NCBI RefSeq assembly: GCF_000425045.1 | Contig: NZ_AULA01000006.1 | Span: 1 to 64,000, forward strand | Direction of reading: 5' to 3' | Length of the DNA: 64,000 nucleotides | Source: Acidaminococcus intestini DSM 21505 | GTDB lineage: Bacteria > Bacillota > Negativicutes > Acidaminococcales > Acidaminococcaceae | Shown: one piece after another, positions 1 to 64,000 of the stretch | Layout: every line of letters starts with the position of its first letter | Position numbering within the stretch: the first letter of the stretch is position 1 | Notes under the pieces: generated by a model | Databases searched by the model: none | Seen by the model: the letters and a program-made list of their open reading frames with translations, nothing else | What the model was told of the DNA's origin: nothing | Translations under genes and position numbers: made by a program

Positions 1-2
1 GG

Positions 3-284
3 CAGTATCAGCATGAATATTACAGAAGTGAATTGAAAAAGCATGGAATTATACAGTCAATGTCGCGTAAGGGCAACTGCTATGACAACAGTATTATGGA
101 GACCTTTTTTGGTCGGATGAAAAATGAAATGTATTACGGAAGCGAAAAAGAATACACCTCGTTCAAGGTATTTGCTAAAGCAGTGAAAGAATACATTCAT
201 TATTTCAACAAGGAAAGGATTCAGAAAAAAACAAAATGGATGCCTCCCGAAATATATCGGGAAACATCCACTAATGCCATTTAA
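3..284 (+). mobile_element. IS3-family transposase (OrfB), C-terminal fragment cut by window edge
   Basis: This is the end of a DDE transposase that starts before base 1; the frame is open from base 3. The residues MSRKGNCYDNSIMETFF and the following FGRMKNE match the end of the IS3/IS150-group catalytic core, and the E of KNE is the expected third catalytic acidic residue. The tail (YIHYFNKERIQ, then MPPEIYRE) is the usual IS3 C-terminus. Only about 94 residues are in the window, so whether the element is intact cannot be judged. It lies directly downstream of the convergent aldolase gene. Confidence 0.9.
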
Positions 285-297
285 CTAATTTATATGC

Positions 298-316
298 GTC
301 CAGTTTTTGGGGTACA
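298..316 (+). repeat. Probable right terminal inverted repeat of the IS3-family element
   Basis: The 19 bases beginning GTCCAG and ending GGGGTACA lie 14 bases after the transposase stop. Their complement (TGTACCCC followed by an A-run and CTGGAC) resembles IS3-family ends. The left end is outside the window, so the repeat cannot be confirmed by pairing. Confidence 0.6.
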
Positions 317-342
317 CATCAGAAAGGGCAGCTGTTTTTTGA

Positions 343-1302
<960 letters not shown>

Positions 1303-1304
1303 TC

Positions 1305-1313
1305 ATTATATCA
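1305..1313 (-). promoter_or_regulatory. Putative extended -10 promoter of fba
   Basis: On the minus strand TATAAT (1310-1305) is preceded by TGA, giving an extended -10. No good -35 is visible at 17 bases. It lies 33 bases upstream of the fba start, in the gap after the rluA-like gene. Confidence 0.5.
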
Positions 1314-1321
1314 TATTCCCT

Positions 1322-2212
1322 TCATCTTTCGTCCTTTTTTTTGGAAATACAGGGGGCAAAAGCCTTATTGGCAGGTAAGAAAAAAGGAAGGGACGGGTCC
1401 GTAATCTTCACGTCCTTTCCTGATAAGGGATGGCGGAACTGGAGCCGCATCGCGTGCAGGGCATGGGCTTTTTGGGACCCCTTTGCGCCATAGAGAGTAT
1501 CGCCCAGGAGAGGATGCCCCATGAATGCCGCATGTACGCGAATCTGATGGGTGCGTCCGGTATAAAGATGGAAAGCAACCACGCTTTTCGCTGCATCCTG
1601 CCACAGCACGCGGTAGCGTGTACGAGCCGGCTTGCCCTGGGGCGCGACACAGCGCTCGATAAGGGAGCCATCCTTGCGGGCTATGGGCTGAGCGATGACC
1701 CCGGAGAATTTTTCCCAAGGGCCATGCGAGAGGGCAAGGTAGAGCTTTTTCATGGGGGCCTTAGTGAGCATATGATGGAGTGCGGCGTTTTTGGCAAATA
1801 GGACAATGCCGCTTGTTTCACGGTCGAGCCGCGAAACCGGATGAAGGGCGGCTTTAATGCCATGTTCCCTGTAATAGAAGAGAACACGGCGGGATAGGGA
1901 AGACTCTTGGGTAAGGCCGCTGTTGTGGACAAGCAGTCCTTGCTCCTTATGAACGGCAAGGAGAACCTCATCTTCATATAAAATCGTGAGGGGGCCTTCT
2001 TCCGGGACAAGGTCCGTTTCTTCTGGTAAAAAAGGAAAACTGACTCGATCATTGGCTGAAAGCGGTATATCCCATACTGTGACGAGGCCATTGACAAAAA
2101 GAGCCCGTGCTTTTTTTAGGGCTTTCCAGTAGGAAGCCGACAGCCCCCACTGCATGAGAAATGTCTTTAAATGAATCCCTGATTGGTTCTTCGGGACAAG
2201 CAGCTGGTTCAT
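1322..2212 (-). CDS. RluA-family RNA pseudouridine synthase
   Basis: Isomerises specific uridines in rRNA or tRNA to pseudouridine. The 296-residue protein carries the RluA catalytic signature HPVSRLDRETSG (catalytic Asp in RLDRETSG) near residue 125, and a later RTHQIRVH motif. The first 60 residues look like a divergent S4-type region. AAGGAGG lies 6 bases upstream of the ATG. Which of the RluA/C/D/YjbO targets it modifies cannot be told from sequence. It is transcribed divergently from the gene at 2375. Confidence 0.88.
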   Translation of the reverse strand: MNQLLVPKNQSGIHLKTFLMQWGLSASYWKALKKARALFVNGLVTVWDIPLSANDRVSFPFLPEETDLVPEEGPLTILYEDEVLLAVHKEQGLLVHNSGLTQESSLSRRVLFYYREHGIKAALHPVSRLDRETSGIVLFAKNAALHHMLTKAPMKKLYLALSHGPWEKFSGVIAQPIARKDGSLIERCVAPQGKPARTRYRVLWQDAAKSVVAFHLYTGRTHQIRVHAAFMGHPLLGDTLYGAKGSQKAHALHAMRLQFRHPLSGKDVKITDPSLPFFLPANKAFAPCISKKKDER

Positions 2213-2272
2213 GGGAACCCTCCTTGGTATTGACTGGCACGCCTTCCGCCCTGAAGCATCCCCTTCAAGCAG

Positions 2273-2301
2273 TTGACTATCTTACCCACATTGAGTAAGA
2301 T
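2273..2301 (+). promoter_or_regulatory. Promoter with overlapping inverted repeat (candidate operator)
   Basis: TTGACT (2273-2278), a 17-base spacer and TAAGAT (2296-2301) form a good vegetative promoter for the trio starting at 2375. The spacer and -10 carry an inverted repeat, ATCTTAC (2279-2285) and GTAAGAT (2295-2301), so a dimeric regulator bound here would block polymerase. Outer arms CCCTTCA (2261-2267) and TGAAGGG (2301-2307) are also complementary. Confidence 0.55.
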
Positions 2302-2374
2302 GAAGGGTAGGAAAATTAAAAGAAAATAAGATCCATAAGTTGTTGCTTAGAAGATGAGAAATGAGGAAAAGGTC

Positions 2375-2911
2375 ATGAAAAAGGAGCTCTTGGTTCTGCT
2401 CGCATCAGTTTTGACATTCTATACAGGAAAAACCGTCTCCGCAAAGGAAACCTACCAGCTCCTTGGAGTCAATCCTGCTGGTGAGTACTATGTGGAGCAA
2501 GAGTCTCTTGAAAAGGCGCTTCAAAAGGAAAAAGGGGGCCTTCTTGAACAGGTTAAAACAAAAGCCGTTTTGAAGGATCAGAACTTTATCCGTCTTTTAG
2601 GGGAAACCTACGAGAAAAAACTCGAAGATAACGATCGACCTGGTTCGTGCGAACTTATTGTATCATTAAACTTAGAAAATCACACCTATAAAGTCGATCA
2701 GGTCGCCCTCCTGTCTAAGAAGGGAAAAGTCATAGAAAAGAAACATTTGAAGGAAGCCTTCATTCCCATTCCCAAGATGACATTCATTGAAGCCCTATCA
2801 CGCTCTGCCCAGGCAGGTGTGGAACTAAGACATGAGAATCCGGTACTTCCCTCTGGAATCAGTGTGAAGACCCTAGAAAGCACAAAAAAGAGAGGTTATA
2901 ACGAAAAATGA
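2375..2911 (+). CDS. Uncharacterised exported protein
   Basis: A 178-residue protein I do not recognise. The N-terminus is a Sec signal peptide: MKKEL, a hydrophobic stretch to about residue 17, and a likely cleavage after SA near residue 24. The mature part is charged with no cysteines or catalytic motif that I can name, and predicts as mixed alpha/beta. The ATG at 2375 is preferred over the one at 2354 because GAGG precedes it and it gives a clean signal peptide. Its stop overlaps the dUTPase start (ATGA), so the two are translationally coupled. Confidence 0.7.
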   Translation: MKKELLVLLASVLTFYTGKTVSAKETYQLLGVNPAGEYYVEQESLEKALQKEKGGLLEQVKTKAVLKDQNFIRLLGETYEKKLEDNDRPGSCELIVSLNLENHTYKVDQVALLSKKGKVIEKKHLKEAFIPIPKMTFIEALSRSAQAGVELRHENPVLPSGISVKTLESTKKRGYNEK

Positions 2912-3375
2912 GAAAACGTGGTTTTGAAAAGATTGCCGCTTATGCAGATCGGTCATTTCCCATGCCGACAAGACAGACAAAATATTCCGCTGGCTATGAC
3001 ATTTATTTACCGGAATCTGTGACAATTCCTGCCCATTCCCAGAAAATGATTTCTACGGGGATCAAGGCCTATATGCAGGATGATGAATTCTTAGGTATCC
3101 ATATCCGCTCCAGTATGGCCATTAAACGTCATTTACGTCTTGTCAACAATGAAGGAATTGTTGATGCTGATTATTACAACAATCCTGATAATGAGGGCCA
3201 TCTAATGATTGCACTCGCCAATGATACCGATAAAGACATTGTCCTTCAAGCTCATGAGCGGATTGCCCAGGGAATCTTTTATCGTTATCTTACGACGGAT
3301 GATGATGCAAGCAAGGAAAAGTCGGTTCGCAGTGGAGGGTTTGGCAGCACCACCAGCAAGGAGGCAGACAAATGA
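2908..3375 (+). CDS. dut: dUTP diphosphatase (dUTPase)
   Basis: Hydrolyses dUTP to dUMP and pyrophosphate, keeping uracil out of DNA and feeding dTMP synthesis. The 155-residue trimeric-type protein shows the family motifs in order: AGYDIY (motif 1), RSSMAI (motif 2), NEGIVDADYYNN (motif 3, with catalytic Asp and substrate-gating Tyr), RIAQG (motif 4) and RSGGFGSTT (motif 5). Motif 3 is followed by a small insertion (NPDNEGH). It overlaps its neighbours by ATGA on both sides, an unusual setting between an exported protein and an unknown one. Confidence 0.92.
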   Translation: MRKRGFEKIAAYADRSFPMPTRQTKYSAGYDIYLPESVTIPAHSQKMISTGIKAYMQDDEFLGIHIRSSMAIKRHLRLVNNEGIVDADYYNNPDNEGHLMIALANDTDKDIVLQAHERIAQGIFYRYLTTDDDASKEKSVRSGGFGSTTSKEADK

Positions 3376-3809
3376 AATCAATGAATGATCTTGTAAATGC
3401 TTGTGCCACGATAGGTGATTGGGGCGGCTATAAGATCTATGAGTGGTATAAACTCTTTCCAGAAGAACGGGAAAGGGCCCTGCGGGAGTATATGTATCTT
3501 AAGACCCATATGATCCAGGACTGTGCGCACCAGGTTGGCCTTCATCCGTCCCTAGAGGTATGGAATGATTTTTTTGATCAGGTTGGCACTGCCTTTGAAT
3601 TGGATCCTGCCAATCTTTGCCATGCCACCTACGATGGACTTGTGGAGGCCCTGCATGCCTATGAAGGCGAAAAGTTCAACGCCATTTTAAAAACTTTTGA
3701 GACCCGTAGCGGGATAGGGAGCACGGCTTATTCGCAGCAATTTGTGCCGGAACTGACTGATCTTGTGACGCGGACAGCTTCCAGCCTGCGCAAGCTTCTC
3801 CAAGAGTAG
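3372..3809 (+). CDS. Uncharacterised protein, third gene of the dUTPase trio
   Basis: A 145-residue soluble, largely helical acidic protein with no signal peptide or membrane segment and no family that I recognise. A Trp/Tyr-rich N-terminal part (GDWGGYKIYEWYKLF) and a conserved-looking DCAHQVGLHPSLEVWNDFF stretch stand out. It starts with ATGA overlapping the dut stop, so it is almost certainly co-translated. A second Met four codons in is an alternative start. No intrinsic terminator is obvious after it. Confidence 0.65.
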   Translation: MKSMNDLVNACATIGDWGGYKIYEWYKLFPEERERALREYMYLKTHMIQDCAHQVGLHPSLEVWNDFFDQVGTAFELDPANLCHATYDGLVEALHAYEGEKFNAILKTFETRSGIGSTAYSQQFVPELTDLVTRTASSLRKLLQE

Positions 3810-3856
3810 GCTTTTGGGAATCAAAAAAACAAAATACCTTTTTTTCTAAAAAACGA

Positions 3857-3885
3857 TTGACATAATATACTGAAATGCCTATACT
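3857..3885 (+). promoter_or_regulatory. Strong promoter of the lysine-biosynthesis operon
   Basis: A perfect TTGACA (3857-3862), a 17-base spacer and TATACT (3880-3885) lie 18 bases before the lysine riboswitch. Transcription should start near 3892. Confidence 0.8.
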
Positions 3886-3903
3886 ATACCCATAAACTTA
3901 ACA

Positions 3904-4062
3904 GTTGATAGAGGCGCGGGAACGATAAGTACTTTTCAGAGGGACACCGTTGAAGGAAAGGAAAGGCCAACCGCCGAAGTGGTCCGCTGGGTACAGGGGG
4001 CTGCTGGGATGCCGGCTAACAGCGGGTATACTGTCGCCATTATTTGGTGGAGCGCTATCGGT
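3904..4062 (+). ncRNA. Lysine riboswitch (L-box) controlling dapB-asd-aspartokinase-dapA
   Basis: The leader contains the conserved L-box segments GATAGAGGCGCG and the AAGTA loop region, then GCCGAAG, the CTGCTGGG segment with GGGATGCCGGC, and GTATACTGTCGCC. The closing helix P1 pairs GATAG (3907-3911) with CTATC (4055-4059). Free lysine bound by this aptamer class stabilises the closed form and promotes termination upstream of lysine genes, which fits the downstream genes exactly. It fills most of the 350-base gap before dapB. Confidence 0.9.
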
Positions 4063-4073
4063 AATAAATAAAC

Positions 4074-4100
4074 AAGGCCTGCTGATGTGGGCTTTATTGT
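4074..4100 (+). terminator. Riboswitch expression-platform terminator
   Basis: AAGGCCTG (4074-4081) pairs with TGGGCTTT (4088-4095) around a 6-base loop and is followed by a U-rich run (ATTGTT). The stem includes wobble pairs. It lies 12 bases after the aptamer P1 and 60 bases before dapB, the expected place for a lysine-dependent terminator. Confidence 0.65.
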
Positions 4101-4161
4101 TGCGGTTATTGGGAGCGTTCTCAATGACCGTATTTTTGTAAATAGAGAAAGGATGGAGCCA

Positions 4162-4932
4162 ATGATTAAAGTATTGGTCAATGGAGCCCTTGGCAAGATG
4201 GGTTCCACTGTCGTTCGAACGGTTCTTCAGCAAGAGGACATGGAACTGATTTCCGCTGTCGATGTCCATGGTGCTGGTAAGACCGTAGAAGGCGTTCCCG
4301 TGGACGCGAGTTTGGAGGAAGCCCTCATAAGAAGTAAACCGGATGTTGTGGTTGACTTTACGCGTCCCGATGTTGTCATGGACAGCCTGCGGATCATTAC
4401 TAGCCATGGTGTCAATGCGGTTGTCGGCACGACGGGATTTTCTCCGGAAGATCTTGAGGAAGTCAAGGGGCTTGCTGAAAAAAATGGTGTCGGCGTCCTC
4501 ATTTGTCCAAACTTTGCCATTGGTGCCGTTTTGATGATGAAAGCGGCGGAAGAAATTGCCAAATACTTGCCCCAAGTGGAGATCATCGAACTTCATCATG
4601 ATCAAAAACTTGATGCACCATCAGGAACCGCCATGCTTACGGCCCAGAAGCTCGCCAAGGCCCGCGGCGGTTATGTGGCGCAGGGCAGGGAAGACGAAAC
4701 AGAGAAGCTGGCGCATGTACGGGGTGGCAATTATGAAGGCATGCACATCCATAGCGTGCGGCTGCCTGGTTTTGTCGCCAGTCAGGAAATCATTTTCGGA
4801 AGCATGGGTGAACGCCTCGTCATCCGCAATGATTCCATCAACCGTGACTGCTACATGCCTGGTGTTATGCTGGGATGTCGGACCATGGTTAAACGCAGGG
4901 GCCTTGTGTATGGGCTGGATGCAATTTTGTAA
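4162..4932 (+). CDS. dapB: 4-hydroxy-tetrahydrodipicolinate reductase
   Basis: Reduces the DapA product to tetrahydrodipicolinate with NAD(P)H, in lysine and diaminopimelate synthesis. The 256-residue protein has the Rossmann loop VNGALGKMG at residues 6-14, the VVGTTGFS segment near 90, and the catalytic/substrate signature ELHHDQKLDAPSGTA near 145. The ATG at 4162 is chosen because GGATGGAG precedes it and the protein then begins MIKVLVNG, as in the family. An open frame reaches back into the riboswitch but is not credible as coding. First gene of the riboswitch-controlled operon. Confidence 0.95.
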   Translation: MIKVLVNGALGKMGSTVVRTVLQQEDMELISAVDVHGAGKTVEGVPVDASLEEALIRSKPDVVVDFTRPDVVMDSLRIITSHGVNAVVGTTGFSPEDLEEVKGLAEKNGVGVLICPNFAIGAVLMMKAAEEIAKYLPQVEIIELHHDQKLDAPSGTAMLTAQKLAKARGGYVAQGREDETEKLAHVRGGNYEGMHIHSVRLPGFVASQEIIFGSMGERLVIRNDSINRDCYMPGVMLGCRTMVKRRGLVYGLDAIL

Positions 4933-4967
4933 GGAAGCGTTTCTAATTTGAAAGAGGGGGAACAATC

Positions 4968-5999
4968 ATGAAGGAGTATAATCTAGCAATCTTAGGTGCA
5001 ACGGGTGCAGTGGGGCAGGAATTCATCAATCTGCTCAATGAACGAGATTTCCCTTTTAAGAACCTGAAACTCCTGGCTTCTGCACGCAGTGCAGGCAAAG
5101 AACTGACGGTTCGGGGCAAGACCTATAAGGTCGAAGAAGCAAAGGCTGATTCCTTTAACGGAGTTGATGTTGCCCTATTTGCCGGCGGCTCGATCAGCAA
5201 GACGTTTGCACCAATTGCTGTCAAGGCAGGAGCCGTCGTCATTGATAATTCAAGTACCTATCGCATGGATCCTGAGGTTCCTCTGATTGTTCCGGAAGTC
5301 AATCCTCAGGATATTAAAAAGCATAAAGGCATCATTGCCAACCCGAATTGCTCAACCATCATCATGGTCATGGCCCTGAAGCCGATTTATGATCTTGCAC
5401 GCATCAAAAGAATCATCGTATCCACTTATCAGGCGGCCTCTGGTGCCGGTAAGGACGGTCTTGATGAACTGGAACGCCAGATTAAGGAAGCTGCTGCCGG
5501 CAAGGAAATGACTGCTCATATCTTCCCCAGCGCAAGTGCTGCCAAACATTTCCCGTTGGCCCTGAATCTTGTGCCGCAGATTGATGTCTTCCTTGATAAC
5601 CTTTATACAAAGGAAGAAATGAAGATGGTCAATGAAACCAAGAAGATTTTCTCTGATCCGGAAATGCGTATCACGGCGACAACGGTTCGTGTTCCTGTGT
5701 ACCGCAGTCACAGTGAATCTGTCAATGTGGAACTTGAACATGATGTGGAACTTGCTGACATCCGCAAGGCACTCAGCCAGTTCCCCGGTGTTGTTCTTCA
5801 AGATGATCCTTCCCAGCAAATCTATCCGATGCCGCTTTACACATCGGGCCTCAATGATGTTTATGTCGGCCGCCTGAGACGGGATGAATCGGCCGACAGA
5901 AGCTTCAATTTTTGGTGTGTTGGGGATCAAATCCGCAAAGGGGCTGCACTCAACACGCTCCAGATTGCGGAAACCATGGTCAAGAATAACTGGCTCTAA
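4968..5999 (+). CDS. asd: Aspartate-semialdehyde dehydrogenase
   Basis: Converts aspartyl-phosphate to aspartate semialdehyde with NADPH, the branch point to lysine, threonine and methionine. The 343-residue protein has the N-terminal GATGAVGQE nucleotide-binding loop at residues 9-17 and the catalytic cysteine motif NPNCSTI near residue 127. A DNSSTYRMD segment lies near 95. A strong AGAGGGGGAA site precedes the ATG. It is the second gene of the operon, placed before the kinase that supplies its substrate. Confidence 0.96.
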   Translation: MKEYNLAILGATGAVGQEFINLLNERDFPFKNLKLLASARSAGKELTVRGKTYKVEEAKADSFNGVDVALFAGGSISKTFAPIAVKAGAVVIDNSSTYRMDPEVPLIVPEVNPQDIKKHKGIIANPNCSTIIMVMALKPIYDLARIKRIIVSTYQAASGAGKDGLDELERQIKEAAAGKEMTAHIFPSASAAKHFPLALNLVPQIDVFLDNLYTKEEMKMVNETKKIFSDPEMRITATTVRVPVYRSHSESVNVELEHDVELADIRKALSQFPGVVLQDDPSQQIYPMPLYTSGLNDVYVGRLRRDESADRSFNFWCVGDQIRKGAALNTLQIAETMVKNNWL

Positions 6000-6016
6000 G
6001 AGGAGGCCCTACGCAG

Positions 6017-7249
6017 ATGAAAATCATCGTACAAAAATTCGGCGGAACGAGTGTGGCTACACCCCAGACCCGTCAACTCGTTGTCAAGAAAGTAAAGGAA
6101 GCCGTCGATGGAGGCTATGCGCCCATTGTCGTTGTTTCTGCCATGGGCCGCAGGGGAGACCCTTATGCAACAGACACGCTGATTGAAATGCTCCGTTCCG
6201 TCAATCCTGACCCGGATGTGCATGAATTGGACCTTATGATGGCCTGTGGGGAAATCATTTCTTCAACGGTTATGGCTTCCACCCTGCAGAAGGAAGGCTT
6301 CAAGGCCAAAGCCTTGACAGGTGGACAGGCTGGTATGGTGACAGATGGAAATTTTGGCAATGCCAAGATCAAGACAGTCCGTCCCAAGACACTGAAAACC
6401 CTTGTCGAACAAGGGATCATTCCTGTCATCTGTGGATTCCAAGGTGTCACTGATATGGATGGCAGCATTACGACCTTGGGACGCGGCGGCAGTGACACGT
6501 CAGCCGCGGCTTTTGGGGTTGCCGTAGATGCTGAAAAAGTAGAAATTTATACCGATGTCGATGGCGTCATGACGGCCGACCCCCGCATTGTTTCCGATGC
6601 CAAGATCATCAAGCAGATTTCCTATGACGAAATCCGTGAAATGGCGCATCAAGGTGCCAAGGTCATCCATCCCCGCGCCGTTGAGATTGTCATGCGATAT
6701 GGGGTACCCATGGTCGTTAAAAGCACCTTTTCTGATGCACCGGGTACCCTTATCACGACGGATGACAAGATTGATACCCTGGAAAGTCAGGATGATGTTG
6801 AAAGCAATCATGCCAGTGGAGTTGCCAGCCTCAAGGATCTTTCCTTCTTCCAAGTGGACCTGTCGCAGGATACGTCCAATAATGGCAGCAGGGTCTTTAA
6901 AGATTTGGCTTCTCACGGTGTCAGCATTGGGAGTTTGAGTTTCCAGCCTCAGTCCCTTATGTTTGCGGTCTATACGGTCAATGCCCCGAAAGCGGAGGAA
7001 GTCCTCAAAGCCGAGGGATACCATTATACCCTCACTAAGGAATGTGCCAAGGTGACGGTCGTGGGTTCCCATATGGGCGGTACGCCCGGGGTCATGGCTC
7101 GCTTTGTTGGGGCCCTCACGGCAGCTGGGGTAAAAATCCTGCAGACAACCGATTCTGACAACCTCGTTTCCGCTATTATCGAAGAACGCGACGTGAAGAC
7201 CGCGGTTTGCGCCCTTCACAGCGCATTTGCAACCCAGGAAGGAGAATAG
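6017..7249 (+). CDS. Aspartokinase with C-terminal ACT domains
   Basis: Phosphorylates aspartate, the first committed step of the aspartate family. The 410-residue protein has the kinase signature KFGGTSVA at residues 7-14, a GRGGSDTSA motif near 155 (ATP/aspartate site), and two ACT-type regulatory segments in the last 140 residues. Its length fits the single-chain LysC/DapG class. Being inside a lysine-riboswitch operon with dapB and dapA suggests a lysine- or DAP-responsive isozyme, but which effector it senses cannot be told. AGGAGG lies 9 bases before the ATG. Confidence 0.95.
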   Translation: MKIIVQKFGGTSVATPQTRQLVVKKVKEAVDGGYAPIVVVSAMGRRGDPYATDTLIEMLRSVNPDPDVHELDLMMACGEIISSTVMASTLQKEGFKAKALTGGQAGMVTDGNFGNAKIKTVRPKTLKTLVEQGIIPVICGFQGVTDMDGSITTLGRGGSDTSAAAFGVAVDAEKVEIYTDVDGVMTADPRIVSDAKIIKQISYDEIREMAHQGAKVIHPRAVEIVMRYGVPMVVKSTFSDAPGTLITTDDKIDTLESQDDVESNHASGVASLKDLSFFQVDLSQDTSNNGSRVFKDLASHGVSIGSLSFQPQSLMFAVYTVNAPKAEEVLKAEGYHYTLTKECAKVTVVGSHMGGTPGVMARFVGALTAAGVKILQTTDSDNLVSAIIEERDVKTAVCALHSAFATQEGE

Positions 7250-7253
7250 TCTC

Positions 7254-8147
7254 ATGAAGCCCTATTTTGGACGCCTTATTACTGCAATGATTACGTTTTT
7301 CCACGAAGATGGATCCCTCAATGCTGAAGGAACTGCCGAATTTGCTTCCTGGCTTGTCGATCATGGTTCTGACGCCATTCTCGTCGCTGGTACAAGCGGT
7401 GAAGCGCCAACCCTGACCTATGATGAGAAAAAGGAACTGTTTACGGCTGTTATCAAGAAGCTTGACGGAAGAGCTCCTGTCATCGTTGGGACTGGATCCA
7501 ATGATACGGCCCAGACCCTCAACATGAACAAACTTGCTGAAGAAGTCGGCGCCGACGGCGTTCTTGTTGTTGGTCCTTTTTATAACAAGCCTTCCCAGGA
7601 AGGATTCTATCAGCATTTCAAGACGGTTGCTGAACATACCAAATTACCTATCTTGGTCTACAATGTTCCTGGCCGCACAGGAACCAATATCAAACCGCTT
7701 ACCATGGCCCGGCTTGTCAAAAATTGTCCCAATATCGTGGGTATCAAGGAAGCTTCCGGAAACGTATCCCAAGTAGCGGAGCTTTATCGCATCATGCCGG
7801 AAGATTTCTCCATCTATAGTGGAGATGACGGTCTGACCCTGCCCTTTTTTGCGGTCGGCGCCTGCGGCCTCATTTCTGTCCGCAGCAATGTAGGCGGTGA
7901 ACTTCTTCAGGATTTGATGCAAAGCTTTGAAAAAGGGGATGTAGTCCGGGCACGTGAACTCAATAAGGTCATGGTTCCTCAAGCTGATTCTATGTTCCTT
8001 GTCAGCAATCCAATTCCCATCAAGGAAGCTGTCGGATTGATGACACCTTTTACTCCGGGACCTTACCGCCTGCCGCTTTGCCCTATGACGGCAGAAGAAC
8101 GCCAAAAGGTCCATCAGGCTTGGAAAGAAACAGGATTACTAAAGTGA
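7254..8147 (+). CDS. dapA: 4-hydroxy-tetrahydrodipicolinate synthase
   Basis: Condenses aspartate semialdehyde with pyruvate, the first step dedicated to lysine and diaminopimelate. The 297-residue TIM-barrel aldolase shows GTSGEAPTL (substrate loop) near residue 45, YNVPGRTG with the catalytic Tyr near 135, and GIKEASG carrying the Schiff-base Lys near 163. The ATG at 7254 has AAGGAG at 7239-7244, inside the end of the kinase gene. Last gene of the operon, followed at once by a terminator. Confidence 0.95.
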   Translation: MKPYFGRLITAMITFFHEDGSLNAEGTAEFASWLVDHGSDAILVAGTSGEAPTLTYDEKKELFTAVIKKLDGRAPVIVGTGSNDTAQTLNMNKLAEEVGADGVLVVGPFYNKPSQEGFYQHFKTVAEHTKLPILVYNVPGRTGTNIKPLTMARLVKNCPNIVGIKEASGNVSQVAELYRIMPEDFSIYSGDDGLTLPFFAVGACGLISVRSNVGGELLQDLMQSFEKGDVVRARELNKVMVPQADSMFLVSNPIPIKEAVGLMTPFTPGPYRLPLCPMTAEERQKVHQAWKETGLLK

Positions 8148-8152
8148 GGAAC

Positions 8153-8184
8153 TGGCGCTGTCGTGATTGACAGCGTCATTTTTT
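8153..8184 (+). terminator. Terminator of the lysine operon
   Basis: TGGCGCTGTC (8153-8162) pairs with GACAGCGTCA (8169-8178) around a 6-base loop, followed by a run of six T. It lies 5 bases after the dapA stop. Confidence 0.9.
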
Positions 8185-8231
8185 GTTTTATAGGGAGTTT
8201 ATGAGTCCGTTCTCCGTTTTAGCGTCAATTA

Positions 8232-8240
8232 TGGTATAAT
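8232..8240 (+). promoter_or_regulatory. Extended -10 promoter of the PHP/ATPase pair
   Basis: TGG followed by a perfect TATAAT (8235-8240), 32 bases before the start codon. No good -35 is visible, as is usual for extended -10 promoters. Confidence 0.6.
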
Positions 8241-8271
8241 GACCATATATAAGAATGGAGGAACGGCACTT

Positions 8272-9120
8272 ATGTTAGCGGACCTGCATATGCATACGAC
8301 CTTTTCAGATGGGGTCAATACACCAGAGGAACTTGTACGGGAAGCAGAAAAAGCTCACCTATGCGCCATGGCCATTACCGACCATGATAATACCCTTGCC
8401 TATGATGAAGCAAAAAAGGTCATCGATGCGCGCCAGGATGGCATCCATCTGATCCGGGGTGTTGAGATGGATACGGATTATAAAGGAAAGGATGTCCATG
8501 TTCTAGGGTTCCACTTTGATCCTGCCGTCCCAATTTTCCAGCAGGCCCTTGCCTGGAACCGCAGCGGAAGGGTGGAACGGGTCATGAAGATCATTGAAAA
8601 AATCCAATCCCTGGGATATGAGCTTTCCTTTCAGGAAGTAAAGAGGGAAGCAGCAGGCGCCCATAGCCTTGGGCGTCCCCATATTGCCCGCGTTCTCGTC
8701 AAAAAGGGGTATTTTCCAACCGTAAAGGACGTTTTTGATACGCTCATCGCGGCAGGAAAACCAGCTTATCTCCGTCAGGTCAAGATGAGTCCCTTCGAGG
8801 CTGCCCGGATCATCCACAAAGCCGGTGGAATTGCCGTCCTTGCTCATCCGGCAGAGATTGAAAATCTTTCCTATGTAGAGGAAATCCTTCATAGCGGGGT
8901 CATGGATGGGATGGAAGTCTTCCACCCGTCCGTTCTGCAGGAAAAAAACAAACATGATTGGCTTGCCATCGCGAAAAAGTATCATCTCATGGTCAGCGGC
9001 GGAAGCGACCTACATGGCAATCCGGGGCGGTTTCCCATGCACTTAGGGGAATTTTCGATTCCGTATGATGCAGTATCGGAGATTGTCACATACCCTCAAA
9101 ACAGGGGGAATGCAAAATGA
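8272..9120 (+). CDS. PHP-domain phosphoesterase (YciV/TrpH type)
   Basis: Metal-dependent phosphoesterase of the polymerase-and-histidinol-phosphatase family. The 282-residue protein keeps the metal ligands: DLHMHTTFSDG at residues 4-14, TDHDN near 37, HPAE near 190 and GSDLHG near 245. Characterised relatives hydrolyse 3',5'-nucleotide bisphosphates or trim RNA 5' ends; which applies here cannot be told. The ATG at 8272 is chosen for its GGAGGA site and the family-typical start. Its stop overlaps the next start (ATGA), so it is translated together with the ATPase-Asp23 protein. Confidence 0.88.
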   Translation: MLADLHMHTTFSDGVNTPEELVREAEKAHLCAMAITDHDNTLAYDEAKKVIDARQDGIHLIRGVEMDTDYKGKDVHVLGFHFDPAVPIFQQALAWNRSGRVERVMKIIEKIQSLGYELSFQEVKREAAGAHSLGRPHIARVLVKKGYFPTVKDVFDTLIAAGKPAYLRQVKMSPFEAARIIHKAGGIAVLAHPAEIENLSYVEEILHSGVMDGMEVFHPSVLQEKNKHDWLAIAKKYHLMVSGGSDLHGNPGRFPMHLGEFSIPYDAVSEIVTYPQNRGNAK

Positions 9121-9983
9121 AAGTGATTACTTTTACAGGCCCAAGTGGAACCGGCAAAAGTTTTCGTGCCATCAGTGTGGCGCACCAGCATGGCTGTGAT
9201 GGCATCATCGATGATGGATTGCTTATTGAAGGCACAAAGATTTTAGCAGGAAAATCGGCCAAGACCGAACAGAATAAAGTGCAGGCGGTCAAACGGGCTA
9301 TTTTTATGGAAAAGGACCACTGCGATGAGGTCAAGGAAGCTATTCAGCATAGCCGGATTAGCTGTCTGCTTGTCATTGGAACCAGTGACAAAATGGCGGT
9401 AACCATTTGCAAACGACTTGCATTGCCGGTGCCTTCGGAATTTGTCCATATCCAGGATATTGCCACGACTCGGGAAATGAAAAAAGCTCGTGATACGCGC
9501 ATAAAGGAAGGAAAACATATCGTTCCTGTTCCGACTATCGAACTGAAGCCGCATCTATCGGGTGTTCTTGTGGATTTACCCCATCGTCTTTTTGGCCGCA
9601 ATAAGAAACACAAGGATCTGCCTGAAAAATCCATTGTCAGACCTGCCTTTAGTTACTATGGAAAGATTTCTGTGACCGATTATGTCGTCAGTGATATCGT
9701 TCGTATTGTGGTCCAGAAAAACAAGGATGTGGACCGGATTTCCGCCATCAAGGTCCGGCGTCCGGCAGATACCAATAAAGGGATGACCATTTACCTGGAT
9801 TTGGTCCTGTTCTTTGGTGCCCAGATCTTTGAGGTCGTAAGGCAGTTGCAGGCCAAAATCAAGGTTAAGGTCGAAGGCATGACCAGTATGCCCGTTCGGG
9901 ATATCAATGTTTCAATCAAAAGCTTGACTGTGCGCAGTGAAAAGAAAGAAGAAACCATTGCCGCCATACCTCACGAATCATAA
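9117..9983 (+). CDS. P-loop ATPase fused to an Asp23-like domain
   Basis: A 288-residue two-domain protein. The N-terminal part has a Walker A loop, GPSGTGKS, at residues 8-15 and an Asp-rich segment (IIDDG) near 30. The C-terminal part, about residues 180-275, matches the Asp23/Gls24 pattern: GKISVTDYVVSDIV, then an amphipathic strand-helix unit ending with EGMTSMPVRDINVSI. Asp23 proteins are abundant envelope- or stress-associated proteins in Bacillota; the job of an ATPase-linked version is unknown. There is no signal peptide or membrane segment. It starts inside the PHP stop codon. Confidence 0.8.
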   Translation: MKVITFTGPSGTGKSFRAISVAHQHGCDGIIDDGLLIEGTKILAGKSAKTEQNKVQAVKRAIFMEKDHCDEVKEAIQHSRISCLLVIGTSDKMAVTICKRLALPVPSEFVHIQDIATTREMKKARDTRIKEGKHIVPVPTIELKPHLSGVLVDLPHRLFGRNKKHKDLPEKSIVRPAFSYYGKISVTDYVVSDIVRIVVQKNKDVDRISAIKVRRPADTNKGMTIYLDLVLFFGAQIFEVVRQLQAKIKVKVEGMTSMPVRDINVSIKSLTVRSEKKEETIAAIPHES

Positions 9984-10016
9984 GAGGGGGAGGGGAAGCC
10001 CTCCTTTTCTCTTTTC
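9984..10016 (+). terminator. Terminator after the ATPase-Asp23 gene
   Basis: GGAGGG (9989-9994) pairs with CCCTCC (9999-10004) around GAAG, followed by TTTTCTCTTTT. The stem begins a few bases after the stop codon. Confidence 0.75.
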
Positions 10017-10037
10017 TCTAAGGAGTCTCACGTAACC

Positions 10038-11000
10038 ATGAAGTCCAAAAAACTTCCAGAATCCGTCTTTTTGGAGCGAATCCACGCTCTTCAAAGGGAC
10101 CTTTGCACTTTGGCGTCCCAGCCTGTTGAACAAAAAAATGTGAACTTTGGCGTCCAGCTCATCGTGGTCAATGGTAGGGAGCGCGCTGTTGTCACGATTT
10201 ATAATGGAAAAGATGGATGGCGTCCTGTGCTTTCACAGAAAGAGGGGCCCTTCTTTGACCGAGTGAGGAATGTTGTCTTTGGCATGGACGCAGCTTCTTC
10301 AACCCCATCTGGGGAAAAAGGTGTAGGGCCTCTTTTGACCCTTTTAGGAGCGGTCAAGAAGCCTGGTGAGTTATGGGCGGGCAGCGACGAATCGGGAAAA
10401 GGTGACTATCTTGGCCCTTTGTGCGTAGCCGCCGTCATTCTTGATGAAATTGGTGCCAAAAAACTTCTTGCCCTTGGGGTTAGAGATAGTAAGACTCTCT
10501 CAGACGCGAAGATTAGGAGGCTTGCGCCGCAAGTCTATGCCATAGCCAAAGCAAGTGCCGCGGCCGCCCTTATGCCCCAGCAGTACAACGAGGAATATGA
10601 GAAGGCGCAGAACCTGAATCCGCTTTTGAGTACTTATCACATTGGGGCCATTATGACTGTCCTTAAAAAAGTTCCGGAATGTCATTTTGCCCTGGTTGAC
10701 CAATTTACCCGGTCTCCTTACATCAAAAATGAGCTGGAAAGAGCGGTTCCTGGTCTTTCTGTTTATTCTCATACGAAGGGAGAAGCGGATATGGCCGTGG
10801 CGGCAGCCTCAATTCTAGCTCGTTCCCTGTTTCTCAAGAAGATGGAGGAGTTATCCCAGGAGGCTGGTTTTGAACTTCCTTTTGGAGGCGGCGCCCAGGC
10901 AACACGAGCTGCAGAAAAAATCATCCAGCAGGAAGGGCGAGAACGCCTTGGCCATTACGCCAAACTGCATTTTGCCAATACAAAGAATCTCAAGGGATAG
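10038..11000 (+). CDS. rnhC: Ribonuclease HIII
   Basis: Cleaves the RNA strand of RNA-DNA hybrids. The signature GSDESGKGDYLGPL near residue 112 is diagnostic for HIII (HII has DEVGRGP). A YDSK-like step (RDSKTLSD) follows near 150 and VDQF near 217. The first 90 residues form the N-terminal substrate-binding extension expected of this class. AAGGAG lies 12 bases before the ATG, a slightly long spacing. It follows a terminator, so it probably has its own promoter or depends on readthrough. Confidence 0.92.
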   Translation: MKSKKLPESVFLERIHALQRDLCTLASQPVEQKNVNFGVQLIVVNGRERAVVTIYNGKDGWRPVLSQKEGPFFDRVRNVVFGMDAASSTPSGEKGVGPLLTLLGAVKKPGELWAGSDESGKGDYLGPLCVAAVILDEIGAKKLLALGVRDSKTLSDAKIRRLAPQVYAIAKASAAAALMPQQYNEEYEKAQNLNPLLSTYHIGAIMTVLKKVPECHFALVDQFTRSPYIKNELERAVPGLSVYSHTKGEADMAVAAASILARSLFLKKMEELSQEAGFELPFGGGAQATRAAEKIIQQEGRERLGHYAKLHFANTKNLKG

Positions 11001-11031
11001 CTCCTTGTCTGTTTTCTTGTTCTCTAACCTA

Positions 11032-11040
11032 TGATATAAT
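11032..11040 (+). promoter_or_regulatory. Extended -10 promoter upstream of the membrane-protein operon
   Basis: TGA plus TATAAT (11035-11040), 56 bases before the start at 11097. No convincing -35 is visible. Confidence 0.5.
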
Positions 11041-11096
11041 AAGAGGGTTATGTAGCACTCATCACTTTCGTGAAATTTTGATGGGAAGGTCTTTCC

Positions 11097-12098
11097 ATGA
11101 ATAAACAAATTTTTCGCATGCTTCTCGTCCTCTTTTTTGTCGTTGTCTGTGTCTCCGCCGGCGTCATCTATTTTACCTTTGATCGCAGGGCCTTGGATTA
11201 TCTGACGACATTTCGTCCGCAGTACGCCCTGCTGGCCCTTTTCCTTCTCGGTGTAGGTCTTTTCTTTGACGGGACACGACTTATTACGCTGACTCATCTT
11301 TCTGATGAAAAGATGGACTATAAGCACGTGTTCAATGTTGTCTTCAGCAACTATTTTCTGGCCCTTTTGACCCCGGGCCAAGGAGGCGGCGGGATTGCCC
11401 AGCTGATGTTCATGAAAAAAGCGGGCGTTTCAGTTGCTAAATCAACCTTGATCATCATTGTCAGGACCGTTATGTCCATTTTGTTTCTTTTCCTCACTGT
11501 GCCAGTTGTCTTTTATTTTGATCCGAGTCTTGTGAGCTGGATGCCGCCCAGCGTCATTGCCCTCGTTTGTGCCTTCTTTATTTTTGCACCTGGCATGCTG
11601 ATTTACTGTATCGTTACAGGACGCTTTGAAAAATGGCTGGTTCGGTTCTGCCGCCGCTTTTCCCCAAAGGTTCAGGAAGCGGTCTTTCTTTGGTACCGTG
11701 ATTTCCAGCAGGCCCTGCTCCTGCTTTTCAAGAATCCCAAGCAAGTTCTTCGAGCATTTATTGAATCCGGTCTCAGCCTGCTTTTTATTTATTCGGTTGT
11801 GCCCGTTTTTATTTACGCCTTTGGCATTACCAATATTCCACTTCATATCATTATGGGACGGATGTGTCTCATCAACCTTGTTTTATACTTTACGCCGACT
11901 CCCGGCGGTACTGGGGTTGCGGAAGGGGGATTTCTGGTCCTTTTCAACTCCTTGCTTCCAGCGGGTGTGGCCGGTGTAGTGGCCGTTATGTGGCGCTTTT
12001 TCTGTGAATATATTCCCTTTACGATTGGGGCCATCGTCACAATCAAAAGTTTTGGCCTTGATGTGTTGACGCAGATTCGGAGGAGGAACATCGACTGA
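11097..12098 (+). CDS. LPG-synthase-TM/YbhN-type flippase-like membrane protein
   Basis: A 333-residue integral membrane protein with about eight hydrophobic segments. It matches the lysylphosphatidylglycerol-synthase transmembrane (UPF0104/YbhN) family: TPGQGGGGIAQ near residue 92 and PTPGGTGVAEGGF near 265 are the two Gly-rich loops typical of that fold. It lacks the soluble aminoacyl-transferase half of MprF, so it is not an LPG synthase itself; lipid or undecaprenyl-linked transport is a possibility only. Its stop overlaps the epimerase start by one base (TGATG). Confidence 0.8.
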   Translation: MNKQIFRMLLVLFFVVVCVSAGVIYFTFDRRALDYLTTFRPQYALLALFLLGVGLFFDGTRLITLTHLSDEKMDYKHVFNVVFSNYFLALLTPGQGGGGIAQLMFMKKAGVSVAKSTLIIIVRTVMSILFLFLTVPVVFYFDPSLVSWMPPSVIALVCAFFIFAPGMLIYCIVTGRFEKWLVRFCRRFSPKVQEAVFLWYRDFQQALLLLFKNPKQVLRAFIESGLSLLFIYSVVPVFIYAFGITNIPLHIIMGRMCLINLVLYFTPTPGGTGVAEGGFLVLFNSLLPAGVAGVVAVMWRFFCEYIPFTIGAIVTIKSFGLDVLTQIRRRNID

Positions 12099-13021
12099 TG
12101 AAAAAAATCCTAGTGACCGGTGGGGCAGGTTTCATTGGATCCCACATCTTGGAAAAATGCAGTGAAGTTCCTGGACTTTCCGTAACTGTCCTGGATAATC
12201 TCTCTTCAGGATTCAAGGAATATGTCCCTCTTTCGATGAATTTGGTGCAAATGGACGTGCGGGATAAAGCATTGATTGATTTCCTGCTACAGGAAAAGTT
12301 TGATACAGTCATCCACCTAGCTGCCCAAACCTTGGTGCCTTTTTCCATGGAATATCCTTTGGTTGATGCGGACATCAACATCAAAGGGCTAATTAATCTA
12401 TTGGAAGGCTGCCGCAAGAGCGGTGTCAAGCGAATCATCTTTTCATCGAGTGCGGCCGTCTATGGGGATAATCAGCATCTTCCCCTTACGGAAAAGGAAA
12501 TCCCAGCGCCGACTTCTTTCTACGGTCTATCCAAGGTGACGGCAGAATCCTACATTCGTCTCTACTGCTTACTTTACGGGATGCATGGAATCATCCTGCG
12601 ATTTGCCAATGTCTATGGCGAGCGGCAGGGAGAAACGGGTGAGGGCGGTGTCATCAGTATTTTTGCCCGTCTTCTTCACGAACATAAGCCCCTTACCGTT
12701 TTTGGCGACGGTCAGCAGACCCGGGACTTTATTTATGTAGGTGATATTGCGGAAACAATGGTTCGTTCCCTTAGTTATGAAGGACTTGCCACGCTGAACG
12801 TTTCGACAGGATGCAAGGTTTCCCTCAATGCGCTTTTATCCGTTATGGAAAAGCTCACGGGACAGATTCCTTCAGTACAATATGGACCGAGGAGGAAAGG
12901 GGATATCCGTGATTCGGTTTTATCCCATGAAGCCCTTCAAAAAGAACTCGGACCTATGACATTTACTTCACTTCAGGATGGCCTTTCCCGTACGCTTGCG
13001 TATTTTTCTACCCATCCGTAA
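12098..13021 (+). CDS. NAD-dependent nucleotide-sugar epimerase/dehydratase
   Basis: Extended short-chain dehydrogenase of the UDP-glucose 4-epimerase group. The 307-residue protein has TGGAGFIGS at residues 7-15, the SSSAAVYG strand near 112 and the catalytic YGLSK near 145. It then has RFANVYGERQ and a GDGQQTRDFIYV loop, which is typical of nucleotide-sugar epimerases. The exact substrate is not readable. Coupling to the flippase-like membrane protein suggests envelope glycan or glycolipid synthesis. Confidence 0.85.
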   Translation: MKKILVTGGAGFIGSHILEKCSEVPGLSVTVLDNLSSGFKEYVPLSMNLVQMDVRDKALIDFLLQEKFDTVIHLAAQTLVPFSMEYPLVDADINIKGLINLLEGCRKSGVKRIIFSSSAAVYGDNQHLPLTEKEIPAPTSFYGLSKVTAESYIRLYCLLYGMHGIILRFANVYGERQGETGEGGVISIFARLLHEHKPLTVFGDGQQTRDFIYVGDIAETMVRSLSYEGLATLNVSTGCKVSLNALLSVMEKLTGQIPSVQYGPRRKGDIRDSVLSHEALQKELGPMTFTSLQDGLSRTLAYFSTHP

Positions 13022-13033
13022 GGAGGGATTTTC

Positions 13034-14017
13034 TTGAAAAAGATTATCATGGTCCTATTGGCGGTCAGTCTCTTTTTGGTCAGCGCCTGTCATAAAAAAG
13101 AGACGGCGCCTCAACCGGCTGCAGCACCGATGCCTCAGCTGCGCCTGGCAGCTGATGAAGGACCAAATACCAATGCCCGTGCAGCGGTTGCCATCAGCCG
13201 CTTGTTGAGTCTTCATTTTGATGGCCTTGATACAAGTACCCTTTCTACGGCGGGCTCGCTGGCTTCTTTGGATCTTATGAAGCAAGGAAAAGCTGATTTG
13301 GCCATTGTTCAGCAGGACGTTGCCGAAGCAGTTTTTTCAGGAAAGGCACTCTACGAAGGAAAACCTTACCAGGATTTTCGTGAACTGTGTTATCTGGGGT
13401 CCCGCACACTGTATTTTCTGGTGCCTCGACTTTCCACCCTCTCTGATATAAGGGAGCTCAAGGATTGTAAAGTCGCAGTAGGCGCTCCTGGATCGGGCAT
13501 GGAAGTTACAGTTCGTGCCTTGTTGCGTGCTGCCCATATGAAACGTCAGGATATGGTCTTTCAGTATCTTTCCGATCAAGAAGCTTTATCTGCTGTAGCT
13601 TCCGGTCGAGTCGACGCAGCTTTGGTTATGGGGGGCTTACCGGATAAGGAAATCAATGAAGCTCTCGCGGGCGGAGCCCTTCGCTTGATTCCTCTTGAGG
13701 GAGCCGCTTTTGAGGAGCTAGCTGAACGGACGGGACTGTATTTGCCAACAACAATCAAATTAGGGACATATCCTTATATGGAGGGCCCTGTTTCCACCCT
13801 TTCTGTTCCAGTCCTACTTGTAGGAACAAGCTCGCTCCCGAAGGAGAGGACCCTGGCGCTGCGAAGCTTACTCCAAAATGGGGTGGGGGAGATCAAAAAA
13901 AGCGATGTTTCCCTCCTTTCTTTTCCAAATCAGACACTTTTTACGCCCTCAGGAATTCCGTTTCCTGAAAGTTGGGAGAGCTCGGAGAAGAAGAATCCGG
14001 GCGAATCTTCTCAATAA
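13034..14017 (+). CDS. TAXI-family TRAP solute-binding lipoprotein (orphan)
   Basis: A 327-residue periplasmic binding protein. A lipoprotein signal ends in the lipobox LVSAC with Cys19. The body fits the TAXI type of TRAP transporters: an AISRLL segment near residue 53, STAGSLASL near 77, GKADLAIVQQD near 92 and VGAPGSGMEVT near 155. It starts with TTG, supported by AGGAGG 7 bases upstream. The fused DctQM permease these proteins normally need is absent nearby, so it must work with a distant permease or do something else. Ligand unknown. Confidence 0.82.
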   Translation: MKKIIMVLLAVSLFLVSACHKKETAPQPAAAPMPQLRLAADEGPNTNARAAVAISRLLSLHFDGLDTSTLSTAGSLASLDLMKQGKADLAIVQQDVAEAVFSGKALYEGKPYQDFRELCYLGSRTLYFLVPRLSTLSDIRELKDCKVAVGAPGSGMEVTVRALLRAAHMKRQDMVFQYLSDQEALSAVASGRVDAALVMGGLPDKEINEALAGGALRLIPLEGAAFEELAERTGLYLPTTIKLGTYPYMEGPVSTLSVPVLLVGTSSLPKERTLALRSLLQNGVGEIKKSDVSLLSFPNQTLFTPSGIPFPESWESSEKKNPGESSQ

Positions 14018-14050
14018 AGAGGAGAATGGCTGATTTTCTGCGCCAATCCG

Positions 14051-14079
14051 TTGCAAATCTAGACGCTACAAGTTATAAT
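14051..14079 (+). promoter_or_regulatory. Promoter of the RNase J operon
   Basis: TTGCAA (14051-14056), a 17-base spacer and TATAAT (14074-14079). Transcription would begin near 14086, leaving a leader of about 230 bases before the RNase J start. Confidence 0.7.
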
Positions 14080-14095
14080 GAAATACTAGGGATTA

Positions 14096-14130
14096 GGGGA
14101 AGGATGGTCCATATCCTTCCCTTATTCTTA
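14096..14130 (+). terminator. Hairpin with T-rich tail at the start of the RNase J leader (terminator or attenuator)
   Basis: GGGAAGGAT (14097-14105) pairs perfectly with ATCCTTCCC (14113-14121) around a 7-base loop, then TTATTCTT. It may end the upstream TAXI operon. Because it lies just after the 14051 promoter, it could also attenuate RNase J transcription. Confidence 0.65.
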
Positions 14131-14167
14131 ACGTGATTCTGTGTTAGCAGAGTAAAACAGGAATTTT

Positions 14168-14220
14168 CCACGGACTGTCATCGTCCCGTGGTTGATGGGT
14201 TTTAGGATCTAAAACCCCAT
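14168..14220 (+). promoter_or_regulatory. Two stable hairpins in the RNase J 5' leader
   Basis: CCACGGAC (14168-14175) pairs with GTCCCGTGG (14183-14191) with one bulged base. Directly after it, ATGGGTTTTAG (14195-14205) pairs with CTAAAACCCCAT (14209-14220) around a 3-base loop with one bulge. With the hairpin at 14097 this gives three stems in one leader. Function unknown; self-control by the encoded RNase is a reasonable guess. Confidence 0.55.
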
Positions 14221-14318
14221 AATTCATAGATTATCGTACTTTTGGAAGCCTTTCAGTCTCTTTTTTGTGTTAAAGGTGAGCTGCGAGCTTTCGCTAAAAA
14301 ATTGAGGAGGTGTCCCTT

Positions 14319-15986
14319 TTGGCAAAAGGACAACAGAAAAAAATAAGCATCATCCCTTTGGGTGGTCTTGGTGAAATTGGTAAAAATATGACCGCGTTCC
14401 GTTACGGAGAGGAAATCATCCTGGTTGATGCCGGTCTTGCTTTCCCGGATGATGAAATGCTCGGGATCGATCTTGTCATTCCAAATTTTTCCTACCTTGT
14501 TGAAAACAAGGATAAGGTCAAGGCAATCTTCCTGACCCACGGTCATGAAGATCATATCGGTGCCATGCCCTATGTGATGAAGGAACTGAACTGCCCCGTT
14601 TATGGCTGCCCACTGACGCTAGGAATCCTGTCGGGCCGTCTTCGTGAAAATGGCGTTTCAGATCAAAAGTGCAAAGCGGTCAAGGCTGGGGCCACTGTTC
14701 GTGCTGGATCTTTTCGGGTCGAATTCATCCATGTGAACCATAGCATCCCCGATGCGGTATCTCTTGCAATCCATACGCCTGTGGGTACAATTGTCCATAC
14801 GGGTGACTATAAATTCGATCAGACCCCTGTTGACGGCCAGCCTACGGACTTTGCACGGCTTGCCGAAATTGGAGATAAAGGCGTCCTGCTTCTGCTGGCT
14901 GATTCAACAAATATTGAACGGCCTGGATTTACGCCCAGTGAAAAGAATGTAGGAAAAACGCTCGATGAACAGTTCAGGGCTGCCAAGAACCGGATCATCG
15001 TGGCCACCTTTTCCTCCAACGTCCATCGCCTGCAGCAGGTCATTGACGCAGCTGTCATGACGCGCCGCAAGGTTGCCGTCATTGGACGCAGCATGGTCAA
15101 TGTCGTCAATATTGCCAGCGAGATGGGATATCTCAAGATTCCTAAAGGTGTACTCATTGATATTGATGAAACACGCAACTATTCACCGCGTCAAATTGCC
15201 ATCATTACGACGGGCAGTCAGGGGGAACCCATGAGCGCCCTTACCCGTATGAGCAATAGTGAGCATAAAAAAGTGTCCATCATGCCCGGCGATACGGTCA
15301 TCATTTCCGCTACTCCGATTCCAGGAAATGAGCGCGGCGTGGGGCACACCATAGACAACCTCTATAAGCTCGGAGCGGAGGTCGTCTATGGACGGGAGCG
15401 GGGCATTCACGTTTCCGGTCACGCCAGTCAGGAAGAAATCAAGATGATGCATCGACTGATCCGTCCAAAATTTTTTATGCCGGTCCACGGTGAATACCGT
15501 CACCTCGTGCTTCATAAGAAGCTCGCTATGCAGCTTGGCATGAATAAGGATAATGTCGTCATTGCTGAAAATGGATCTGTTGTGGATGTAACTCCGAACT
15601 CCATTGGAATCAGCGGCCACGTAACAGCCGGCAAGACCCTCATCGACGGACTTGGCGTAGGCGATGTCGGCAATGTCGTTCTTCGCGACCGCCGCCAGCT
15701 CTCACAAGATGGGATTCTCATCGTTGTGGTAACTATTGATCACAGTAATTATTCCATTGCTGCTGGTCCTGATATTGTCTCCCGCGGATTTGTCTATGTC
15801 CGTGAATCGGAAGAACTCATGGAAGGCGCACGTGACCGGGTTCTCTCCACTCTTGATAAATGCCGGGAAAGCCATGTGACGGAATGGTCCAGCTTGAAGT
15901 CCGCCGTACGGGATTCCTTGGGGCGTTATCTCTTTGAAAAAACGAGACGCCGTCCCATGATTTTACCGTTGATCATGGAAGTTTAA
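14319..15986 (+). CDS. rnj: Ribonuclease J
   Basis: Metallo-beta-lactamase/beta-CASP ribonuclease with endo- and 5'-3' exonuclease activity, central to mRNA decay and rRNA maturation in Bacillota. The 555-residue protein has the zinc motif LTHGHEDHIGA near residue 75, VDAGLAFPDDEM near 38, the HTGDYKFD motif near 164 and the PVHGEYRHL motif near 388. The TTG at 14319 is preferred to the GTG at 14310 because AGGAGG (14305-14310) then lies 8 bases upstream instead of overlapping the start. Its leader is unusually structured. Confidence 0.93.
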   Translation: MAKGQQKKISIIPLGGLGEIGKNMTAFRYGEEIILVDAGLAFPDDEMLGIDLVIPNFSYLVENKDKVKAIFLTHGHEDHIGAMPYVMKELNCPVYGCPLTLGILSGRLRENGVSDQKCKAVKAGATVRAGSFRVEFIHVNHSIPDAVSLAIHTPVGTIVHTGDYKFDQTPVDGQPTDFARLAEIGDKGVLLLLADSTNIERPGFTPSEKNVGKTLDEQFRAAKNRIIVATFSSNVHRLQQVIDAAVMTRRKVAVIGRSMVNVVNIASEMGYLKIPKGVLIDIDETRNYSPRQIAIITTGSQGEPMSALTRMSNSEHKKVSIMPGDTVIISATPIPGNERGVGHTIDNLYKLGAEVVYGRERGIHVSGHASQEEIKMMHRLIRPKFFMPVHGEYRHLVLHKKLAMQLGMNKDNVVIAENGSVVDVTPNSIGISGHVTAGKTLIDGLGVGDVGNVVLRDRRQLSQDGILIVVVTIDHSNYSIAAGPDIVSRGFVYVRESEELMEGARDRVLSTLDKCRESHVTEWSSLKSAVRDSLGRYLFEKTRRRPMILPLIMEV

Positions 15987-16014
15987 CTGTCTGATAAAAT
16001 AAGGAAGGATTGCC

Positions 16015-18420
16015 GTGAAGAAAAAAACGCAGCCAAAGAATACAAAGAAGAGGACAAAGGCCGGGGAAAATGGTTTTTCCTACAAGCTTGAGGCCCTTGG
16101 GATCGTATATGCTGCTCTTGGCCTCTTCATGGCTGTAAGCCTTTGGTATCCCGAAGTCGGTTTTTTGGGAGATTCTGCCCATTATTTCCTGACCATGGGT
16201 CTGGGAAGGGGCGCTTTGCTTCTTCCTATCTATTTGGTGATTTTGGGGTTAGGCTATGTTGTGAATCATAAGCGTCTCCAGTTCTCCAAAAGATTCTTTT
16301 CCATCCTGCTTTTTTTGGTGTCCCTTCTTTCCCTCTGGCATGCCAGTGTGATCCCGGAAGGGGCTGAAATCCTGCCAGAATCATTACCTATCGGTGGCGG
16401 CCTCCTTGGAGGCGCCATCGTGTTTGTTTTCACAAAGATTGCAGGCCGTATTGGGACCTTTATTCTGCTCATTGCCCTGACCTTGATTTCCTTGGTCCTG
16501 ACAAATCGCTTCTCCCTCAGCAAACCCTTGAAGGCAGCTGGGGAAGAGATGAAGAACGGAGCCATGACAGCCGCTCAGAAATGGAATGATTACCAAGATG
16601 CTCGCAGAAAGCGGAAACGGGAAATTTATGATCAGGAGCGGCAGGAAGAAGCACAAATAGATCAAGAGGCCCAAACCGAGGACCCTAAGCATCAGAGCAT
16701 CAGTGAGATCATCAAGGGAGCCCTATCGAGTACAAAACCACTTGTTAAATTTGATAAGGATGAAATTGAGGGCACTTTGGCAGCCCAGTCACCGGCTGTG
16801 GAAAAGGAACCAGAATATGTGCCCTATGAACCTGTCATCCCACCGAATATTCCCGATGAGCCGGCAGGAACGGAGAAAGAAAAAACACAGACAGCCGTAT
16901 CCAAAGCTCAGGCAGAGGGTACTGCCCTTAGCACAGTTGAACAAGCCGATGCGTCCAGCTATGAATTTCCTCCCTTGACGCTTCTTAACCCACCGCGACC
17001 TGTCAATCGAAACCATTCTCGCCAGGAAATGGAAACCCAGGGGCACATCATTGAAAAGACGCTGACCGATTTTGGTGTTAAGGCGGCCCTTGTCAATGTC
17101 ACCAAAGGGCCTTCTGTTACGCGGTATGAACTGGAACCGGCTCCCGGTGTCAAGGTGAACAAGATCCAGAATCTAGCTGAAGATATTGCCTTGAAGCTTG
17201 CCGTGACGAGCGTCCGTATTGAGCCAATCCCAGGCAAGGCTGCCATTGGGATTGAGGTACCGAGCCGCTACAGTGAGGCTGTGACATTCCGTTCCATCGT
17301 GGACTGTGATGAAATCCGTAACGCCAAAGGAAAACTTTGCGTCGGTCTCGGCAAGGATATCTCCGGCCGTGTTATTGTGGCCGATCTCAGCAAGATGCCT
17401 CATTTGCTGATTGCCGGTTCTACCGGGTCTGGTAAATCCGTTTGCATCAATACCATCATTGCCAGTCTTCTTTATCGGGCAAAACCGAACGAGGTCAAAC
17501 TTATCCTTGTTGACCCAAAGGTCGTAGAACTGACAAATTACAATGGCATTCCCCATCTTTTGACCCCCGTTGTTACAGGGCCTAAACAGGCCGCCTCGGC
17601 CCTTCATTGGGCTGTTGTTGAGATGGAACGGCGCTACAGCCTTTTTGCAAAAACGCAAGTGAGAAAGATTGACGACTATAACGCCGTTGTTCCTGCTGAT
17701 GAAGCCCTGCCCTTTATTGTTGTCATCATCGACGAATTAAGTGACCTCATGATGGTTGCCGCCGTCGATGTAGAAGACGCAATCCTGCGTCTTGCCCAAA
17801 AGGCCCGTGCTGCTGGAATCCATTTGATCCTTGCGACACAGCGTCCGAGTGTCGACGTCCTTACGGGGACCATCAAGGCCAATATCCCTTCGCGGATTGC
17901 CTTTGCTGTATCCTCCAATACGGATAGCCGGACCATCCTTGATATGAGCGGGGCTGAAAACCTTTTGGGCCGTGGGGATATGCTTTATTTCCCGACAGGT
18001 GCCAATAAGCCAACCCGTGTCCAAGGCGCCTTCATCACCGACGAGGAATTGGGACGGATTGTTGACTTCATCAAATCTGAATCCATTCCGACCGCGTATG
18101 AGGAAGAAGTAACGACCCAAGCCCTATCAGAAGATAAGAAAAAGCATGCTGCTGGGGAAGGGGAGGACGAGGCTGAGGACGACTTATTTGAAGATGCCTT
18201 GCGTCTTGTTGTTTCTACCCACCAGGCATCCAGTTCCATGCTCCAGCGAAAGTTCCGTATCGGCTATACCCGTGCCGCCCGGCTTGTAGATATGATGGAA
18301 GAAAAGGGAATTGTAGGTCCCAGTGAAGGGAGCAAGCCCCGCAGTCTCATAATGAGTGAGACTGCCATTGCGGAACGTTTCTTTACCAAGAACCCAAAGA
18401 AAGAGGCTGACTTTTCATGA
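16015..18420 (+). CDS. ftsK: DNA translocase FtsK/SpoIIIE
   Basis: Septal DNA pump that clears chromosomes during division. The 801-residue protein has four hydrophobic segments in the first 165 residues and a charged, Pro/Glu-rich linker to about 320. The motor follows, with Walker A GSTGSGKSV near 472 and Walker B (FIVVIIDELSDL) near 575. A C-terminal winged-helix gamma domain begins after an acidic linker near 720. The GTG start has AAGGAAGG upstream. Its stop overlaps the next gene (ATGA). Confidence 0.93.
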   Translation: MKKKTQPKNTKKRTKAGENGFSYKLEALGIVYAALGLFMAVSLWYPEVGFLGDSAHYFLTMGLGRGALLLPIYLVILGLGYVVNHKRLQFSKRFFSILLFLVSLLSLWHASVIPEGAEILPESLPIGGGLLGGAIVFVFTKIAGRIGTFILLIALTLISLVLTNRFSLSKPLKAAGEEMKNGAMTAAQKWNDYQDARRKRKREIYDQERQEEAQIDQEAQTEDPKHQSISEIIKGALSSTKPLVKFDKDEIEGTLAAQSPAVEKEPEYVPYEPVIPPNIPDEPAGTEKEKTQTAVSKAQAEGTALSTVEQADASSYEFPPLTLLNPPRPVNRNHSRQEMETQGHIIEKTLTDFGVKAALVNVTKGPSVTRYELEPAPGVKVNKIQNLAEDIALKLAVTSVRIEPIPGKAAIGIEVPSRYSEAVTFRSIVDCDEIRNAKGKLCVGLGKDISGRVIVADLSKMPHLLIAGSTGSGKSVCINTIIASLLYRAKPNEVKLILVDPKVVELTNYNGIPHLLTPVVTGPKQAASALHWAVVEMERRYSLFAKTQVRKIDDYNAVVPADEALPFIVVIIDELSDLMMVAAVDVEDAILRLAQKARAAGIHLILATQRPSVDVLTGTIKANIPSRIAFAVSSNTDSRTILDMSGAENLLGRGDMLYFPTGANKPTRVQGAFITDEELGRIVDFIKSESIPTAYEEEVTTQALSEDKKKHAAGEGEDEAEDDLFEDALRLVVSTHQASSSMLQRKFRIGYTRAARLVDMMEEKGIVGPSEGSKPRSLIMSETAIAERFFTKNPKKEADFS

Positions 18421-19613
18421 AGCATATTGGAGAATACCTAAAGCAGCGGAGATGCGAAAAAAATATAACTCTGGAGGAAGTGGCATCCCAGACTGGCATC
18501 CGGGAGCAATATCTTACCGCTCTCGAATCCGGTGATTTTGAGAAGATTCCTGGAGATGTGTTTATCAAAGGGTTTATCCGGAATTACGGCAACTTCCTTG
18601 AAGAAAATGGCAATGATCTTGTCGAAGCTTACACAAAGGGCCTTGCCACACCAGAAGCCCTGCATGAACCCTTGAAGGCAGCTCCTTCGGATGTAAAAGA
18701 ACAGCCCGAAGTCCTGCAGGAGCCCGCTTCTTCCCCTGCTTCCACAGCAGATGCCACGCCCGAAAACGACGAAGAGCGCACCATGGTTGTGACCCCTTCC
18801 ATGATGGAAGAGGCGAGACGCTCGTGGGAAGAAGAGGAAGCATTCGAAGAAGAACAAGAAAAGACTACCCCGAAAGTGCAGGCCGTCATCAAGGAAATCG
18901 ATGATGAACCGGAACCCGATGAAAATCAAAAAGAGGAATCTGGTATCGTTAAGAAACTGCGCCATTTCATTGAAAGCATCCTGTATGAAGAAGTCGACGA
19001 GGATGATGACGAAGATGACGACGCTGACGATGAGGCGTTAGAAAACGGCGAGGATAGACAGGAAAGCCCGCTTTATGCCTATCAAAAAAAGGAACGTCAA
19101 GACAATCGGAAGGGTGTCAGTGCCTATCTAAATATTCGGATCTTCGGCATTGTATTTGCCATTTTCTTTGGGATCTTCTGTGTGGTCATGGCTTATTTCC
19201 TGTTTGGCGGCAAGACCATGCCGGAAATCCCTGCTACGACGAGTCTATCTGACAGTGTAAAGAGTGAAAATTCTTCAACCAGGAAGGCGGAAGAAGCAAA
19301 AAAAGAAGAGAAACAGCCGGAGACAAAGGAAGAAAAAAAGGGGGACACCAAAGCCTTTGGAAAAGAACAGAAAAATGGGGTCACGGTAACAGTTACGTAT
19401 AATAAACCCGTCTGGACGGAAGCCGATATTGACGGTAAACGTGTGGAAACGGCTACGGTCAGTGCTGGGTCGACAAGAACGTACAATGGAAAATCCACTG
19501 TTAAACTGAGTTTCGGCAGTATTCGAGACGTATCCATCAAGGTCAACGGAAAAGACTATAAATTGAAGGATACAGAGTGGGGGACCATGAGCAAGACTTT
19601 CCGTGCCCAGTAA
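18417..19613 (+). CDS. RodZ-like helix-turn-helix membrane protein
   Basis: A 398-residue bitopic protein with RodZ architecture. It has a Cro/C1-type HTH (LKQRRCEKNITLEEVASQTG, residues 8-27, to about 75), a long low-complexity acidic cytoplasmic region and one membrane segment (about 243-263). A C-terminal DUF4115-type beta domain follows. RodZ tethers MreB to the membrane in rod-shaped cells. The linker is notably acidic, with runs of Asp and Glu around residue 200. Overlap with ftsK links it to division and shape functions. Confidence 0.82.
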   Translation: MKHIGEYLKQRRCEKNITLEEVASQTGIREQYLTALESGDFEKIPGDVFIKGFIRNYGNFLEENGNDLVEAYTKGLATPEALHEPLKAAPSDVKEQPEVLQEPASSPASTADATPENDEERTMVVTPSMMEEARRSWEEEEAFEEEQEKTTPKVQAVIKEIDDEPEPDENQKEESGIVKKLRHFIESILYEEVDEDDDEDDDADDEALENGEDRQESPLYAYQKKERQDNRKGVSAYLNIRIFGIVFAIFFGIFCVVMAYFLFGGKTMPEIPATTSLSDSVKSENSSTRKAEEAKKEEKQPETKEEKKGDTKAFGKEQKNGVTVTVTYNKPVWTEADIDGKRVETATVSAGSTRTYNGKSTVKLSFGSIRDVSIKVNGKDYKLKDTEWGTMSKTFRAQ

Positions 19614-19632
19614 ATAAAGAGAGGAGTCCAAG

Positions 19633-20961
19633 TTGAAAATAGGAGTTGTAAGCCTAGGATGCCCTAAGAACCTCGTTGATTCTGAGGTCATGATGGGACT
19701 TATCCGTGACCGTAAATGGGAACTGACTAATGATCCATCCCATGCCGACATCATTATCGTCAATACCTGCGGTTTCATCGAAAGTGCCAAAACCGAATCC
19801 ATCAATACCATCCTGCAGATGGCAGAATATAAGAAAATAGATTCCCATCGTAAACTCATTATGACGGGCTGCTTGGGTCAGCGTTATGCCCACGAACTTT
19901 TTGAACAGATGCCCGAAGTGGATGCAATTATCGGAACAGAATGTTATGATGCCATTGGGTCGGTCATTGATCGCGTGGAAAAGGGAGAGCGTTTTGTGCT
20001 GCTTGAAGCGCCTAAGCAATACTCCCAGCCTAAGAGCCGCGTCCTTTCCACTCCGCAATATACAGCTTATGTGAAGATTGCCGAAGGCTGCAGCAATCGC
20101 TGCTCCTATTGTGCTATTCCAAAAATACGGGGACCATATCGCAGCCGACCCTATGAGGAAATTGTAGAAGAAGTAAAATCCTTGGTTCAGCAGGGTACGC
20201 GGGAAGTTATCCTTGTTGCGCAAGATACGACGCAGTACGGGATTGATTTATACCACAAACTGCGTCTTTCCGAGCTTTTGCGTGATCTGAATGAGATCCC
20301 TGCCTTAACATGGATCCGCATCCTATACTGTTATCCCGAATCCTTTTCTGATGAACTCATAGAGACCATGGCCCAATGCAAGAAGGTTTGCCACTATGTT
20401 GACCTTCCGCTGCAGCACGCCAGCAATTCTCTTTTAAAGACCATGCGCCGTAGGGATACGCGGGAACAGGTTGAAATGCTCCTTGCTAAACTTCGCAACA
20501 GGATGCCTGACATCTGCCTGCGGACGACTTTTATTGTCGGCTTTCCAGGAGAAACTGAAGCGCAATTCGAGGAACTCCTTGATTTTGCTCAAAAAGAACA
20601 CTTCCAATGCGCAGGTGTCTTTACCTATTCACAGGAAGAGGAAACCGAGGCAGGTGCCATGAAAAACCAGATCGATGAAGCAACCAAGCAGGAACGCTAT
20701 CATCGCTTGATGGCACTGCAAGCCAAGATTTCTGAGGAAATCCAACAGGAACGGGAAGGAAAGGTCCTGACAGTTCTTGTGGAGGGACATGATGAAAAAA
20801 ATCCGGACCTTGCTGTGGCGCGGTCCTATGCGGAAGCTCCTGATATTGACGGTAAGATCTTTATTGAAGGTGCTAAGGGACTTCGGGTAGGGGACTTTGT
20901 CAACGTCCAGATCGATCAAGGCTTTACGTATGAGGCTGTTTCTCACCTCGTAAAGGAGTGA
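19633..20961 (+). CDS. rimO: Ribosomal protein S12 methylthiotransferase
   Basis: Radical-SAM enzyme that methylthiolates Asp of ribosomal protein S12. The 442-residue protein has the N-terminal [4Fe-4S] domain (GCPKNLVDSE near residue 9, NTCGFIESAKTES near 45), the radical-SAM motif CSNRCSYC near 149 and a C-terminal TRAM domain. NTCGFI.SA with GCPKN separates RimO from MiaB. The TTG start is supported by GAGGAG 6 bases upstream. It lies in the ftsK-rodZ-rimO-cinA order common in Bacillota. Confidence 0.93.
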   Translation: MKIGVVSLGCPKNLVDSEVMMGLIRDRKWELTNDPSHADIIIVNTCGFIESAKTESINTILQMAEYKKIDSHRKLIMTGCLGQRYAHELFEQMPEVDAIIGTECYDAIGSVIDRVEKGERFVLLEAPKQYSQPKSRVLSTPQYTAYVKIAEGCSNRCSYCAIPKIRGPYRSRPYEEIVEEVKSLVQQGTREVILVAQDTTQYGIDLYHKLRLSELLRDLNEIPALTWIRILYCYPESFSDELIETMAQCKKVCHYVDLPLQHASNSLLKTMRRRDTREQVEMLLAKLRNRMPDICLRTTFIVGFPGETEAQFEELLDFAQKEHFQCAGVFTYSQEEETEAGAMKNQIDEATKQERYHRLMALQAKISEEIQQEREGKVLTVLVEGHDEKNPDLAVARSYAEAPDIDGKIFIEGAKGLRVGDFVNVQIDQGFTYEAVSHLVKE

Positions 20962-20968
20962 ATGTTCT

Positions 20969-22210
20969 GTGGATGTAGAAATCATCAGTACGGGAACGGA
21001 ACTTTTATTGGGGGATATCCTTAATACGAGTTTCCAGCTCCTGTCAAGAACCCTGAATGACGCCGGTTTCAGTGTCCTTTATCAATCAACGGTGGGAGAT
21101 AATCAAAAGCGCCTTTTAGCTGCCCTTTCCATTGCGCAAACGCGTGCCCAGATCATCATCCTTACGGGCGGCTTAGGCCCCACAAGAGGCGATATTACAG
21201 CTCAGACCGTTGCCGATTTTCTTGGTCGTCCCCTTGTGCTGAGTGAGGAATGGCTGAAAAAGATGGAGGCTTATTTTGCCTCTCGCGGACTTGTCATGAG
21301 CCCCAATAACCGGAAACAGGCCTATGTACCGGAAGGGGCGGTCATTTTCAATAATGATGTGGGAACCGCACCGGGTATGGCGATTGAAACAAATGGCGGC
21401 AAGGTTTTAATCCTGCTGCCAGGACCGCCTGAAGAAACCAAGTTCGTCCTTGAAAATGAGATGATGCCTTACCTTCGCCAGAAATTCCAAAGTCAAGGGA
21501 TCATCCATTCCCGCATTCTTCATCTAAAAGGGTTGACCGAATCCATGACAGCCGAAAAACTTGATGACATTATCATGGCACAGACCAATCCGACAGTGGC
21601 ACTATACGCGCGCCGCGGTGAAATCCTTGTACGGATCACAGCAAAAGCTGCAAGCCTGGAAGATTGTATGGCACTCATTCACAACGAGGAGACCAAGATC
21701 CGTGCCAAAGTTGGAGAATATATTTACGGAACTGACTATGAGACTTTGGGGGAAGCACTGGGAAAGTTGCTGCGTGCTAAGGGCATGACCATCGCTTTTG
21801 CAGAATCCTGCACGGGAGGGCTTGCCTCAAGTCTGGTGACCGATGTACCGGGAAGTTCGGAATACCTCATTGGTTCCGTTGTTTCCTATACCAATCAGGT
21901 CAAACATGAGATCCTGGGCGTTCCCCAGGAAACGCTCGATACGTATACGGCGGTATCCAAGGAAACGGCGATTGCTATGGCTGAAGGGGTGCGCCGTTTA
22001 ATGCGCAGCGATATTGGTGTCAGTATTACAGGGATTGCAGGTCCTACAGGCGGTTCACCGGACAAACCGGTAGGACTGGTTTATGAAGCCTGTGCAACAA
22101 AGCATGGCACGGTTGTACAGGAACTTCGCTATCGGGCTTCGCGCACGACCGTCAAACTCCGTGCAGCAATGAACGCCATGGCCCTTGCCATGGATGAAGC
22201 TAAGAAATGA
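20969..22210 (+). CDS. cinA: CinA-family competence/damage-inducible protein (NMN deamidase type)
   Basis: A 413-residue two-domain protein. The MoaB/MogA-like N-terminal half (TGTELLLGD near residue 8, TGGLGPTRGD near 67) in relatives hydrolyses ADP-ribose-type substrates. The C-terminal amidase half (AESCTGGLASS near 277, GIAGPTGG near 355) deamidates nicotinamide mononucleotide. The start is GTG with AAGGAG 10 bases upstream, inside the end of rimO. No recA follows, unlike in many competent bacteria. Confidence 0.9.
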   Translation: MDVEIISTGTELLLGDILNTSFQLLSRTLNDAGFSVLYQSTVGDNQKRLLAALSIAQTRAQIIILTGGLGPTRGDITAQTVADFLGRPLVLSEEWLKKMEAYFASRGLVMSPNNRKQAYVPEGAVIFNNDVGTAPGMAIETNGGKVLILLPGPPEETKFVLENEMMPYLRQKFQSQGIIHSRILHLKGLTESMTAEKLDDIIMAQTNPTVALYARRGEILVRITAKAASLEDCMALIHNEETKIRAKVGEYIYGTDYETLGEALGKLLRAKGMTIAFAESCTGGLASSLVTDVPGSSEYLIGSVVSYTNQVKHEILGVPQETLDTYTAVSKETAIAMAEGVRRLMRSDIGVSITGIAGPTGGSPDKPVGLVYEACATKHGTVVQELRYRASRTTVKLRAAMNAMALAMDEAKK

Positions 22211-22241
22211 ATCGTGCCAAACAAGTATGTTAGGAGAACCT

Positions 22242-23840
22242 ATGACAGAACCAACAATTACGACCTTTGAAGACCTGAACCTTGACAAAAAGATTCTCTC
22301 TGCCCTGAAAGACATGGGCTTTGAGGAACCGTCACCCATCCAGAAAGGGGCCATTCCCCTTGCACTTGAAGGGGATGATATCATCGGACAGGCTCAAACC
22401 GGTACGGGCAAGACAGCGGCTTTCGGCATTCCCATCATCCAATCCATTGATGAAAAGAATCGCCATGTCCAGGCCTTGGTCATGTCCCCAACACGGGAAC
22501 TATGCATCCAGGTGGCAGAAGAAATCAGCAAAATTGGCCGGCTGAAGCGTGTCCATGTCCTGCCTGTATATGGCGGACAGCCGATTGAACGCCAGATTCG
22601 GAGCCTGAAACATGGCGTCCAGGTCGTTATTGGGACCCCGGGCCGCCTTTTGGATCATTTGCGCCGCGGCACCATCAGTTTGGACCATATCCACTTCCTC
22701 GTCCTTGATGAAGCGGATGAAATGCTTGATATGGGGTTCATTGAAGATATTGAGACCATCATCAAGGAAGTTCCGCCAGAACGGCAGACCATGCTTTTTT
22801 CAGCGACGATGCCCCGTCCAATCTTGAGCATCAGTAAAAAGTACATGCGGACACCAAAGGTGGTAGCCATCCACAAGGAAATTGTGACGGCTCCGACCAT
22901 TGATCAATATTATTATGAAACGCGCGATAAAGTGGATGGTCTGTGCCGAATCCTTGATACGACAGATGACTGCAAGATGATCATTTTCTGCCGCACCAAG
23001 AAAGGCGTGGATGAACTGGTCATTGCCCTTGCCACCCGTGGCTATGAGGCGGAAGGCCTCCATGGGGACCTGAGCCAGACGCAGCGTGATCGGGTAATGA
23101 AGAAATTCCGTCAAGATCAGGTTGATATCCTCGTTGCAACAGATGTAGCGGCCCGCGGTATTGATATTGACAATATCACCCACGTGGTGAATTTCGATGT
23201 TCCCCAGGATCCGGAAAGCTACGTCCACCGCATTGGCCGTACTGGTCGCGCCGGCAATACCGGCGTCGCCTTGACCTTTATCACTCCTCGTGAATTCCGT
23301 CAGTTAAAGCTCATTGAACGAAGCGTAAAGACGAAAATTATCCGCGGCCAGCTTCCGACCGATGCCAATGTCCTTGAAAAACAGCGGGAACAAATCATTT
23401 CCAAAATGCAGAGCATTCTTGAACAAAATCAATATCATGATTATCTGCCTATTGCAGAAGCCCTGGAAAATGATTATGACATTCATGATATTGCGGCGGC
23501 CGCTATCAAATTCATGCAGGAAGGAAATAAAGCTTTGGAAGAGCCCCAGACTGCGGATGCGCTGCCTGAAGCTCTTGCCAACACGGGGGCTCGCCCCGGC
23601 ATGGTTAGACTATTTATCAACATCGGCCGCAGTGCCAAAGTCACGGTACGGGATATCATCCAAAGCATTGCCATCGAAGCCGAGATTCCAGCAAAATCGA
23701 TTGGCCGCATCAGCATCTATGACAAATTCAGTTTTGTTGAAGTTCCTGCCGACTCAGCAGAAAAAGTCATGGCCGTGATGCATAAAAATACCATTCGCGG
23801 ATTCCGCGTCAACATGGAGCCCGCTAAAGCACGGAGATAA
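22242..23840 (+). CDS. DEAD-box RNA helicase with DbpA-type RNA-binding domain
   Basis: ATP-dependent RNA helicase of the CshA/DeaD group, 532 residues. Motifs appear in order: Q motif (FEDLNLD, PSPIQ), AQTGTGKT (I), PTRELC (Ia), DEAD (II), SAT (III), DVAARGID (V) and HRIGRTGRAG (VI). The last 75 residues form a DbpA-like RNA-binding domain (GMVRLFINIGRS, then VNM at the end). The ATG at 22242 has TAGGAG 5 bases upstream. Expected roles are ribosome assembly, cold growth and mRNA decay. RNase J is encoded upstream in the same direction. Confidence 0.92.
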   Translation: MTEPTITTFEDLNLDKKILSALKDMGFEEPSPIQKGAIPLALEGDDIIGQAQTGTGKTAAFGIPIIQSIDEKNRHVQALVMSPTRELCIQVAEEISKIGRLKRVHVLPVYGGQPIERQIRSLKHGVQVVIGTPGRLLDHLRRGTISLDHIHFLVLDEADEMLDMGFIEDIETIIKEVPPERQTMLFSATMPRPILSISKKYMRTPKVVAIHKEIVTAPTIDQYYYETRDKVDGLCRILDTTDDCKMIIFCRTKKGVDELVIALATRGYEAEGLHGDLSQTQRDRVMKKFRQDQVDILVATDVAARGIDIDNITHVVNFDVPQDPESYVHRIGRTGRAGNTGVALTFITPREFRQLKLIERSVKTKIIRGQLPTDANVLEKQREQIISKMQSILEQNQYHDYLPIAEALENDYDIHDIAAAAIKFMQEGNKALEEPQTADALPEALANTGARPGMVRLFINIGRSAKVTVRDIIQSIAIEAEIPAKSIGRISIYDKFSFVEVPADSAEKVMAVMHKNTIRGFRVNMEPAKARR

Positions 23841-23845
23841 GCACC

Positions 23846-25663
23846 ATGGATAACATCGTCTACGGGAAGACGGAGGGAATTAAAAAACGGGTCTTGGAGC
23901 AGCTTCAATCGCTCTACGACCTGCATCTTGATCAGGGCCAGCTCATTTCGGAGGAACTGGCCCTCCTTCTGCGTGATATTTCGGAATCCATTGGACGCGA
24001 AGTCTCTGTCTATGTGGACCGCAAAGGAATAATTTCCAGTGTTTCAGTTGGCAGTGATCATGCAGTTTCCCTTCAGGATACGGGAAGCCGGCGTTCTCTG
24101 TGGCGTTTGTCAGGAATCACTGCAATCCATACTCATCCGTCCGGCACATCTCGCTTAAGTGGGGTAGATATTTCCACACTTAAAAATTTGCGTCTTGACG
24201 GCATGGCGGCTCTTGCTTGGAAAGATGCGGAAGCGATGCCCCTTCTTTCTTTAGGCCTGATTACAGACCTTACTGATGATGGAGTGCCAGTTGCCGAGGA
24301 ATTTGGACCTTATTCTGCCAAAGAAGCTGCCCGTATTCCTTATGGAACGCTCTTGCAGACGATTGAACGAATTTTAGGAAAAAAGACACGCAGCGAAAAA
24401 ACGGGAAAAGAAGTAGAACGAGCCATGCTGGTTTCCCTTCATTGGGGAGAGGATTGTTCTCGCTATTGTGTTGAAGATTCCGTTGAAGAATTGGCACAGC
24501 TAGCAGAAACGGCAGGGGCCATTGTCGCAGCTAAATTTGTCCAGTCCCGTCCCAAACCAGATCCAGTATTTTTTATTGGAAAGGGGAAAGTTGAGGAAAT
24601 GGCCCTTTTTGCTCAACAGGAAGATATTGATTTATGCCTTGTTGACGATGACCTCTCTCCGGCCCAGCAACGCAACCTGGAACAAGCGTTAGGTGTCCGG
24701 ATCATTGATCGAACAGGCCTTATCCTTGACATCTTTGCCAAACGGGCCAGAACCAGTGAAGGTAAGCTTCAAGTGGAACTGGCTCAACTGCAGTATCTTC
24801 TGCCCCGCATCATGGGGCAGGGCGCCAGTTTGTCTCGCTTGGGCGGCGGCATCGGAACAAGGGGCCCTGGCGAAACTAAACTTGAAGTGGACCGCCGGCG
24901 GATCCGTGACCGTATCGGATTTTTAGAAGCCCAGATTGAAAAGATGAAGGGGGCACGCCGGACGCAGCAGAAAGCCCGGGAAAAAAGCAGGATCAAACAA
25001 GTCTGCCTTGTGGGCTATACAAACGCAGGTAAATCTTCCCTGCTGAATGCCCTTACCCATTCAGAAATCTATGCAGAAAATCAACTTTTTGCAACGCTTG
25101 ATCCAACAACGCGGCAACTCAGCCTGCCCAATAAGGAAGTTTGTACCTTGACAGATACGGTCGGCTTCATTCAACGCCTGCCGCATCAATTAGTGGCCGC
25201 TTTTCGTTCGACGCTCGAAGTCGTAAAAGGGGCAGATCTCCTGCTCCATGTGATCGATGTGAGCCATGAACTTCACGAGAAACAGGAGGAAGCGGTGCTA
25301 AGCGTCTTAAAGGAACTTGGTGTAACAGATACACCAATCCTGACCGTCTACAATAAGATCGATAAGCTGCCGGATCATGAGGGGCTAAAAAAGCGGCTTG
25401 ATCGAGAGGAATCCCTCGCCATTTCTGCCCGCTCTGGAGAAGGAATCCCCGCCCTTATTAAAAAGATTGCAAGCTTTCTCAATGAAGGAAAGACGGAAGT
25501 GACCCTGCTGATTCCTTATACAGAAACAAAGCTCTCGGCTCAGCTTCACGAAAAAGCGACGGTCCTATCCGAAAGTTACGGGGAAAAGGGAGCCCTTATG
25601 AAAGTCCGTTTGGATAAACATGATGTAAAGCACTATGCCCCTTATCTAAAGGAGGAAACATAA
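23846..25663 (+). CDS. hflX: GTPase HflX with N-terminal JAMM-like domain
   Basis: Ribosome-splitting GTPase of the Obg-HflX class, 605 residues against about 420 for the usual form. Residues 190-375 are the HflX N-domain and coiled coil, with FIGKGKVEE and GGGIGTRGPGETKLE. The G domain starts near 384 (Walker A GYTNAGKSS, then DTVG and NKID). The extra first 180 residues contain HTHPSGTSRLSGVD at 95-108, a perfect HxHP-x6-SxxD JAMM metalloprotease motif, after a RadC-like strand pattern. The extension's function is unknown. The gene before the PLP lyase matches the ynbA-ynbB order in Bacillus. Confidence 0.92.
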   Translation: MDNIVYGKTEGIKKRVLEQLQSLYDLHLDQGQLISEELALLLRDISESIGREVSVYVDRKGIISSVSVGSDHAVSLQDTGSRRSLWRLSGITAIHTHPSGTSRLSGVDISTLKNLRLDGMAALAWKDAEAMPLLSLGLITDLTDDGVPVAEEFGPYSAKEAARIPYGTLLQTIERILGKKTRSEKTGKEVERAMLVSLHWGEDCSRYCVEDSVEELAQLAETAGAIVAAKFVQSRPKPDPVFFIGKGKVEEMALFAQQEDIDLCLVDDDLSPAQQRNLEQALGVRIIDRTGLILDIFAKRARTSEGKLQVELAQLQYLLPRIMGQGASLSRLGGGIGTRGPGETKLEVDRRRIRDRIGFLEAQIEKMKGARRTQQKAREKSRIKQVCLVGYTNAGKSSLLNALTHSEIYAENQLFATLDPTTRQLSLPNKEVCTLTDTVGFIQRLPHQLVAAFRSTLEVVKGADLLLHVIDVSHELHEKQEEAVLSVLKELGVTDTPILTVYNKIDKLPDHEGLKKRLDREESLAISARSGEGIPALIKKIASFLNEGKTEVTLLIPYTETKLSAQLHEKATVLSESYGEKGALMKVRLDKHDVKHYAPYLKEET

Positions 25664-25666
25664 AAC

Positions 25667-26902
25667 ATGATCAATTGGGATGAAATCGAAGAGAAAGCCT
25701 TGCTTGAGGTGCAAAAGACGAGCTTTATCCATGAAAAGACTGCCCTTCTCAACACTCGTAAGGTCCTTAAAGCATTCCGTAATCATCAAGTAGCCGATTA
25801 TTACCTGAAACCAAGCACGGGCTACGCCTATTCTGATACGGGAAGGGATGAACTGGATGGAATCTATGCGGAACTCTTCGGCACGGAAGCAGCCCTTGTA
25901 AGAAGTCAATTCGTTTCTGGTACCCATGCTCTTGCCGTTGCTTTATTAGGTGTTTTAAAGCCGGGAGATGAGCTGATTGGAGCTACGGGAGAGCCCTATG
26001 ATACGATGCAGACCATCATTGGTTCCCCCATCAAGACCCCGGGCTCCCTAGTCAATCAGGGTATTAGCTATCACGAAATCCCCATGATTGCCAATCATCC
26101 CAACATCGACGCCATTGTGGCCGCAATTACCGACAAGACCCGGATGGTCCACGTACAGCGTTCCTGCGGCTACAGCAGCGTCCGCAAAACACTGACTGTC
26201 GATGAAATCGGAGAAATCTTCAGTGCAGTCAAACGGGTTAAGCCTGATATCATCTGCTTTGTCGATAACTGCTATGGCGAATTTATCGAAGATAAAGAAC
26301 CAACCCAAGTCGGTGCTGACCTCATGGCCGGTTCCCTCATCAAGAACCTAGGCGGCGGTATTGCTCCGACCGGCGGTTATATCGTGGGACGCAAGGATCT
26401 TGTCGAACTTGCTTCCTATCGTCTCACGGCGCCAGGATTAGGCGGAGAAATGGGAGCAACGCTTGGGGATACGGCCCGTGAATTTTATGAAGGCCTGTTT
26501 TTTGCGCCTCATGTAGTCCTTCAGGCCATCAAGACTTCGATTTTTGCGGCTTCCGTATTCCAGAATCTCGGATTCGAAGTGTCTCCGCTACCAGAAGAAC
26601 GCCGCAGCGATATCATCCAAACGATTACCCTAAAAACCAAGGAAAATCTCTGCCGCTTTTGTGAGGCCATTCAGGCAAGTTCTCCCGTTGATGCCCATGT
26701 AACACCTGTACCCAGCCATTTGCCGGGCTATCAGGATGAAGTCATCATGGCTGCCGGCACCTTCGTCCAAGGGGCTTCCATAGAACTGAGTGCTGATGCC
26801 CCTGTGCGCGAACCCTTTACGGTATACCTTCAAGGGGGCCTGACTTTTGAACACGGTCACATTGCCATTATGGAAGCAGCAAGAAAAATCATGGATAAAT
26901 AA
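25667..26902 (+). CDS. Methionine gamma-lyase/aluminium-resistance family PLP protein (YnbB-like)
   Basis: Fold-type I PLP enzyme of the family annotated as methionine gamma-lyase or aluminium resistance, 411 residues. Visible features are the VSGTHAL segment near residue 85, VDNCYGEF near 202 and GSLIKNLGGG near 225. The last carries the probable PLP Lys. Family members have an uncertain physiological substrate (cysteine/methionine-type thiols). AAGGAGG lies 11 bases upstream, inside the end of hflX. A very strong terminator ends the rightward gene run after it. Confidence 0.85.
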   Translation: MINWDEIEEKALLEVQKTSFIHEKTALLNTRKVLKAFRNHQVADYYLKPSTGYAYSDTGRDELDGIYAELFGTEAALVRSQFVSGTHALAVALLGVLKPGDELIGATGEPYDTMQTIIGSPIKTPGSLVNQGISYHEIPMIANHPNIDAIVAAITDKTRMVHVQRSCGYSSVRKTLTVDEIGEIFSAVKRVKPDIICFVDNCYGEFIEDKEPTQVGADLMAGSLIKNLGGGIAPTGGYIVGRKDLVELASYRLTAPGLGGEMGATLGDTAREFYEGLFFAPHVVLQAIKTSIFAASVFQNLGFEVSPLPEERRSDIIQTITLKTKENLCRFCEAIQASSPVDAHVTPVPSHLPGYQDEVIMAAGTFVQGASIELSADAPVREPFTVYLQGGLTFEHGHIAIMEAARKIMDK

Positions 26903-26942
26903 TCGTGCAGCGGCAATTGATTCATAGATTGTGGATAAAAGT

Positions 26943-26996
26943 AAAATAGGAGAGGGGAGGGATAGAAAAATCCCTCCCCTCTCCTATTTTACTTAA
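26943..26996 (+). terminator. Very strong, probably bidirectional terminator
   Basis: A perfect 21-bp stem (26943-26963 with 26970-26990) around a 6-base loop. It begins AAAATAGG and ends CCTATTTT, so both strands have a T-run after the stem. It closes the RNase J to PLP-lyase run. Confidence 0.9.
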
Positions 26997-27585
26997 GTTT
27001 CCAAGACAAGGCCGTCACTTGATGATTTCTCGCTCACAGCATCCCAGACAGGATTCTTTTAAAGGACCAAAGGGAATTGTTCCTGTATAGCAAAAGAGCT
27101 GCTGTCTCTAAGCTGCGGATCCCCTCTGATCGGATTTTACTCACCTTGCTGTTTATTTGGCAATCTACGTATTTTCTTTATGCCCATTTTGCCTCCTGTC
27201 CAATCTTCTTGTTCCAATAAATCAAGATTGACTGCTCCATTTGACCTTTGCTGGGTGCTGGATCGTTATGGATAAATAAGCACATATGTCACCATATTTC
27301 TCTTCTAAGACGATTTTAGAAAATGATAGACACCTCTTATGAGAAAACATGCTCTAAATGCAGATTTGAGCTTATAAGCCAGATTTCCATATCTGTAGGG
27401 CCATTATAAGAAAGACAGTCAGTTCGTCTTATGAAGAAATGAACAGTAGTCTTTTAGAAAAATGAAAATAATAAACAGCTGATCATGAGAAAAGTAGGAG
27501 CAAGTGGGAGCCATAGGAAAAAGCATCCTATATAACATCAAAATAGTAGTAAGAGGTAAAATGTGAAAAAGTGCTTCTTTCGAAA
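26997..27585. other. Gene-free AT-rich stretch
   Basis: About 590 bases without a credible gene on either strand. It becomes increasingly AT-rich to the right. A weak inverted repeat, CAATCTT with AAGATTG (near 27210-27238), is the only structure I see. It could be decayed sequence or a locus for an unrecognised small RNA; nothing supports either firmly. Confidence 0.6.
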
Positions 27586-27630
27586 AATAAAACCGCCTCT
27601 ATATTTTATGTTAGAGGCGGTTTTATTGAA
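27586..27630. terminator. Perfect inverted repeat, bidirectional terminator-like
   Basis: A perfect 16-bp stem (27586-27601 with 27612-27627) around a 10-base loop, with T-rich sequence on both outer sides. There is no gene immediately upstream on the plus strand, so what it terminates is unclear. It may be a second stop for lexA transcripts. Confidence 0.65.
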
Positions 27631-27657
27631 ATATGCATATATTTAATCATAAAATAG

Positions 27658-27697
27658 ATAAAAGCCCTTAAAACGCAAATTTAAGCGTTTTAAGGGC
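27658..27697 (-). terminator. Terminator of lexA
   Basis: GCCCTTAAAACGC (27664-27676) pairs perfectly with GCGTTTTAAGGGC (27685-27697). On the minus strand the stem is followed by TTTTATC. It begins 59 bases after the lexA stop. Confidence 0.8.
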
Positions 27698-27756
27698 ATG
27701 AAACCTTTGTTGGGAATTTCATGGCTTATTATCTATCGTAAACGAGCAGGAAACAA

Positions 27757-28401
27757 TCAAAGAACACGGAAAACACCTACAACAACTCCGGTAATCTTAA
27801 TATTATCCGTACCAACGATGGGTGAATAAGCGCTATTTTCCGGAACTAGACGAATCTGTTTGAGTTCACGGAAATACCGTTTTATCGTCGTTTCTTCTCC
27901 ATTTAAAAGAGCAACCACGATATCCCCATTTTGGGCGTAATCTTGACGGCGAACAAAAACATAGTCCCGGTCAAGAATTCCGGCATCTTTCATACTATCG
28001 CCTTCGACGACCATCATGAAGACATCGTCCTTGGTCCCGAGAAGTTCTGTTGGAATGGGGTACATATCCTCGATATGTTCATCAGCAAGAATGGGATCGC
28101 CGGCGTGAACAGCCCCAACAAGAGGCACGCCAACTACTTCCTTCTTGCGCCAGGCTTCATCAGAAACAAGTCCATACGTACGGGGTTTATCCGTATCCCA
28201 GTTCAAGAAACCTAAACTCGCAAGCTTCTTCATATTGTTATGAACACTGGCACTGGAGGCCAGGCCAACACCCTTACCAATTTCACGGACGGATGGGGGA
28301 TAGTTATTTTCAGAGATATAACTTCGAATAAATTCAAGGATCATTTCCTGACGGTCCGTAAGTCCATTAGCGTGTATCGAATTTGCTTTAGGTCTGCCCA
28401 T
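27757..28401 (-). CDS. lexA: LexA repressor
   Basis: SOS-response repressor that cleaves itself when RecA filaments form. The 214-residue protein has the winged HTH (LTDRQEMILEFI from residue 14; PPSVREIGKGVGL with the recognition helix near 35). The Ala-Gly cleavage site is in GAVHAGDP, and the Ser/Lys dyad is visible in EGDSMKD and ETTIKRYF. All catalytic parts are intact. The ATG at 28401 is chosen because GGGAGG precedes it; an upstream in-frame ATG would swallow that site. Probable autoregulation through sites at 28435-28489. Confidence 0.95.
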   Translation of the reverse strand: MGRPKANSIHANGLTDRQEMILEFIRSYISENNYPPSVREIGKGVGLASSASVHNNMKKLASLGFLNWDTDKPRTYGLVSDEAWRKKEVVGVPLVGAVHAGDPILADEHIEDMYPIPTELLGTKDDVFMMVVEGDSMKDAGILDRDYVFVRRQDYAQNGDIVVALLNGEETTIKRYFRELKQIRLVPENSAYSPIVGTDNIKITGVVVGVFRVL

Positions 28402-28434
28402 AAGAAAGCCTCCCATACAAGGTATTTTAAAGAA

Positions 28435-28468
28435 ATATACTATATGTAGTAGTATATCAAGAGTTCAA
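28435..28468 (-). promoter_or_regulatory. lexA promoter with internal inverted repeat
   Basis: On the minus strand TTGAAC (28468-28463), an 18-base spacer and TATAGT (28444-28439) form a promoter. An inverted repeat, ATATACT (28435-28441) and AGTATAT (28451-28457), covers the -10 and spacer. Confidence 0.55.
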
Positions 28469-28477
28469 ATAATAGTC

Positions 28478-28489
28478 AAACGTACGTTT
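28478..28489. promoter_or_regulatory. Candidate LexA box
   Basis: AAACGTACGTTT is a perfect 12-bp palindrome 10 bases upstream of the lexA -35. Its core AAC-N4-GTT matches the centre of the Bacillus-type LexA box (GAAC-N4-GTTC), with A in place of the outer G. Confidence 0.55.
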
Positions 28490-28800
28490 AGTAAAAGAGA
28501 AGAAAATATGAATAAAATAAAGATAATAAAAGAAAAACGAACAACGGAATGCAAAAGTAAAAATCATGATAGATTAAGGAAAAAGAAAATAAAGTTTACG
28601 CTAAGAGAATTCCGAGATTAAGATACGTAAAAGAAGATTGTCATTTTAGATAGGAGTGTAGCTTGCAGGAATGGTTGGCTGCAGCCACTTAAAACTGTAC
28701 GCAGCTAAGGACGTGGGGAACAGAAAAAGCATTTTTTAAGCAGAAATTTTTACGTCCTATAATATATATTATGTAAAATGGTATAAAAATAAAGGCCGTA
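28490..28800. other. Gene-free stretch upstream of lexA with palindromes
   Basis: About 310 AT-rich bases with no credible gene. It contains a GC-rich 12-bp palindrome TGGCTGCAGCCA (28676-28687) and an AT-only palindrome ATAATATATATTAT (28759-28772). No promoter or RNA family could be assigned. Confidence 0.5.
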
Positions 28801-28843
28801 AAAAAAATCCCGGAACCCTCTTTTCCTAAGCCGTTCCGGGATT
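28800..28843 (-). terminator. Terminator of the frameshifted exported-protein gene
   Basis: AATCCCGGAAC (28806-28816) pairs with GTTCCGGGATT (28833-28843). On the minus strand the stem is followed by a T-run. It begins 11 bases after the stop at 28854. Confidence 0.88.
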
Positions 28844-28853
28844 GTATCCGTTC

Positions 28854-29985
28854 TTAAGTTGATTTCTTTTTTTGACCAAGAAGTGTAAATGACTGTACGG
28901 CTCGTTTAAATGCACTGAGCTTCAGGTCATAGTTGATGGTATCATCTGTTTGAAAGTGGATAACATAACCTTCACCTTGTGGATTAAGGAGATATGCATT
29001 GAGTAGGAAGACTTTCTTTAAGTCTTCATTATCGGTCGACTGCGAAAGACTTCCGCGAAGGTCACCGACAATGATGGGTTCATGATGAAGGATTGTAATA
29101 TTGGGTGTATAGCTTGTGATTTTTTCGATGAAGTTCTTTTCTGCTTCATTGATAGTCGCCTTTGTGGCAGACCCTAATTCCTTGAAACTGTCATCGCTGA
29201 GCCTTCGGATCATCATGGAATCCGTATGGACACTGCTCAAGCTGCGTCCAAAAAGGACATTATCGGCACGCAGTGTATAAATACGCCACCCACTGGGAAT
29301 TTCCATCTGGAATCCGAGGTTGGGGTCGGTTAGGATATTTTCATCCGTATAATGGATCTTTTTCAGATCTAGATCCTTTGTGATTGCTTTTAAGGCTTCC
29401 TTGCCAGCTTCTTCATTGGCCTGTGTTGTACGGACCGTTACAACGCATAGATTATTTTTCTGCGTTTGGTATGCCCGTCCAATGATAAAGGGACGTCTTG
29501 TCTTTTCTGGATCTTTGGGAACACTGCGAAAATCATAGCAGCCTGCTTGCATTTCTTTTTCTAACTGAGCCGATGGGTTGTTCTTTTTTCCGTGAAGTTT
29601 ATCACGCAAAAGAGCTGCCCTTATCAGTTGTTTGGCCAGTGGCCTTATCATCCATGCCTACAATCGTATTATCCTGATCATCTTGGATTTTCTTAAGGAA
29701 TTTCGAAAGTTCCCGTTTCTGTTCTCCTGAGTATTGTTTCATGGGAACAGAAATAAAACTGGGCAGTGTATAAAGATCCGCACTGATGAGAAAGTCTTCC
29801 CCAACCTTAAAGCGAACACCTGTTTTTGTATGATACAATTCTGTACTGCCTGGCGGAATGGTCATGGTAAAGCCACCGCTTTTGGGTGTATAGCGCTGCG
29901 GAGCGGCCGCCATGGCAGGATGCTGGATGCTGAGGCCTAGGACTGTAAAGGCTGCCGTAAAGAGTGCAGCTATCCGTTTTTTCAC
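28854..29985 (-). pseudogene. Exported protein of two similar domains, broken by a frameshift
   Basis: Two minus-strand frames together make one protein of about 376 residues. The N-terminal part (GTG at 29985, stop at 29602) has a signal peptide ending near AMA and a domain with GGFTMTIPPG. The C-terminal part, read in the next frame down to 28854, has a related domain with LGFQMEIPSGW. Removing one A from the AAAA run at 29608-29611 joins them smoothly across the DKGSS/LRDKL point. The domains resemble lipoprotein-like DUF1795/PsbP-type folds only loosely. It could be a true pseudogene, a sequencing error or a slippage site. Confidence 0.65.
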
Positions 29986-30001
29986 TTCTCTCCCCTCCCC
30001 T

Positions 30002-31279
30002 TTAGGCCCTGGAAAGTCGCTCAGCACAGCGCTGAGCTTCGGCGCAAACTTTTTCGTAATCAAGGGTCAGATATTCGCCGTTTTCATAAAGCAATTTTCC
30101 ATCTACAAAAACATGGCTGACACTGTGGGAACTGGCGGCATTGCAAAGAAGGGAATAGCGGTCATTGCGGGGGAACCATTCCGGTTCTTTCAGATCATAA
30201 AGGACAAGATCTGCTTTGTATCCTGTTGTGACGGCACCCACTTCATCAAAGCCGATGGCTTTGGCGCCTTCTAGGGTTCCGCATTTGATTGCAGTTTTAG
30301 CGGGCACGCTTCTAGGATTATCCTCTTTGACTTTGGACAGCATGGAGGCTAGACGTACCTCTTCAAGCATATCCAGATTATTGTTGCTTGATGCCCCATC
30401 CGTTCCAAGACCGAGGACAATGCCTTTTTGGAGCATTTGGCCGATGGGGGCAATTCCGCTTGCCAGTTTAAGGTTGCTCTGCGGGTTGGAGGCAATGCGT
30501 ACATGATGCTTCCTTAGGATTTCCATATCCTTGTCATCAACATGGACGCAATGGGCAGCAAGGGTTCCCAGCTCAAATAAGCCCAGTTCTTCCATCAAGG
30601 CAATGGGCGATTTGTCATATTTCTTGAGACAGTCCGCCACCTCCCCTTTTGTTTCCGCAAGATGCATGTGGATTTCGGCTCCTTTTCGGGCCGCTTCCTT
30701 TACGATGCTGCAAATATATTCCGGAGCGCAGGTATATGGCGCATGGGGGCCATACATCACATGAATCCGGTCATTTTCGACGCCGTTCCACGTATCAAAT
30801 AGAGCTGAATTCTCATCAAGACGGGCTTTGCCATCGGCTGCGGAAGACCCGGTAAGGCCCCTTGATAACGCAGCACGGATTCCCGATGAAGCCACGGCAC
30901 GGGCCGTGGCTTCCATAAAGAAGTACATATCGGCAAATGCCGTTGTACCTGTACGGATCATTTCCGCTATGCCAAGGAGACTGCCCCAATACACGTCATT
31001 TCCCGTGAGATGATTCTCCATGGGCCAGATTTTGTCCTGCAGCCAGTCCATAAGGAGCATATCATCGGCATAACTGCGAAAAAGAGTCATAGCGATATGA
31101 GTATGGGCGTTTACTAAGCCCGGCGCAAGAAGATGGTCTCTGCCATCGATTACGAGGCTGCCTTGAACCGGCTCTTGACCGATATAGGCAATGCGTCCAT
31201 CCTTTATCCCAACTTGATAGGTTTTTCCGTCATTTCGATCCAAGATCTCAGCGCCTTGGATCACGGTATCGTAAAACAT
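30002..31279 (-). CDS. mtaD: 5-methylthioadenosine/S-adenosylhomocysteine deaminase
   Basis: Zinc amidohydrolase that deaminates MTA and SAH (and often adenosine) to the inosyl forms. The 425-residue protein has the metal motif NAHTHIAMT near residue 57, YGPHAPYTC near 180, HLAETKGE near 208 and the catalytic GTDGASSNN near 290. Its place directly after MTA phosphorylase in the same operon fits salvage of SAM by-products. The ribosome-binding site (AAGAGGG) lies 12 bases before the ATG, a long spacing. Confidence 0.9.
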   Translation of the reverse strand: MFYDTVIQGAEILDRNDGKTYQVGIKDGRIAYIGQEPVQGSLVIDGRDHLLAPGLVNAHTHIAMTLFRSYADDMLLMDWLQDKIWPMENHLTGNDVYWGSLLGIAEMIRTGTTAFADMYFFMEATARAVASSGIRAALSRGLTGSSAADGKARLDENSALFDTWNGVENDRIHVMYGPHAPYTCAPEYICSIVKEAARKGAEIHMHLAETKGEVADCLKKYDKSPIALMEELGLFELGTLAAHCVHVDDKDMEILRKHHVRIASNPQSNLKLASGIAPIGQMLQKGIVLGLGTDGASSNNNLDMLEEVRLASMLSKVKEDNPRSVPAKTAIKCGTLEGAKAIGFDEVGAVTTGYKADLVLYDLKEPEWFPRNDRYSLLCNAASSHSVSHVFVDGKLLYENGEYLTLDYEKVCAEAQRCAERLSRA

Positions 31280-31302
31280 CTGTTGCTTGTACCCTCTTTT
31301 CT

Positions 31303-32109
31303 TTAGATTTTATCAATGGGAAAACCACCCACAGCATGAGCCGCTTCCCGGCAGTGACAAGATGCCAAGGTCTGTTCTTCCTCTGTTAGGAAGGCATGGA
31401 TGATGCGAGCAATGGTTTTGGCATTTTCATCCATCATGGCAACAACTTCCTCATGAGATAGGGCCGTCCAAGAAAGACCGGATCCCATATTGGTCACTAG
31501 GCTGCAATTGGCATAGCAAATCTCTGCTTCCCTTGCAAGGACGGCTTCCGGCATTTGGGTCATCCCTGCTACATCACCGCCCATAAGTCCATACATCCGA
31601 ACCTCGGCAGCAGTTTCATAGCGTGGCCCTTCTGTAGCTACATAGCAGCCAGCTTTACTGTGTCGTACGCCAAGTCTTGTGAGGATGCCGTTGAGCCGCT
31701 CCCGCAGGACTGGACAATAGGGAAAGCTGAAGTCAACATGGCAGACCGGCATGACACCGCCATCAAAAAAAGTATGCTCGCGCGATTTTGTAAAATCAAG
31801 GATTTGACTCGTATTGACAAACGTCCCAGGAATCAAGCCGCGATTCAGGGAGCCTACAGCGGTAAAAGATAAGATTTCCGTTACACCCAACTTCTTCAAC
31901 GCATAGATATTGGCACGATATGGAATGCGATGCGGCGGCAGACTGTGCCCCTTGCCATGACGAGCAATGAAGTAAACAGATGTATCATCGATCTTGCCTG
32001 CAAATCCTTCCGCCGTACCAAATGGGGTTTCTACCGTAATGAGGGACAGCGTTCCAAATATGGAGGTATCTTCGACACCTGTACCCCCAATGATTCCAAT
32101 TTTGCGCAT
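31303..32109 (-). CDS. mtnP: S-methyl-5'-thioadenosine phosphorylase
   Basis: Phosphorolyses MTA to adenine and methylthioribose-1-phosphate. The 268-residue protein has the PNP/MTAP family features IIGGTGVED at residues 5-13, RHGKGHSLPPHRI near 50 (substrate loop), ATEGPRYET near 172 and GMTQMPEAVLARE near 195. Some family members prefer guanosine or inosine-type nucleosides, so specificity is likely but not certain. The ATG at 32109 follows AGAGGTG; a GTG three codons upstream overlaps that site and is rejected. Confidence 0.87.
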   Translation of the reverse strand: MRKIGIIGGTGVEDTSIFGTLSLITVETPFGTAEGFAGKIDDTSVYFIARHGKGHSLPPHRIPYRANIYALKKLGVTEILSFTAVGSLNRGLIPGTFVNTSQILDFTKSREHTFFDGGVMPVCHVDFSFPYCPVLRERLNGILTRLGVRHSKAGCYVATEGPRYETAAEVRMYGLMGGDVAGMTQMPEAVLAREAEICYANCSLVTNMGSGLSWTALSHEEVVAMMDENAKTIARIIHAFLTEEEQTLASCHCREAAHAVGGFPIDKI

Positions 32110-32114
32110 AACGT

Positions 32115-32783
32115 TCACCTCTGCTGATTCAAACTTTCAATGATAGGGAGAAGTTCCGGTAAAGATGCAATCGTATAGTTCGGTTTTATTTCTTGCTGGA
32201 AACGTATGGGGTCAAAGCTGGACCACCCGACCTTGACTGAAGCACGGCATCCAGCTCGCATTCCGCTCACTAGATCATAAGGACTGTCACCGACACAAAG
32301 GCATTCCTCACCGGAAAGTCCTAGCTTTTTTAGGGCAAGAAGGCTGGGTTCTGGATCAGGCTTATGAAGGGCTGTATCCCGTACGCCAATCACACCTTCT
32401 ATATAGGGAGAAAGCCCCAGACAGCGTAGTCCCCGTTCACAAGTCTCATTGGTCTTGCTTGTCACAATGATGGAATGGATCCCCTTTTCCTTTAGGCGCT
32501 GACAGCCAGCCAAAACAGAAGGAAAGGGACGGATCATTTCATCATGAACAGAAAGCTGATACGTCCGATAAAAAGTCAGCAGCTCGTCGAGATGGGCTTC
32601 ATCCCCACCACTCAGCTGCAGCATGGCCTGAGGCATAGGAAGACCAAACGTCGTCAAGATTTTCTCATCAGGCGGGACCTTCCCATAAAAATGAGAAAAG
32701 GTTTGATGGAAACAATGAAGGATGAGGGGTGTTGTATTGGCAAGGGTTCCATCAAAATCAAATAAGATTCCTGAAATGGTCAT
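32115..32783 (-). CDS. HAD-superfamily phosphatase (PpaX/Gph type)
   Basis: A 222-residue HAD hydrolase of subfamily I. Motif I is DFDGTLANT at residues 9-17 with both catalytic Asp. Motif II is VTSKTN near 110, motif III includes HKPDPEP near 141, and motif IV is VGDSPYD near 165. Relatives act on pyrophosphate, phosphoglycolate or nucleotides. First gene of the MTA salvage operon, so a role on a sugar phosphate or nucleotide from that pathway is possible. AAGGAG precedes the ATG, and an extended -10 lies upstream. Confidence 0.85.
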   Translation of the reverse strand: MTISGILFDFDGTLANTTPLILHCFHQTFSHFYGKVPPDEKILTTFGLPMPQAMLQLSGGDEAHLDELLTFYRTYQLSVHDEMIRPFPSVLAGCQRLKEKGIHSIIVTSKTNETCERGLRCLGLSPYIEGVIGVRDTALHKPDPEPSLLALKKLGLSGEECLCVGDSPYDLVSGMRAGCRASVKVGWSSFDPIRFQQEIKPNYTIASLPELLPIIESLNQQR

Positions 32784-32830
32784 GAATGGCTCCTTGTGTG
32801 TGTCGCTTACGTTTCATCTGATAACAACTC

Positions 32831-32839
32831 ATTTTACCA
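32831..32839 (-). promoter_or_regulatory. Extended -10 promoter of the MTA salvage operon
   Basis: On the minus strand TGG followed by TAAAAT (32836-32831), 48 bases upstream of the HAD gene. No good -35 is visible. Confidence 0.45.
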
Positions 32840-32910
32840 TAATTTACCGTTGAAATAAAATGCGAACGTCCCAAAGGGTGTGAAAAGTCAGGGACATCTT
32901 TGCGTCAAAT

Positions 32911-32950
32911 TCGGAGAAAAACCCCTCTGTCAGCAGAAGGAGGGGTTTTT
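32911..32950 (-). terminator. Terminator of the M20 peptidase operon
   Basis: AAAAACCCCTC (32917-32927) pairs with GAGGGGTTTTT (32940-32950) around a 12-base loop. It lies directly after the peptidase stop, with T-rich sequence on the minus strand after the stem. Confidence 0.88.
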
Positions 32951-32951
32951 C

Positions 32952-34109
32952 TTATAAAAGATGAAGCAACGCAGCTGCAAGGACCGATCGTTCAAAGAGG
33001 GAACTGACCAGGGCTTTTTCTTCATCCGTATGGGCACCGCTACCAATGACACCCATTCCACAAAGCGTTGGTATCCCCAGGCTTGCGGCAAGACCCGCAT
33101 CGGATAAGCCGCCTACTTGAATGCCCTTAATTGGACTCATGGAATAAAAGGCGGCCGCTTCCTGAAGCTTCACAATCAGGCCTTTTCCCCCTTCTTTTAG
33201 GTCCATGGCAGGAATCAGATGGGTCAAATCAAGATCCGCCCACGTATCGGGAACGGTCTGGCTTGCCGTGGCCTCCTTTAGGTTTTCCTTGATTTCCTGG
33301 GCTAGGCTTTCCGTGCGGTAGCGGACCCCAATACGCAGCGTACATTCCCCAGGAATCGTATTTTCACCAATACCGCCATCGATGGCTCCGCAATTGATCA
33401 ATTTTCCTCGGGAGATATCATTTTTGCTTTCCAGATAAATGATCTTATGAGCGGCTTCCAAGATAGCGGAACGTCCTTTTTCAGGGCTCGTACCGGAGTG
33501 GGCTGCACATCCATGTACATGGATGGATACAGGACCGCCGCCATAGCGTGAGAGAACGACCTGTCCGTTTTCGGCGCAAGGTTCAAAGTTTAAAAAGGCT
33601 TTTGCCCCTGTAATTTCCCTGCGCAGCACGGCTTTTGCATTGGAGTGCATATGAAGGGTTTCCTCATCCGTTACAAAAACAAATTTAATTGGAGGCGTGA
33701 CGAGCGACAGTGCGCTAAGGGCTTTAACCGCATAGAGACTTACGACAAGCCCGCCCTTCATATCTAGGACACCAGGCCCGTGAGCATACCCCTCTTCGTC
33801 AATGAAAAAAGGGCAGGTCGACGCTTTTCCTTCCGGAAAAACGGTATCCATATGGCCGGAGAGGATGATGGGACCCTCCCCTTCCTCTTTTCCCCGTTCC
33901 GCTATAAGAAGGTCCGGGGCGCCCGAGACTTTTTGGAGCCGTATGGTAAATCCCATGGCGGCCAATTCTCCTGCAAGAAGGCTTCTTACCGATTCAACCC
34001 CAGTTGGCTGTTTGGGCCCGCTTTCTGTTTCTACAAGGGTTTTCCACAGCGATAGCATTTCTTTTTCATGTCCATATAGGTAGTGTGTCAGTTTTTCATT
34101 GTCTTCCAT
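32952..34109 (-). CDS. M20-family metallopeptidase (glutamate carboxypeptidase-like)
   Basis: Zinc amino-acyl hydrolase of the M20/ArgE/CPG2 family, 385 residues. Metal and catalytic positions are visible: SGHMDTVFPEG near residue 83, DMKGG near 117, TDEET near 147 and EPCAENG near 177. A dimerisation domain lies in the middle. The substrate is unknown; relatives cleave C-terminal Glu from folates or peptides, or N-acyl groups. The ATG at 34109 is 11 bases from AAGGAGG; a TTG at 34115 is 5 bases from it and is an equally good start. It is the last gene of an operon with a membrane protein of unknown function. Confidence 0.85.
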   Translation of the reverse strand: MEDNEKLTHYLYGHEKEMLSLWKTLVETESGPKQPTGVESVRSLLAGELAAMGFTIRLQKVSGAPDLLIAERGKEEGEGPIILSGHMDTVFPEGKASTCPFFIDEEGYAHGPGVLDMKGGLVVSLYAVKALSALSLVTPPIKFVFVTDEETLHMHSNAKAVLRREITGAKAFLNFEPCAENGQVVLSRYGGGPVSIHVHGCAAHSGTSPEKGRSAILEAAHKIIYLESKNDISRGKLINCGAIDGGIGENTIPGECTLRIGVRYRTESLAQEIKENLKEATASQTVPDTWADLDLTHLIPAMDLKEGGKGLIVKLQEAAAFYSMSPIKGIQVGGLSDAGLAASLGIPTLCGMGVIGSGAHTDEEKALVSSLFERSVLAAALLHLL

Positions 34110-34125
34110 TGGCAAAGATTCCTCC

Positions 34126-35286
34126 TTACAATAGTGTGACGACAAATCCAGCAAGCAGGACAGATGTGATGGTAACGGTGACAAAACCAGCTACAAGCAT
34201 CTTTGGGAGAAGGTAGTGCAGCAAGGCTGCACGTTCCTCCTCATTTCTTCCCATGGCAGCGGATACTTCCTGAGAGACAAGCATCGTTGTAGGAAAACCA
34301 AAGGTGCAAGTCACGCCAAGACTCACGCAAAGGGGAAAAGGCAGGGAAAAAAGCCTATTTGTCACAAGCCCCGCCGTAAAAAGCCCCAATATACCCAATA
34401 AGGCCGTAGCTGCAAGCGGCGGAAGGACGGAGAGCACTTCCTGCGGGGTTGTCCGGCTCAAAGAAGAAAAGATCACGATGGTAACGAAAAAAAGGATGAT
34501 GCCGCTTGACTGTGTTTTTTGAAGGATGCCTTTTTCCAAGAATCCCAGTGCGTAAAAAAGGGTCCCAAGAAGAAGACACATGACAAGGTAATGAACCGCC
34601 CCACCCGTGAATCTTGAAGCATAATAAGCAATGGAAGCAACAAAAGATAATTTTGCAAGGTGTACGGAAGGACGATCAAAAAGACTGGGAAGGCGGAGCG
34701 GCTTTTTGACCTTATTTTCTTCCCCTTCCGACGCATAGCGTTTTACGAAATCCACGTCGTCCCTGAGATTTTTGGCCAAATGGCGCAGCATCAGGGAAGC
34801 AATAGGAATCCCGAAGAATTTTTGTGTCACGAGAAGGACAAGACAGAAGGTTCCTACTGTCTCGATTCCTTTTTCCTGTACCGCGTCAAGGATAATGAGC
34901 ATGGCCGCGTTCCCGCCGGCAAAAATGGGAGACCCTGCGATGGCAAGGGCTCCATCCATGAAAAATGGGCCTAAATAGATGATAAAAATAACGGCCATCG
35001 TAACAGAAATCACACTGACTGCTGCCACCTTCCACTGACGGCGAAGTTCAGCAAAATCAATGGTGGTGCCCAAGGAGACAAGAAGCATTCCCACGGTCAG
35101 CATTCCGATTCCTGGAATATGGGCAAGTTGAATGATATCCTTGGGTAAGAGATTGAACCAAAAACCGATGGTTAGGATTACGGAAATCCCAAGAACCGTT
35201 GATAGAACAGCATTTGAACGCAGGGCGATGATTTCGCTCAAGGCGTAAAGAAAAAATAAAATCGTTATGGCAAGGATACCAGGCAT
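34126..35286 (-). CDS. Multispan membrane protein, putative transporter partnered with the M20 peptidase
   Basis: A 386-residue integral membrane protein with about ten hydrophobic segments, in two halves separated by a charged cytoplasmic loop (near residues 185-210). Gly-rich breaks (GSPIFAGGNAAM in the first half, TCTFGFPTTM in the second) look like paired re-entrant loops of ion-coupled carriers. I cannot assign a family with confidence; a DUF3100-type protein is one possibility. The ATG at 35286 follows GAGGTG. Its partner peptidase lies 16 bases downstream, suggesting uptake of a peptide or acyl-amino acid that is then cleaved. Confidence 0.7.
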   Translation of the reverse strand: MPGILAITILFFLYALSEIIALRSNAVLSTVLGISVILTIGFWFNLLPKDIIQLAHIPGIGMLTVGMLLVSLGTTIDFAELRRQWKVAAVSVISVTMAVIFIIYLGPFFMDGALAIAGSPIFAGGNAAMLIILDAVQEKGIETVGTFCLVLLVTQKFFGIPIASLMLRHLAKNLRDDVDFVKRYASEGEENKVKKPLRLPSLFDRPSVHLAKLSFVASIAYYASRFTGGAVHYLVMCLLLGTLFYALGFLEKGILQKTQSSGIILFFVTIVIFSSLSRTTPQEVLSVLPPLAATALLGILGLFTAGLVTNRLFSLPFPLCVSLGVTCTFGFPTTMLVSQEVSAAMGRNEEERAALLHYLLPKMLVAGFVTVTITSVLLAGFVVTLL

Positions 35287-35295
35287 AATCACACC

Positions 35296-35774
35296 TCACA
35301 AATAACTTGACAGATTCTTTCGGTGGCCTTTTTCCGGTAAAGAAAAATGGTCAAAAGCGTAATGAGAGCCAAACAAAGGGCTGACCCCAGCATACTGATG
35401 ATAGGAAAAGAGCAGGTACCGCAATCGATGGGCATCAGCAGGCCTGTGGACACCATAATAACCAACGAAGATGCTGATCATCACTCTAGTTGATATAATG
35501 GCTCCAGCTATGATCAGTCGATTGACAAACATGAAGAGATAAGGGGTTGTTACAGAGGTTCCGAAAGCAAGATTGATAAATAGACCGTGAACGGCAAGAG
35601 TCCTATCGTCGCGGCACTGTGGGTAAAGGATGGCTGCAAACGTAATCCGTCCGGGTACCATAATAAGCTCCATCATATCGAAGGCGCAAAGAAAAGAGCT
35701 TCCTCGTCTGTTCTATTTCAATACGGATAATAGGCAGAATGAGTGCTGCCAATGAAAGCAATCTTTTTCGTCAT
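35296..35774 (-). pseudogene. Decayed membrane-protein gene upstream of the putative transporter
   Basis: An ATG at 35774 with a good AGGGGG site begins a reading frame that stops after 18 codons. Hydrophobic, protein-like stretches continue in the other two frames: SLAALILPIIRIE, then GRITFAAILY and TPYLFMFVNRLIIAG, then LGSALCLALITLLTIFLYRKK near the end. At least two or three frameshifts would be needed to join them. The single 126-residue open frame at 35296-35676 is probably only part of this. The original protein was likely a small membrane protein, perhaps a partner of the transporter. Confidence 0.45.
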
Positions 35775-35832
35775 TATCCGGTTCCCCCTTTTCTTCTCTG
35801 CTGCTAGACTGCGCATGGAAAATGTAAATCTT

Positions 35833-35862
35833 ACCTTACACCTCTTTATCGCGCTGTGTCAA
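35833..35862 (-). promoter_or_regulatory. Promoter of the transporter/peptidase operon
   Basis: On the minus strand a perfect TTGACA (35862-35857), an 18-base spacer and TAAGGT (35838-35833). It lies 59 bases upstream of the decayed first gene and would still transcribe the intact transporter and peptidase. Confidence 0.55.
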
Positions 35863-35877
35863 TAAAGAAGAGGAAAA

Positions 35878-35927
35878 TAGAAAAAACACCCTTCCCGTCT
35901 GTTTCATTTGATACGGTAAAGGGTGTT
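35878..35927 (-). terminator. Terminator of the envelope operon
   Basis: AACACCCTT (35885-35893) pairs with AAGGGTGTT (35919-35927), with further pairing inside. The minus strand runs into a T-run after the stem. It starts 7 bases after the glycosyltransferase stop. Confidence 0.85.
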
Positions 35928-35933
35928 CATTGT

Positions 35934-37232
35934 TTAGGATTTATTCTTATCCTTTTCTTTGGAAAGGATAATCTGCTTGGGTCCGTGTTCGGAACTTTCC
36001 GGAACCAGTACATCATTGAAACTGATTCCCCTCGTATGAAGCGTATGGCTCCATACATGTTCATGACGGTGAAGGAATCCCAGCACCGTAATGGGTATCC
36101 AGCTATAAACAAAGATCGGATAAAAGATGGTATAGAACCAAGATTTAGGTGCTGCGTGGATTTTTAGAAGGATTACGGCAGGAATGACGTACTGACCAAT
36201 CCCAATGACCTGCCAGATTTCATAAGGCAGGATGGCATAGAGCACGTTCGTGTAAAATGGAACATAGGTGTAGATTGTACTGGCAATGACAAACAGCGTT
36301 GAAAGAAGGAGGAAATAAGGCTGAAAAAGATCGATGACACCGTCAAGGATGATGATATCCCGTTTTTTGATGCCTTCCTTCAGGAGCTTTGGAATATACC
36401 GTTCCCCCACATCAAAGTGGCCTTGTACCCACCTTTTTCTCTGGTTCCAAGACTGTTTAAAGGTCAGGGCCTTTTCATCATAGACAATCGCATTGTCACA
36501 CCAAGTCGTTGGAATGCCTTCCAAGAGGGATTTCATGGTAAATTCCATATCTTCCGTCAAGCAGGTTGCTTCCCATCCGTACTTCTTAAGGATATCCACG
36601 GCAATGCACATCCCTGTTCCGCCAAGAATGCTGGAAAGGCCAATATTGTATTTGGCTCTGGACCAAACTGCATTGGTGATCCAGAAGGAAATGGCAAAGA
36701 CACCGCTTACCCACGTATCATTAGGGTTCTTGGAATCAAGATACCCCTGGATGAGGCGTTCCCCTTTTTGATAGCGGGAATTCATTTCCATGAGAAAGTC
36801 AGGATGGACAAGGTTATCGGCATCAAAAATAACAACCGCGTCAAATTGACGATTCATTTCAAAAAGCCGCTTGAACATCCATTCAAGGGCAAAGCCCTTC
36901 CCCTTTTCCGTATCATTAAAGCGCTCATGAACGCTGGCTCCGGCCTTGCGTGCGACGTCCGCAGTATGGTCCGTACAATTGTCGGCTACGACAAAAATCT
37001 CGTACATGGAATCAGGATAGCGAAGCATGCGAAGATTTTCCACTAGTTCGCCAATCACTCGTTCTTCATTATGAGCTGCTGCAATGACAGCAAAGGTTGT
37101 CTTCGGCGTTGTAATTTTCTTTTCTTTTTTTCCAGGCAGGATTCCGAATAAAGACAGGACAAAATAGTAAATGGTAAAAAATACAATCATGACCTGAAGC
37201 GGAATCATGATGATGTCAAAGTAACTCGTCAT
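35934..37232 (-). CDS. Membrane-bound family 2 glycosyltransferase
   Basis: A 432-residue processive-type GT2 enzyme. One N-terminal membrane segment (about residues 8-33) precedes the GT-A domain with AAAHNEE near 52, the metal motif FDADN near 120 and TEDMEF near 213. QRKRW near 256 is the QxxRW signature of cellulose/hyaluronan/poly-GlcNAc synthases. Three or four more membrane segments follow. The product is unknown; the phospholipid genes upstream suggest a membrane or surface glycan. Last gene of the psd-pssA-GT2 operon. Confidence 0.85.
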   Translation of the reverse strand: MTSYFDIIMIPLQVMIVFFTIYYFVLSLFGILPGKKEKKITTPKTTFAVIAAAHNEERVIGELVENLRMLRYPDSMYEIFVVADNCTDHTADVARKAGASVHERFNDTEKGKGFALEWMFKRLFEMNRQFDAVVIFDADNLVHPDFLMEMNSRYQKGERLIQGYLDSKNPNDTWVSGVFAISFWITNAVWSRAKYNIGLSSILGGTGMCIAVDILKKYGWEATCLTEDMEFTMKSLLEGIPTTWCDNAIVYDEKALTFKQSWNQRKRWVQGHFDVGERYIPKLLKEGIKKRDIIILDGVIDLFQPYFLLLSTLFVIASTIYTYVPFYTNVLYAILPYEIWQVIGIGQYVIPAVILLKIHAAPKSWFYTIFYPIFVYSWIPITVLGFLHRHEHVWSHTLHTRGISFNDVLVPESSEHGPKQIILSKEKDKNKS

Positions 37233-37245
37233 GAAGGACTCCTAC

Positions 37246-37932
37246 TTACTCCCCTGCTTTTTTCCCCGTAACCTTTACATAAATGGCGTTGAGGACCCCG
37301 CAAATCGTGTAGGTAAACATGATGATAAAAGGCCAAGCATGGAAATTGGTTACAAGCATATAAAGACCAATGGCAAAAGACAAGATGACAGGAACCTTGA
37401 AAAGAGGATTGCCGTGTCCCTTGAAATCAGGGTAACGAACTTCACTGTACATCAATTTTGCCACTAACAGCGTCAGGATGGCTGTCCCCATCGGCCCAAA
37501 TTGATAACCAGAAAGCACATAGGTCACAAGGACGCAGGCACCAGCCGGCGCCGGCATCCCTTCAAAATACCCAGAAACAACGCTCGTGTTGACATTGAAA
37601 CGAGCCAGGCGCAGTCCCGCGCCAAAAGTGAAGAGGGACGAAATGATTTGTCCCCAAAGACCCAGATCCGTAAGACCATAAGTATAAATCAAGACAGCAG
37701 GAGCCATTCCGAAAGAACAAACATCGCAAATGGAATCCATTTCCTTTCCGAATTCCCCACTGACGCCAAGAAGACGTGCAGCCCGTCCATCGCAGGAATC
37801 TGCAAGGACGGCTAAAATAATGAAGATGGCAGCCCTTGAAAATTCACCATCCATGGAAAGATAGATGGATAAAACCCCAAGGACCATGCTGAGACCACTG
37901 ATGCTGTTTGGAACCATGCGTCTATAATTCAT
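37246..37932 (-). CDS. pssA: CDP-diacylglycerol-serine O-phosphatidyltransferase
   Basis: Makes phosphatidylserine from CDP-diacylglycerol and serine at the membrane. The 228-residue protein has six or so membrane segments and the full CDP-alcohol phosphotransferase signature, with DGRAAR near residue 49 followed by FGKEMDSICD with its two further Asp. Its start overlaps the psd stop (ATGA), pairing the two steps of phosphatidylethanolamine synthesis. Confidence 0.93.
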   Translation of the reverse strand: MNYRRMVPNSISGLSMVLGVLSIYLSMDGEFSRAAIFIILAVLADSCDGRAARLLGVSGEFGKEMDSICDVCSFGMAPAVLIYTYGLTDLGLWGQIISSLFTFGAGLRLARFNVNTSVVSGYFEGMPAPAGACVLVTYVLSGYQFGPMGTAILTLLVAKLMYSEVRYPDFKGHGNPLFKVPVILSFAIGLYMLVTNFHAWPFIIMFTYTICGVLNAIYVKVTGKKAGE

Positions 37933-38570
37933 TGTACTTGCTGCCTCCCCATAATTGTTATGCCGCCTTTGACTTTATCTCCCTTTTTGACAAGGATTTC
38001 TACGTCGCGAGGAACGATAAGCTCCGTGCTGGAACCAAATTTAATCATTCCGTACGTTTCCCCTTGCAGAAGCTGCTTACCAAGCGATGTCCAAGAGACA
38101 ATGCGCCGGGCAAGGATACCCGCAATCTGGACGACGAGAACACGGCTTTGTTCGTTTTCAAGTCCAATGGCCATGCGTTCATTGACGATGGGCGCAGATC
38201 CCTTGAAAGCGGGCTCAAAGCCGCCGCATGTATAGCGCAGATATTTAACATAGCCCTTCATAGGTGCGCGATTAGTATGGACATTGAAAACGGATAAGAA
38301 GATGGTTACCTTCTTTGCTTCCTCATGAAGAAATTCGTCATCAAAGAATTCCTCGACAGCCATGACAGTCCCATCAGCCGGGGAATACAAGACATGGGGA
38401 TCATCCGGCAGGGGGCGGTCCGGTTCCCGAAAGAAATAGGCAAAGTATATGGTCAGGATGAGCGGAATCCCAGCAAATGCCGGATCAGCCAAAAAGCCGA
38501 CAAGGATGGTCGCTGCAAGACCTGTAAAAATGAACGGATAGCCGTCCTTTATGATTGTATATCGGGTCAC
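37929..38570 (-). CDS. psd: Phosphatidylserine decarboxylase (short form)
   Basis: Converts phosphatidylserine to phosphatidylethanolamine. The 213-residue protein belongs to the short, archaeal-like class: two hydrophobic N-terminal segments, DGTV near residue 66, the histidine segment SVFNVHTNRAP near 93, and the self-cleavage site KFGSST near 177 where Ser becomes the pyruvoyl group. The GTG start follows a GGAGGTGAGG site. It is co-transcribed with pssA and the glycosyltransferase from a promoter inside the end of wecG. Confidence 0.92.
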   Translation of the reverse strand: MTRYTIIKDGYPFIFTGLAATILVGFLADPAFAGIPLILTIYFAYFFREPDRPLPDDPHVLYSPADGTVMAVEEFFDDEFLHEEAKKVTIFLSVFNVHTNRAPMKGYVKYLRYTCGGFEPAFKGSAPIVNERMAIGLENEQSRVLVVQIAGILARRIVSWTSLGKQLLQGETYGMIKFGSSTELIVPRDVEILVKKGDKVKGGITIMGRQQVQ

Positions 38571-38593
38571 GCCCTCACCTCCACTATTTGGTT

Positions 38594-38623
38594 ATTATAA
38601 TACAATTCAACACCCTTTGTCTA
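38594..38623 (-). promoter_or_regulatory. Promoter of psd-pssA-glycosyltransferase
   Basis: On the minus strand TAGACA (38623-38618), an 18-base spacer and a perfect TATAAT (38599-38594). The -35 overlaps the wecG stop codon. Confidence 0.65.
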
Positions 38624-39361
38624 TTTATGGGTTCTTTTTTCCTTCTGGACAGCAAGGACAAAACGCGGCAGGGCCATCATACGACCGATTCGGCTCGGTT
38701 CCTTATAAAGACGATAGAGCCATTCCAGGGAAGCTTTCTGCATCCAGTGAGGGGCCCGCGTCGTCTTACCGGCAAGTACATCAAAGGATCCTCCCAGTCC
38801 AATCCGGATAAGGGGCCGCAGCTGTTTTGCGTGATCACGCAGCCAGTACTCCTGCTTGGGCGCGCCAAGAGCTGCAAATAAGATCTGGGCCCCAGAAGCA
38901 TTGATTTCGTCAATGATTTCCTCTATATCTGTTTCTGAAAAATACCCATTCCGCGTGCCAACGATGGAAACGCCGGGAGCCAACATCTCAGCTTTGGCTT
39001 TTGCAGCTTCTGCGATACCAGGAGCGGCTCCAAAAAAGTAGAGTTTGATTCCTTCCTCAGCTGATTTTTTGATCAGTTCCACGAATAAATCAAAACCAGC
39101 CACCCGTTCAGGGACTTCATATCCTAAGGTGCGGCCAGCCCAGACCGTTCCCGCCCCATCTGCAAGAACCAAATCGGCCTGTTGAAGGAGCGTACCATAG
39201 CGTTTGTCGTTCCGTGCCATCATGATGATTTCAGCGTTAGCCGTGACCACCTGTGTGGGCATCTTCTTTGCAATCCGATCCATGAGGAAGGAGACTGCTT
39301 CTTCCATGGAAAAAGGCGTAACAGGAACGCCAAGGATATTAATGGCCTTTTTCATGAGCAT
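38621..39361 (-). CDS. WecG/TagA/CpsF-family glycosyltransferase
   Basis: GT26 enzyme that adds a second sugar (often N-acetylmannosamine) to a GlcNAc-type undecaprenyl-diphosphate lipid. The 246-residue protein has TANAEIIMMA near residue 41, LADGAGTVWA near 67, FFGAAPGIAEAAK near 104 and ALGAPKQEYW near 167. It could serve teichoic-acid, capsule or LPS-like glycan synthesis; the neighbours do not decide. The ATG follows AAGGAG at 6 bases; a second Met two codons later is possible. Confidence 0.88.
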   Translation of the reverse strand: MLMKKAINILGVPVTPFSMEEAVSFLMDRIAKKMPTQVVTANAEIIMMARNDKRYGTLLQQADLVLADGAGTVWAGRTLGYEVPERVAGFDLFVELIKKSAEEGIKLYFFGAAPGIAEAAKAKAEMLAPGVSIVGTRNGYFSETDIEEIIDEINASGAQILFAALGAPKQEYWLRDHAKQLRPLIRIGLGGSFDVLAGKTTRAPHWMQKASLEWLYRLYKEPSRIGRMMALPRFVLAVQKEKRTHK

Positions 39362-39381
39362 ACCCTGCTCCTTTCCATAAG

Positions 39382-40992
39382 TTAGATGGCTCTTGCTTCA
39401 GATGGCACTTCTGTGAAATTGATACCAGGATTCCGCTCCAAGAGCCAGTTAAGATTCCATTCATTGGAAACAAGAACGACGGGACGGCCAAGTTTATCAT
39501 AGACAAGCATCCCATTATCAAGGCCCTTCATATTACGAATGGCCTCGGCATCATCAGCATAGACCCAGCGAGCCACACTGTAGGGCAGGCGATCCATGAG
39601 AAGTTGGGCGCTGTATTCATTCTTAAGGCGATAATCCAGAACTTCTAACTGGAGGACACCGACTACTCCTACAACAAAGCTTTCCATGCCAATATTCTTT
39701 TGACGGAACACCTGGATGGCCCCTTCCTGTGCCAGTTGAACAATACCCTTTTCAAACTGTTTGCGTTTGAGGGAATCCTTAGGCTGGACCTTTGCAAAAA
39801 TTTCAGGCGGAAAAATAGGAAAATCCTCGAATTGGATCTTATTCTTTTCACTTGTAAGGGTATCCCCAATGGTAAAGATGCCAGGATCGAAGACGCCAAT
39901 GATATCACCAGGATAGGCTGTTTCTACGGTCGTCCGTTCCTGTGCCATGAATTGCTGGGGCTGGGAAAGCTTAACTGGATGATTGCCTTGGAGGTGCCAG
40001 ACGGTCATGCCCTTCTCAAATTTGCCGGAGCAAATGCGCATAAAACTGATACGGTCGCGATGGGCCGGATTCATGTTGGCCTGGATTTTAAAAATGAAGG
40101 CGCTAAAATTCTCATCGTCAGGCATGACGACACCGCCATCCTTTAATTTGCGAGGCTGCGGCGCGGGGGACAGTTCCAGAAATTTTTCAAGGAAAGGCCG
40201 GACACCAAAGTTTGTCATGGCAGACCCGAAGAACATCGGCGTCAGTTCCCCATCCAGGACCTTTTGGAGGTCAAATTCATCACCGGCTAGGTCAAGAAGC
40301 TCAATGTCATCGAGCAGTGTCTGATAATTGGCCTCGCCGATGGCTTCCTTGATGGCAGGATCGTTTAAATCCCCCGTCGTTGATTTAAGGATCTTGCTGC
40401 CATGGCTGTTATCATTGTCAAAGAGTTCCACCTGTTTTTTGATTCGGTCGTAGACCCCGATATAGTGCCCATCAACCCCAATTGGCCAATTGATAGGGAA
40501 AGCATTAATATGAAGGATCTTTTCGATTTCGTCCATAAGATCCATAGGGGCCCGGCCATAGCGGTCCAATTTATTGACAAAGGTAAAGATCGGCAGTTTT
40601 CTTCGGTGGCAGACCCAAAAGAGTTTTTTCGTCTGTGGTTCCACGCCCTTGGCCGCATCAATCAGCATGACCGCGGAATCGGCAGCAATCAAGGTTCGAT
40701 AAGTATCTTCACTGAAATCTTGATGGCCCGGTGTATCAAGGATATTAACGCGGTACCCATCATAATCAAATTGGAGCACGCTGCTTGTAACAGAAATCCC
40801 TCTCTGTTTTTCAATTTCCATCCAGTCAGAAACGGCGTGACGATTTGTTTTGCGGCTCTTGACCGATCCGGCAAGATGGATGGCGCCCCCATAAAGAAGC
40901 AGTTTTTCGGTCAAGGTCGTTTTACCAGCATCCGGATGGGAAATGATGGCAAAAGTCCGCCTTTTATTGATTTTATCCTGTAATTCACTCAT
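39382..40992 (-). CDS. prfC: Peptide chain release factor 3
   Basis: Translational GTPase that recycles RF1/RF2. The 536-residue protein has the P-loop SHPDAGKTTLTE near residue 17, the DTPGHQDFSEDTYRTL switch near 81 that is typical of RF3, and NKLDR near 134. The ATG at 40992 is chosen because GGAGGAG lies 8 bases upstream and the protein then begins MSELQDKINKRRTFAIISHP, as in the family. It follows the terminator of the tRNA-Pro gene, so it likely has its own promoter. Confidence 0.95.
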   Translation of the reverse strand: MSELQDKINKRRTFAIISHPDAGKTTLTEKLLLYGGAIHLAGSVKSRKTNRHAVSDWMEIEKQRGISVTSSVLQFDYDGYRVNILDTPGHQDFSEDTYRTLIAADSAVMLIDAAKGVEPQTKKLFWVCHRRKLPIFTFVNKLDRYGRAPMDLMDEIEKILHINAFPINWPIGVDGHYIGVYDRIKKQVELFDNDNSHGSKILKSTTGDLNDPAIKEAIGEANYQTLLDDIELLDLAGDEFDLQKVLDGELTPMFFGSAMTNFGVRPFLEKFLELSPAPQPRKLKDGGVVMPDDENFSAFIFKIQANMNPAHRDRISFMRICSGKFEKGMTVWHLQGNHPVKLSQPQQFMAQERTTVETAYPGDIIGVFDPGIFTIGDTLTSEKNKIQFEDFPIFPPEIFAKVQPKDSLKRKQFEKGIVQLAQEGAIQVFRQKNIGMESFVVGVVGVLQLEVLDYRLKNEYSAQLLMDRLPYSVARWVYADDAEAIRNMKGLDNGMLVYDKLGRPVVLVSNEWNLNWLLERNPGINFTEVPSEARAI

Positions 40993-41062
40993 CGATGAAA
41001 CTCCTCCTAAAGCCCGGTTAAGGTCAATTCCGTATGCTATGTTCATACCCTGAAAGAGGCAT

Positions 41063-41097
41063 GAAAAAACGCCACAAAGTTTCGAACTTTATGGCGT
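41063..41097 (-). terminator. Terminator of tRNA-Pro
   Basis: A near-perfect stem (41069-41079 with 41086-41097) around a TTCG-containing loop. On the minus strand it is followed by TTTTTT. It lies 13 bases after the tRNA 3' end. Confidence 0.88.
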
Positions 41098-41109
41098 CAA
41101 ATCACAAAT

Positions 41110-41186
41110 TGGTCGGAGCGGCGAGATTCGAACTCACGACCTCTTCCACCCCAAGGAAGCGCGCTACCAAACTGCGCCACGCCCCG
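41110..41186 (-). tRNA. tRNA-Pro (anticodon GGG)
   Basis: A 77-base cloverleaf on the minus strand. The acceptor stem is CGGGGCG with CGCTCCG, the anticodon stem CTTCC with GGAAG, and the anticodon loop TTGGGGT, giving GGG at positions 34-36. The T-loop GTTCGAATC is present, discriminator A is followed by an encoded CCA. It reads proline codons CCC and CCU. It stands alone with its own promoter and terminator. Confidence 0.95.
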
Positions 41187-41198
41187 ACAACAGTAATA

Positions 41199-41227
41199 AT
41201 TTTACTCGATATTCTCCATAAAGTCAA
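41199..41227 (-). promoter_or_regulatory. Promoter of tRNA-Pro
   Basis: On the minus strand TTGACT (41227-41222), a 17-base spacer and TAAAAT (41204-41199), 13 bases before the mature tRNA 5' end. Confidence 0.8.
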
Positions 41228-41265
41228 CCCTTATTTTTGAAATCACGAAAATAAAGGAGGCTTCA

Positions 41266-42201
41266 TCAGAATCTTTCCGCTTCTTCTGCTAGAGAAACAA
41301 CGGCTCCTTCCGTGTCTATGCTGACCTGATGAAGGGTGCACGCAATGCCAAGCTTACGGAAGGGTGCTGCTAGAGCCTCTGCAATGCGGGAGCGATCCTT
41401 TTCCTCCGGTACATAGGCCATAAGGGTCGAACCCGATCCTGAGATGACGGCATTGTACGCACCGGCATCGCGAGCCCCTTTGAGGGCCTCTGACGCCCCC
41501 GGGATCAGGGGAAGCCGATACGGCGTATGAAGCTTATCTTCCAGCGCTTCCGGAAGGTTTTCAAAGTGTCCTGTAATGAGTGAGCCGACGAGCATAGCTG
41601 CGCGGCTTGCAGAATACACCGCATCCTTATGAGGAATCTCTTTCGGCAGAACCTTCCTTGCCTCTTCCGTGGATACATGAAGGGCTGGGACCAAGACAAT
41701 CATGCCCAGAGGACAGGCCGGCAGAAAACGCAAGCTTTTGACCTTGTCATCGGCCATGATATTGATGGTGATCCCACCGAGGATGGCAGGTGCTACATTA
41801 TCTGGATGCCCTTCAATGAGGGTTGCTTCCGTAACCAGTTCCTTTTTGGTCAGCGGTGATCCCAGCATGGCATTAGCTGCCATAAGACCAGCCACTACAG
41901 CCGTCGAACTGCTTCCGAGCCCCCTTGATACAGGTACGTGTATGACGCTTGTGACGCGGATTCCCGTTTCCTTTCCCTGATATTTCTCCCATAATGCATA
42001 AAAGGAAGAGACCGCCAGATTATGGCGGCCCAAAGGAAGGATTTCGGCACCTTCCCCTACCCCTGAGACTTCGATTCCCTGCGGAATCCGTTCAAAAGTA
42101 AATACATTATAGAGGGAACAGGCAAGTCCTAAGCAGTCAAATCCAGGTCCGCAGTTGGCGGAAGTTGCAGGGACTCGGACCGTGACTTTTTGAACGTCCA
42201 T
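41266..42201 (-). CDS. thrB: Homoserine kinase
   Basis: GHMP-family kinase that phosphorylates homoserine on the way to threonine. The 311-residue protein has PATSANCGPGFDCLGLA at residues 11-27, the ATP loop PVSRGLGSSSTAVVAG near 88 and a C-terminal GSGSTLMAYV near 255. The ATG at 42201 has AAGGAG 8 bases upstream; the in-frame GTG at 42210 overlaps that site. It follows hom, and no threonine synthase gene (thrC) is in the window. Confidence 0.94.
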   Translation of the reverse strand: MDVQKVTVRVPATSANCGPGFDCLGLACSLYNVFTFERIPQGIEVSGVGEGAEILPLGRHNLAVSSFYALWEKYQGKETGIRVTSVIHVPVSRGLGSSSTAVVAGLMAANAMLGSPLTKKELVTEATLIEGHPDNVAPAILGGITINIMADDKVKSLRFLPACPLGMIVLVPALHVSTEEARKVLPKEIPHKDAVYSASRAAMLVGSLITGHFENLPEALEDKLHTPYRLPLIPGASEALKGARDAGAYNAVISGSGSTLMAYVPEEKDRSRIAEALAAPFRKLGIACTLHQVSIDTEGAVVSLAEEAERF

Positions 42202-42222
42202 ACTTTCCACTCCTTTGCTGAC

Positions 42223-43524
42223 TTAACAGATGGATTGGTCATCTTCAACGCGAAGTACGTTGCTGATGCGATTGACGACTTTCGTTACTGCCAATTCCTT
42301 TGTGGCTTCTTCCAGGTCATAAACGGAAACAGGATGAGTAATTACAACAATTTCTGCTAAATCACCTAATTTACGAGTCTGCAGGACATTGAAGAGACTG
42401 ACCTCGTGTTTGCCAAAGACACTGGCAATCTGTGCCAATACACCAGGCGCTTCGTCGACGAGAAGGCGCACGTAAAACTGGGAGAAAACTTCCTCCTTAA
42501 GCGCCAGGGCTTTCTCTTCATAGCAGGTACAGCCAACCCTGCCATTGCATCCTTCACGGATGTTACGGGCACATTCAATGATATCACCGCACACCGCACT
42601 GGCCGTCGGAAAACGGCCGGCACCGCGGCCATAAAACATGGCCTCACCAATGGGCTGACCTTCGATATAGACGGCATTAAAGACATCATCCACCGACGCA
42701 AGCGGGTGATTCTTACGAAGCATCGTTGGATGGACCCCCACAGAAATCTTCCCATTTTTCAACTGCTTGGCGATTCCCAAGAGTTTGATGGTGTAGCCCA
42801 GTTCCTCTGCATAGACGATATCACGAAGGGAGATCTTTTCAATACCTTCAATTTCGACTTCATCCAAATGGACCCGTGTATTGAAGGCAATGGAAGAAAG
42901 GATGGCAATTTTTCGCGCTGCATCAAAGCCACCGATATCAGCGGTTGGATCCGACTCGGCATAACCTTTTTCCTGTGCCTGTTTGAGCACTTCTGTAAAA
43001 TCCATATGCTCTTCAGTCATCCGGGTCAGCATGTAGTTCGTCGTCCCATTGATAATTCCCATAATGAGGGAAATCCGGTTGCTTGCCAAGGATTCTTTCA
43101 GCGGTCGAATAATGGGGATTCCCCCAGCCACCGATGCCTCAAAAAGAAAATCGACATGGTGGGCTGCTGCCAACTCAAAGAGTTCTTTCCCGTGAACAGC
43201 CACAACATCCTTATTGGCCGTAACAACGTTCTTACCGGCCAATAAGGCTTTTTTCATGTACTCAAGGGCAGGATGCTCCCTGCCAATCAGTTCAACAACA
43301 ATATCAATATCAGGGTCACCGGTGATTTCTTCGATATCCGTGACAACTGGCAGGGACGGATCCAAAGCATGCACCTTTTCCGGATGCCTTGCCAACACCT
43401 TTTTGATACGGATAGGTGTCCCCACCCGTTCCGTAATGAGCGCTTCATGATCTTTTAGGACAAGAATCACGCCTCCACCGACGGTTCCTGTGCCCAAAAG
43501 CCCAATATTGATTTCTTTTTTCAA
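42223..43524 (-). CDS. hom: Homoserine dehydrogenase with ACT domain
   Basis: Reduces aspartate semialdehyde to homoserine, the gateway to threonine and methionine. The 433-residue protein has GLLGTGTVGGGV at residues 7-18, TANKDVVA near 106, GIINGTTNYML near 164 and DPTADIGGFDAARK near 200. A C-terminal ACT domain from about 345 is the usual threonine-feedback site. The TTG at 43524 is the best start (AAGGGG 9-10 bases upstream); the frame stays open further up but overlaps the ACT-protein stop. Middle gene of ACT regulator-hom-thrB. Confidence 0.93.
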   Translation of the reverse strand: MKKEINIGLLGTGTVGGGVILVLKDHEALITERVGTPIRIKKVLARHPEKVHALDPSLPVVTDIEEITGDPDIDIVVELIGREHPALEYMKKALLAGKNVVTANKDVVAVHGKELFELAAAHHVDFLFEASVAGGIPIIRPLKESLASNRISLIMGIINGTTNYMLTRMTEEHMDFTEVLKQAQEKGYAESDPTADIGGFDAARKIAILSSIAFNTRVHLDEVEIEGIEKISLRDIVYAEELGYTIKLLGIAKQLKNGKISVGVHPTMLRKNHPLASVDDVFNAVYIEGQPIGEAMFYGRGAGRFPTASAVCGDIIECARNIREGCNGRVGCTCYEEKALALKEEVFSQFYVRLLVDEAPGVLAQIASVFGKHEVSLFNVLQTRKLGDLAEIVVITHPVSVYDLEEATKELAVTKVVNRISNVLRVEDDQSIC

Positions 43525-43537
43525 AATAAGGACCCCT

Positions 43538-43990
43538 TTAATCGACCTGACCAAGCACGTTCAGCCGTTTTACTCCTTCGATGAGGCGAACCTTATCCAA
43601 AAGGGCCTCCATATCGATGGTGAGGAATTTTGTTTCCACGGAAATGGTTGTGTTGGCAACACCCTGCAGGGGAACACCTTGGTTGATCGTGATAACACTT
43701 CCCCCATCAGCGGCAATTGTGTTGAGAACGCTAGAAAGAACACCTGGTTTGTGTTCCAGGAGCAGGGAAATAGTGATGACCTTTTCACGACTTGCATCAT
43801 AGAAGGGAAAGACGTAATCCTTGTATTTGTAGTATGCACTACGGCTTAGCCCAACCTTTGCAACAGCTTCATTGACAGTCTTAAGTTTACCGCGTTTGAG
43901 GATTTCCTTGACCATAATGGTTTTTTTGATGGCTTCAGGTAGGATTTCCTCTCTGACTAAATAGGACTCTGATTTTTTTTCGTTTGTCAT
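43538..43990 (-). CDS. ACT-domain regulatory protein (PheB/UPF0735 type)
   Basis: A 150-residue protein of the PheB-like family found before hom in many Bacillota. The N-terminal half contains an HTH-like stretch (VNEAVAKVGLSRSAYYKYKD, near residues 40-59). The C-terminal half is an ACT domain (HKPGVLSSVLNTIAADGGSV from about 79). ACT domains bind amino acids, so a role as effector sensor for the threonine branch is likely but unproven; neither its ligand nor its DNA target is known here. The ATG at 43990 follows AAAAGGATAG. Confidence 0.85.
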   Translation of the reverse strand: MTNEKKSESYLVREEILPEAIKKTIMVKEILKRGKLKTVNEAVAKVGLSRSAYYKYKDYVFPFYDASREKVITISLLLEHKPGVLSSVLNTIAADGGSVITINQGVPLQGVANTTISVETKFLTIDMEALLDKVRLIEGVKRLNVLGQVD

Positions 43991-44037
43991 GTTGCATCTA
44001 TCCTTTTCCAAAGAATGTTTATCCTTTCTAGAAGGAC

Positions 44038-44046
44038 ATTATATCA
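44038..44046 (-). promoter_or_regulatory. Extended -10 promoter of the ACT-hom-thrB operon
   Basis: On the minus strand TGA plus TATAAT (44043-44038), 47 bases upstream of the ACT-protein start, in the 67-base gap after gpsA. The -35 at 17 bases (TGGAAC) is weak. Confidence 0.6.
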
Positions 44047-44057
44047 TAATTCAATAA

Positions 44058-45053
44058 TTAGTTCCACTCTTTCTTCCCCGATCGTGACATAAGATCATGG
44101 GCCGCAAGAGTGATTTCCTTATGATGGTACAGAACTTCATAAAGTTGATCGATAATAGGCATTTCGACACCAAGTCTGTGAGAAAGGGCATAAACGGTCT
44201 TTGTCGTACTCATGCCTTCAATGACCATATGGGTCCCTTGCTCTATGTCCTTGGCAGCTTTTCCTTGGGCAAGCAAGGTGCCTGCCGTATGGTTGCGGCT
44301 CAAAGGACTTGTGCAGGTCGCGACAAGATCTCCGATTCCACTTAGCCCGGCAAAAGTTTCCTGATGGGCTCCCAATTTAAGCCCAAGTCTTGTCATTTCT
44401 GCAAGGGCTCGGGTAATGAGAGCTGCCTGACTGTTTTCACCAAGCCCCAGACCCGAAATCATCCCTGTCACAAGGGCATAGCAGTTTTTCAGGGCACCGC
44501 ATAACTGAACGCCAAGGATATCGTCTGAAATATAGGGCCGAAAATATCCATTGAGGAACAGATCCTGCAGGATTTTTGCTGCCTTTGGATCTTTTGAGGC
44601 GATGACGGAAGCACTTGGCTGCTTTTGGGCAAGTTCCTTAGCAAGATTGGGGCCGCTTAATGCTGCGATGGCCTGTGCCTCAGGAAAATAGTGTTCCAAC
44701 ACATCCGACATCAGCTTTCCCGTTTCCCGAGAGAATCCTTTTGTACAGGTAAGAAGGATCTTTCCTTTCCCTTTCGTAACCCTGGAAAGGTCACTGCATA
44801 CAGTCCCCATCCCCTTTGATGGGACAACAAAGACAAGGACCTCCGCTGTTCCCACCCATTGAAAATCATGGGTTACATGAATGGATGGTGAAAGCGTAAG
44901 GTCTGGCAGATAATCGTTATTGATCCGCGTCTGTTCAATGAGCGCGGCTTTTTCTGGATTCCGAGCCCAAAGCACGACGTCATGGCCATTATCAGCAAGG
45001 ATTTTCGAAAGGACGGTTCCCCAGCTTCCTGCACCAATTACAGCGATGGACAT
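44058..45053 (-). CDS. gpsA: NAD(P)-dependent glycerol-3-phosphate dehydrogenase
   Basis: Supplies sn-glycerol-3-phosphate for phospholipids. The 331-residue protein has the dinucleotide loop IGAGSWGTVL at residues 5-14, a GPNLAKELA motif near 140 and the catalytic Lys region QLCGALKNCYAL near 183. It lies 10 bases downstream of plsY, the acyltransferase that uses its product. Confidence 0.95.
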   Translation of the reverse strand: MSIAVIGAGSWGTVLSKILADNGHDVVLWARNPEKAALIEQTRINNDYLPDLTLSPSIHVTHDFQWVGTAEVLVFVVPSKGMGTVCSDLSRVTKGKGKILLTCTKGFSRETGKLMSDVLEHYFPEAQAIAALSGPNLAKELAQKQPSASVIASKDPKAAKILQDLFLNGYFRPYISDDILGVQLCGALKNCYALVTGMISGLGLGENSQAALITRALAEMTRLGLKLGAHQETFAGLSGIGDLVATCTSPLSRNHTAGTLLAQGKAAKDIEQGTHMVIEGMSTTKTVYALSHRLGVEMPIIDQLYEVLYHHKEITLAAHDLMSRSGKKEWN

Positions 45054-45063
45054 GGTTTCCTCC

Positions 45064-45678
45064 TTATTTTTTATCTTTCACGGACAGATGACCTTCCCGA
45101 ATTTTGTTTTCCGTGCCGTGAAAGAGTCGGACCATATTTTCATAATGGCGGACAATGACAACAGCAGCGATGATTGCCGTAAAAATAACAAGAGGAAGAT
45201 CGTAGCCTAAATAATAGGCGCCAAGAGGTGCGCAAAAGGCAGCCACAATGGAACCCAACGAGACATAGCGTGTGACAAAGACGATGGCAAGCCATACGGT
45301 GAGGGCAAAAACAGAAACATCAGGCATGAAATAAAGCAGGACACCAAGCCCGGTAGCAACGCCTCGTCCGCCTTTAAAATGGAGGAAACAGGAAAAACTG
45401 TGCCCCAAGATGGAGGCAGCTGCACAAGCAAGCTGCGGCCAAAGGTCAGTGGACACAAAACGGCTAACCAACAAAAGAGCCACAACGCCCTTGCCCAGAT
45501 CCCCCAATAGGACCAGGGAAGCCATGCGCGCACCGACCGTTCGAAAGACGTTCGTCGTCCCAATATTATGGCTTCCGTACTGCCTAATATCAATGCCGCA
45601 GATGGCTTTTACAAATACGAGGCCACAAGGAATGGACCCCATGAAATACCCGATAAGAGCTCCTAACAATACACTCAT
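45064..45678 (-). CDS. plsY: Glycerol-3-phosphate acyltransferase PlsY
   Basis: Membrane enzyme that acylates glycerol-3-phosphate with acyl-phosphate. The 204-residue protein has five membrane segments and the three PlsY loops: GSIPCG near residue 11, GSHNIGTTNVFR near 36 and HFKGGRGVATGLG near 103. It is co-transcribed with gpsA downstream and der upstream. Confidence 0.93.
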   Translation of the reverse strand: MSVLLGALIGYFMGSIPCGLVFVKAICGIDIRQYGSHNIGTTNVFRTVGARMASLVLLGDLGKGVVALLLVSRFVSTDLWPQLACAAASILGHSFSCFLHFKGGRGVATGLGVLLYFMPDVSVFALTVWLAIVFVTRYVSLGSIVAAFCAPLGAYYLGYDLPLVIFTAIIAAVVIVRHYENMVRLFHGTENKIREGHLSVKDKK

Positions 45679-45700
45679 TCCAATGCGCCTTCCTTATGGG

Positions 45701-47029
45701 TCAGTTATCTTCATTCTTACCGCGTACAATGAGATTGATGGGCGTTCCTTGGAATCCAAAGGCTTCCCTCAGCTTATTTTCAAGGTAACGCTGGTAGGAA
45801 AAGTGCATGATTTCCGGTTCATTGCAGAAAATCACGAAGGTCGGCGGTTTGACCTTGACCTGGGTTGCATAAAGAATTTTCAGGTGCTTGCCCTTTTCCA
45901 TGGGCGGTTGGTTCATAGCCACGGCATCGGTCACAACCTGATTGAGGACGGATGTTGAAATCCGCATGGCATTAGCTTCGGCCGCATCTTTGATAAGATC
46001 GGGCAGGCGGCTGATGCGCTGCTGCGTCAGGGCCGAAACATAAACGACATTGGCATAAGGCATGAAGATGAGTTCTTTTCGAATAGTTTCCGTATAATGA
46101 ACAGTTGACATCTCATCCTTTTGATACAGATCCCACTTATTGACAACAAGGACAATACCCTTGCCTGCCTCGTGGGCATAGCCTGCAATCTTTTTATCCT
46201 GTTCGGTAACGCCATCAACGGCATCGAGGACCATGAGGACAACATCGGAACGGTCCACTGCACGTAGGGTACGGATAATGCTGTACTTTTCAATCGGTTC
46301 ATCGATTTTCCCTTTGCGGCGCATCCCTGCCGTATCGATGAAGAGGTAAGTCTGACCATCCTTCATGACAGGAACGTCAATGGCATCACGGGTTGTCCCT
46401 GCCACATCGCTGACGATGGAGCGGGTCTGCCCAATGATGTCATTGAAGATGGAGGATTTGCCCACATTCGGTCGTCCAATGATTGCAACCTTGATGACGT
46501 CATCATGATCATCATCATCGGATTCATCCTCATCAGGAAAGTGGGATACAACGGCATCAAGCAGGTCGCCGAGGTTAAGTCGGTTGGACGCCGAAATCAT
46601 ATAGGGTTCTCCAATGCCCAGGTTATAGAATTCATAGGCTTCCAGTTCCTGGGTCGGCGTATCGGCTTTATTAACAGCAAGGACGACCGGTTTTTGGGCC
46701 ATACGGATCAGTTTGGCCACTTCTTGGTCTTCTGTCGTAACCCCTGTACGGGCGTCACAGACAAAGAGGATGACATCGGCTTCCTTGATGGCAATCTTAG
46801 CCTGCTCCCGGATGGAAACGGCAATGGAGTCGGTATTGGCAATTTCAATCCCGCCCGTATCGACCATCATGAAGCGGCGGTCGAGCCATTCTGCTTCGGC
46901 ATAAAGCCGGTCCCGCGTGACACCCGGCGTATCTTCCACAATGGAGATGCGGCTGTCCGCAAAAATATTGAATAAAGTTGACTTGCCGACATTCGGTCTG
47001 CCGACAATGGCAACAATGGGTTTACTCAT
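45701..47029 (-). CDS. der: Ribosome-assembly GTPase Der (EngA)
   Basis: Tandem-GTPase essential for 50S assembly. The 442-residue protein has two complete G domains, each with GRPNVGKS (near residues 10 and 185), DTPGVTR/DTAGMR and NKAD/NKWD, followed by a KH-like C-terminal domain. The ATG at 47029 follows GAGGAA; an in-frame ATG six codons upstream overlaps the fni stop. An acidic linker (DEDESDDDDHDD) separates the two G domains. Confidence 0.95.
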   Translation of the reverse strand: MSKPIVAIVGRPNVGKSTLFNIFADSRISIVEDTPGVTRDRLYAEAEWLDRRFMMVDTGGIEIANTDSIAVSIREQAKIAIKEADVILFVCDARTGVTTEDQEVAKLIRMAQKPVVLAVNKADTPTQELEAYEFYNLGIGEPYMISASNRLNLGDLLDAVVSHFPDEDESDDDDHDDVIKVAIIGRPNVGKSSIFNDIIGQTRSIVSDVAGTTRDAIDVPVMKDGQTYLFIDTAGMRRKGKIDEPIEKYSIIRTLRAVDRSDVVLMVLDAVDGVTEQDKKIAGYAHEAGKGIVLVVNKWDLYQKDEMSTVHYTETIRKELIFMPYANVVYVSALTQQRISRLPDLIKDAAEANAMRISTSVLNQVVTDAVAMNQPPMEKGKHLKILYATQVKVKPPTFVIFCNEPEIMHFSYQRYLENKLREAFGFQGTPINLIVRGKNEDN

Positions 47030-47043
47030 ATAGGATTCCTCTT

Positions 47044-48093
47044 TCAATCATTCTGGTCATACTTCCGGAGCCATGAAACAGCTTGGGCCGTCTCGCCGGT
47101 TAGATAATATCGCGCCTCGTGAAGATCCCTGAAGGTTCTGCAGCCAAGAAGGGTATAAAAGTCAAGAACCTTGTTCAGCAACCGCTGCAGAAAATGAATG
47201 GTTTCCTCAGTTCCTTCCTGCTGAATCTTTTGCAGCAGATTACCTGCCATGGCAACCGCTGAAGCCCCAAGGACCTGGGCCTTGACCACATCAAGGGCGC
47301 TCCTGATGCCTCCTGAGGCAATGACCCCATTTCCCCAACCAACCGTCTGTACGACGGATAGCAGGGACAGGACCGTGGGGATGCCCCATTCCGAGAGCTC
47401 TTCATTGCCTTCTGGGTAACGCTGATGCTCGATGGCAGGGAAATTGGTTCCCCCTGCCCCACCAATATCAAGGAGTGTTACGCCAACATCAAGGAGGTCC
47501 TGGGCCTCTTTTTTGGCCATGCCGCAGCCTGTTTCCTTGACAATAACAGGGACCCCAACACCTTGTACCATAGCTTCTATATGAGATAGGCAGTTCGAAA
47601 AGTCCCGATCCCCTTCTTCCATCGCAAGTTCCTGGGCAGGATTCAAATGAATCTGAAGGGCGTCGGCAGAAATCATGTCAATAGCGGCCTTTGCCTGCTC
47701 TACAGAGGCAAAAGCACTTAAATTAGCAAAGATGAGCCCCTTGGGATTGCACTTTCGGACAATCGTATAGCTATCTCGATGAAGCCCCGTTCGCACCGTA
47801 CCAAATTGGGAACCAACGGCCATGGCTGAACCCGTTTCGCGGGCGACAATGGCCAGTGATTCATTGATTTTTGCGACCGCGTCTGCCCCGCCTGTGATGG
47901 CATTGATGATAATCGGATGGGCCAGAGCGGGCAGGCCTGGCAGTAAGCAAGTCAGGTCCACCTCATTACGGCAGATGCCTGACAGGCAATGATGAAGCAA
48001 ATGAACGTCAGAAAAGCCGGAAGCGCAAGGCCCATCCCCGACACAAAGTGCGTATCGGATATGATCGAGCTTACGACTTTCCCGGCTTTTCAT
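47044..48093 (-). CDS. fni: Type 2 isopentenyl-diphosphate delta-isomerase
   Basis: FMN-dependent enzyme interconverting IPP and DMAPP. The 349-residue TIM-barrel protein has an N-terminal RKLDHIRYAL, the INAITGGAD loop near residue 63, AVGSQFG near 91, QIHLNPAQE near 147, VKETGCGM near 185 and a phosphate-binding ASGGIRSALD near 260. It lies beside ispH, which makes both isomers, so the isomerase here would balance the pool. Confidence 0.93.
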   Translation of the reverse strand: MKSRESRKLDHIRYALCVGDGPCASGFSDVHLLHHCLSGICRNEVDLTCLLPGLPALAHPIIINAITGGADAVAKINESLAIVARETGSAMAVGSQFGTVRTGLHRDSYTIVRKCNPKGLIFANLSAFASVEQAKAAIDMISADALQIHLNPAQELAMEEGDRDFSNCLSHIEAMVQGVGVPVIVKETGCGMAKKEAQDLLDVGVTLLDIGGAGGTNFPAIEHQRYPEGNEELSEWGIPTVLSLLSVVQTVGWGNGVIASGGIRSALDVVKAQVLGASAVAMAGNLLQKIQQEGTEETIHFLQRLLNKVLDFYTLLGCRTFRDLHEARYYLTGETAQAVSWLRKYDQND

Positions 48094-48108
48094 TGGAGAC
48101 TCCTTTAA

Positions 48109-50151
48109 TTAGTTGGCTTCGTTTTCTACCTCAGCGAGTTTTTCACCCAGATCCTGGGAGAGAGCGCCTTTTTTGCCTAGGTACTGGCTCATTTCAGCCT
48201 TTTCAGCATCTTCCTTTGCTTTGGTGATGCTGAGGGCAATCTTCTTATGTTCCGTGTCAACACGCAGAACCTTGACCTTGACTTCCTGACCAACTTCCAG
48301 AACATCTTCCGGTTTTTCGATACGCTGTTCGGAAATTTCGGAGATGTGGATCATGCCTTCGTTCTTATCATTCAATTTGACAATCGCACCGAAGGGAAGG
48401 AAGCGAAGAACCGTACCGGTAACAATGTCACCGACATGGATGTTCTTTGCAGCAGCCTGCCAAGGATCTTCCTGAAGCGCTTTAACAGAAAGGCTAATAC
48501 GGCCTTTTTCAGCGTCGAGGCCTTTGATGTAGACTTCAACTTTGTCACCGACTTTGTAGAGATCGGCCGGTTTGACGCTACGATCCCAGGAAATTTCAGA
48601 GATATGAACAAGGCCCTGAACAAAAGGTGCAATTTCAACGAACATCCCGAAATCGACGATGCTCCGAATCGTCCCTTCAACAGTTTCACCTTCATGGAAG
48701 GTTTCAAAAGCCTTATCCATGGCTTCCTTGCGTTCTTCTTCACGGCGAGCGCGTTCTTCCTTATAGGCAGCGTTTCTGGCAGCACGTTCTTCTCTCAGGA
48801 CATTTCTGCGGGAGAAGACAAGACGTTTCTTTTCAGGGTTGATTTCAAGAAGGGAAACTTCAAGTTCCTTACCTTCATATTCCTTGACATCATCCACATG
48901 TCTAAGATCAAGGTGAGAAGCAGGGATGAATCCTGTTAGGCCTTCATAGGCAACGGTCAGGCCGCCTTTAACGGCACGCAGGCCTTTAACGGTAACCACT
49001 TTCTTTTCATCAGTGAATTCTTCCGGCAGTTTCAGCCAAGCCTGGTCAGCTTCAGCTCTCGTCTTGGAAAGAACAACGAGACCATCCTGATTTTCGCTGG
49101 CAATGACTTTCAGCGTGACCTTATCGCCTTTATTTACAGTGGGAGCGACGGTTTCCTTGGTACCACCCTGAACCCATTGGTCAAAGGGTACGGAACCTTC
49201 GCTCTGGTAACCAAAGTTAACAACCACTTCATCTTTGGTTACGTCGATGACCGTGCCCTCAACAATCATACCAATGTGCAGTTTCATGCTTTCTTCTTGT
49301 CCCAACAGTTCTTCCATCGTTTCCATAGCTACAATAGCCTCCTCAATAATTTCCTGCGGTGTAGATGCACCAGCAGTAATGCCAATTTTTTCTGCTCCGG
49401 CAAGCATGGATAAGGTAATCTCGCTAGCGTCCTGCAAAAGATAGGTTCGGGGATTGATAGGGCGTGCAAGTTCCGCCAAATGGCGTGTGTTGGCACTGTT
49501 TTTTCCGCCAAAGACAAAGAACGCGTCACAGTTTCCAGCAAGTTTCCTTGCTGCTTCCTGACGTTCAGCAGTGGCTGTACAGATGGTCCTTTCCACTTTG
49601 TAGTCACCAGATCGTTTCTCCTGCGACAGATGAAGCAGAAGGTTAAACTTCCCTGCCTCAAAAGTCGTCTGGCTCACTACACCAAACTTATCTCTTACAG
49701 GAAGAGATTCCAGGTCATCAGCTGTTTCGATGACCAGAGAATCCTTACCTGCCCAAGCCTTGATACTTTGCACCTCAGGATGACGCTTCTCCCCAATGAT
49801 GATGACAAACCGACCTTCCTTGGAAAGGGCGGCGGCTGTCTTTTGTGCTTTCCGCACATGGGGGCAAGTGGCATCAATGATCTTAAGTCCTTTTTGTTCG
49901 GCTTCCTCATAAATTTGAGGAGCTGCACCATGGGAACGAAAGATAACCGTATCACCAGCGGAAAAATCGGCCAGTGTTTCCTTGCATTGTACACCTTTTT
50001 GCGCGAGCGATTCCACAACCCGAGGGTTATGAACAATTTCACCTAGGGTGGCAATACTAGTATTATATCCTTTTACGTTCATTTGTGCAATGTCTATCGC
50101 ACGTTTTACTCCATAACAAAATCCACAGGGATCTGCGACAATGATCTGCAT
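48109..50151 (-). CDS. ispH: IspH (HMBPP reductase) fused to four S1 RNA-binding domains
   Basis: The first 280 residues are the [4Fe-4S] enzyme of the last MEP-pathway step, with the three cluster cysteines in CGFCYGVKRAI (12), CPHVRKA (near 96) and CTATAERQ (near 190). Residues about 290-660 are four S1 domains, two of them with the strong patterns VEGTIRSIVDFGMFVE and VTGTVLRFLPFGAIV; they stand in for ribosomal protein S1. The 680-residue fusion is known from Clostridia and Negativicutes. Neighbours fni (isoprenoids) and plsC/cmk fit both halves: cmk-rpsA is a common order. Confidence 0.95.
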   Translation of the reverse strand: MQIIVADPCGFCYGVKRAIDIAQMNVKGYNTSIATLGEIVHNPRVVESLAQKGVQCKETLADFSAGDTVIFRSHGAAPQIYEEAEQKGLKIIDATCPHVRKAQKTAAALSKEGRFVIIIGEKRHPEVQSIKAWAGKDSLVIETADDLESLPVRDKFGVVSQTTFEAGKFNLLLHLSQEKRSGDYKVERTICTATAERQEAARKLAGNCDAFFVFGGKNSANTRHLAELARPINPRTYLLQDASEITLSMLAGAEKIGITAGASTPQEIIEEAIVAMETMEELLGQEESMKLHIGMIVEGTVIDVTKDEVVVNFGYQSEGSVPFDQWVQGGTKETVAPTVNKGDKVTLKVIASENQDGLVVLSKTRAEADQAWLKLPEEFTDEKKVVTVKGLRAVKGGLTVAYEGLTGFIPASHLDLRHVDDVKEYEGKELEVSLLEINPEKKRLVFSRRNVLREERAARNAAYKEERARREEERKEAMDKAFETFHEGETVEGTIRSIVDFGMFVEIAPFVQGLVHISEISWDRSVKPADLYKVGDKVEVYIKGLDAEKGRISLSVKALQEDPWQAAAKNIHVGDIVTGTVLRFLPFGAIVKLNDKNEGMIHISEISEQRIEKPEDVLEVGQEVKVKVLRVDTEHKKIALSITKAKEDAEKAEMSQYLGKKGALSQDLGEKLAEVENEAN

Positions 50152-50154
50152 GGC

Positions 50155-50760
50155 TCAAATGCCCCCATTTTCCTTGATGAGACGGGATATTTCACCCATC
50201 AGTTCCTCCGTAAAGGCTTCCGTATCTTTTTTACTGCCTTCAGCCCCAAAGACAGAAATAGGTTGACCAAAAACAACTTTGATATGGGGCCAGAAGCCTT
50301 TTTGAGCTCCCAGGTTGGACCCTAGGATGGCTGTGGGGACTACTTGTGCCTTTCCCTTGATGGCAATCGCCATGGCACCTGGTTCTGCTTTTCCGAGCTT
50401 TCCCGTCCGGATCCTGTGCCCTTCTGGAAAGATTCCAAGGACCTTACGGTCTTTCAGAAGTTTCAAGGCATGACGAATGGCATGCGTATCGGCAGCCCCG
50501 CGATGGACCGGAAAGGCGCCCAAGGAGCGGTAAAGCGTTCCTAGAACAGGAACAAAAAGTTCTGATTTGGCCATAAAGTGAATGGGTCTTGAAGCCGCCG
50601 TTCCAATCATAGGAGGATCAAGGAGACTGACATGATTGGAAGCGATGACAACAGGTCCTTCGTGAGGAATGTTTTCGCGGCCAATGGTCTCCAAACGGAA
50701 AAAGATGGAAAACAGTACTCTAAAAAGCAGCTGTACAAATCGGTACCACATGAGATTCAT
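50155..50760 (-). CDS. plsC: 1-acyl-sn-glycerol-3-phosphate acyltransferase
   Basis: Adds the second acyl chain to make phosphatidic acid. The 201-residue protein has a hydrophobic N-terminus, the catalytic NHVSLLD (H-x4-D) near residue 42, and FPEGHRIRTGKL near 114. It starts with ATGA overlapping the cmk stop, so the two are coupled. PlsY and GpsA of the same pathway lie further down the same strand. Confidence 0.92.
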   Translation of the reverse strand: MNLMWYRFVQLLFRVLFSIFFRLETIGRENIPHEGPVVIASNHVSLLDPPMIGTAASRPIHFMAKSELFVPVLGTLYRSLGAFPVHRGAADTHAIRHALKLLKDRKVLGIFPEGHRIRTGKLGKAEPGAMAIAIKGKAQVVPTAILGSNLGAQKGFWPHIKVVFGQPISVFGAEGSKKDTEAFTEELMGEISRLIKENGGI

Positions 50761-51422
50761 CTCTCCTTTTTAGCCAAGGACAGGATTGTTTCCGCGACTT
50801 CCTGAATGGACATCTGTGTAGAATCAATGAGCACTGCATCATTTGCCTTTTTGAGAGGAGAAATCGCCCTTGTCTCATCTAAACGATCCCGCTCACTGAT
50901 TCTCTTTTTAAGGTCTTCCAAAGAAACAGTCTCCCCCTTCACCTTAAGTTCCTCAAAGCGCCGGCGAGCCCGTTCTTCCACGGAGGCAGTCAAAAAGACC
51001 TTAAGCTGGGCATGCGGAAAGACGACCGTGCCAATATCACGTCCATCCATGACAATCCCACCGTTTTTTCCCATCTTCCGCTGCTGAGCAACCATTGCTG
51101 TGCGAACGCCGCCATAGGCACTGACCTGTGAAACATTCCGGGAAACTTCAAGGCTACGAATGGCATCTGTAACTTCGTGATCATTGAGATAGACCTGGTT
51201 CCGGCCATCTTCATAGCGGAAAGAAATCTTGATGCCTTGGGCCATTTGAGTCGCAGCCGATTCTGTAAGAGAAAGTCCTGCAGTTAGGCAGGAAAGGGTC
51301 ACAGCACGATACATGGCCCCTGTATCGATATAGGCATAGCCAAGACTGGCAGCGACTTTCTTTGCAATCGTGCTTTTCCCTGCTCCCGCAGGGCCATCTA
51401 TAGCAATGATGATCTTTTTCAA
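50757..51422 (-). CDS. cmk: Cytidylate kinase
   Basis: Phosphorylates CMP and dCMP. The 221-residue protein has the P-loop DGPAGAGKST near residue 9, DTGAMYRA near 32 and the MDGRDIGTVVFP loop near 128. The TTG at 51422 is the likely start (AGAGGA 6 bases upstream); the ATG at 51428 directly abuts that site. The cmk-plsC-ispH/S1-der order is conserved in Bacillota. Confidence 0.93.
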   Translation of the reverse strand: MKKIIIAIDGPAGAGKSTIAKKVAASLGYAYIDTGAMYRAVTLSCLTAGLSLTESAATQMAQGIKISFRYEDGRNQVYLNDHEVTDAIRSLEVSRNVSQVSAYGGVRTAMVAQQRKMGKNGGIVMDGRDIGTVVFPHAQLKVFLTASVEERARRRFEELKVKGETVSLEDLKKRISERDRLDETRAISPLKKANDAVLIDSTQMSIQEVAETILSLAKKER

Positions 51423-51436
51423 TGTCATTCCTCTTT

Positions 51437-52681
51437 TCAAAGTTCAGCTGCTTCTTTTCCCGCTACATAGCCGGAGGAAAAAGCCGCCTGCAGATTATAA
51501 CCGCCTGTAAAGCCATCTACATCCATGACTTCACCGGCAAAAAAGAGATTCGGGTAAAGCCTGGAAGCAAAGGTCGATGGTGAGATTTCCTTGATGCTTA
51601 CGCCGCCGCTTGTAACAATGGCTTCTTCAAGAGGGCGCGTCCCCGTAACCGGAAGGGGAAAACCCTTGAGGACATCAACGAGACGAAGGCGTTCCTTGCG
51701 TGTCAGCTGATTGACAGGCTGCTCAGGCACCAAACAGGCCTCTTCTATGACAAAGGGGATAAGGGCCTGGGGCAGCAAGTCGTGCATGCCCGCTTTGAGG
51801 CCTTTGCGGCTGTATTTCTGAAAATCCCGCTGAAGCCGCGCGTCAAGCTGCTCCCGGGTAAGCGCCGGCTTAAGGTCGATGGAAAGATTCAAAAAGCCTT
51901 GCGGATGGGCTTTGAAATAACGCGCCGCTTCCCGGGAAAGGGTAAGAATAATGGGTCCGCTGACTCCAAAATGAGTAAAGAGCATTTCGCCAAATTCCTT
52001 TCCTACCAGCTTTCCTTTATCCCAAAGGGAAGCCTCTACATTGCGCAGGGATAGGCCTTGGAGGGCCTTCATGTCCCCCAGGTCGCAATTCAAGGGAACC
52101 AAAGCAGGACTCGGCGCAATAATGGTGTGGCCAGCTTGCTGGGCAAGGTCATAGCCGTCCCCCGTTGATCCAGTTCGCGGATAGGAAGCCCCTCCTGCCG
52201 CAATGATAAAGGCATCAGCTTCATAATAGCGACCATCTGTATCATATACGGCACTGACCTTACCTTCTTGACACGCTAGCTGCGTGATTCGGCGGTGAAA
52301 GAAAATCTTTCCTCCAAGTCCATAAAGGATTCCTTCCAGAGTCCGAACTACATCGGAAGCTTTATCGCTTTGGGGAAAGACGCGGCCTCCCCGCTCCACT
52401 TTGGTTTTTAGTCCATGGCTTTCCAAAAGAGCAATCATATCTTCATTGGTAAAGCGATGAAAAGCACCGAAAAGGAATTTGCCATTACCCGGGATATGGG
52501 CAATCATCTCATCCATCGTGCAGTGATTGGTGATATTGCAGCGCCCTTTCCCCGTAATCATGAGCTTCCTGCCAGCCCGTTCCATTCGCTCCAGGATAGT
52601 TACGTCGGCTCCCCTCTGGGCTGCAGAGATTGCCGCCAAAAGTCCCGCCGCCCCGCCGCCAATGATAATGACCTTATTCAT
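51437..52681 (-). CDS. HI0933-family FAD flavoprotein (YhiN-like)
   Basis: A 414-residue NAD(P)/FAD-dependent protein of the HI0933/YhiN family. The FAD loop GGGAAGLLAAISAA is at residues 8-21, followed by the family motif GRKLMITGKGRCNITN near 37, FIIAAGGASYP near 157 and the C-terminal GEVMDVDGFTGGYNLQAAF near 380. No reaction has been assigned to the family with certainty. Its start overlaps the rluB stop by 8 bases. Confidence 0.9.
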   Translation of the reverse strand: MNKVIIIGGGAAGLLAAISAAQRGADVTILERMERAGRKLMITGKGRCNITNHCTMDEMIAHIPGNGKFLFGAFHRFTNEDMIALLESHGLKTKVERGGRVFPQSDKASDVVRTLEGILYGLGGKIFFHRRITQLACQEGKVSAVYDTDGRYYEADAFIIAAGGASYPRTGSTGDGYDLAQQAGHTIIAPSPALVPLNCDLGDMKALQGLSLRNVEASLWDKGKLVGKEFGEMLFTHFGVSGPIILTLSREAARYFKAHPQGFLNLSIDLKPALTREQLDARLQRDFQKYSRKGLKAGMHDLLPQALIPFVIEEACLVPEQPVNQLTRKERLRLVDVLKGFPLPVTGTRPLEEAIVTSGGVSIKEISPSTFASRLYPNLFFAGEVMDVDGFTGGYNLQAAFSSGYVAGKEAAEL

Positions 52682-53414
52682 GATGCATCACCAGCTTCTT
52701 CAAATGCACGACTTCATCATCTGTCAATTCGCGATAGGCTCCTTTTTTGACACCCTGTAAAGAAAGGAAAGCGACCTGAGTCCGTTTGAGTTTCCTCACA
52801 GGATAGCCAATGGCTTCGCACATGCGCCGAACCTGGCGATTGCGTCCTTCGTGAATGGTGACTTCAAAAATTGACTGATCACGACGGGAATCATAGCGTT
52901 TGACCTCCACGAGGGCAGGCGCTGTCATCCCATCACACAGACGGATACCCGTCCTCAGCTTGTCCAGCTTTTCTTCTTCAACGTGCCCGTCGACAACGAC
53001 TTCATAGGTCTTATTGATGTGATAACTGGGGTGGGTCATGCCTTGGGCCAAGGCGCCATCATTCGTCATAATGAGAAGGCCCTCCGTCATGAAATCCAAA
53101 CGGCCCACTGGATAGACGCGTTCCCGTTCCTTATCCATCAGCTCGGCGACCGTCCTGCGGCCCCGCGGGTCCTTCATGGTGGTCATGACGGCAGGCGGTT
53201 TATTGAGCAGGAAATAACGGTGTCTTTCCTTGCGCAAGGGACGCCCGTCAATGAGGATCCGATCCGTAGGAGAGACCTTTGTTCCAAGTTCTATCACGGG
53301 CTTGCCATTCACGGTGACCCGTCCTTGCAGGATGATCTTTTCACACTCCCGGCGGCTTGCAACGCCAGAGGCTGCCATCATTTTCTGCAGCCGTTCAACT
53401 TGTACTTCCGTCAT
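52674..53414 (-). CDS. rluB: RluB-type ribosomal pseudouridine synthase
   Basis: S4-domain pseudouridine synthase that modifies 23S rRNA (position 2605-type). The 246-residue protein has the S4 domain at residues 7-55 (ASRRECEKII), LLNKPP near 70 and the catalytic GRLDFMTEGLLIMTNDG near 101. Its ATG follows the scpB stop with no gap. The scpA-scpB-rluB order is common in Bacillota. Confidence 0.92.
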   Translation of the reverse strand: MTEVQVERLQKMMAASGVASRRECEKIILQGRVTVNGKPVIELGTKVSPTDRILIDGRPLRKERHRYFLLNKPPAVMTTMKDPRGRRTVAELMDKERERVYPVGRLDFMTEGLLIMTNDGALAQGMTHPSYHINKTYEVVVDGHVEEEKLDKLRTGIRLCDGMTAPALVEVKRYDSRRDQSIFEVTIHEGRNRQVRRMCEAIGYPVRKLKRTQVAFLSLQGVKKGAYRELTDDEVVHLKKLVMHHE

Positions 53415-54026
53415 TTATTCATGCCCCGTCTGGTCCAGACTGGGTACTCCTTCCTCATGTACAGATTCTTTATCTCTTCCTATGTCCGCCGCCTCTTCCC
53501 TTTTAAAGACCCCATCCAGAAGTTCTTCAGGCAGTTCCGGCAACGCAGAGAGGGATTCAAGGCCAAAGGTCACAAGAAACTTTTCTGTCGTGCCATATAA
53601 AATAGGCCGCCCCATGACTTCCTTGCGGCCAACTTCCATAATGAGTTCCATCTCCGTCAAGGTACTAACAACCCCATCAACCTTGACCCCACGAATGGCT
53701 TCAATCTCACTTTTGGTAACCGGCTGTTTATAAGCCACAATGGCGAGAGTTTCCATAGCTGCGTTCGAAATCTTCTGTTCCTGCTTTTCGTAAAGATCCC
53801 GGATCACACTAATGGCCTCTTTTTTAGTGACCGCCTGAACGCCCCCAGCGACTCGCCTTAGTGTAAGGCCCCGATCCTCCTCTTGATAGGACGTTGAAAG
53901 CAGACTCAAGAGATCATCGGCTTCATTCAGCGAAAGATGAAGCGCACTGGCTATCCTGTCAAGGGATAGGGGGTCACCAGCGGCGAAAAGCAAGGCTTCA
54001 AGCTGTCCCAGTTTCGATATCGCCAT
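53415..54026 (-). CDS. scpB: Segregation and condensation protein B
   Basis: Accessory subunit of the SMC condensin that compacts chromosomes. The 203-residue protein has the two winged-helix domains: EALLFAAGDPLSLDRIASAL near residue 9, and TLAIVAYKQPVTKSEIEAIRGV near 92. The ATG at 54026 has AAAGGAG 8 bases upstream and overlaps the end of scpA by 29 bases. Confidence 0.94.
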   Translation of the reverse strand: MAISKLGQLEALLFAAGDPLSLDRIASALHLSLNEADDLLSLLSTSYQEEDRGLTLRRVAGGVQAVTKKEAISVIRDLYEKQEQKISNAAMETLAIVAYKQPVTKSEIEAIRGVKVDGVVSTLTEMELIMEVGRKEVMGRPILYGTTEKFLVTFGLESLSALPELPEELLDGVFKREEAADIGRDKESVHEEGVPSLDQTGHE

Positions 54027-54747
54027 GAGCGGTCTCCTTTCGTTCTGTAATATAGATAGGGGAAAAGGCGCCATCCTGCTGAATGGAAATCTGCTTTAGG
54101 CGCAGCAGTTCTAAAAGGGCCAGAAAGGCAGCAATGGTTTCACTCCGATTATGTCTGGCATGGATAAAGTCGGTAAAAGCCAGTTTCTGTTTTTTACTTT
54201 TCTTTTTTCTCAGAAGGTGGAGAACTTCTTCCATTTTGTCCTGGACATGGAACTCCTGCCGCGGAATAACAGCCGGGCGCTCGTCTGGAGCAGGAATCAT
54301 CCTGATCAGGGTGCGAAGCAGATCGGCCATGGTGTAGGACTTGATCTTTCTTGTCCCTGTATCCAGCTTCATAGGTGCCCGAACAGCAAAAAGGCGGGAT
54401 TCCGTAAGGCATTCCCTAAGGAGTCCAGCCCTTTTCTTGAACTTTTGGTAGAGAACAAGCATTTCTACGAGCATGTCCCGCGGATCGTTCTCTTCATCCT
54501 CTTCCGCATCATCCTTTGGCAGGAGCATACGGGATTTAATTTGAAGCAGCATCGCTGCAATGAGTAGAAACTCACTTGCCATATCAAGGTCATAGACCTG
54601 CATCTCATTGATGTATGAGATATACTGCTGCGTAATTGATACGATGGGGATATCGTAGATATCGACTTTATCTTTTTCAATGAGATGGACAAGCAGGTCC
54701 AGCGGTCCTTCAAAATCAGGCAGTTTGACGGTCAAGGCTTCCGACAT
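53998..54747 (-). CDS. scpA: Segregation and condensation protein A
   Basis: Kleisin subunit that bridges the SMC heads. The 249-residue protein has the N-terminal signature FEGPLDLLVHLIEKDKVDIYDIP at about residues 11-33, FLLIAAMLLQIKSRMLLP near 59, and a C-terminal winged helix with AFLALLELLRLKQI near 213. The ATG at 54747 is chosen because the protein then begins a few residues before the kleisin domain and a GTGGGGGA stretch precedes it. Confidence 0.94.
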   Translation of the reverse strand: MSEALTVKLPDFEGPLDLLVHLIEKDKVDIYDIPIVSITQQYISYINEMQVYDLDMASEFLLIAAMLLQIKSRMLLPKDDAEEDEENDPRDMLVEMLVLYQKFKKRAGLLRECLTESRLFAVRAPMKLDTGTRKIKSYTMADLLRTLIRMIPAPDERPAVIPRQEFHVQDKMEEVLHLLRKKKSKKQKLAFTDFIHARHNRSETIAAFLALLELLRLKQISIQQDGAFSPIYITERKETAHGDIETGTA

Positions 54748-54796
54748 AAAACGCAATCCCCCACAAGCTGTCCCCCGTAACGCAAGGCCGCTTCCC

Positions 54797-55450
54797 TTAC
54801 GGCAGGAAAAAGGCAAAAGGCGTCAGCAGAAGATAGCTGACTTCACTGGCCAAACGAAGATAAAGCGTTGCAAGAGGACTGATGATGATTCCAATTATAC
54901 CTGTAAAACACAGGACAATCAAGATAAGGTTCGAATAAGGCCCAACAAGATTGGCATAGCGATATTGCGCACTGGGCGATAAGAAATAGCTCAGGACCTT
55001 GAATCCATCCAAAGGTGGGAGAGGCACCAAATTGAAGAAGGCAAACCAAACATTGTATAAGCTTAGCCACTGCAGGAAAAAATGGACGCTGTAAAACGTT
55101 CGGGAAGCAAAATAGCGCAGGAAAAATCCGTCCAGTGAAAGGGCCAGGAAACAGAGAAACAAATTGGCCAAGGGTCCAGCAAGGGCCACCTTCATCATGT
55201 CATGTCGGGGGTGCCGATAATATCTTGAGTCGACCATGACAGGTTTGGCCCAACCAAAACCGACAAGAAGCAGGACCAAGGTTCCGATGATATCCAAATG
55301 GGCCAAAGGATTCATCGTAAGGCGCCCCTGCGCACCTGGGGTTGGGTCACCCAAATGCGTGCTCATGGCACCATGGGCATATTCGTGAACCGTAAGGGCC
55401 ATAAGCAGGGCCGGGATGCGGTAGATAATGGTTGCATCAAGGGAAAGCAT
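54797..55450 (-). CDS. Site-2 protease-family (M50) membrane peptidase
   Basis: A 217-residue membrane metalloprotease of the YwhC/Rip-like M50B group. The zinc motif HEYAHG lies in the first hydrophobic segment near residue 22. NPLAHLD follows near 45, and the second-half NLVPLPPLDGF near 139 supplies the third ligand Asp. It has six membrane segments and no PDZ domain. Substrate unknown. The ATG at 55450 follows AAAGGAA. It is often next to scpA in Bacillota, as here. Confidence 0.88.
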   Translation of the reverse strand: MLSLDATIIYRIPALLMALTVHEYAHGAMSTHLGDPTPGAQGRLTMNPLAHLDIIGTLVLLLVGFGWAKPVMVDSRYYRHPRHDMMKVALAGPLANLFLCFLALSLDGFFLRYFASRTFYSVHFFLQWLSLYNVWFAFFNLVPLPPLDGFKVLSYFLSPSAQYRYANLVGPYSNLILIVLCFTGIIGIIISPLATLYLRLASEVSYLLLTPFAFFLP

Positions 55451-55510
55451 AATGGTATTCCTTTCTGAAACAACATAAGGAAGCATGACGCGGAACTGTC
55501 CGCTGCCCTT

Positions 55511-55550
55511 CAGATAAAAAGCAAGGGTGCCGAATAGACCAGCACCCTTG
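55511..55550 (-). terminator. Terminator of xerC-codY
   Basis: CAAGGGTGC (55522-55530) pairs with GCACCCTTG (55542-55550), with CTTTTTATC following on the minus strand. It begins 8 bases after the codY stop. Confidence 0.85.
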
Positions 55551-55557
55551 ATGCAGA

Positions 55558-56334
55558 TTATTTTCGATGTTCTTTTAGACCATCCCGCAGATATTCATTG
55601 AGGATACTGACATAAGTTCCTTTCATTCCCAGGGATTCGGTCTCGAGGACGCCCGCGCTTTCAAACTTACGCAGGGCATTGACGATGACGCTGCGCGTAA
55701 TACCGGCCTGGTCAGCAATCTTACTGGCTACCAGAAGGCCTTCATCCCCTGGCAGTGCCTTCAGGATTTCAGAGATGGCTTCCAGTTCGCTGTAGGACAG
55801 ATTTGAAAAAGCAATCTGAACCATAGCCTTTTTACGGGAGGCTTCCTCGATGTGTACAGCCTTGTCATGGAGCAGCTGCATGCCGATGACAGTAGCTGCA
55901 TATTCTGACAGGAGTAAATCGGAATCGATGAACTCCTTCTTGAACTTTCCAAGGATCAGTGTACCTAGACGGACCCCGTTTCCAAAGATAGGGACAACCG
56001 TTGTATATTTGCTTTCAAAAAGACATTTGGTATCATCACTGAAGGCACACATATTCTTGACAAGTCGATAGTTGGAAGAGGTCTCACGAATCTGTTCCAG
56101 CCACTTTACATAATTTTCAGGAAAACGGCCAACGTCAAGGACCTTTTTGATCATCAGTTCACATTCAAATCCATCAAGGATTGAATAGCCCAGCAGTTCA
56201 CCTTCACTGGAAACAATGTAGATATTGGCCTTGATGACGTCCTTGAGGACTTCGGCCATCTTTTTGTAGCTGATGACTTCCGTGTTCTGCAGAAGCTTGT
56301 TGATCATTCTTGTTTTTTCTAATAATGCCAGCAT
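55558..56334 (-). CDS. codY: Global transcriptional repressor CodY
   Basis: GTP- and branched-chain-amino-acid-sensing regulator of the switch to starvation. The 258-residue protein has the N-terminal GAF domain beginning LLEKTRMINKLLQ at residues 4-16. The C-terminal winged HTH is near 200 (ASKIADQAGITRSVIVNALRKFESAGVLE, split here as AGITRSVIVNAL plus RKFESAGVLE), as in Bacillus CodY. The ATG at 56334 has GGGAGGAG just upstream; the ATG at 56349 overlaps the xerC stop. Confidence 0.95.
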   Translation of the reverse strand: MLALLEKTRMINKLLQNTEVISYKKMAEVLKDVIKANIYIVSSEGELLGYSILDGFECELMIKKVLDVGRFPENYVKWLEQIRETSSNYRLVKNMCAFSDDTKCLFESKYTTVVPIFGNGVRLGTLILGKFKKEFIDSDLLLSEYAATVIGMQLLHDKAVHIEEASRKKAMVQIAFSNLSYSELEAISEILKALPGDEGLLVASKIADQAGITRSVIVNALRKFESAGVLETESLGMKGTYVSILNEYLRDGLKEHRK

Positions 56335-56348
56335 GCTGTCTCCTCCCA

Positions 56349-57257
56349 TTACGCTCTTGGATGATGTTTCTTATACACCGATGCAATTCGGTCCGCTGTG
56401 ACATGCGTGTAAATCTGCGTTGTTGATAAACTTGCGTGTCCAAGCAGTTCTTGAACGGAGCGCAAATCCGCTCCGTGATCGAGTAGATGTGTGGCAAAAG
56501 TATGCCGAATCGTATGAGGGCTGACGTGTTTTTGAATGGACGCCATTTCCACATAACGGTCAAGGATACGTCTCACACTGCGTGCTGTAAGAGGCGTACC
56601 TCGATGATTGACAAAGATGAAGTCATGAGAAGGGACTTCATACTTTTCCATGAGTACGCGCCGAGCTCCTGTCAAGTAAGCGTTCATGGCCCTAATACAG
56701 GGATGACCTAAGGGAACGATCCGTTCCTTATGGCCCTTTCCCAAAAGTAGGGCATAGCGATTGGATAGGTCCAAACGGGTCAACGTCAGTCCCACAAGCT
56801 CCGACACGCGGCAGCCTGTTGAGTAGAGAAACTCCAGCAGTGCCCGATCCCGCTGACCTAGCTCCGTAGAAAGATCAGGCAGCTCCAAGAGATGATTCAT
56901 CTCGAACTCCTCTAAAAAAACAGGCAGTTTTTTTTCGAGTTTTGGGGTCTTGACCTTGGTAAAGGGATTCTTGTCCGTAAGGCCTTCACGCATGAGATAT
57001 CGATAAAAGGACCGCAGGGAAGAAATGCGTCGGGCAATAGTTCGTCTCGCCTTTTCCTCCCGATGAAGCTGGGCGAGATAAGAACGGATATCAAGAAGGG
57101 ATACCTCAAGCCAAGTAGCTTTCCCCCGACCTGACAAAAACACGGAAAAAGCAATCAGGTCATCTTTGTAGTTCAGGATTGTATTGGGGGAATCATTGCG
57201 TTCTACACGCAAATAACGAAGAAAACGCTCAGCCATTGGGTCCAGTACATTATTCAT
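56349..57257 (-). CDS. xerC: Tyrosine recombinase XerC
   Basis: Resolves chromosome dimers at dif together with XerD. The 302-residue protein has a SAM-like N-terminal domain and catalytic residues in STGCRVSE (Arg, near 147), HTIRHTFATHLL (His-x-x-Arg, near 243), LLGH and the nucleophile in IYTHV (Tyr near 285). The ATG at 57257 follows GGGGGAGG. Its place between trmFO and codY matches codV of Bacillus and rules out a phage integrase. Confidence 0.93.
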   Translation of the reverse strand: MNNVLDPMAERFLRYLRVERNDSPNTILNYKDDLIAFSVFLSGRGKATWLEVSLLDIRSYLAQLHREEKARRTIARRISSLRSFYRYLMREGLTDKNPFTKVKTPKLEKKLPVFLEEFEMNHLLELPDLSTELGQRDRALLEFLYSTGCRVSELVGLTLTRLDLSNRYALLLGKGHKERIVPLGHPCIRAMNAYLTGARRVLMEKYEVPSHDFIFVNHRGTPLTARSVRRILDRYVEMASIQKHVSPHTIRHTFATHLLDHGADLRSVQELLGHASLSTTQIYTHVTADRIASVYKKHHPRA

Positions 57258-57307
57258 GGCAAGCACCTCCCCCATTCATGAAATTGTAGGTAAAATCCTA
57301 ATAATTC

Positions 57308-57336
57308 ATACTAGCACATATAAGTTAATTGTGCAA
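57308..57336 (-). promoter_or_regulatory. Promoter of xerC-codY
   Basis: On the minus strand TTGCAC (57336-57331), a 17-base spacer and TAGTAT (57313-57308), which is preceded by TGC (extended -10). The -35 overlaps the end of trmFO. Confidence 0.55.
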
Positions 57337-58653
57337 CAAATTTTTATAATTTTCCAAAATATCCAGTGCTCTCATCGCGATGGCGTGATTCTTCTCTTTT
57401 TTACCACGGATACGTGGACCGTCCCACGGGGCAATGAGTCCAAAATTAATATTCATGGGCTGGAAATGCTTGACTTCTGGATTGCTGATGTAATGAGACA
57501 GGGCACCAATGGCCGTTTCCCTGGGGAAAAGAAGCTTTGCCTTTCCAGAAAGGGTACGGGAAAGGTAGATGCCTGCAGCAAGGCCGGAGGCTGCCGATTC
57601 CACATACCCTTCCACACCTGTCATCTGACCGGCAAAATAAAGGTGAGGATGACTCCTCAGGCTGTAATCGGCATCGAGAAGAAGCGGTGAATTGAGGTAA
57701 GAATTTTTATGCATCACACCATAGCGGATAAATTCAGCCTCTTCAAGGCCGGGAATCATCCGGAAAACTCGTTTTTGCTCTGGCCAACGCAAATGCGTTT
57801 GAAAACCAACCATGTTAAAGAGGCTCCCTGCCCCATTATCCTGACGCAGCTGGACAACGGCATAGGGATCTTCCCCCGTTCGGGGATCGGGAAGCCCAAC
57901 CGGTTTCAAGGGACCAAATCGCATGGTATCCTCGCCGCGAACGGCCATTTCTTCAATCGGCATGCAGCCTTCAAAGACCATCCCATGTTCAAAGTCCTTT
58001 ACGTCGGCCACTTCGGCTGTGCGCAGAGCTTCCCAAAAACGCAGGTATTCCTCTTTGTTCAAAGGGCAGTTGTAATAGGCGGCCTCCCCTTTTCCATAAC
58101 GGGATGCCTTATAGGCAATCTCCTCGTTGATGGATTCCAAGGTCACAATAGGCGCGGCTGCGTCAAAGAAATGGAAATAGTCCTGGGAAACAAGATTCTG
58201 GATTGCGCCAGATAAGGGTTCACTCGTAAGGGGGCCTGTTGCTACAATGACGTAATCTTCTTCTGGAAAGGAAAGATCGATTGTTTCCTCTTCAATGACT
58301 GTCACGAGCGGATGATTCCTGATGGCTTCCGTAACTCCTTGGGCAAAACCCATACGGTCGACAGCCAATGCCCCGCCAGCGGGGACGCGGTGTGCGTCCG
58401 CCTGAGCCATGATGAGGGAGTCCAACCGCCGCATTTCCTCCTTTAAAAGGCCGACGGCATTTTCAATGTTATCGGCCCGTAGGGAATTGCTGCAGACAAG
58501 CTCACTGTAATATGCCGTATGGTGAGCAGGATCTGATTTTTTGGGACGCATTTCGTGCAGCTTGACAGGGATTTTCCGCGATACAAGCTGCCATGTGGCC
58601 TCACTGCCTGCAAGGCCCGCACCAATCACATGAACAGTCATAGTTTCTTTCAT
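57325..58653 (-). CDS. trmFO: Folate/FAD-dependent tRNA (uracil-54) methyltransferase
   Basis: Makes ribothymidine at tRNA position 54 using methylene-tetrahydrofolate. The 442-residue protein has the FAD loop GAGLAGSEA near residue 11, the family motif [16 protein letters not shown] near 47, GCMPIEEMA near 230 and a C-terminal [14 protein letters not shown] near 361. The ATG at 58653 overlaps the topA stop (ATGA) but sits against its ribosome-binding site; the Met at 58641 may be the real start. Confidence 0.93.
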
Positions 58654-60914
58654 TCCTTTCCAGTTTTTTTCACGGCGGTCTTTTTAGTGGAAGCGGTCTT
58701 CTTGGTAGACGCGGTCTTCATTACGGCAGTCTTTTTGGCCGTTGTTGTTTTTTTTGCAGTCGTTTTTTTCACTGTTTTTTCAGCGGTTCCTTCTGTTTTC
58801 GCAAGAGCGGCCTTGGCACTGACTTTCTTTAGTCCGCTCTTTTTGGCGCCGCTGTTTGGACACTCAGGATTGCTGCAGTGGTGCACGACCTTCCCGCCGC
58901 GCTGAACCGCTTCCAGCATGATATGACCGCAAAGGGGACATGTTTCGTTGATGGGCTTATCCCAGCTTGTAAAATGACATTCCGGATAATGGGAACAGCC
59001 ATAAAAAGTCCGTCCTGTCTTGGTTTTTCTTACAATCAGATCATGACCGCAGAGCGGGCAGGCGACGCCAATTTTTTCGTAATAAGGTTTCGTGTTGCGG
59101 CATTCCGGAAATCCAGGGCAGGCAAGGAACTTTCCATGACGCCCTGTTTTTACGACCATCATACGGCCGCACTTCTCACACTTTACATCACTTACAATGA
59201 CTTCCTGAGGTTTTACAGGAATTTCACGGTCGGCAATTTCCAGTTCCTTTTCAAAGGGCCCATAGAACTCCTTGAGGACAGTTTCCTTTTTAGTCTTGTG
59301 CTCACTGATGGCATCCAATTCATTTTCCATATGAGCAGAAAAGGGCACATCAATCAGATTGGGGAAATATTGGGTCAAAAGTTCAATGGTCGTCATGCCC
59401 AATTCCGTCGGCATGACTTTTTTTGCCTCCTTGGCTACATAACCGCGGGAAAGGATGGTCTGGATGATGGTGGCATAAGTACTTGGCCGTCCAATTCCCT
59501 TTTCTTCCAGTTCCTTGACTAAGGTAGCTTCCGTGAAATAGGCAGGCGGTTCCGTAAAATGCTGAATGGCATCATCGACGGAAATGAGGGTAAGGGGCGT
59601 CCCCTCCTTAAGGTGTGGAACCTTCTTTGTCTTTTCCCCGGCAAGTTCCTTTTTATCCATCAAAGTCAGGAAACCATCAAAATTAACAACAGATCCGGAA
59701 GCGCGCAGTTCGTAGGGCCCGCCGTTAATGATGAGGGTTGTGACCTCACTGACGCTGGGTGCCATTTGGCAGGATACGGTCCGTTCCCAAATCAGGCGGT
59801 AAAGCCGCAGCTGATCCCGTTCAAGATAGGGCGCAACCTCATCGGGGGTACGCATGACCGAGGTCGGACGGATGGCTTCATGGGCCTCCTGGGCATTCTT
59901 ACGGCTGCTGTATACGTTTGGCTTTTTCGGCAAGTAGGCATCGCCATAAACCTCGCCGATATAATTGCGAATTTCCGCAACGGCAACACTGGCCAGATGG
60001 ACAGAGTCCGTACGCATATAGGTAATGAGGCCGACAGGAGTCCTTTTTTCAAGGGCAATGCCTTCATAAAGCTGCTGGGCCAGCATCATGGTCTTTTTCG
60101 TTGTAAAATTAAGCCGCTTGACCGCTTCCTGCTGAAGGGAACTGGTCGTAAAAGGAGCTATGGGGCGGCGGATCCTGTCCTTTACTGCCGAAGAAGCAAC
60201 GGCATAGGACTGGTTCAGCAGTTCCTTGGTCACGGTCCGGGCTTCCTCTTCGTTATGGATGACAAGTTTTTTGCCCTCTTTTTTCGTCACCTCTGCCGTA
60301 AATTTATGACTTGGTTTATCTGCCGTAAGGGTTACGGAACTCGTCCAATATTCCTGCGGCTCAAAGGCATCAATTTCCTTTTGCCGGTCGCAGATGATCT
60401 TGACTGCTACAGACTGGACACGGCCTGCCGAAAGACCTTTGGCAATCTTGCGCCACAAAAGGGGCGACAGCTTATAGCCGACAATACGATCGAGGATGCG
60501 ACGCGTCTGCTGTGCGTCGACCTTATCCATATCAATGGCAGCAGGATGCTTGATAGCTTCTTTGACCGCATGAGGTGTGATTTCATGAAAGGAAATCCGG
60601 CAGTTGCTTTCTGGATCGACGCCCAATAAATAGCCCAGATGCCAAGCAATGGCTTCCCCTTCGCGGTCAGGGTCCGTTGCAAGATATATCTTGTCCGCTT
60701 TTTTGGCAAGGGTCTTCAGTTCTTTGATGAGGTCACCTTTTCCACGGATGTTGATGTACTTAGGCTCAAAATCATGATCCACGTCCACACCGAACTGGCT
60801 TTTGGGAAGATTACGCAAGTGACCCATGGAGGCCTTGACAGTATAGTTTTTTCCCAAGAAACGACCGATAGTTTTTGATTTTGTTGGTGATTCTACAATG
60901 ACAAGATTAGCCAT
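58650..60914 (-). CDS. topA: DNA topoisomerase I with zinc fingers and Lys-rich tail
   Basis: Type IA topoisomerase relaxing negative supercoils. The 754-residue protein has the toprim domain at its start ([28 protein letters not shown] near 80) and the catalytic Tyr in [13 protein letters not shown] near 297. Three Cys4 zinc ribbons lie between about 580 and 690. The last 55 residues are a run of KKTA/KKTT-type repeats like histone H1 tails, which should bind nucleic acid. Coupled to trmFO by ATGA. Confidence 0.95.
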
Positions 60915-60932
60915 AAAACATCTGACTCCTTT

Positions 60933-62036
60933 TTAGCGAACTAAATATCGATTGCCCGCGCTTTTACGGACCATGCCGGCAACTTCCATACGCAGGAGAA
61001 GCATGCTGACAAAAGAAAGCGGCCAGGGAAAATGGGCCATGATTTCTTCCATCTGTTTGCCATTTCCTCCCTTGATAAAATCATAAAGGGCTTCTGCTTT
61101 TTTCCGGTCGGGAACGGGAAATGTTTCAAATAAAGAAAGTTCTACTGCGTGGGCCCCCTTGGGAACGTCCTCGGGAAAATAGACGTCCAAAAGATCCTGC
61201 GGATCATCAACAAGATGGGCACCTTCCTTGATAAGGGCGTGGGTTCCTTTGCTTGTGAATGATTCAATGGGGCCCGGTACAGCATAGACATCACGGCCTT
61301 CATCCGCCGCTAAGTGAGCCGTAATCATAGCCCCGCTTTTTAGTGCAGCCTCGACGACAAGCACTCCGGAAGAAAGCCCGACGATAATGCGGTTGCGCAT
61401 GGGAAACTGATAGGCCATGGGCGGAGTAAAAGGGGAAAATTCAGAGATGACAGCACCCGTTTCGGAAATACGTTGAAAAAGACCTTTGTGTCGAACTGGA
61501 TAGGGGCGCGCCAGGCCGGAGCCCAAAACGGAGATTGTCTTTCCTCCGCCAAGGAGGGCCCCCTCATGGGCTGCTGCATCAATGCCATAGGCCCCGCCAC
61601 TTACGATGGCAATCTTCTCCGACGCAAGGACGCGGGAAAAACGTTCTGCAATGGATAGACCGTATCCGGTAGCTTTGCGTGACCCAACAACTGCAAGATA
61701 AGCCGTCAGATTCGGCAGCTTACCCTTGACGTACAGGACCCAAGGCGGATCCGCAATCTCCCTAAGTGAAGCTGGATACCCACTTTCCTGGATGCCAAGA
61801 AGTGAAATATGGGCGATTTCACAGTAATCGGCTATTTTTTGAGGAAGGCCAGGATCATACCACTTTCGGTAGTGCTGGGCTCCTTTTTCTGTGAGTATGC
61901 CTGACGCTTTCACCTGTTCGAAAGAAGCCTCAAAGGCTTCCTTTGCCGACCCAAAATAGGCTGCAAGTCGAGGCCCCAAAAGAGCGGCGCGGGAACCCAA
62001 AAGATGGGCCAGGGCTGCCATATAATAGACTTCCAC
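60933..62036 (-). CDS. dprA: DNA-processing protein DprA
   Basis: Loads RecA on incoming single-stranded DNA during transformation. The 367-residue protein has an N-terminal HhH/SAM-like region, the Rossmann-fold core with GSRKATGYG near residue 117, VSGGAYGIDAAAHEGAL near 145 and RNRIIVGLS near 210, and a C-terminal winged helix. The start is GTG at 62036 with AGGAG 11 bases upstream; the Met at 62021 is possible but shortens the conserved N-terminus. Confidence 0.92.
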   Translation of the reverse strand: MEVYYMAALAHLLGSRAALLGPRLAAYFGSAKEAFEASFEQVKASGILTEKGAQHYRKWYDPGLPQKIADYCEIAHISLLGIQESGYPASLREIADPPWVLYVKGKLPNLTAYLAVVGSRKATGYGLSIAERFSRVLASEKIAIVSGGAYGIDAAAHEGALLGGGKTISVLGSGLARPYPVRHKGLFQRISETGAVISEFSPFTPPMAYQFPMRNRIIVGLSSGVLVVEAALKSGAMITAHLAADEGRDVYAVPGPIESFTSKGTHALIKEGAHLVDDPQDLLDVYFPEDVPKGAHAVELSLFETFPVPDRKKAEALYDFIKGGNGKQMEEIMAHFPWPLSFVSMLLLRMEVAGMVRKSAGNRYLVR

Positions 62037-62235
62037 GATGGATTCAACTCCTACTGCAAATAGACTGCAAATTCTGTCTTACAATGCTATGAAGATACCA
62101 CGAATGAATAAGAATGTCCAATCTAAATTGAAAATTTTTTGCAAAATATGGAGGGATATACCAGGGGATAATGCCGGTTCATCCAGCTTTTTTCATCTTT
62201 CAGCGCCGATTTTCACCCTTTTGGGAAAAATCCCA

Positions 62236-62264
62236 TCGACGGAGCAGGGAAGATGAGGTATAGT
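62236..62264 (+). promoter_or_regulatory. Promoter of hydF
   Basis: TCGACG (62236-62241), a 17-base spacer and TATAGT (62259-62264), 54 bases before the hydF start. The rest of the 280-base divergent gap to dprA holds no gene I can see. Confidence 0.5.
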
Positions 62265-62284
62265 ATAGAAGTCAAAATTTTTGA

Positions 62285-62302
62285 GGGATGGGTTCCCATC
62301 CC
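62285..62302 (+). promoter_or_regulatory. Stable hairpin in the hydF 5' leader
   Basis: GGGATGGG and CCCATCCC form a near-perfect palindrome 3 bases before the AAAGGAG ribosome-binding site (62305-62311). There is no T-run, so it is not a terminator. It may protect the mRNA 5' end or affect translation. Confidence 0.5.
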
Positions 62303-62317
62303 AGAAAGGAGCTTGCT

Positions 62318-63535
62318 ATGGCCTCTTCGCTTAATGAAACCCCAGCGGCTGAACGCGTCCACATTGGACTTTTTGGCTGCCGCAATGCAGGGAAATCTTC
62401 CCTGATCAACGCCCTAACAGGACAGGACCTCTCCATTGTATCCGACTTCAAGGGCACGACGACGGACCCCGTCTCCAAGGCCATGGAAATCCTTCCTCTT
62501 GGCCCCGTACTGATTACAGATACACCTGGCCTTGATGATGAAGGGGCTCTAGGTGAAAAACGCGTCAAAAAAGCACGCTTTGTCCTGCGCAGCACAGATA
62601 TTGCCCTCCTTGTTGTCGATGCGGCCCTTGGCCTGTCAGAAGCTGATCAGCGTCTTCTTAAGGAATTCAAGGAACGAAAGGTTCCCTACCTGCTCATTGT
62701 CAACAAAATCGATATATACAGCGCTCCCCTCCTACCTCAGGCAGAAAAGGACCATCTTCTTTTTGTCAGTGCCCAGACCCATGAAGGCATTACGGAGCTT
62801 AAGGAACGCCTTTCCCGGATGAATCCCACTGCAAAAGCGCAGCGCCCTCTGTTGGGAGATCTTTTGGCGCCCGGCGATCTGGTTGTTCTTGTCGTTCCTA
62901 TTGACGAGTCAGCACCAAAAGCGCGGCTGATCCTGCCTCAGCAGCAGACCATCCGGGAAATCCTCGATTTCCATGGAAGGGCCATTGTTGTACAACCTGA
63001 CGAACTGCCTTCCACCGTCAAGGCCTTTCATGACAGTATTCGCCTTGTCATTACGGACTCTCAAGCGTTTTCTACCGTGAAGGACATGGTGCCGGAAGAT
63101 GTACCGCTTACCAGTTTTTCCATTCTCTTTGCCCGCTATAAAGGAGAACTGGAAGCCTTTATTGAAGGTGCCAATGAACTAAAACGTCTGAAAGAGGGCG
63201 ACCGTGTCCTGATTTCCGAAGGCTGCACCCATCACCGTCAGTGCAACGATATCGGTACAGTGAAGATGCCTGACTGGATCCGCCGCTTTTCCAGAAAAAC
63301 ACCGGAATTTTCCTTTACAAGCGGCAAGGGCTTTCCCGATGACCTTTCTTCCTTTTCACTGATTGTCCACTGCGGAGCCTGCATGCTGAACCCACAGGAA
63401 GTTTCCTATCGGCAGCAACTTGCAAAAACCGAGAACATTCCCATGACCAATTATGGGATTGCCATTGCTTATATGAACGGCATCTTAAGGCGCGTTCTTT
63501 CCCCCTTTCCGGAACTTGTGAAAAAAGTCAAATAA
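62318..63535 (+). CDS. hydF: [FeFe]-hydrogenase H-cluster maturation GTPase HydF
   Basis: Scaffold GTPase that assembles the 2Fe subcluster and delivers it to HydA. The 405-residue protein has a G domain (GCRNAGKSS near residue 21, DTPGLDDEG near 71, NKID near 128), a dimerisation domain and the C-terminal cluster motif: CTHHRQC near 304 and HCGAC about 50 residues later, with the spacing known for HydF (CxH then HCxxC). Neither hydE, hydG nor a hydrogenase gene is in the window. The ATG at 62318 has AAAGGAG 6 bases upstream. Confidence 0.94.
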   Translation: MASSLNETPAAERVHIGLFGCRNAGKSSLINALTGQDLSIVSDFKGTTTDPVSKAMEILPLGPVLITDTPGLDDEGALGEKRVKKARFVLRSTDIALLVVDAALGLSEADQRLLKEFKERKVPYLLIVNKIDIYSAPLLPQAEKDHLLFVSAQTHEGITELKERLSRMNPTAKAQRPLLGDLLAPGDLVVLVVPIDESAPKARLILPQQQTIREILDFHGRAIVVQPDELPSTVKAFHDSIRLVITDSQAFSTVKDMVPEDVPLTSFSILFARYKGELEAFIEGANELKRLKEGDRVLISEGCTHHRQCNDIGTVKMPDWIRRFSRKTPEFSFTSGKGFPDDLSSFSLIVHCGACMLNPQEVSYRQQLAKTENIPMTNYGIAIAYMNGILRRVLSPFPELVKKVK

Positions 63536-63540
63536 AACAT

Positions 63541-63579
63541 GGACCCACTCTGTATGTCATCACAGGATGGGTCCTTTTT
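63541..63579 (+). terminator. Terminator of hydF
   Basis: GGACCCA (63541-63547) pairs with TGGGTCC (63568-63574), followed by TTTTTC. It lies 6 bases after the hydF stop. Confidence 0.85.
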
Positions 63580-63581
63580 CT

Positions 63582-64000
63582 TTACCCCTTTTCTTTTACT
63601 GCCCGGGCATCGAGACGGTTCATGCGGAACCTTTCGACGATATCCATGAAGCCTTTTTCATGAAGCGGGTTCTTTATAAACCCAAAAAGATGGGACCCAT
63701 CTTCCGGGCAGTCTGTCGCACCAAAGTGAGAGATGGACCAGTCTGCGGCCTTTATCAGTTCCCGCGCCATGAGATGTTCCAAATCATCCTGGGTCCTTAC
63801 GGGAAGGGCAGCAAGAACCTTGGCTTCATTACGAAAATAATCAATATGCCAATGCATTCCCTTGCGCTTCCGTTTATGCCGTTCCAGCCGTTTCATGAGA
63901 TTTTTTTTTGCAGATCCGACATAGACATAAAAGCCCTTGGGAAAATGTACTTTCCCTAAACTGCCTACGGCAATATCTCGATTTTCGGCAAGTTCCAGAA
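63582..64000 (-). CDS. DUF123/GIY-YIG-type protein, partial at the window edge
   Basis: C-terminal 138 or so residues of a protein whose start lies beyond base 64000; the frame is open to the edge. FPKGFYVYVGSAKKNLMKRLERH resembles the compact GIY-YIG-related DUF123 fold, shown here as GFYVYVGSA plus LMKRLERH. It is followed by KGMHWHIDYF, a family hallmark. A C-terminal part with CPEDGSHLFGF continues. DUF123 proteins are linked to DNA repair endonucleases, but the family function is not settled. It is convergent with hydF. Confidence 0.8.
   Translation of the reverse strand, partial: LELAENRDIAVGSLGKVHFPKGFYVYVGSAKKNLMKRLERHKRKRKGMHWHIDYFRNEAKVLAALPVRTQDDLEHLMARELIKAADWSISHFGATDCPEDGSHLFGFIKNPLHEKGFMDIVERFRMNRLDARAVKEKG

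Follow-up and report, generated by a model that had tools for sequence, protein, structure and literature searches.

HflX is a very widely conserved GTPase that rescues ribosomes under stress and antibiotics, and the JAMM-type zinc proteases form a family that removes ubiquitin in human cells. Bound to GTP, HflX inserts into the ribosomal interface and pushes helix 69 aside with its first domain, upon which the subunits separate; it extends as far as the peptidyl transferase centre, and its targets are ribosomes in a vacant or deacylated state (PMC12493154). In mycobacteria, HflX has an N-terminal extension of 39-58 aa; this stretch before the first HflX domain is in contact with uL16 and helix 38 and extends to helices 69-71. 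The same 2025 review mentions N-terminal extensions for some HflX proteins of Clostridium and Paenibacillus (PMC12493154). The published JAMM motif reads EXnHS/THX7SXXD, and in AfJAMM E22 is on beta-2, H67 and H69 are on beta-4 and D80 is on alpha-2 (PMC300881).

The DNA analysed here, called the window, is a stretch of 64,000 nucleotides from Acidaminococcus intestini DSM 21505. A preliminary description, made from the letters alone, had claimed that its HflX carries an extra N-terminal domain with a JAMM motif, and had suggested that a metal-dependent hydrolase may be built into a ribosome-rescue GTPase, for example to process nascent chains, a ribosomal protein or a modifier. The features of the locus are collected in Table 1.

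Table 1. Features of the hflX locus in the window
Feature	Position	Strand	Basis
Radical-SAM methylthiotransferase (UPF0004 + TRAM_2), RimO-like	19633..20961	+	Domains; RimO name inferred
cinA	20969..22210	+	PF02464
DEAD-box helicase with DbpA RNA-binding domain, 5 nt upstream of hflX	22185..23840	+	PF00270, PF03880
GGAG, Shine-Dalgarno-like, 9 nt before ATG	23833..23836	+	Read directly from sequence
hflX with N-terminal JAMM domain, 605 aa	23846..25663	+	ORF, Pfam, NCBIfam, full-length model
N-terminal domain, residues 1-185	23846..24400	+	No Pfam match; conservation; model pLDDT 88.7
Predicted MPN/JAMM core, residues 31-165	23936..24340	+	VIA-align range 31..165 onto PfJAMM1, Rpn11, CSN5, AfJAMM, RadC
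Codon of E52, putative catalytic Glu, on strand 52/53-58	23999..24001	+	Invariant 58/58 and 72/72; aligns with RadC Glu
Arginine-rich stretch, residues 82-92 (R82, R83, R87, L88, G90; consensus R92)	24089..24121	+	Conservation
JAMM motif H95-T-H97-P-x6-S105-x2-D108 (H95 at nt 24128)	24128..24169	+	Sequence, conservation
Helix 166-187, joins JAMM domain to HflX	24341..24406	+	Predicted model
HflX core (ND1, helical domain, G domain), residues 193-543	24422..25474	+	TIGR03156; PF13167, PF16360, PF01926
HflX C-terminal domain, residues 516-593	25391..25624	+	PF19275
PLP enzyme, methionine gamma-lyase family (YnbB type)	25667..26902	+	PF06838
20-pair inverted repeat with T runs, between hflX operon and lexA	26943..26990	.	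Sequence

The window protein is a true HflX with an additional N-terminal domain

The protein belongs to the HflX family, as residues 193-543 match TIGR03156 with 469.8 bits against a cut-off of 216.75 (NCBIfam). The translation contains the GTP-binding motifs GYTNAGKS (390-397), DTVGF (437-441) and NKID (503-506), and the corresponding GxxxxGKS, DxxG and NKxD are invariant or nearly so across the aligned relatives. From residue 193 onwards it is an ordinary HflX, comparable to the HflX/HflXr of E. coli, Listeria and mycobacteria and to mitochondrial GTPBP6. The best structure matches of the full-length model were the ribosome-bound HflX/HflXr 8uu8, 8a57, 8kab and 5ady; the window HflX is 38-44% identical to the solved bacterial ribosome-bound HflX structures, which differ from it in having no JAMM domain. 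The match to these structures suggests that the window HflX could bind or split ribosomes.

The presence of an N-terminal extra on HflX was confirmed, with residues 1-185 preceding the core. These residues matched no Pfam family and gave one non-significant NCBIfam match (E 0.12), so automatic annotation would read plain 'GTPase HflX'. The record of a Fusobacterium relative is likewise annotated simply 'GTPase HflX'. The start codon is credible because of the spacing of the GGAG, the conservation of early residues (G7 in 57/58 and G11 in 49/58 of the sequences described below) and a pN of 0.24-0.32, far below the pS of 0.65-0.80, in the N-terminal domain of four same-genus relatives. Judged from these sequences, the domain is under purifying selection that is somewhat looser than that on the HflX core.

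The JAMM motif is conserved

The full motif E52-x42-H95-T96-H97-x7-S105-x2-D108 is an exact fit to the published JAMM pattern, and HxHP-x6-SxxD is present at residues 95-108, exactly where the preliminary description had placed it. A motif match in a single protein is, alone, not decisive. The motif could be an accidental match in an unrelated N-terminal extension, given that the window domain has no significant Pfam or NCBIfam match and that H[S/T]H-x7-SxxD is expected by chance about 8e-5 times per 605 aa, or about 0.09 times per proteome. A second HTH-x7-SxxD match was found in the window at 31105 on the minus strand, within an ORF (30002-31279) encoding an amidohydrolase-family protein (PF01979), where it probably represents ordinary metal-site histidines.

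In a set of 58 sequences (the window protein and its relatives), retrieved with the window protein or its N-terminal domain as similarity query and without selection for the motif, E52, H95, T96, H97, S105 and D108 were invariant in 58/58. The four motif residues singled out earlier for a conservation survey (H95, H97, S105 and D108) are therefore kept in close and distant relatives alike, with domain identity to the window dropping to about 30% and the catalytic residues unchanged. The upstream catalytic glutamate that had been sought is most readily E52, which shares this invariance and aligns with a glutamate of RadC. The motif residues were also conserved in a 72-sequence set, which was fetched with a pattern containing HTHP, so that only E52 (72/72), S105, D108 and D118 are independent evidence. 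When N-terminal domains were pooled, the motif was present in 143/151 and E52 in 143/143 of the motif-bearing domains; as this split is defined by the motif, E52 is the sole independent result within the 143.

Profile comparisons pointed in the same direction. Weak Prok-JAB (PF14464) matches were found in 31/41 relatives (best E 4.8e-5), although the gathering cut-off was not reached, with no match to the window domain and the HflX matches in the genome search below the cut-off. Weak matches to RadC PF04002 occurred in 15/41 relatives, and 3-4/41 matched TIGR00608 / NF000642 with a best E of 0.03, which does not place them in the RadC family. The N-terminal domain profile retrieved AMSH-LP from the PDB at E=0.0034, while a PDB search with the single window sequence gave nothing relevant. 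In hhalign against eleven RadC sequences the domain aligned with P=3.9e-7, and two RadC proteins were picked up by the N-terminal domain profile in the genome search. Comparison with a stand-alone bacterial JAB group gave no significant match (P=0.19), from a thin alignment of three sequences.

The conservation down to about 30% identity, the invariant E52, the Prok-JAB, AMSH-LP and RadC profile matches and the predicted MPN fold (below) together indicate that the motif is real. Against the conservation in all 58 sequences, the fold match and the profile matches, an accidental origin of the motif is refuted, and we give it a negligible probability.

Stand-alone JAB proteins of 137-145 aa, with strong PF14464 matches and an HSHP motif, were observed in three Bacillota genomes, each beside a frame of 427-481 aa.

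Predicted fold and comparison with known JAMM proteins

An AlphaFold2 model of the N-terminal domain, built from 72 aligned sequences, had a mean pLDDT of 88.7 and a pTM of 0.85. Foldseek matches to this model were weak, the best (E 0.013) being the COP9 signalosome with CSN5, followed by rows for RadC, proteasome MPN subunits, PfJAMM1 and Cap3. When VIA-align structural re-alignment was run over the top 1000 chains, PfJAMM1 came first (Z 7.3, 111 residues, 3.6 A), with RadC, Rpn11, the EMC MPN subunit, CSN5, AfJAMM, BRCC36 and AMSH next. Among the matches listed, 50/50 were MPN/JAB proteins, an identity which we take from their titles and general knowledge, with Z between 5.2 and 7.3, and a Z below 8 can reflect merely a common arrangement. 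Foldseek alone is weak, and the assignment relies on the agreement of all the listed rows together with the motif; on this basis the predicted fold of the domain is the MPN fold. The fold comparison proposed in the preliminary description, against RadC, Rpn11 and archaeal JAMM1, has thus come out in favour of its claim.

In the model, E52 is at the start of strand 52/53-58, H95 and H97 are on strand 91-97 and D108 is on helix 106-115, the same placement of the Glu, the His pair and the Asp on secondary structure as in AfJAMM. The distance from the Glu to the first His is 43 residues in the window domain and 45 in AfJAMM. PfJAMM1 and AfJAMM (5ld9, 5lda, 1oi0, 1r5x) share the MPN fold and the full E/H-H/S/D site with the window domain, but they are small separate proteins, PfJAMM1 having been solved with the ubiquitin-like SAMP2, whereas the window domain is the front of a GTPase and begins with an additional strand and helix (residues 1-30).

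The closest bacterial relative by profile is RadC (UPF0758; 2qlc), with 33% identity over 66 columns in an alignment that includes the Glu and the H-x-HPSG segment. Unlike the window fusion, RadC has HNHPSG and stands alone with a length of about 230 aa; a RadC of its own is encoded in the window genome (G000:C22). The eukaryotic JAMM deubiquitinases AMSH / AMSH-LP, Rpn11 and CSN5 have the same fold as that predicted for the window domain. The HTHP...LSxVD segment of AMSH-LP is nearly identical to that of the window in an alignment covering the HTHP...SxxD part only, and Rpn11 too is carried by an NTP-driven machine. Unlike the eukaryotic hosts of JAMM proteins, these bacteria are not known to have a ubiquitin system. 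Taken together, sequence and model point to a JAMM-superfamily domain on a true HflX, one that is not RadC and is not covered by Prok-JAB at its cut-off.

No description of a fusion between HflX and a JAMM, JAB or MPN domain was found in the searchable literature, which mostly excludes subscription papers and preprints. The fusion, its spread and its dead versions appear to be undescribed, while both halves are known families.

Distribution and inheritance

A search of eight other genomes of the window's genus found the full fusion in 8/8. Most sampled genomes of the window's family and class carry it too, as their usual HflX; in some genomes of the class no HflX was detected at all. Among named organisms, Acidaminococcaceae (Phascolarctobacterium and relatives) are nearest to the window. 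The fusion is also common elsewhere in Bacillota. When genomes were sampled evenly across the phylum, the N-terminal domain was matched in 74/398 of them, or 72 after removal of two RadC proteins, and HflX was found in 195/249 sampled genomes, mostly without the JAMM domain. Two Fusobacterium records show that this genus also has the fusion.

The domain was fused to HflX in every relative whose placement could be judged. No unfused copy was found among the 398 genomes, the two small-frame matches being the RadC proteins, and the remaining matches were all in HflX-sized open frames except for one of 324 aa, cut off at the end of its contig. In a tree built from HflX cores, the domain states intact, degenerate and none require only five changes, against about 30 with shuffled labels. 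The fusion is therefore old and mainly vertically inherited, with either a single origin or several compatible with this quick tree.

One contig listed as viral (IMGVR_UViG_3300010167_001092, positions 5001-6824) carries a complete JAMM-HflX of 607 aa. As this is the only such IMG/VR contig and it carries the whole fusion, there is no sign of a viral family and a phage origin was rejected; the contig may be a mislabelled bacterial one.

Degenerate versions of the domain

Some lineages retain the domain and have lost its catalytic residues. In families f51 and f97, the domain and the RRxxxRLSGLR stretch are kept, and both histidines and most of the remaining catalytic residues are gone. Family f90 has kept E52 and mostly S105 and D108, and has lost both His. 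The tree places f51/f97 apart from f90, so the motif has been lost at least twice. A similar decayed domain was recognised by eye in the 616 aa HflX of genome G175, a third candidate. The arginine-rich stretch, whose consensus R92 is T in the window protein, is kept in most intact domains as well as in f51/f97. These motif-less MPN-like N-terminal domains of HflX belong to several separate families (L177-L181, L185, L187, L190, and L247 at G175:C1:2881500-2884500).

These sequences indicate that catalysis is not always needed, the domain outliving its catalytic residues in at least two lineages. The dead versions suggest two separable roles, one in binding or placement and one in catalysis, and the pair of intact and dead HflX domains parallels the eukaryotic MPN-plus and MPN-minus proteins.

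The domain could be mainly a ribosome- or rRNA-binding module that aids splitting, with the JAMM site as a zinc-binding relic or a metal/redox sensor. Such a module would fit the survival of the fold after loss of the motif, in at least two lineages and the third candidate, as well as the retention of the basic stretch R82-R92 and D118 in some dead versions and the action of the mycobacterial N-terminal extension on rRNA helices 68-71 (PMC12493154). However, E52 and S105 are not needed for holding a metal and yet are invariant in 58/58 (E52 also in 143/143), and the intact families f19 and f20 reduce the arginine stretch but keep the JAMM residues. We therefore regard this explanation as rather unlikely. 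Catalysis is favoured over a purely structural zinc site, because conservation is no lower at the non-ligands E52 and S105 than at the metal ligands.

Gene neighbourhood

In the window, hflX is in a tight gene run (RimO-like enzyme, CinA, helicase, hflX, YnbB-type enzyme) which lexA faces, and the inverted repeat between them is probably the terminator at the operon end. Among 81 compared loci (80 loci and the window), a YnbB-type enzyme is the next gene after hflX in 47 and the DEAD-box helicase is a neighbour in 29. The recurrent neighbours are YnbB, LexA, the helicase, CinA, the RimO-like enzyme and, in Sporomusaceae, a small gene (about 73 aa) whose size and place make Hfq its probable identity. 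The DbpA-type helicase and the RimO-like enzyme probably have ribosome-related roles. Beside hflX in these loci, no gene of the ubiquitin-like, E1 or substrate kind recurred.

Proposed function

The best explanation, which we consider probable on balance, is a two-function protein: a ribosome-splitting GTPase with an N-terminal JAMM (MPN-plus) zinc hydrolase domain, which HflX brings to the ribosome interface to cut a ribosome-bound protein. For the zinc, the catalysis and the position on the ribosome, which we infer, the following steps are envisaged. A zinc ion would be coordinated by H95, H97 and D108, with E52 as the residue that activates water and S105 stabilising the transition state, in the manner of AfJAMM. 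HflX-GTP would bind the 50S interface and split the ribosome, and the JAMM domain, tied by helix 166-187 to the first HflX domain, would thereby be carried to the interface. Being attached at the same end as the mycobacterial extension, it should lie near the contacts of that extension (uL16, helix 38 and helices 69-71). A domain in this position would have a substrate at the interface, and it would cut a peptide or isopeptide bond there, whether in the tail of a ribosomal protein, in a factor bound to the ribosome (a hibernation factor, for instance) or in a tag that has been attached.

The preliminary description is upheld in that an intact JAMM domain is fused to HflX; of its three suggested substrates, nascent chains are the weakest, since the ribosomes on which HflX acts are vacant or deacylated (PMC12493154). 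A ribosome-bound protein is a better candidate for cleavage than a nascent chain, because nascent chains are in the tunnel, HflX prefers ribosomes without peptidyl-tRNA and its N-terminus would be at the subunit interface.

The complete and conserved motif, its placement on secondary structure, the predicted MPN fold, the profile matches, the constant fusion to HflX and the probably ribosome-related neighbours (DbpA-type helicase and RimO-like enzyme) speak for the two-function protein. Counted against it are the best Foldseek E of 0.013 and a VIA-align Z below 8, the loss of catalytic residues in at least two lineages that retain the domain, the many bacteria whose HflX has no such domain, and the lack of a linked ubiquitin-like, E1 or substrate gene recurring beside hflX. 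It is a tentative possibility that a bacterial ribosome-splitting GTPase has a built-in JAMM metalloprotease which, by the same principle as Rpn11 on the proteasome, cleaves a protein or tag bound to the ribosome while ribosomes are recycled, and that this is a previously unknown proteolytic step of ribosome rescue across much of Bacillota. If the JAMM domain is active, ribosome recycling in Negativicutes and many Clostridia would include a proteolytic step that has not been looked for. If true, there is a defined active site open to mutation, and the natural dead versions provide a ready comparison.

A more specific form of the two-function explanation is that the JAMM domain clips HPF, or the tail of an interface ribosomal protein, as HflX recycles stored ribosomes. 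To our knowledge, the S. aureus HflX that dissociates 100S ribosomes has no JAMM domain, which counts against the HPF reading, and the sequence does not single out HPF. The reading is attractive in that S. aureus HflX dissociates HPF-bound 100S ribosomes (PMC7196661). HflXr and HPF are together in a solved 70S complex (8uu7, from its title), and the position expected from the mycobacterial extension would also be suitable; overall, we think that this form is distinctly unlikely.

The domain could also replace the cysteine protease Prp in the trimming of bL27. Prp occurs in Bacillota and Fusobacteria, as does the fusion, and both would act on the 50S subunit. However, the window's own genome has Prp, as do 12/13 genomes tested, with intact or dead JAMM domains alike, which makes such a replacement very improbable, and it was set aside.

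Other HflX arrangements

One genome (G033), from a member of the class near Pelosinus on the tree, has two full-length JAMM-HflX copies (C1:2319760-2321526 and 3553196-3554965). In four genomes of one group (L249, on G084:C29, and L209, L210 and L215; family f60), the HflX open frame is 740-830 aa, far beyond the core. The L249 frame continues into an apparent tRNA-dihydrouridine synthase (DusB-like), which replaces the usual HflX C-terminal domain.
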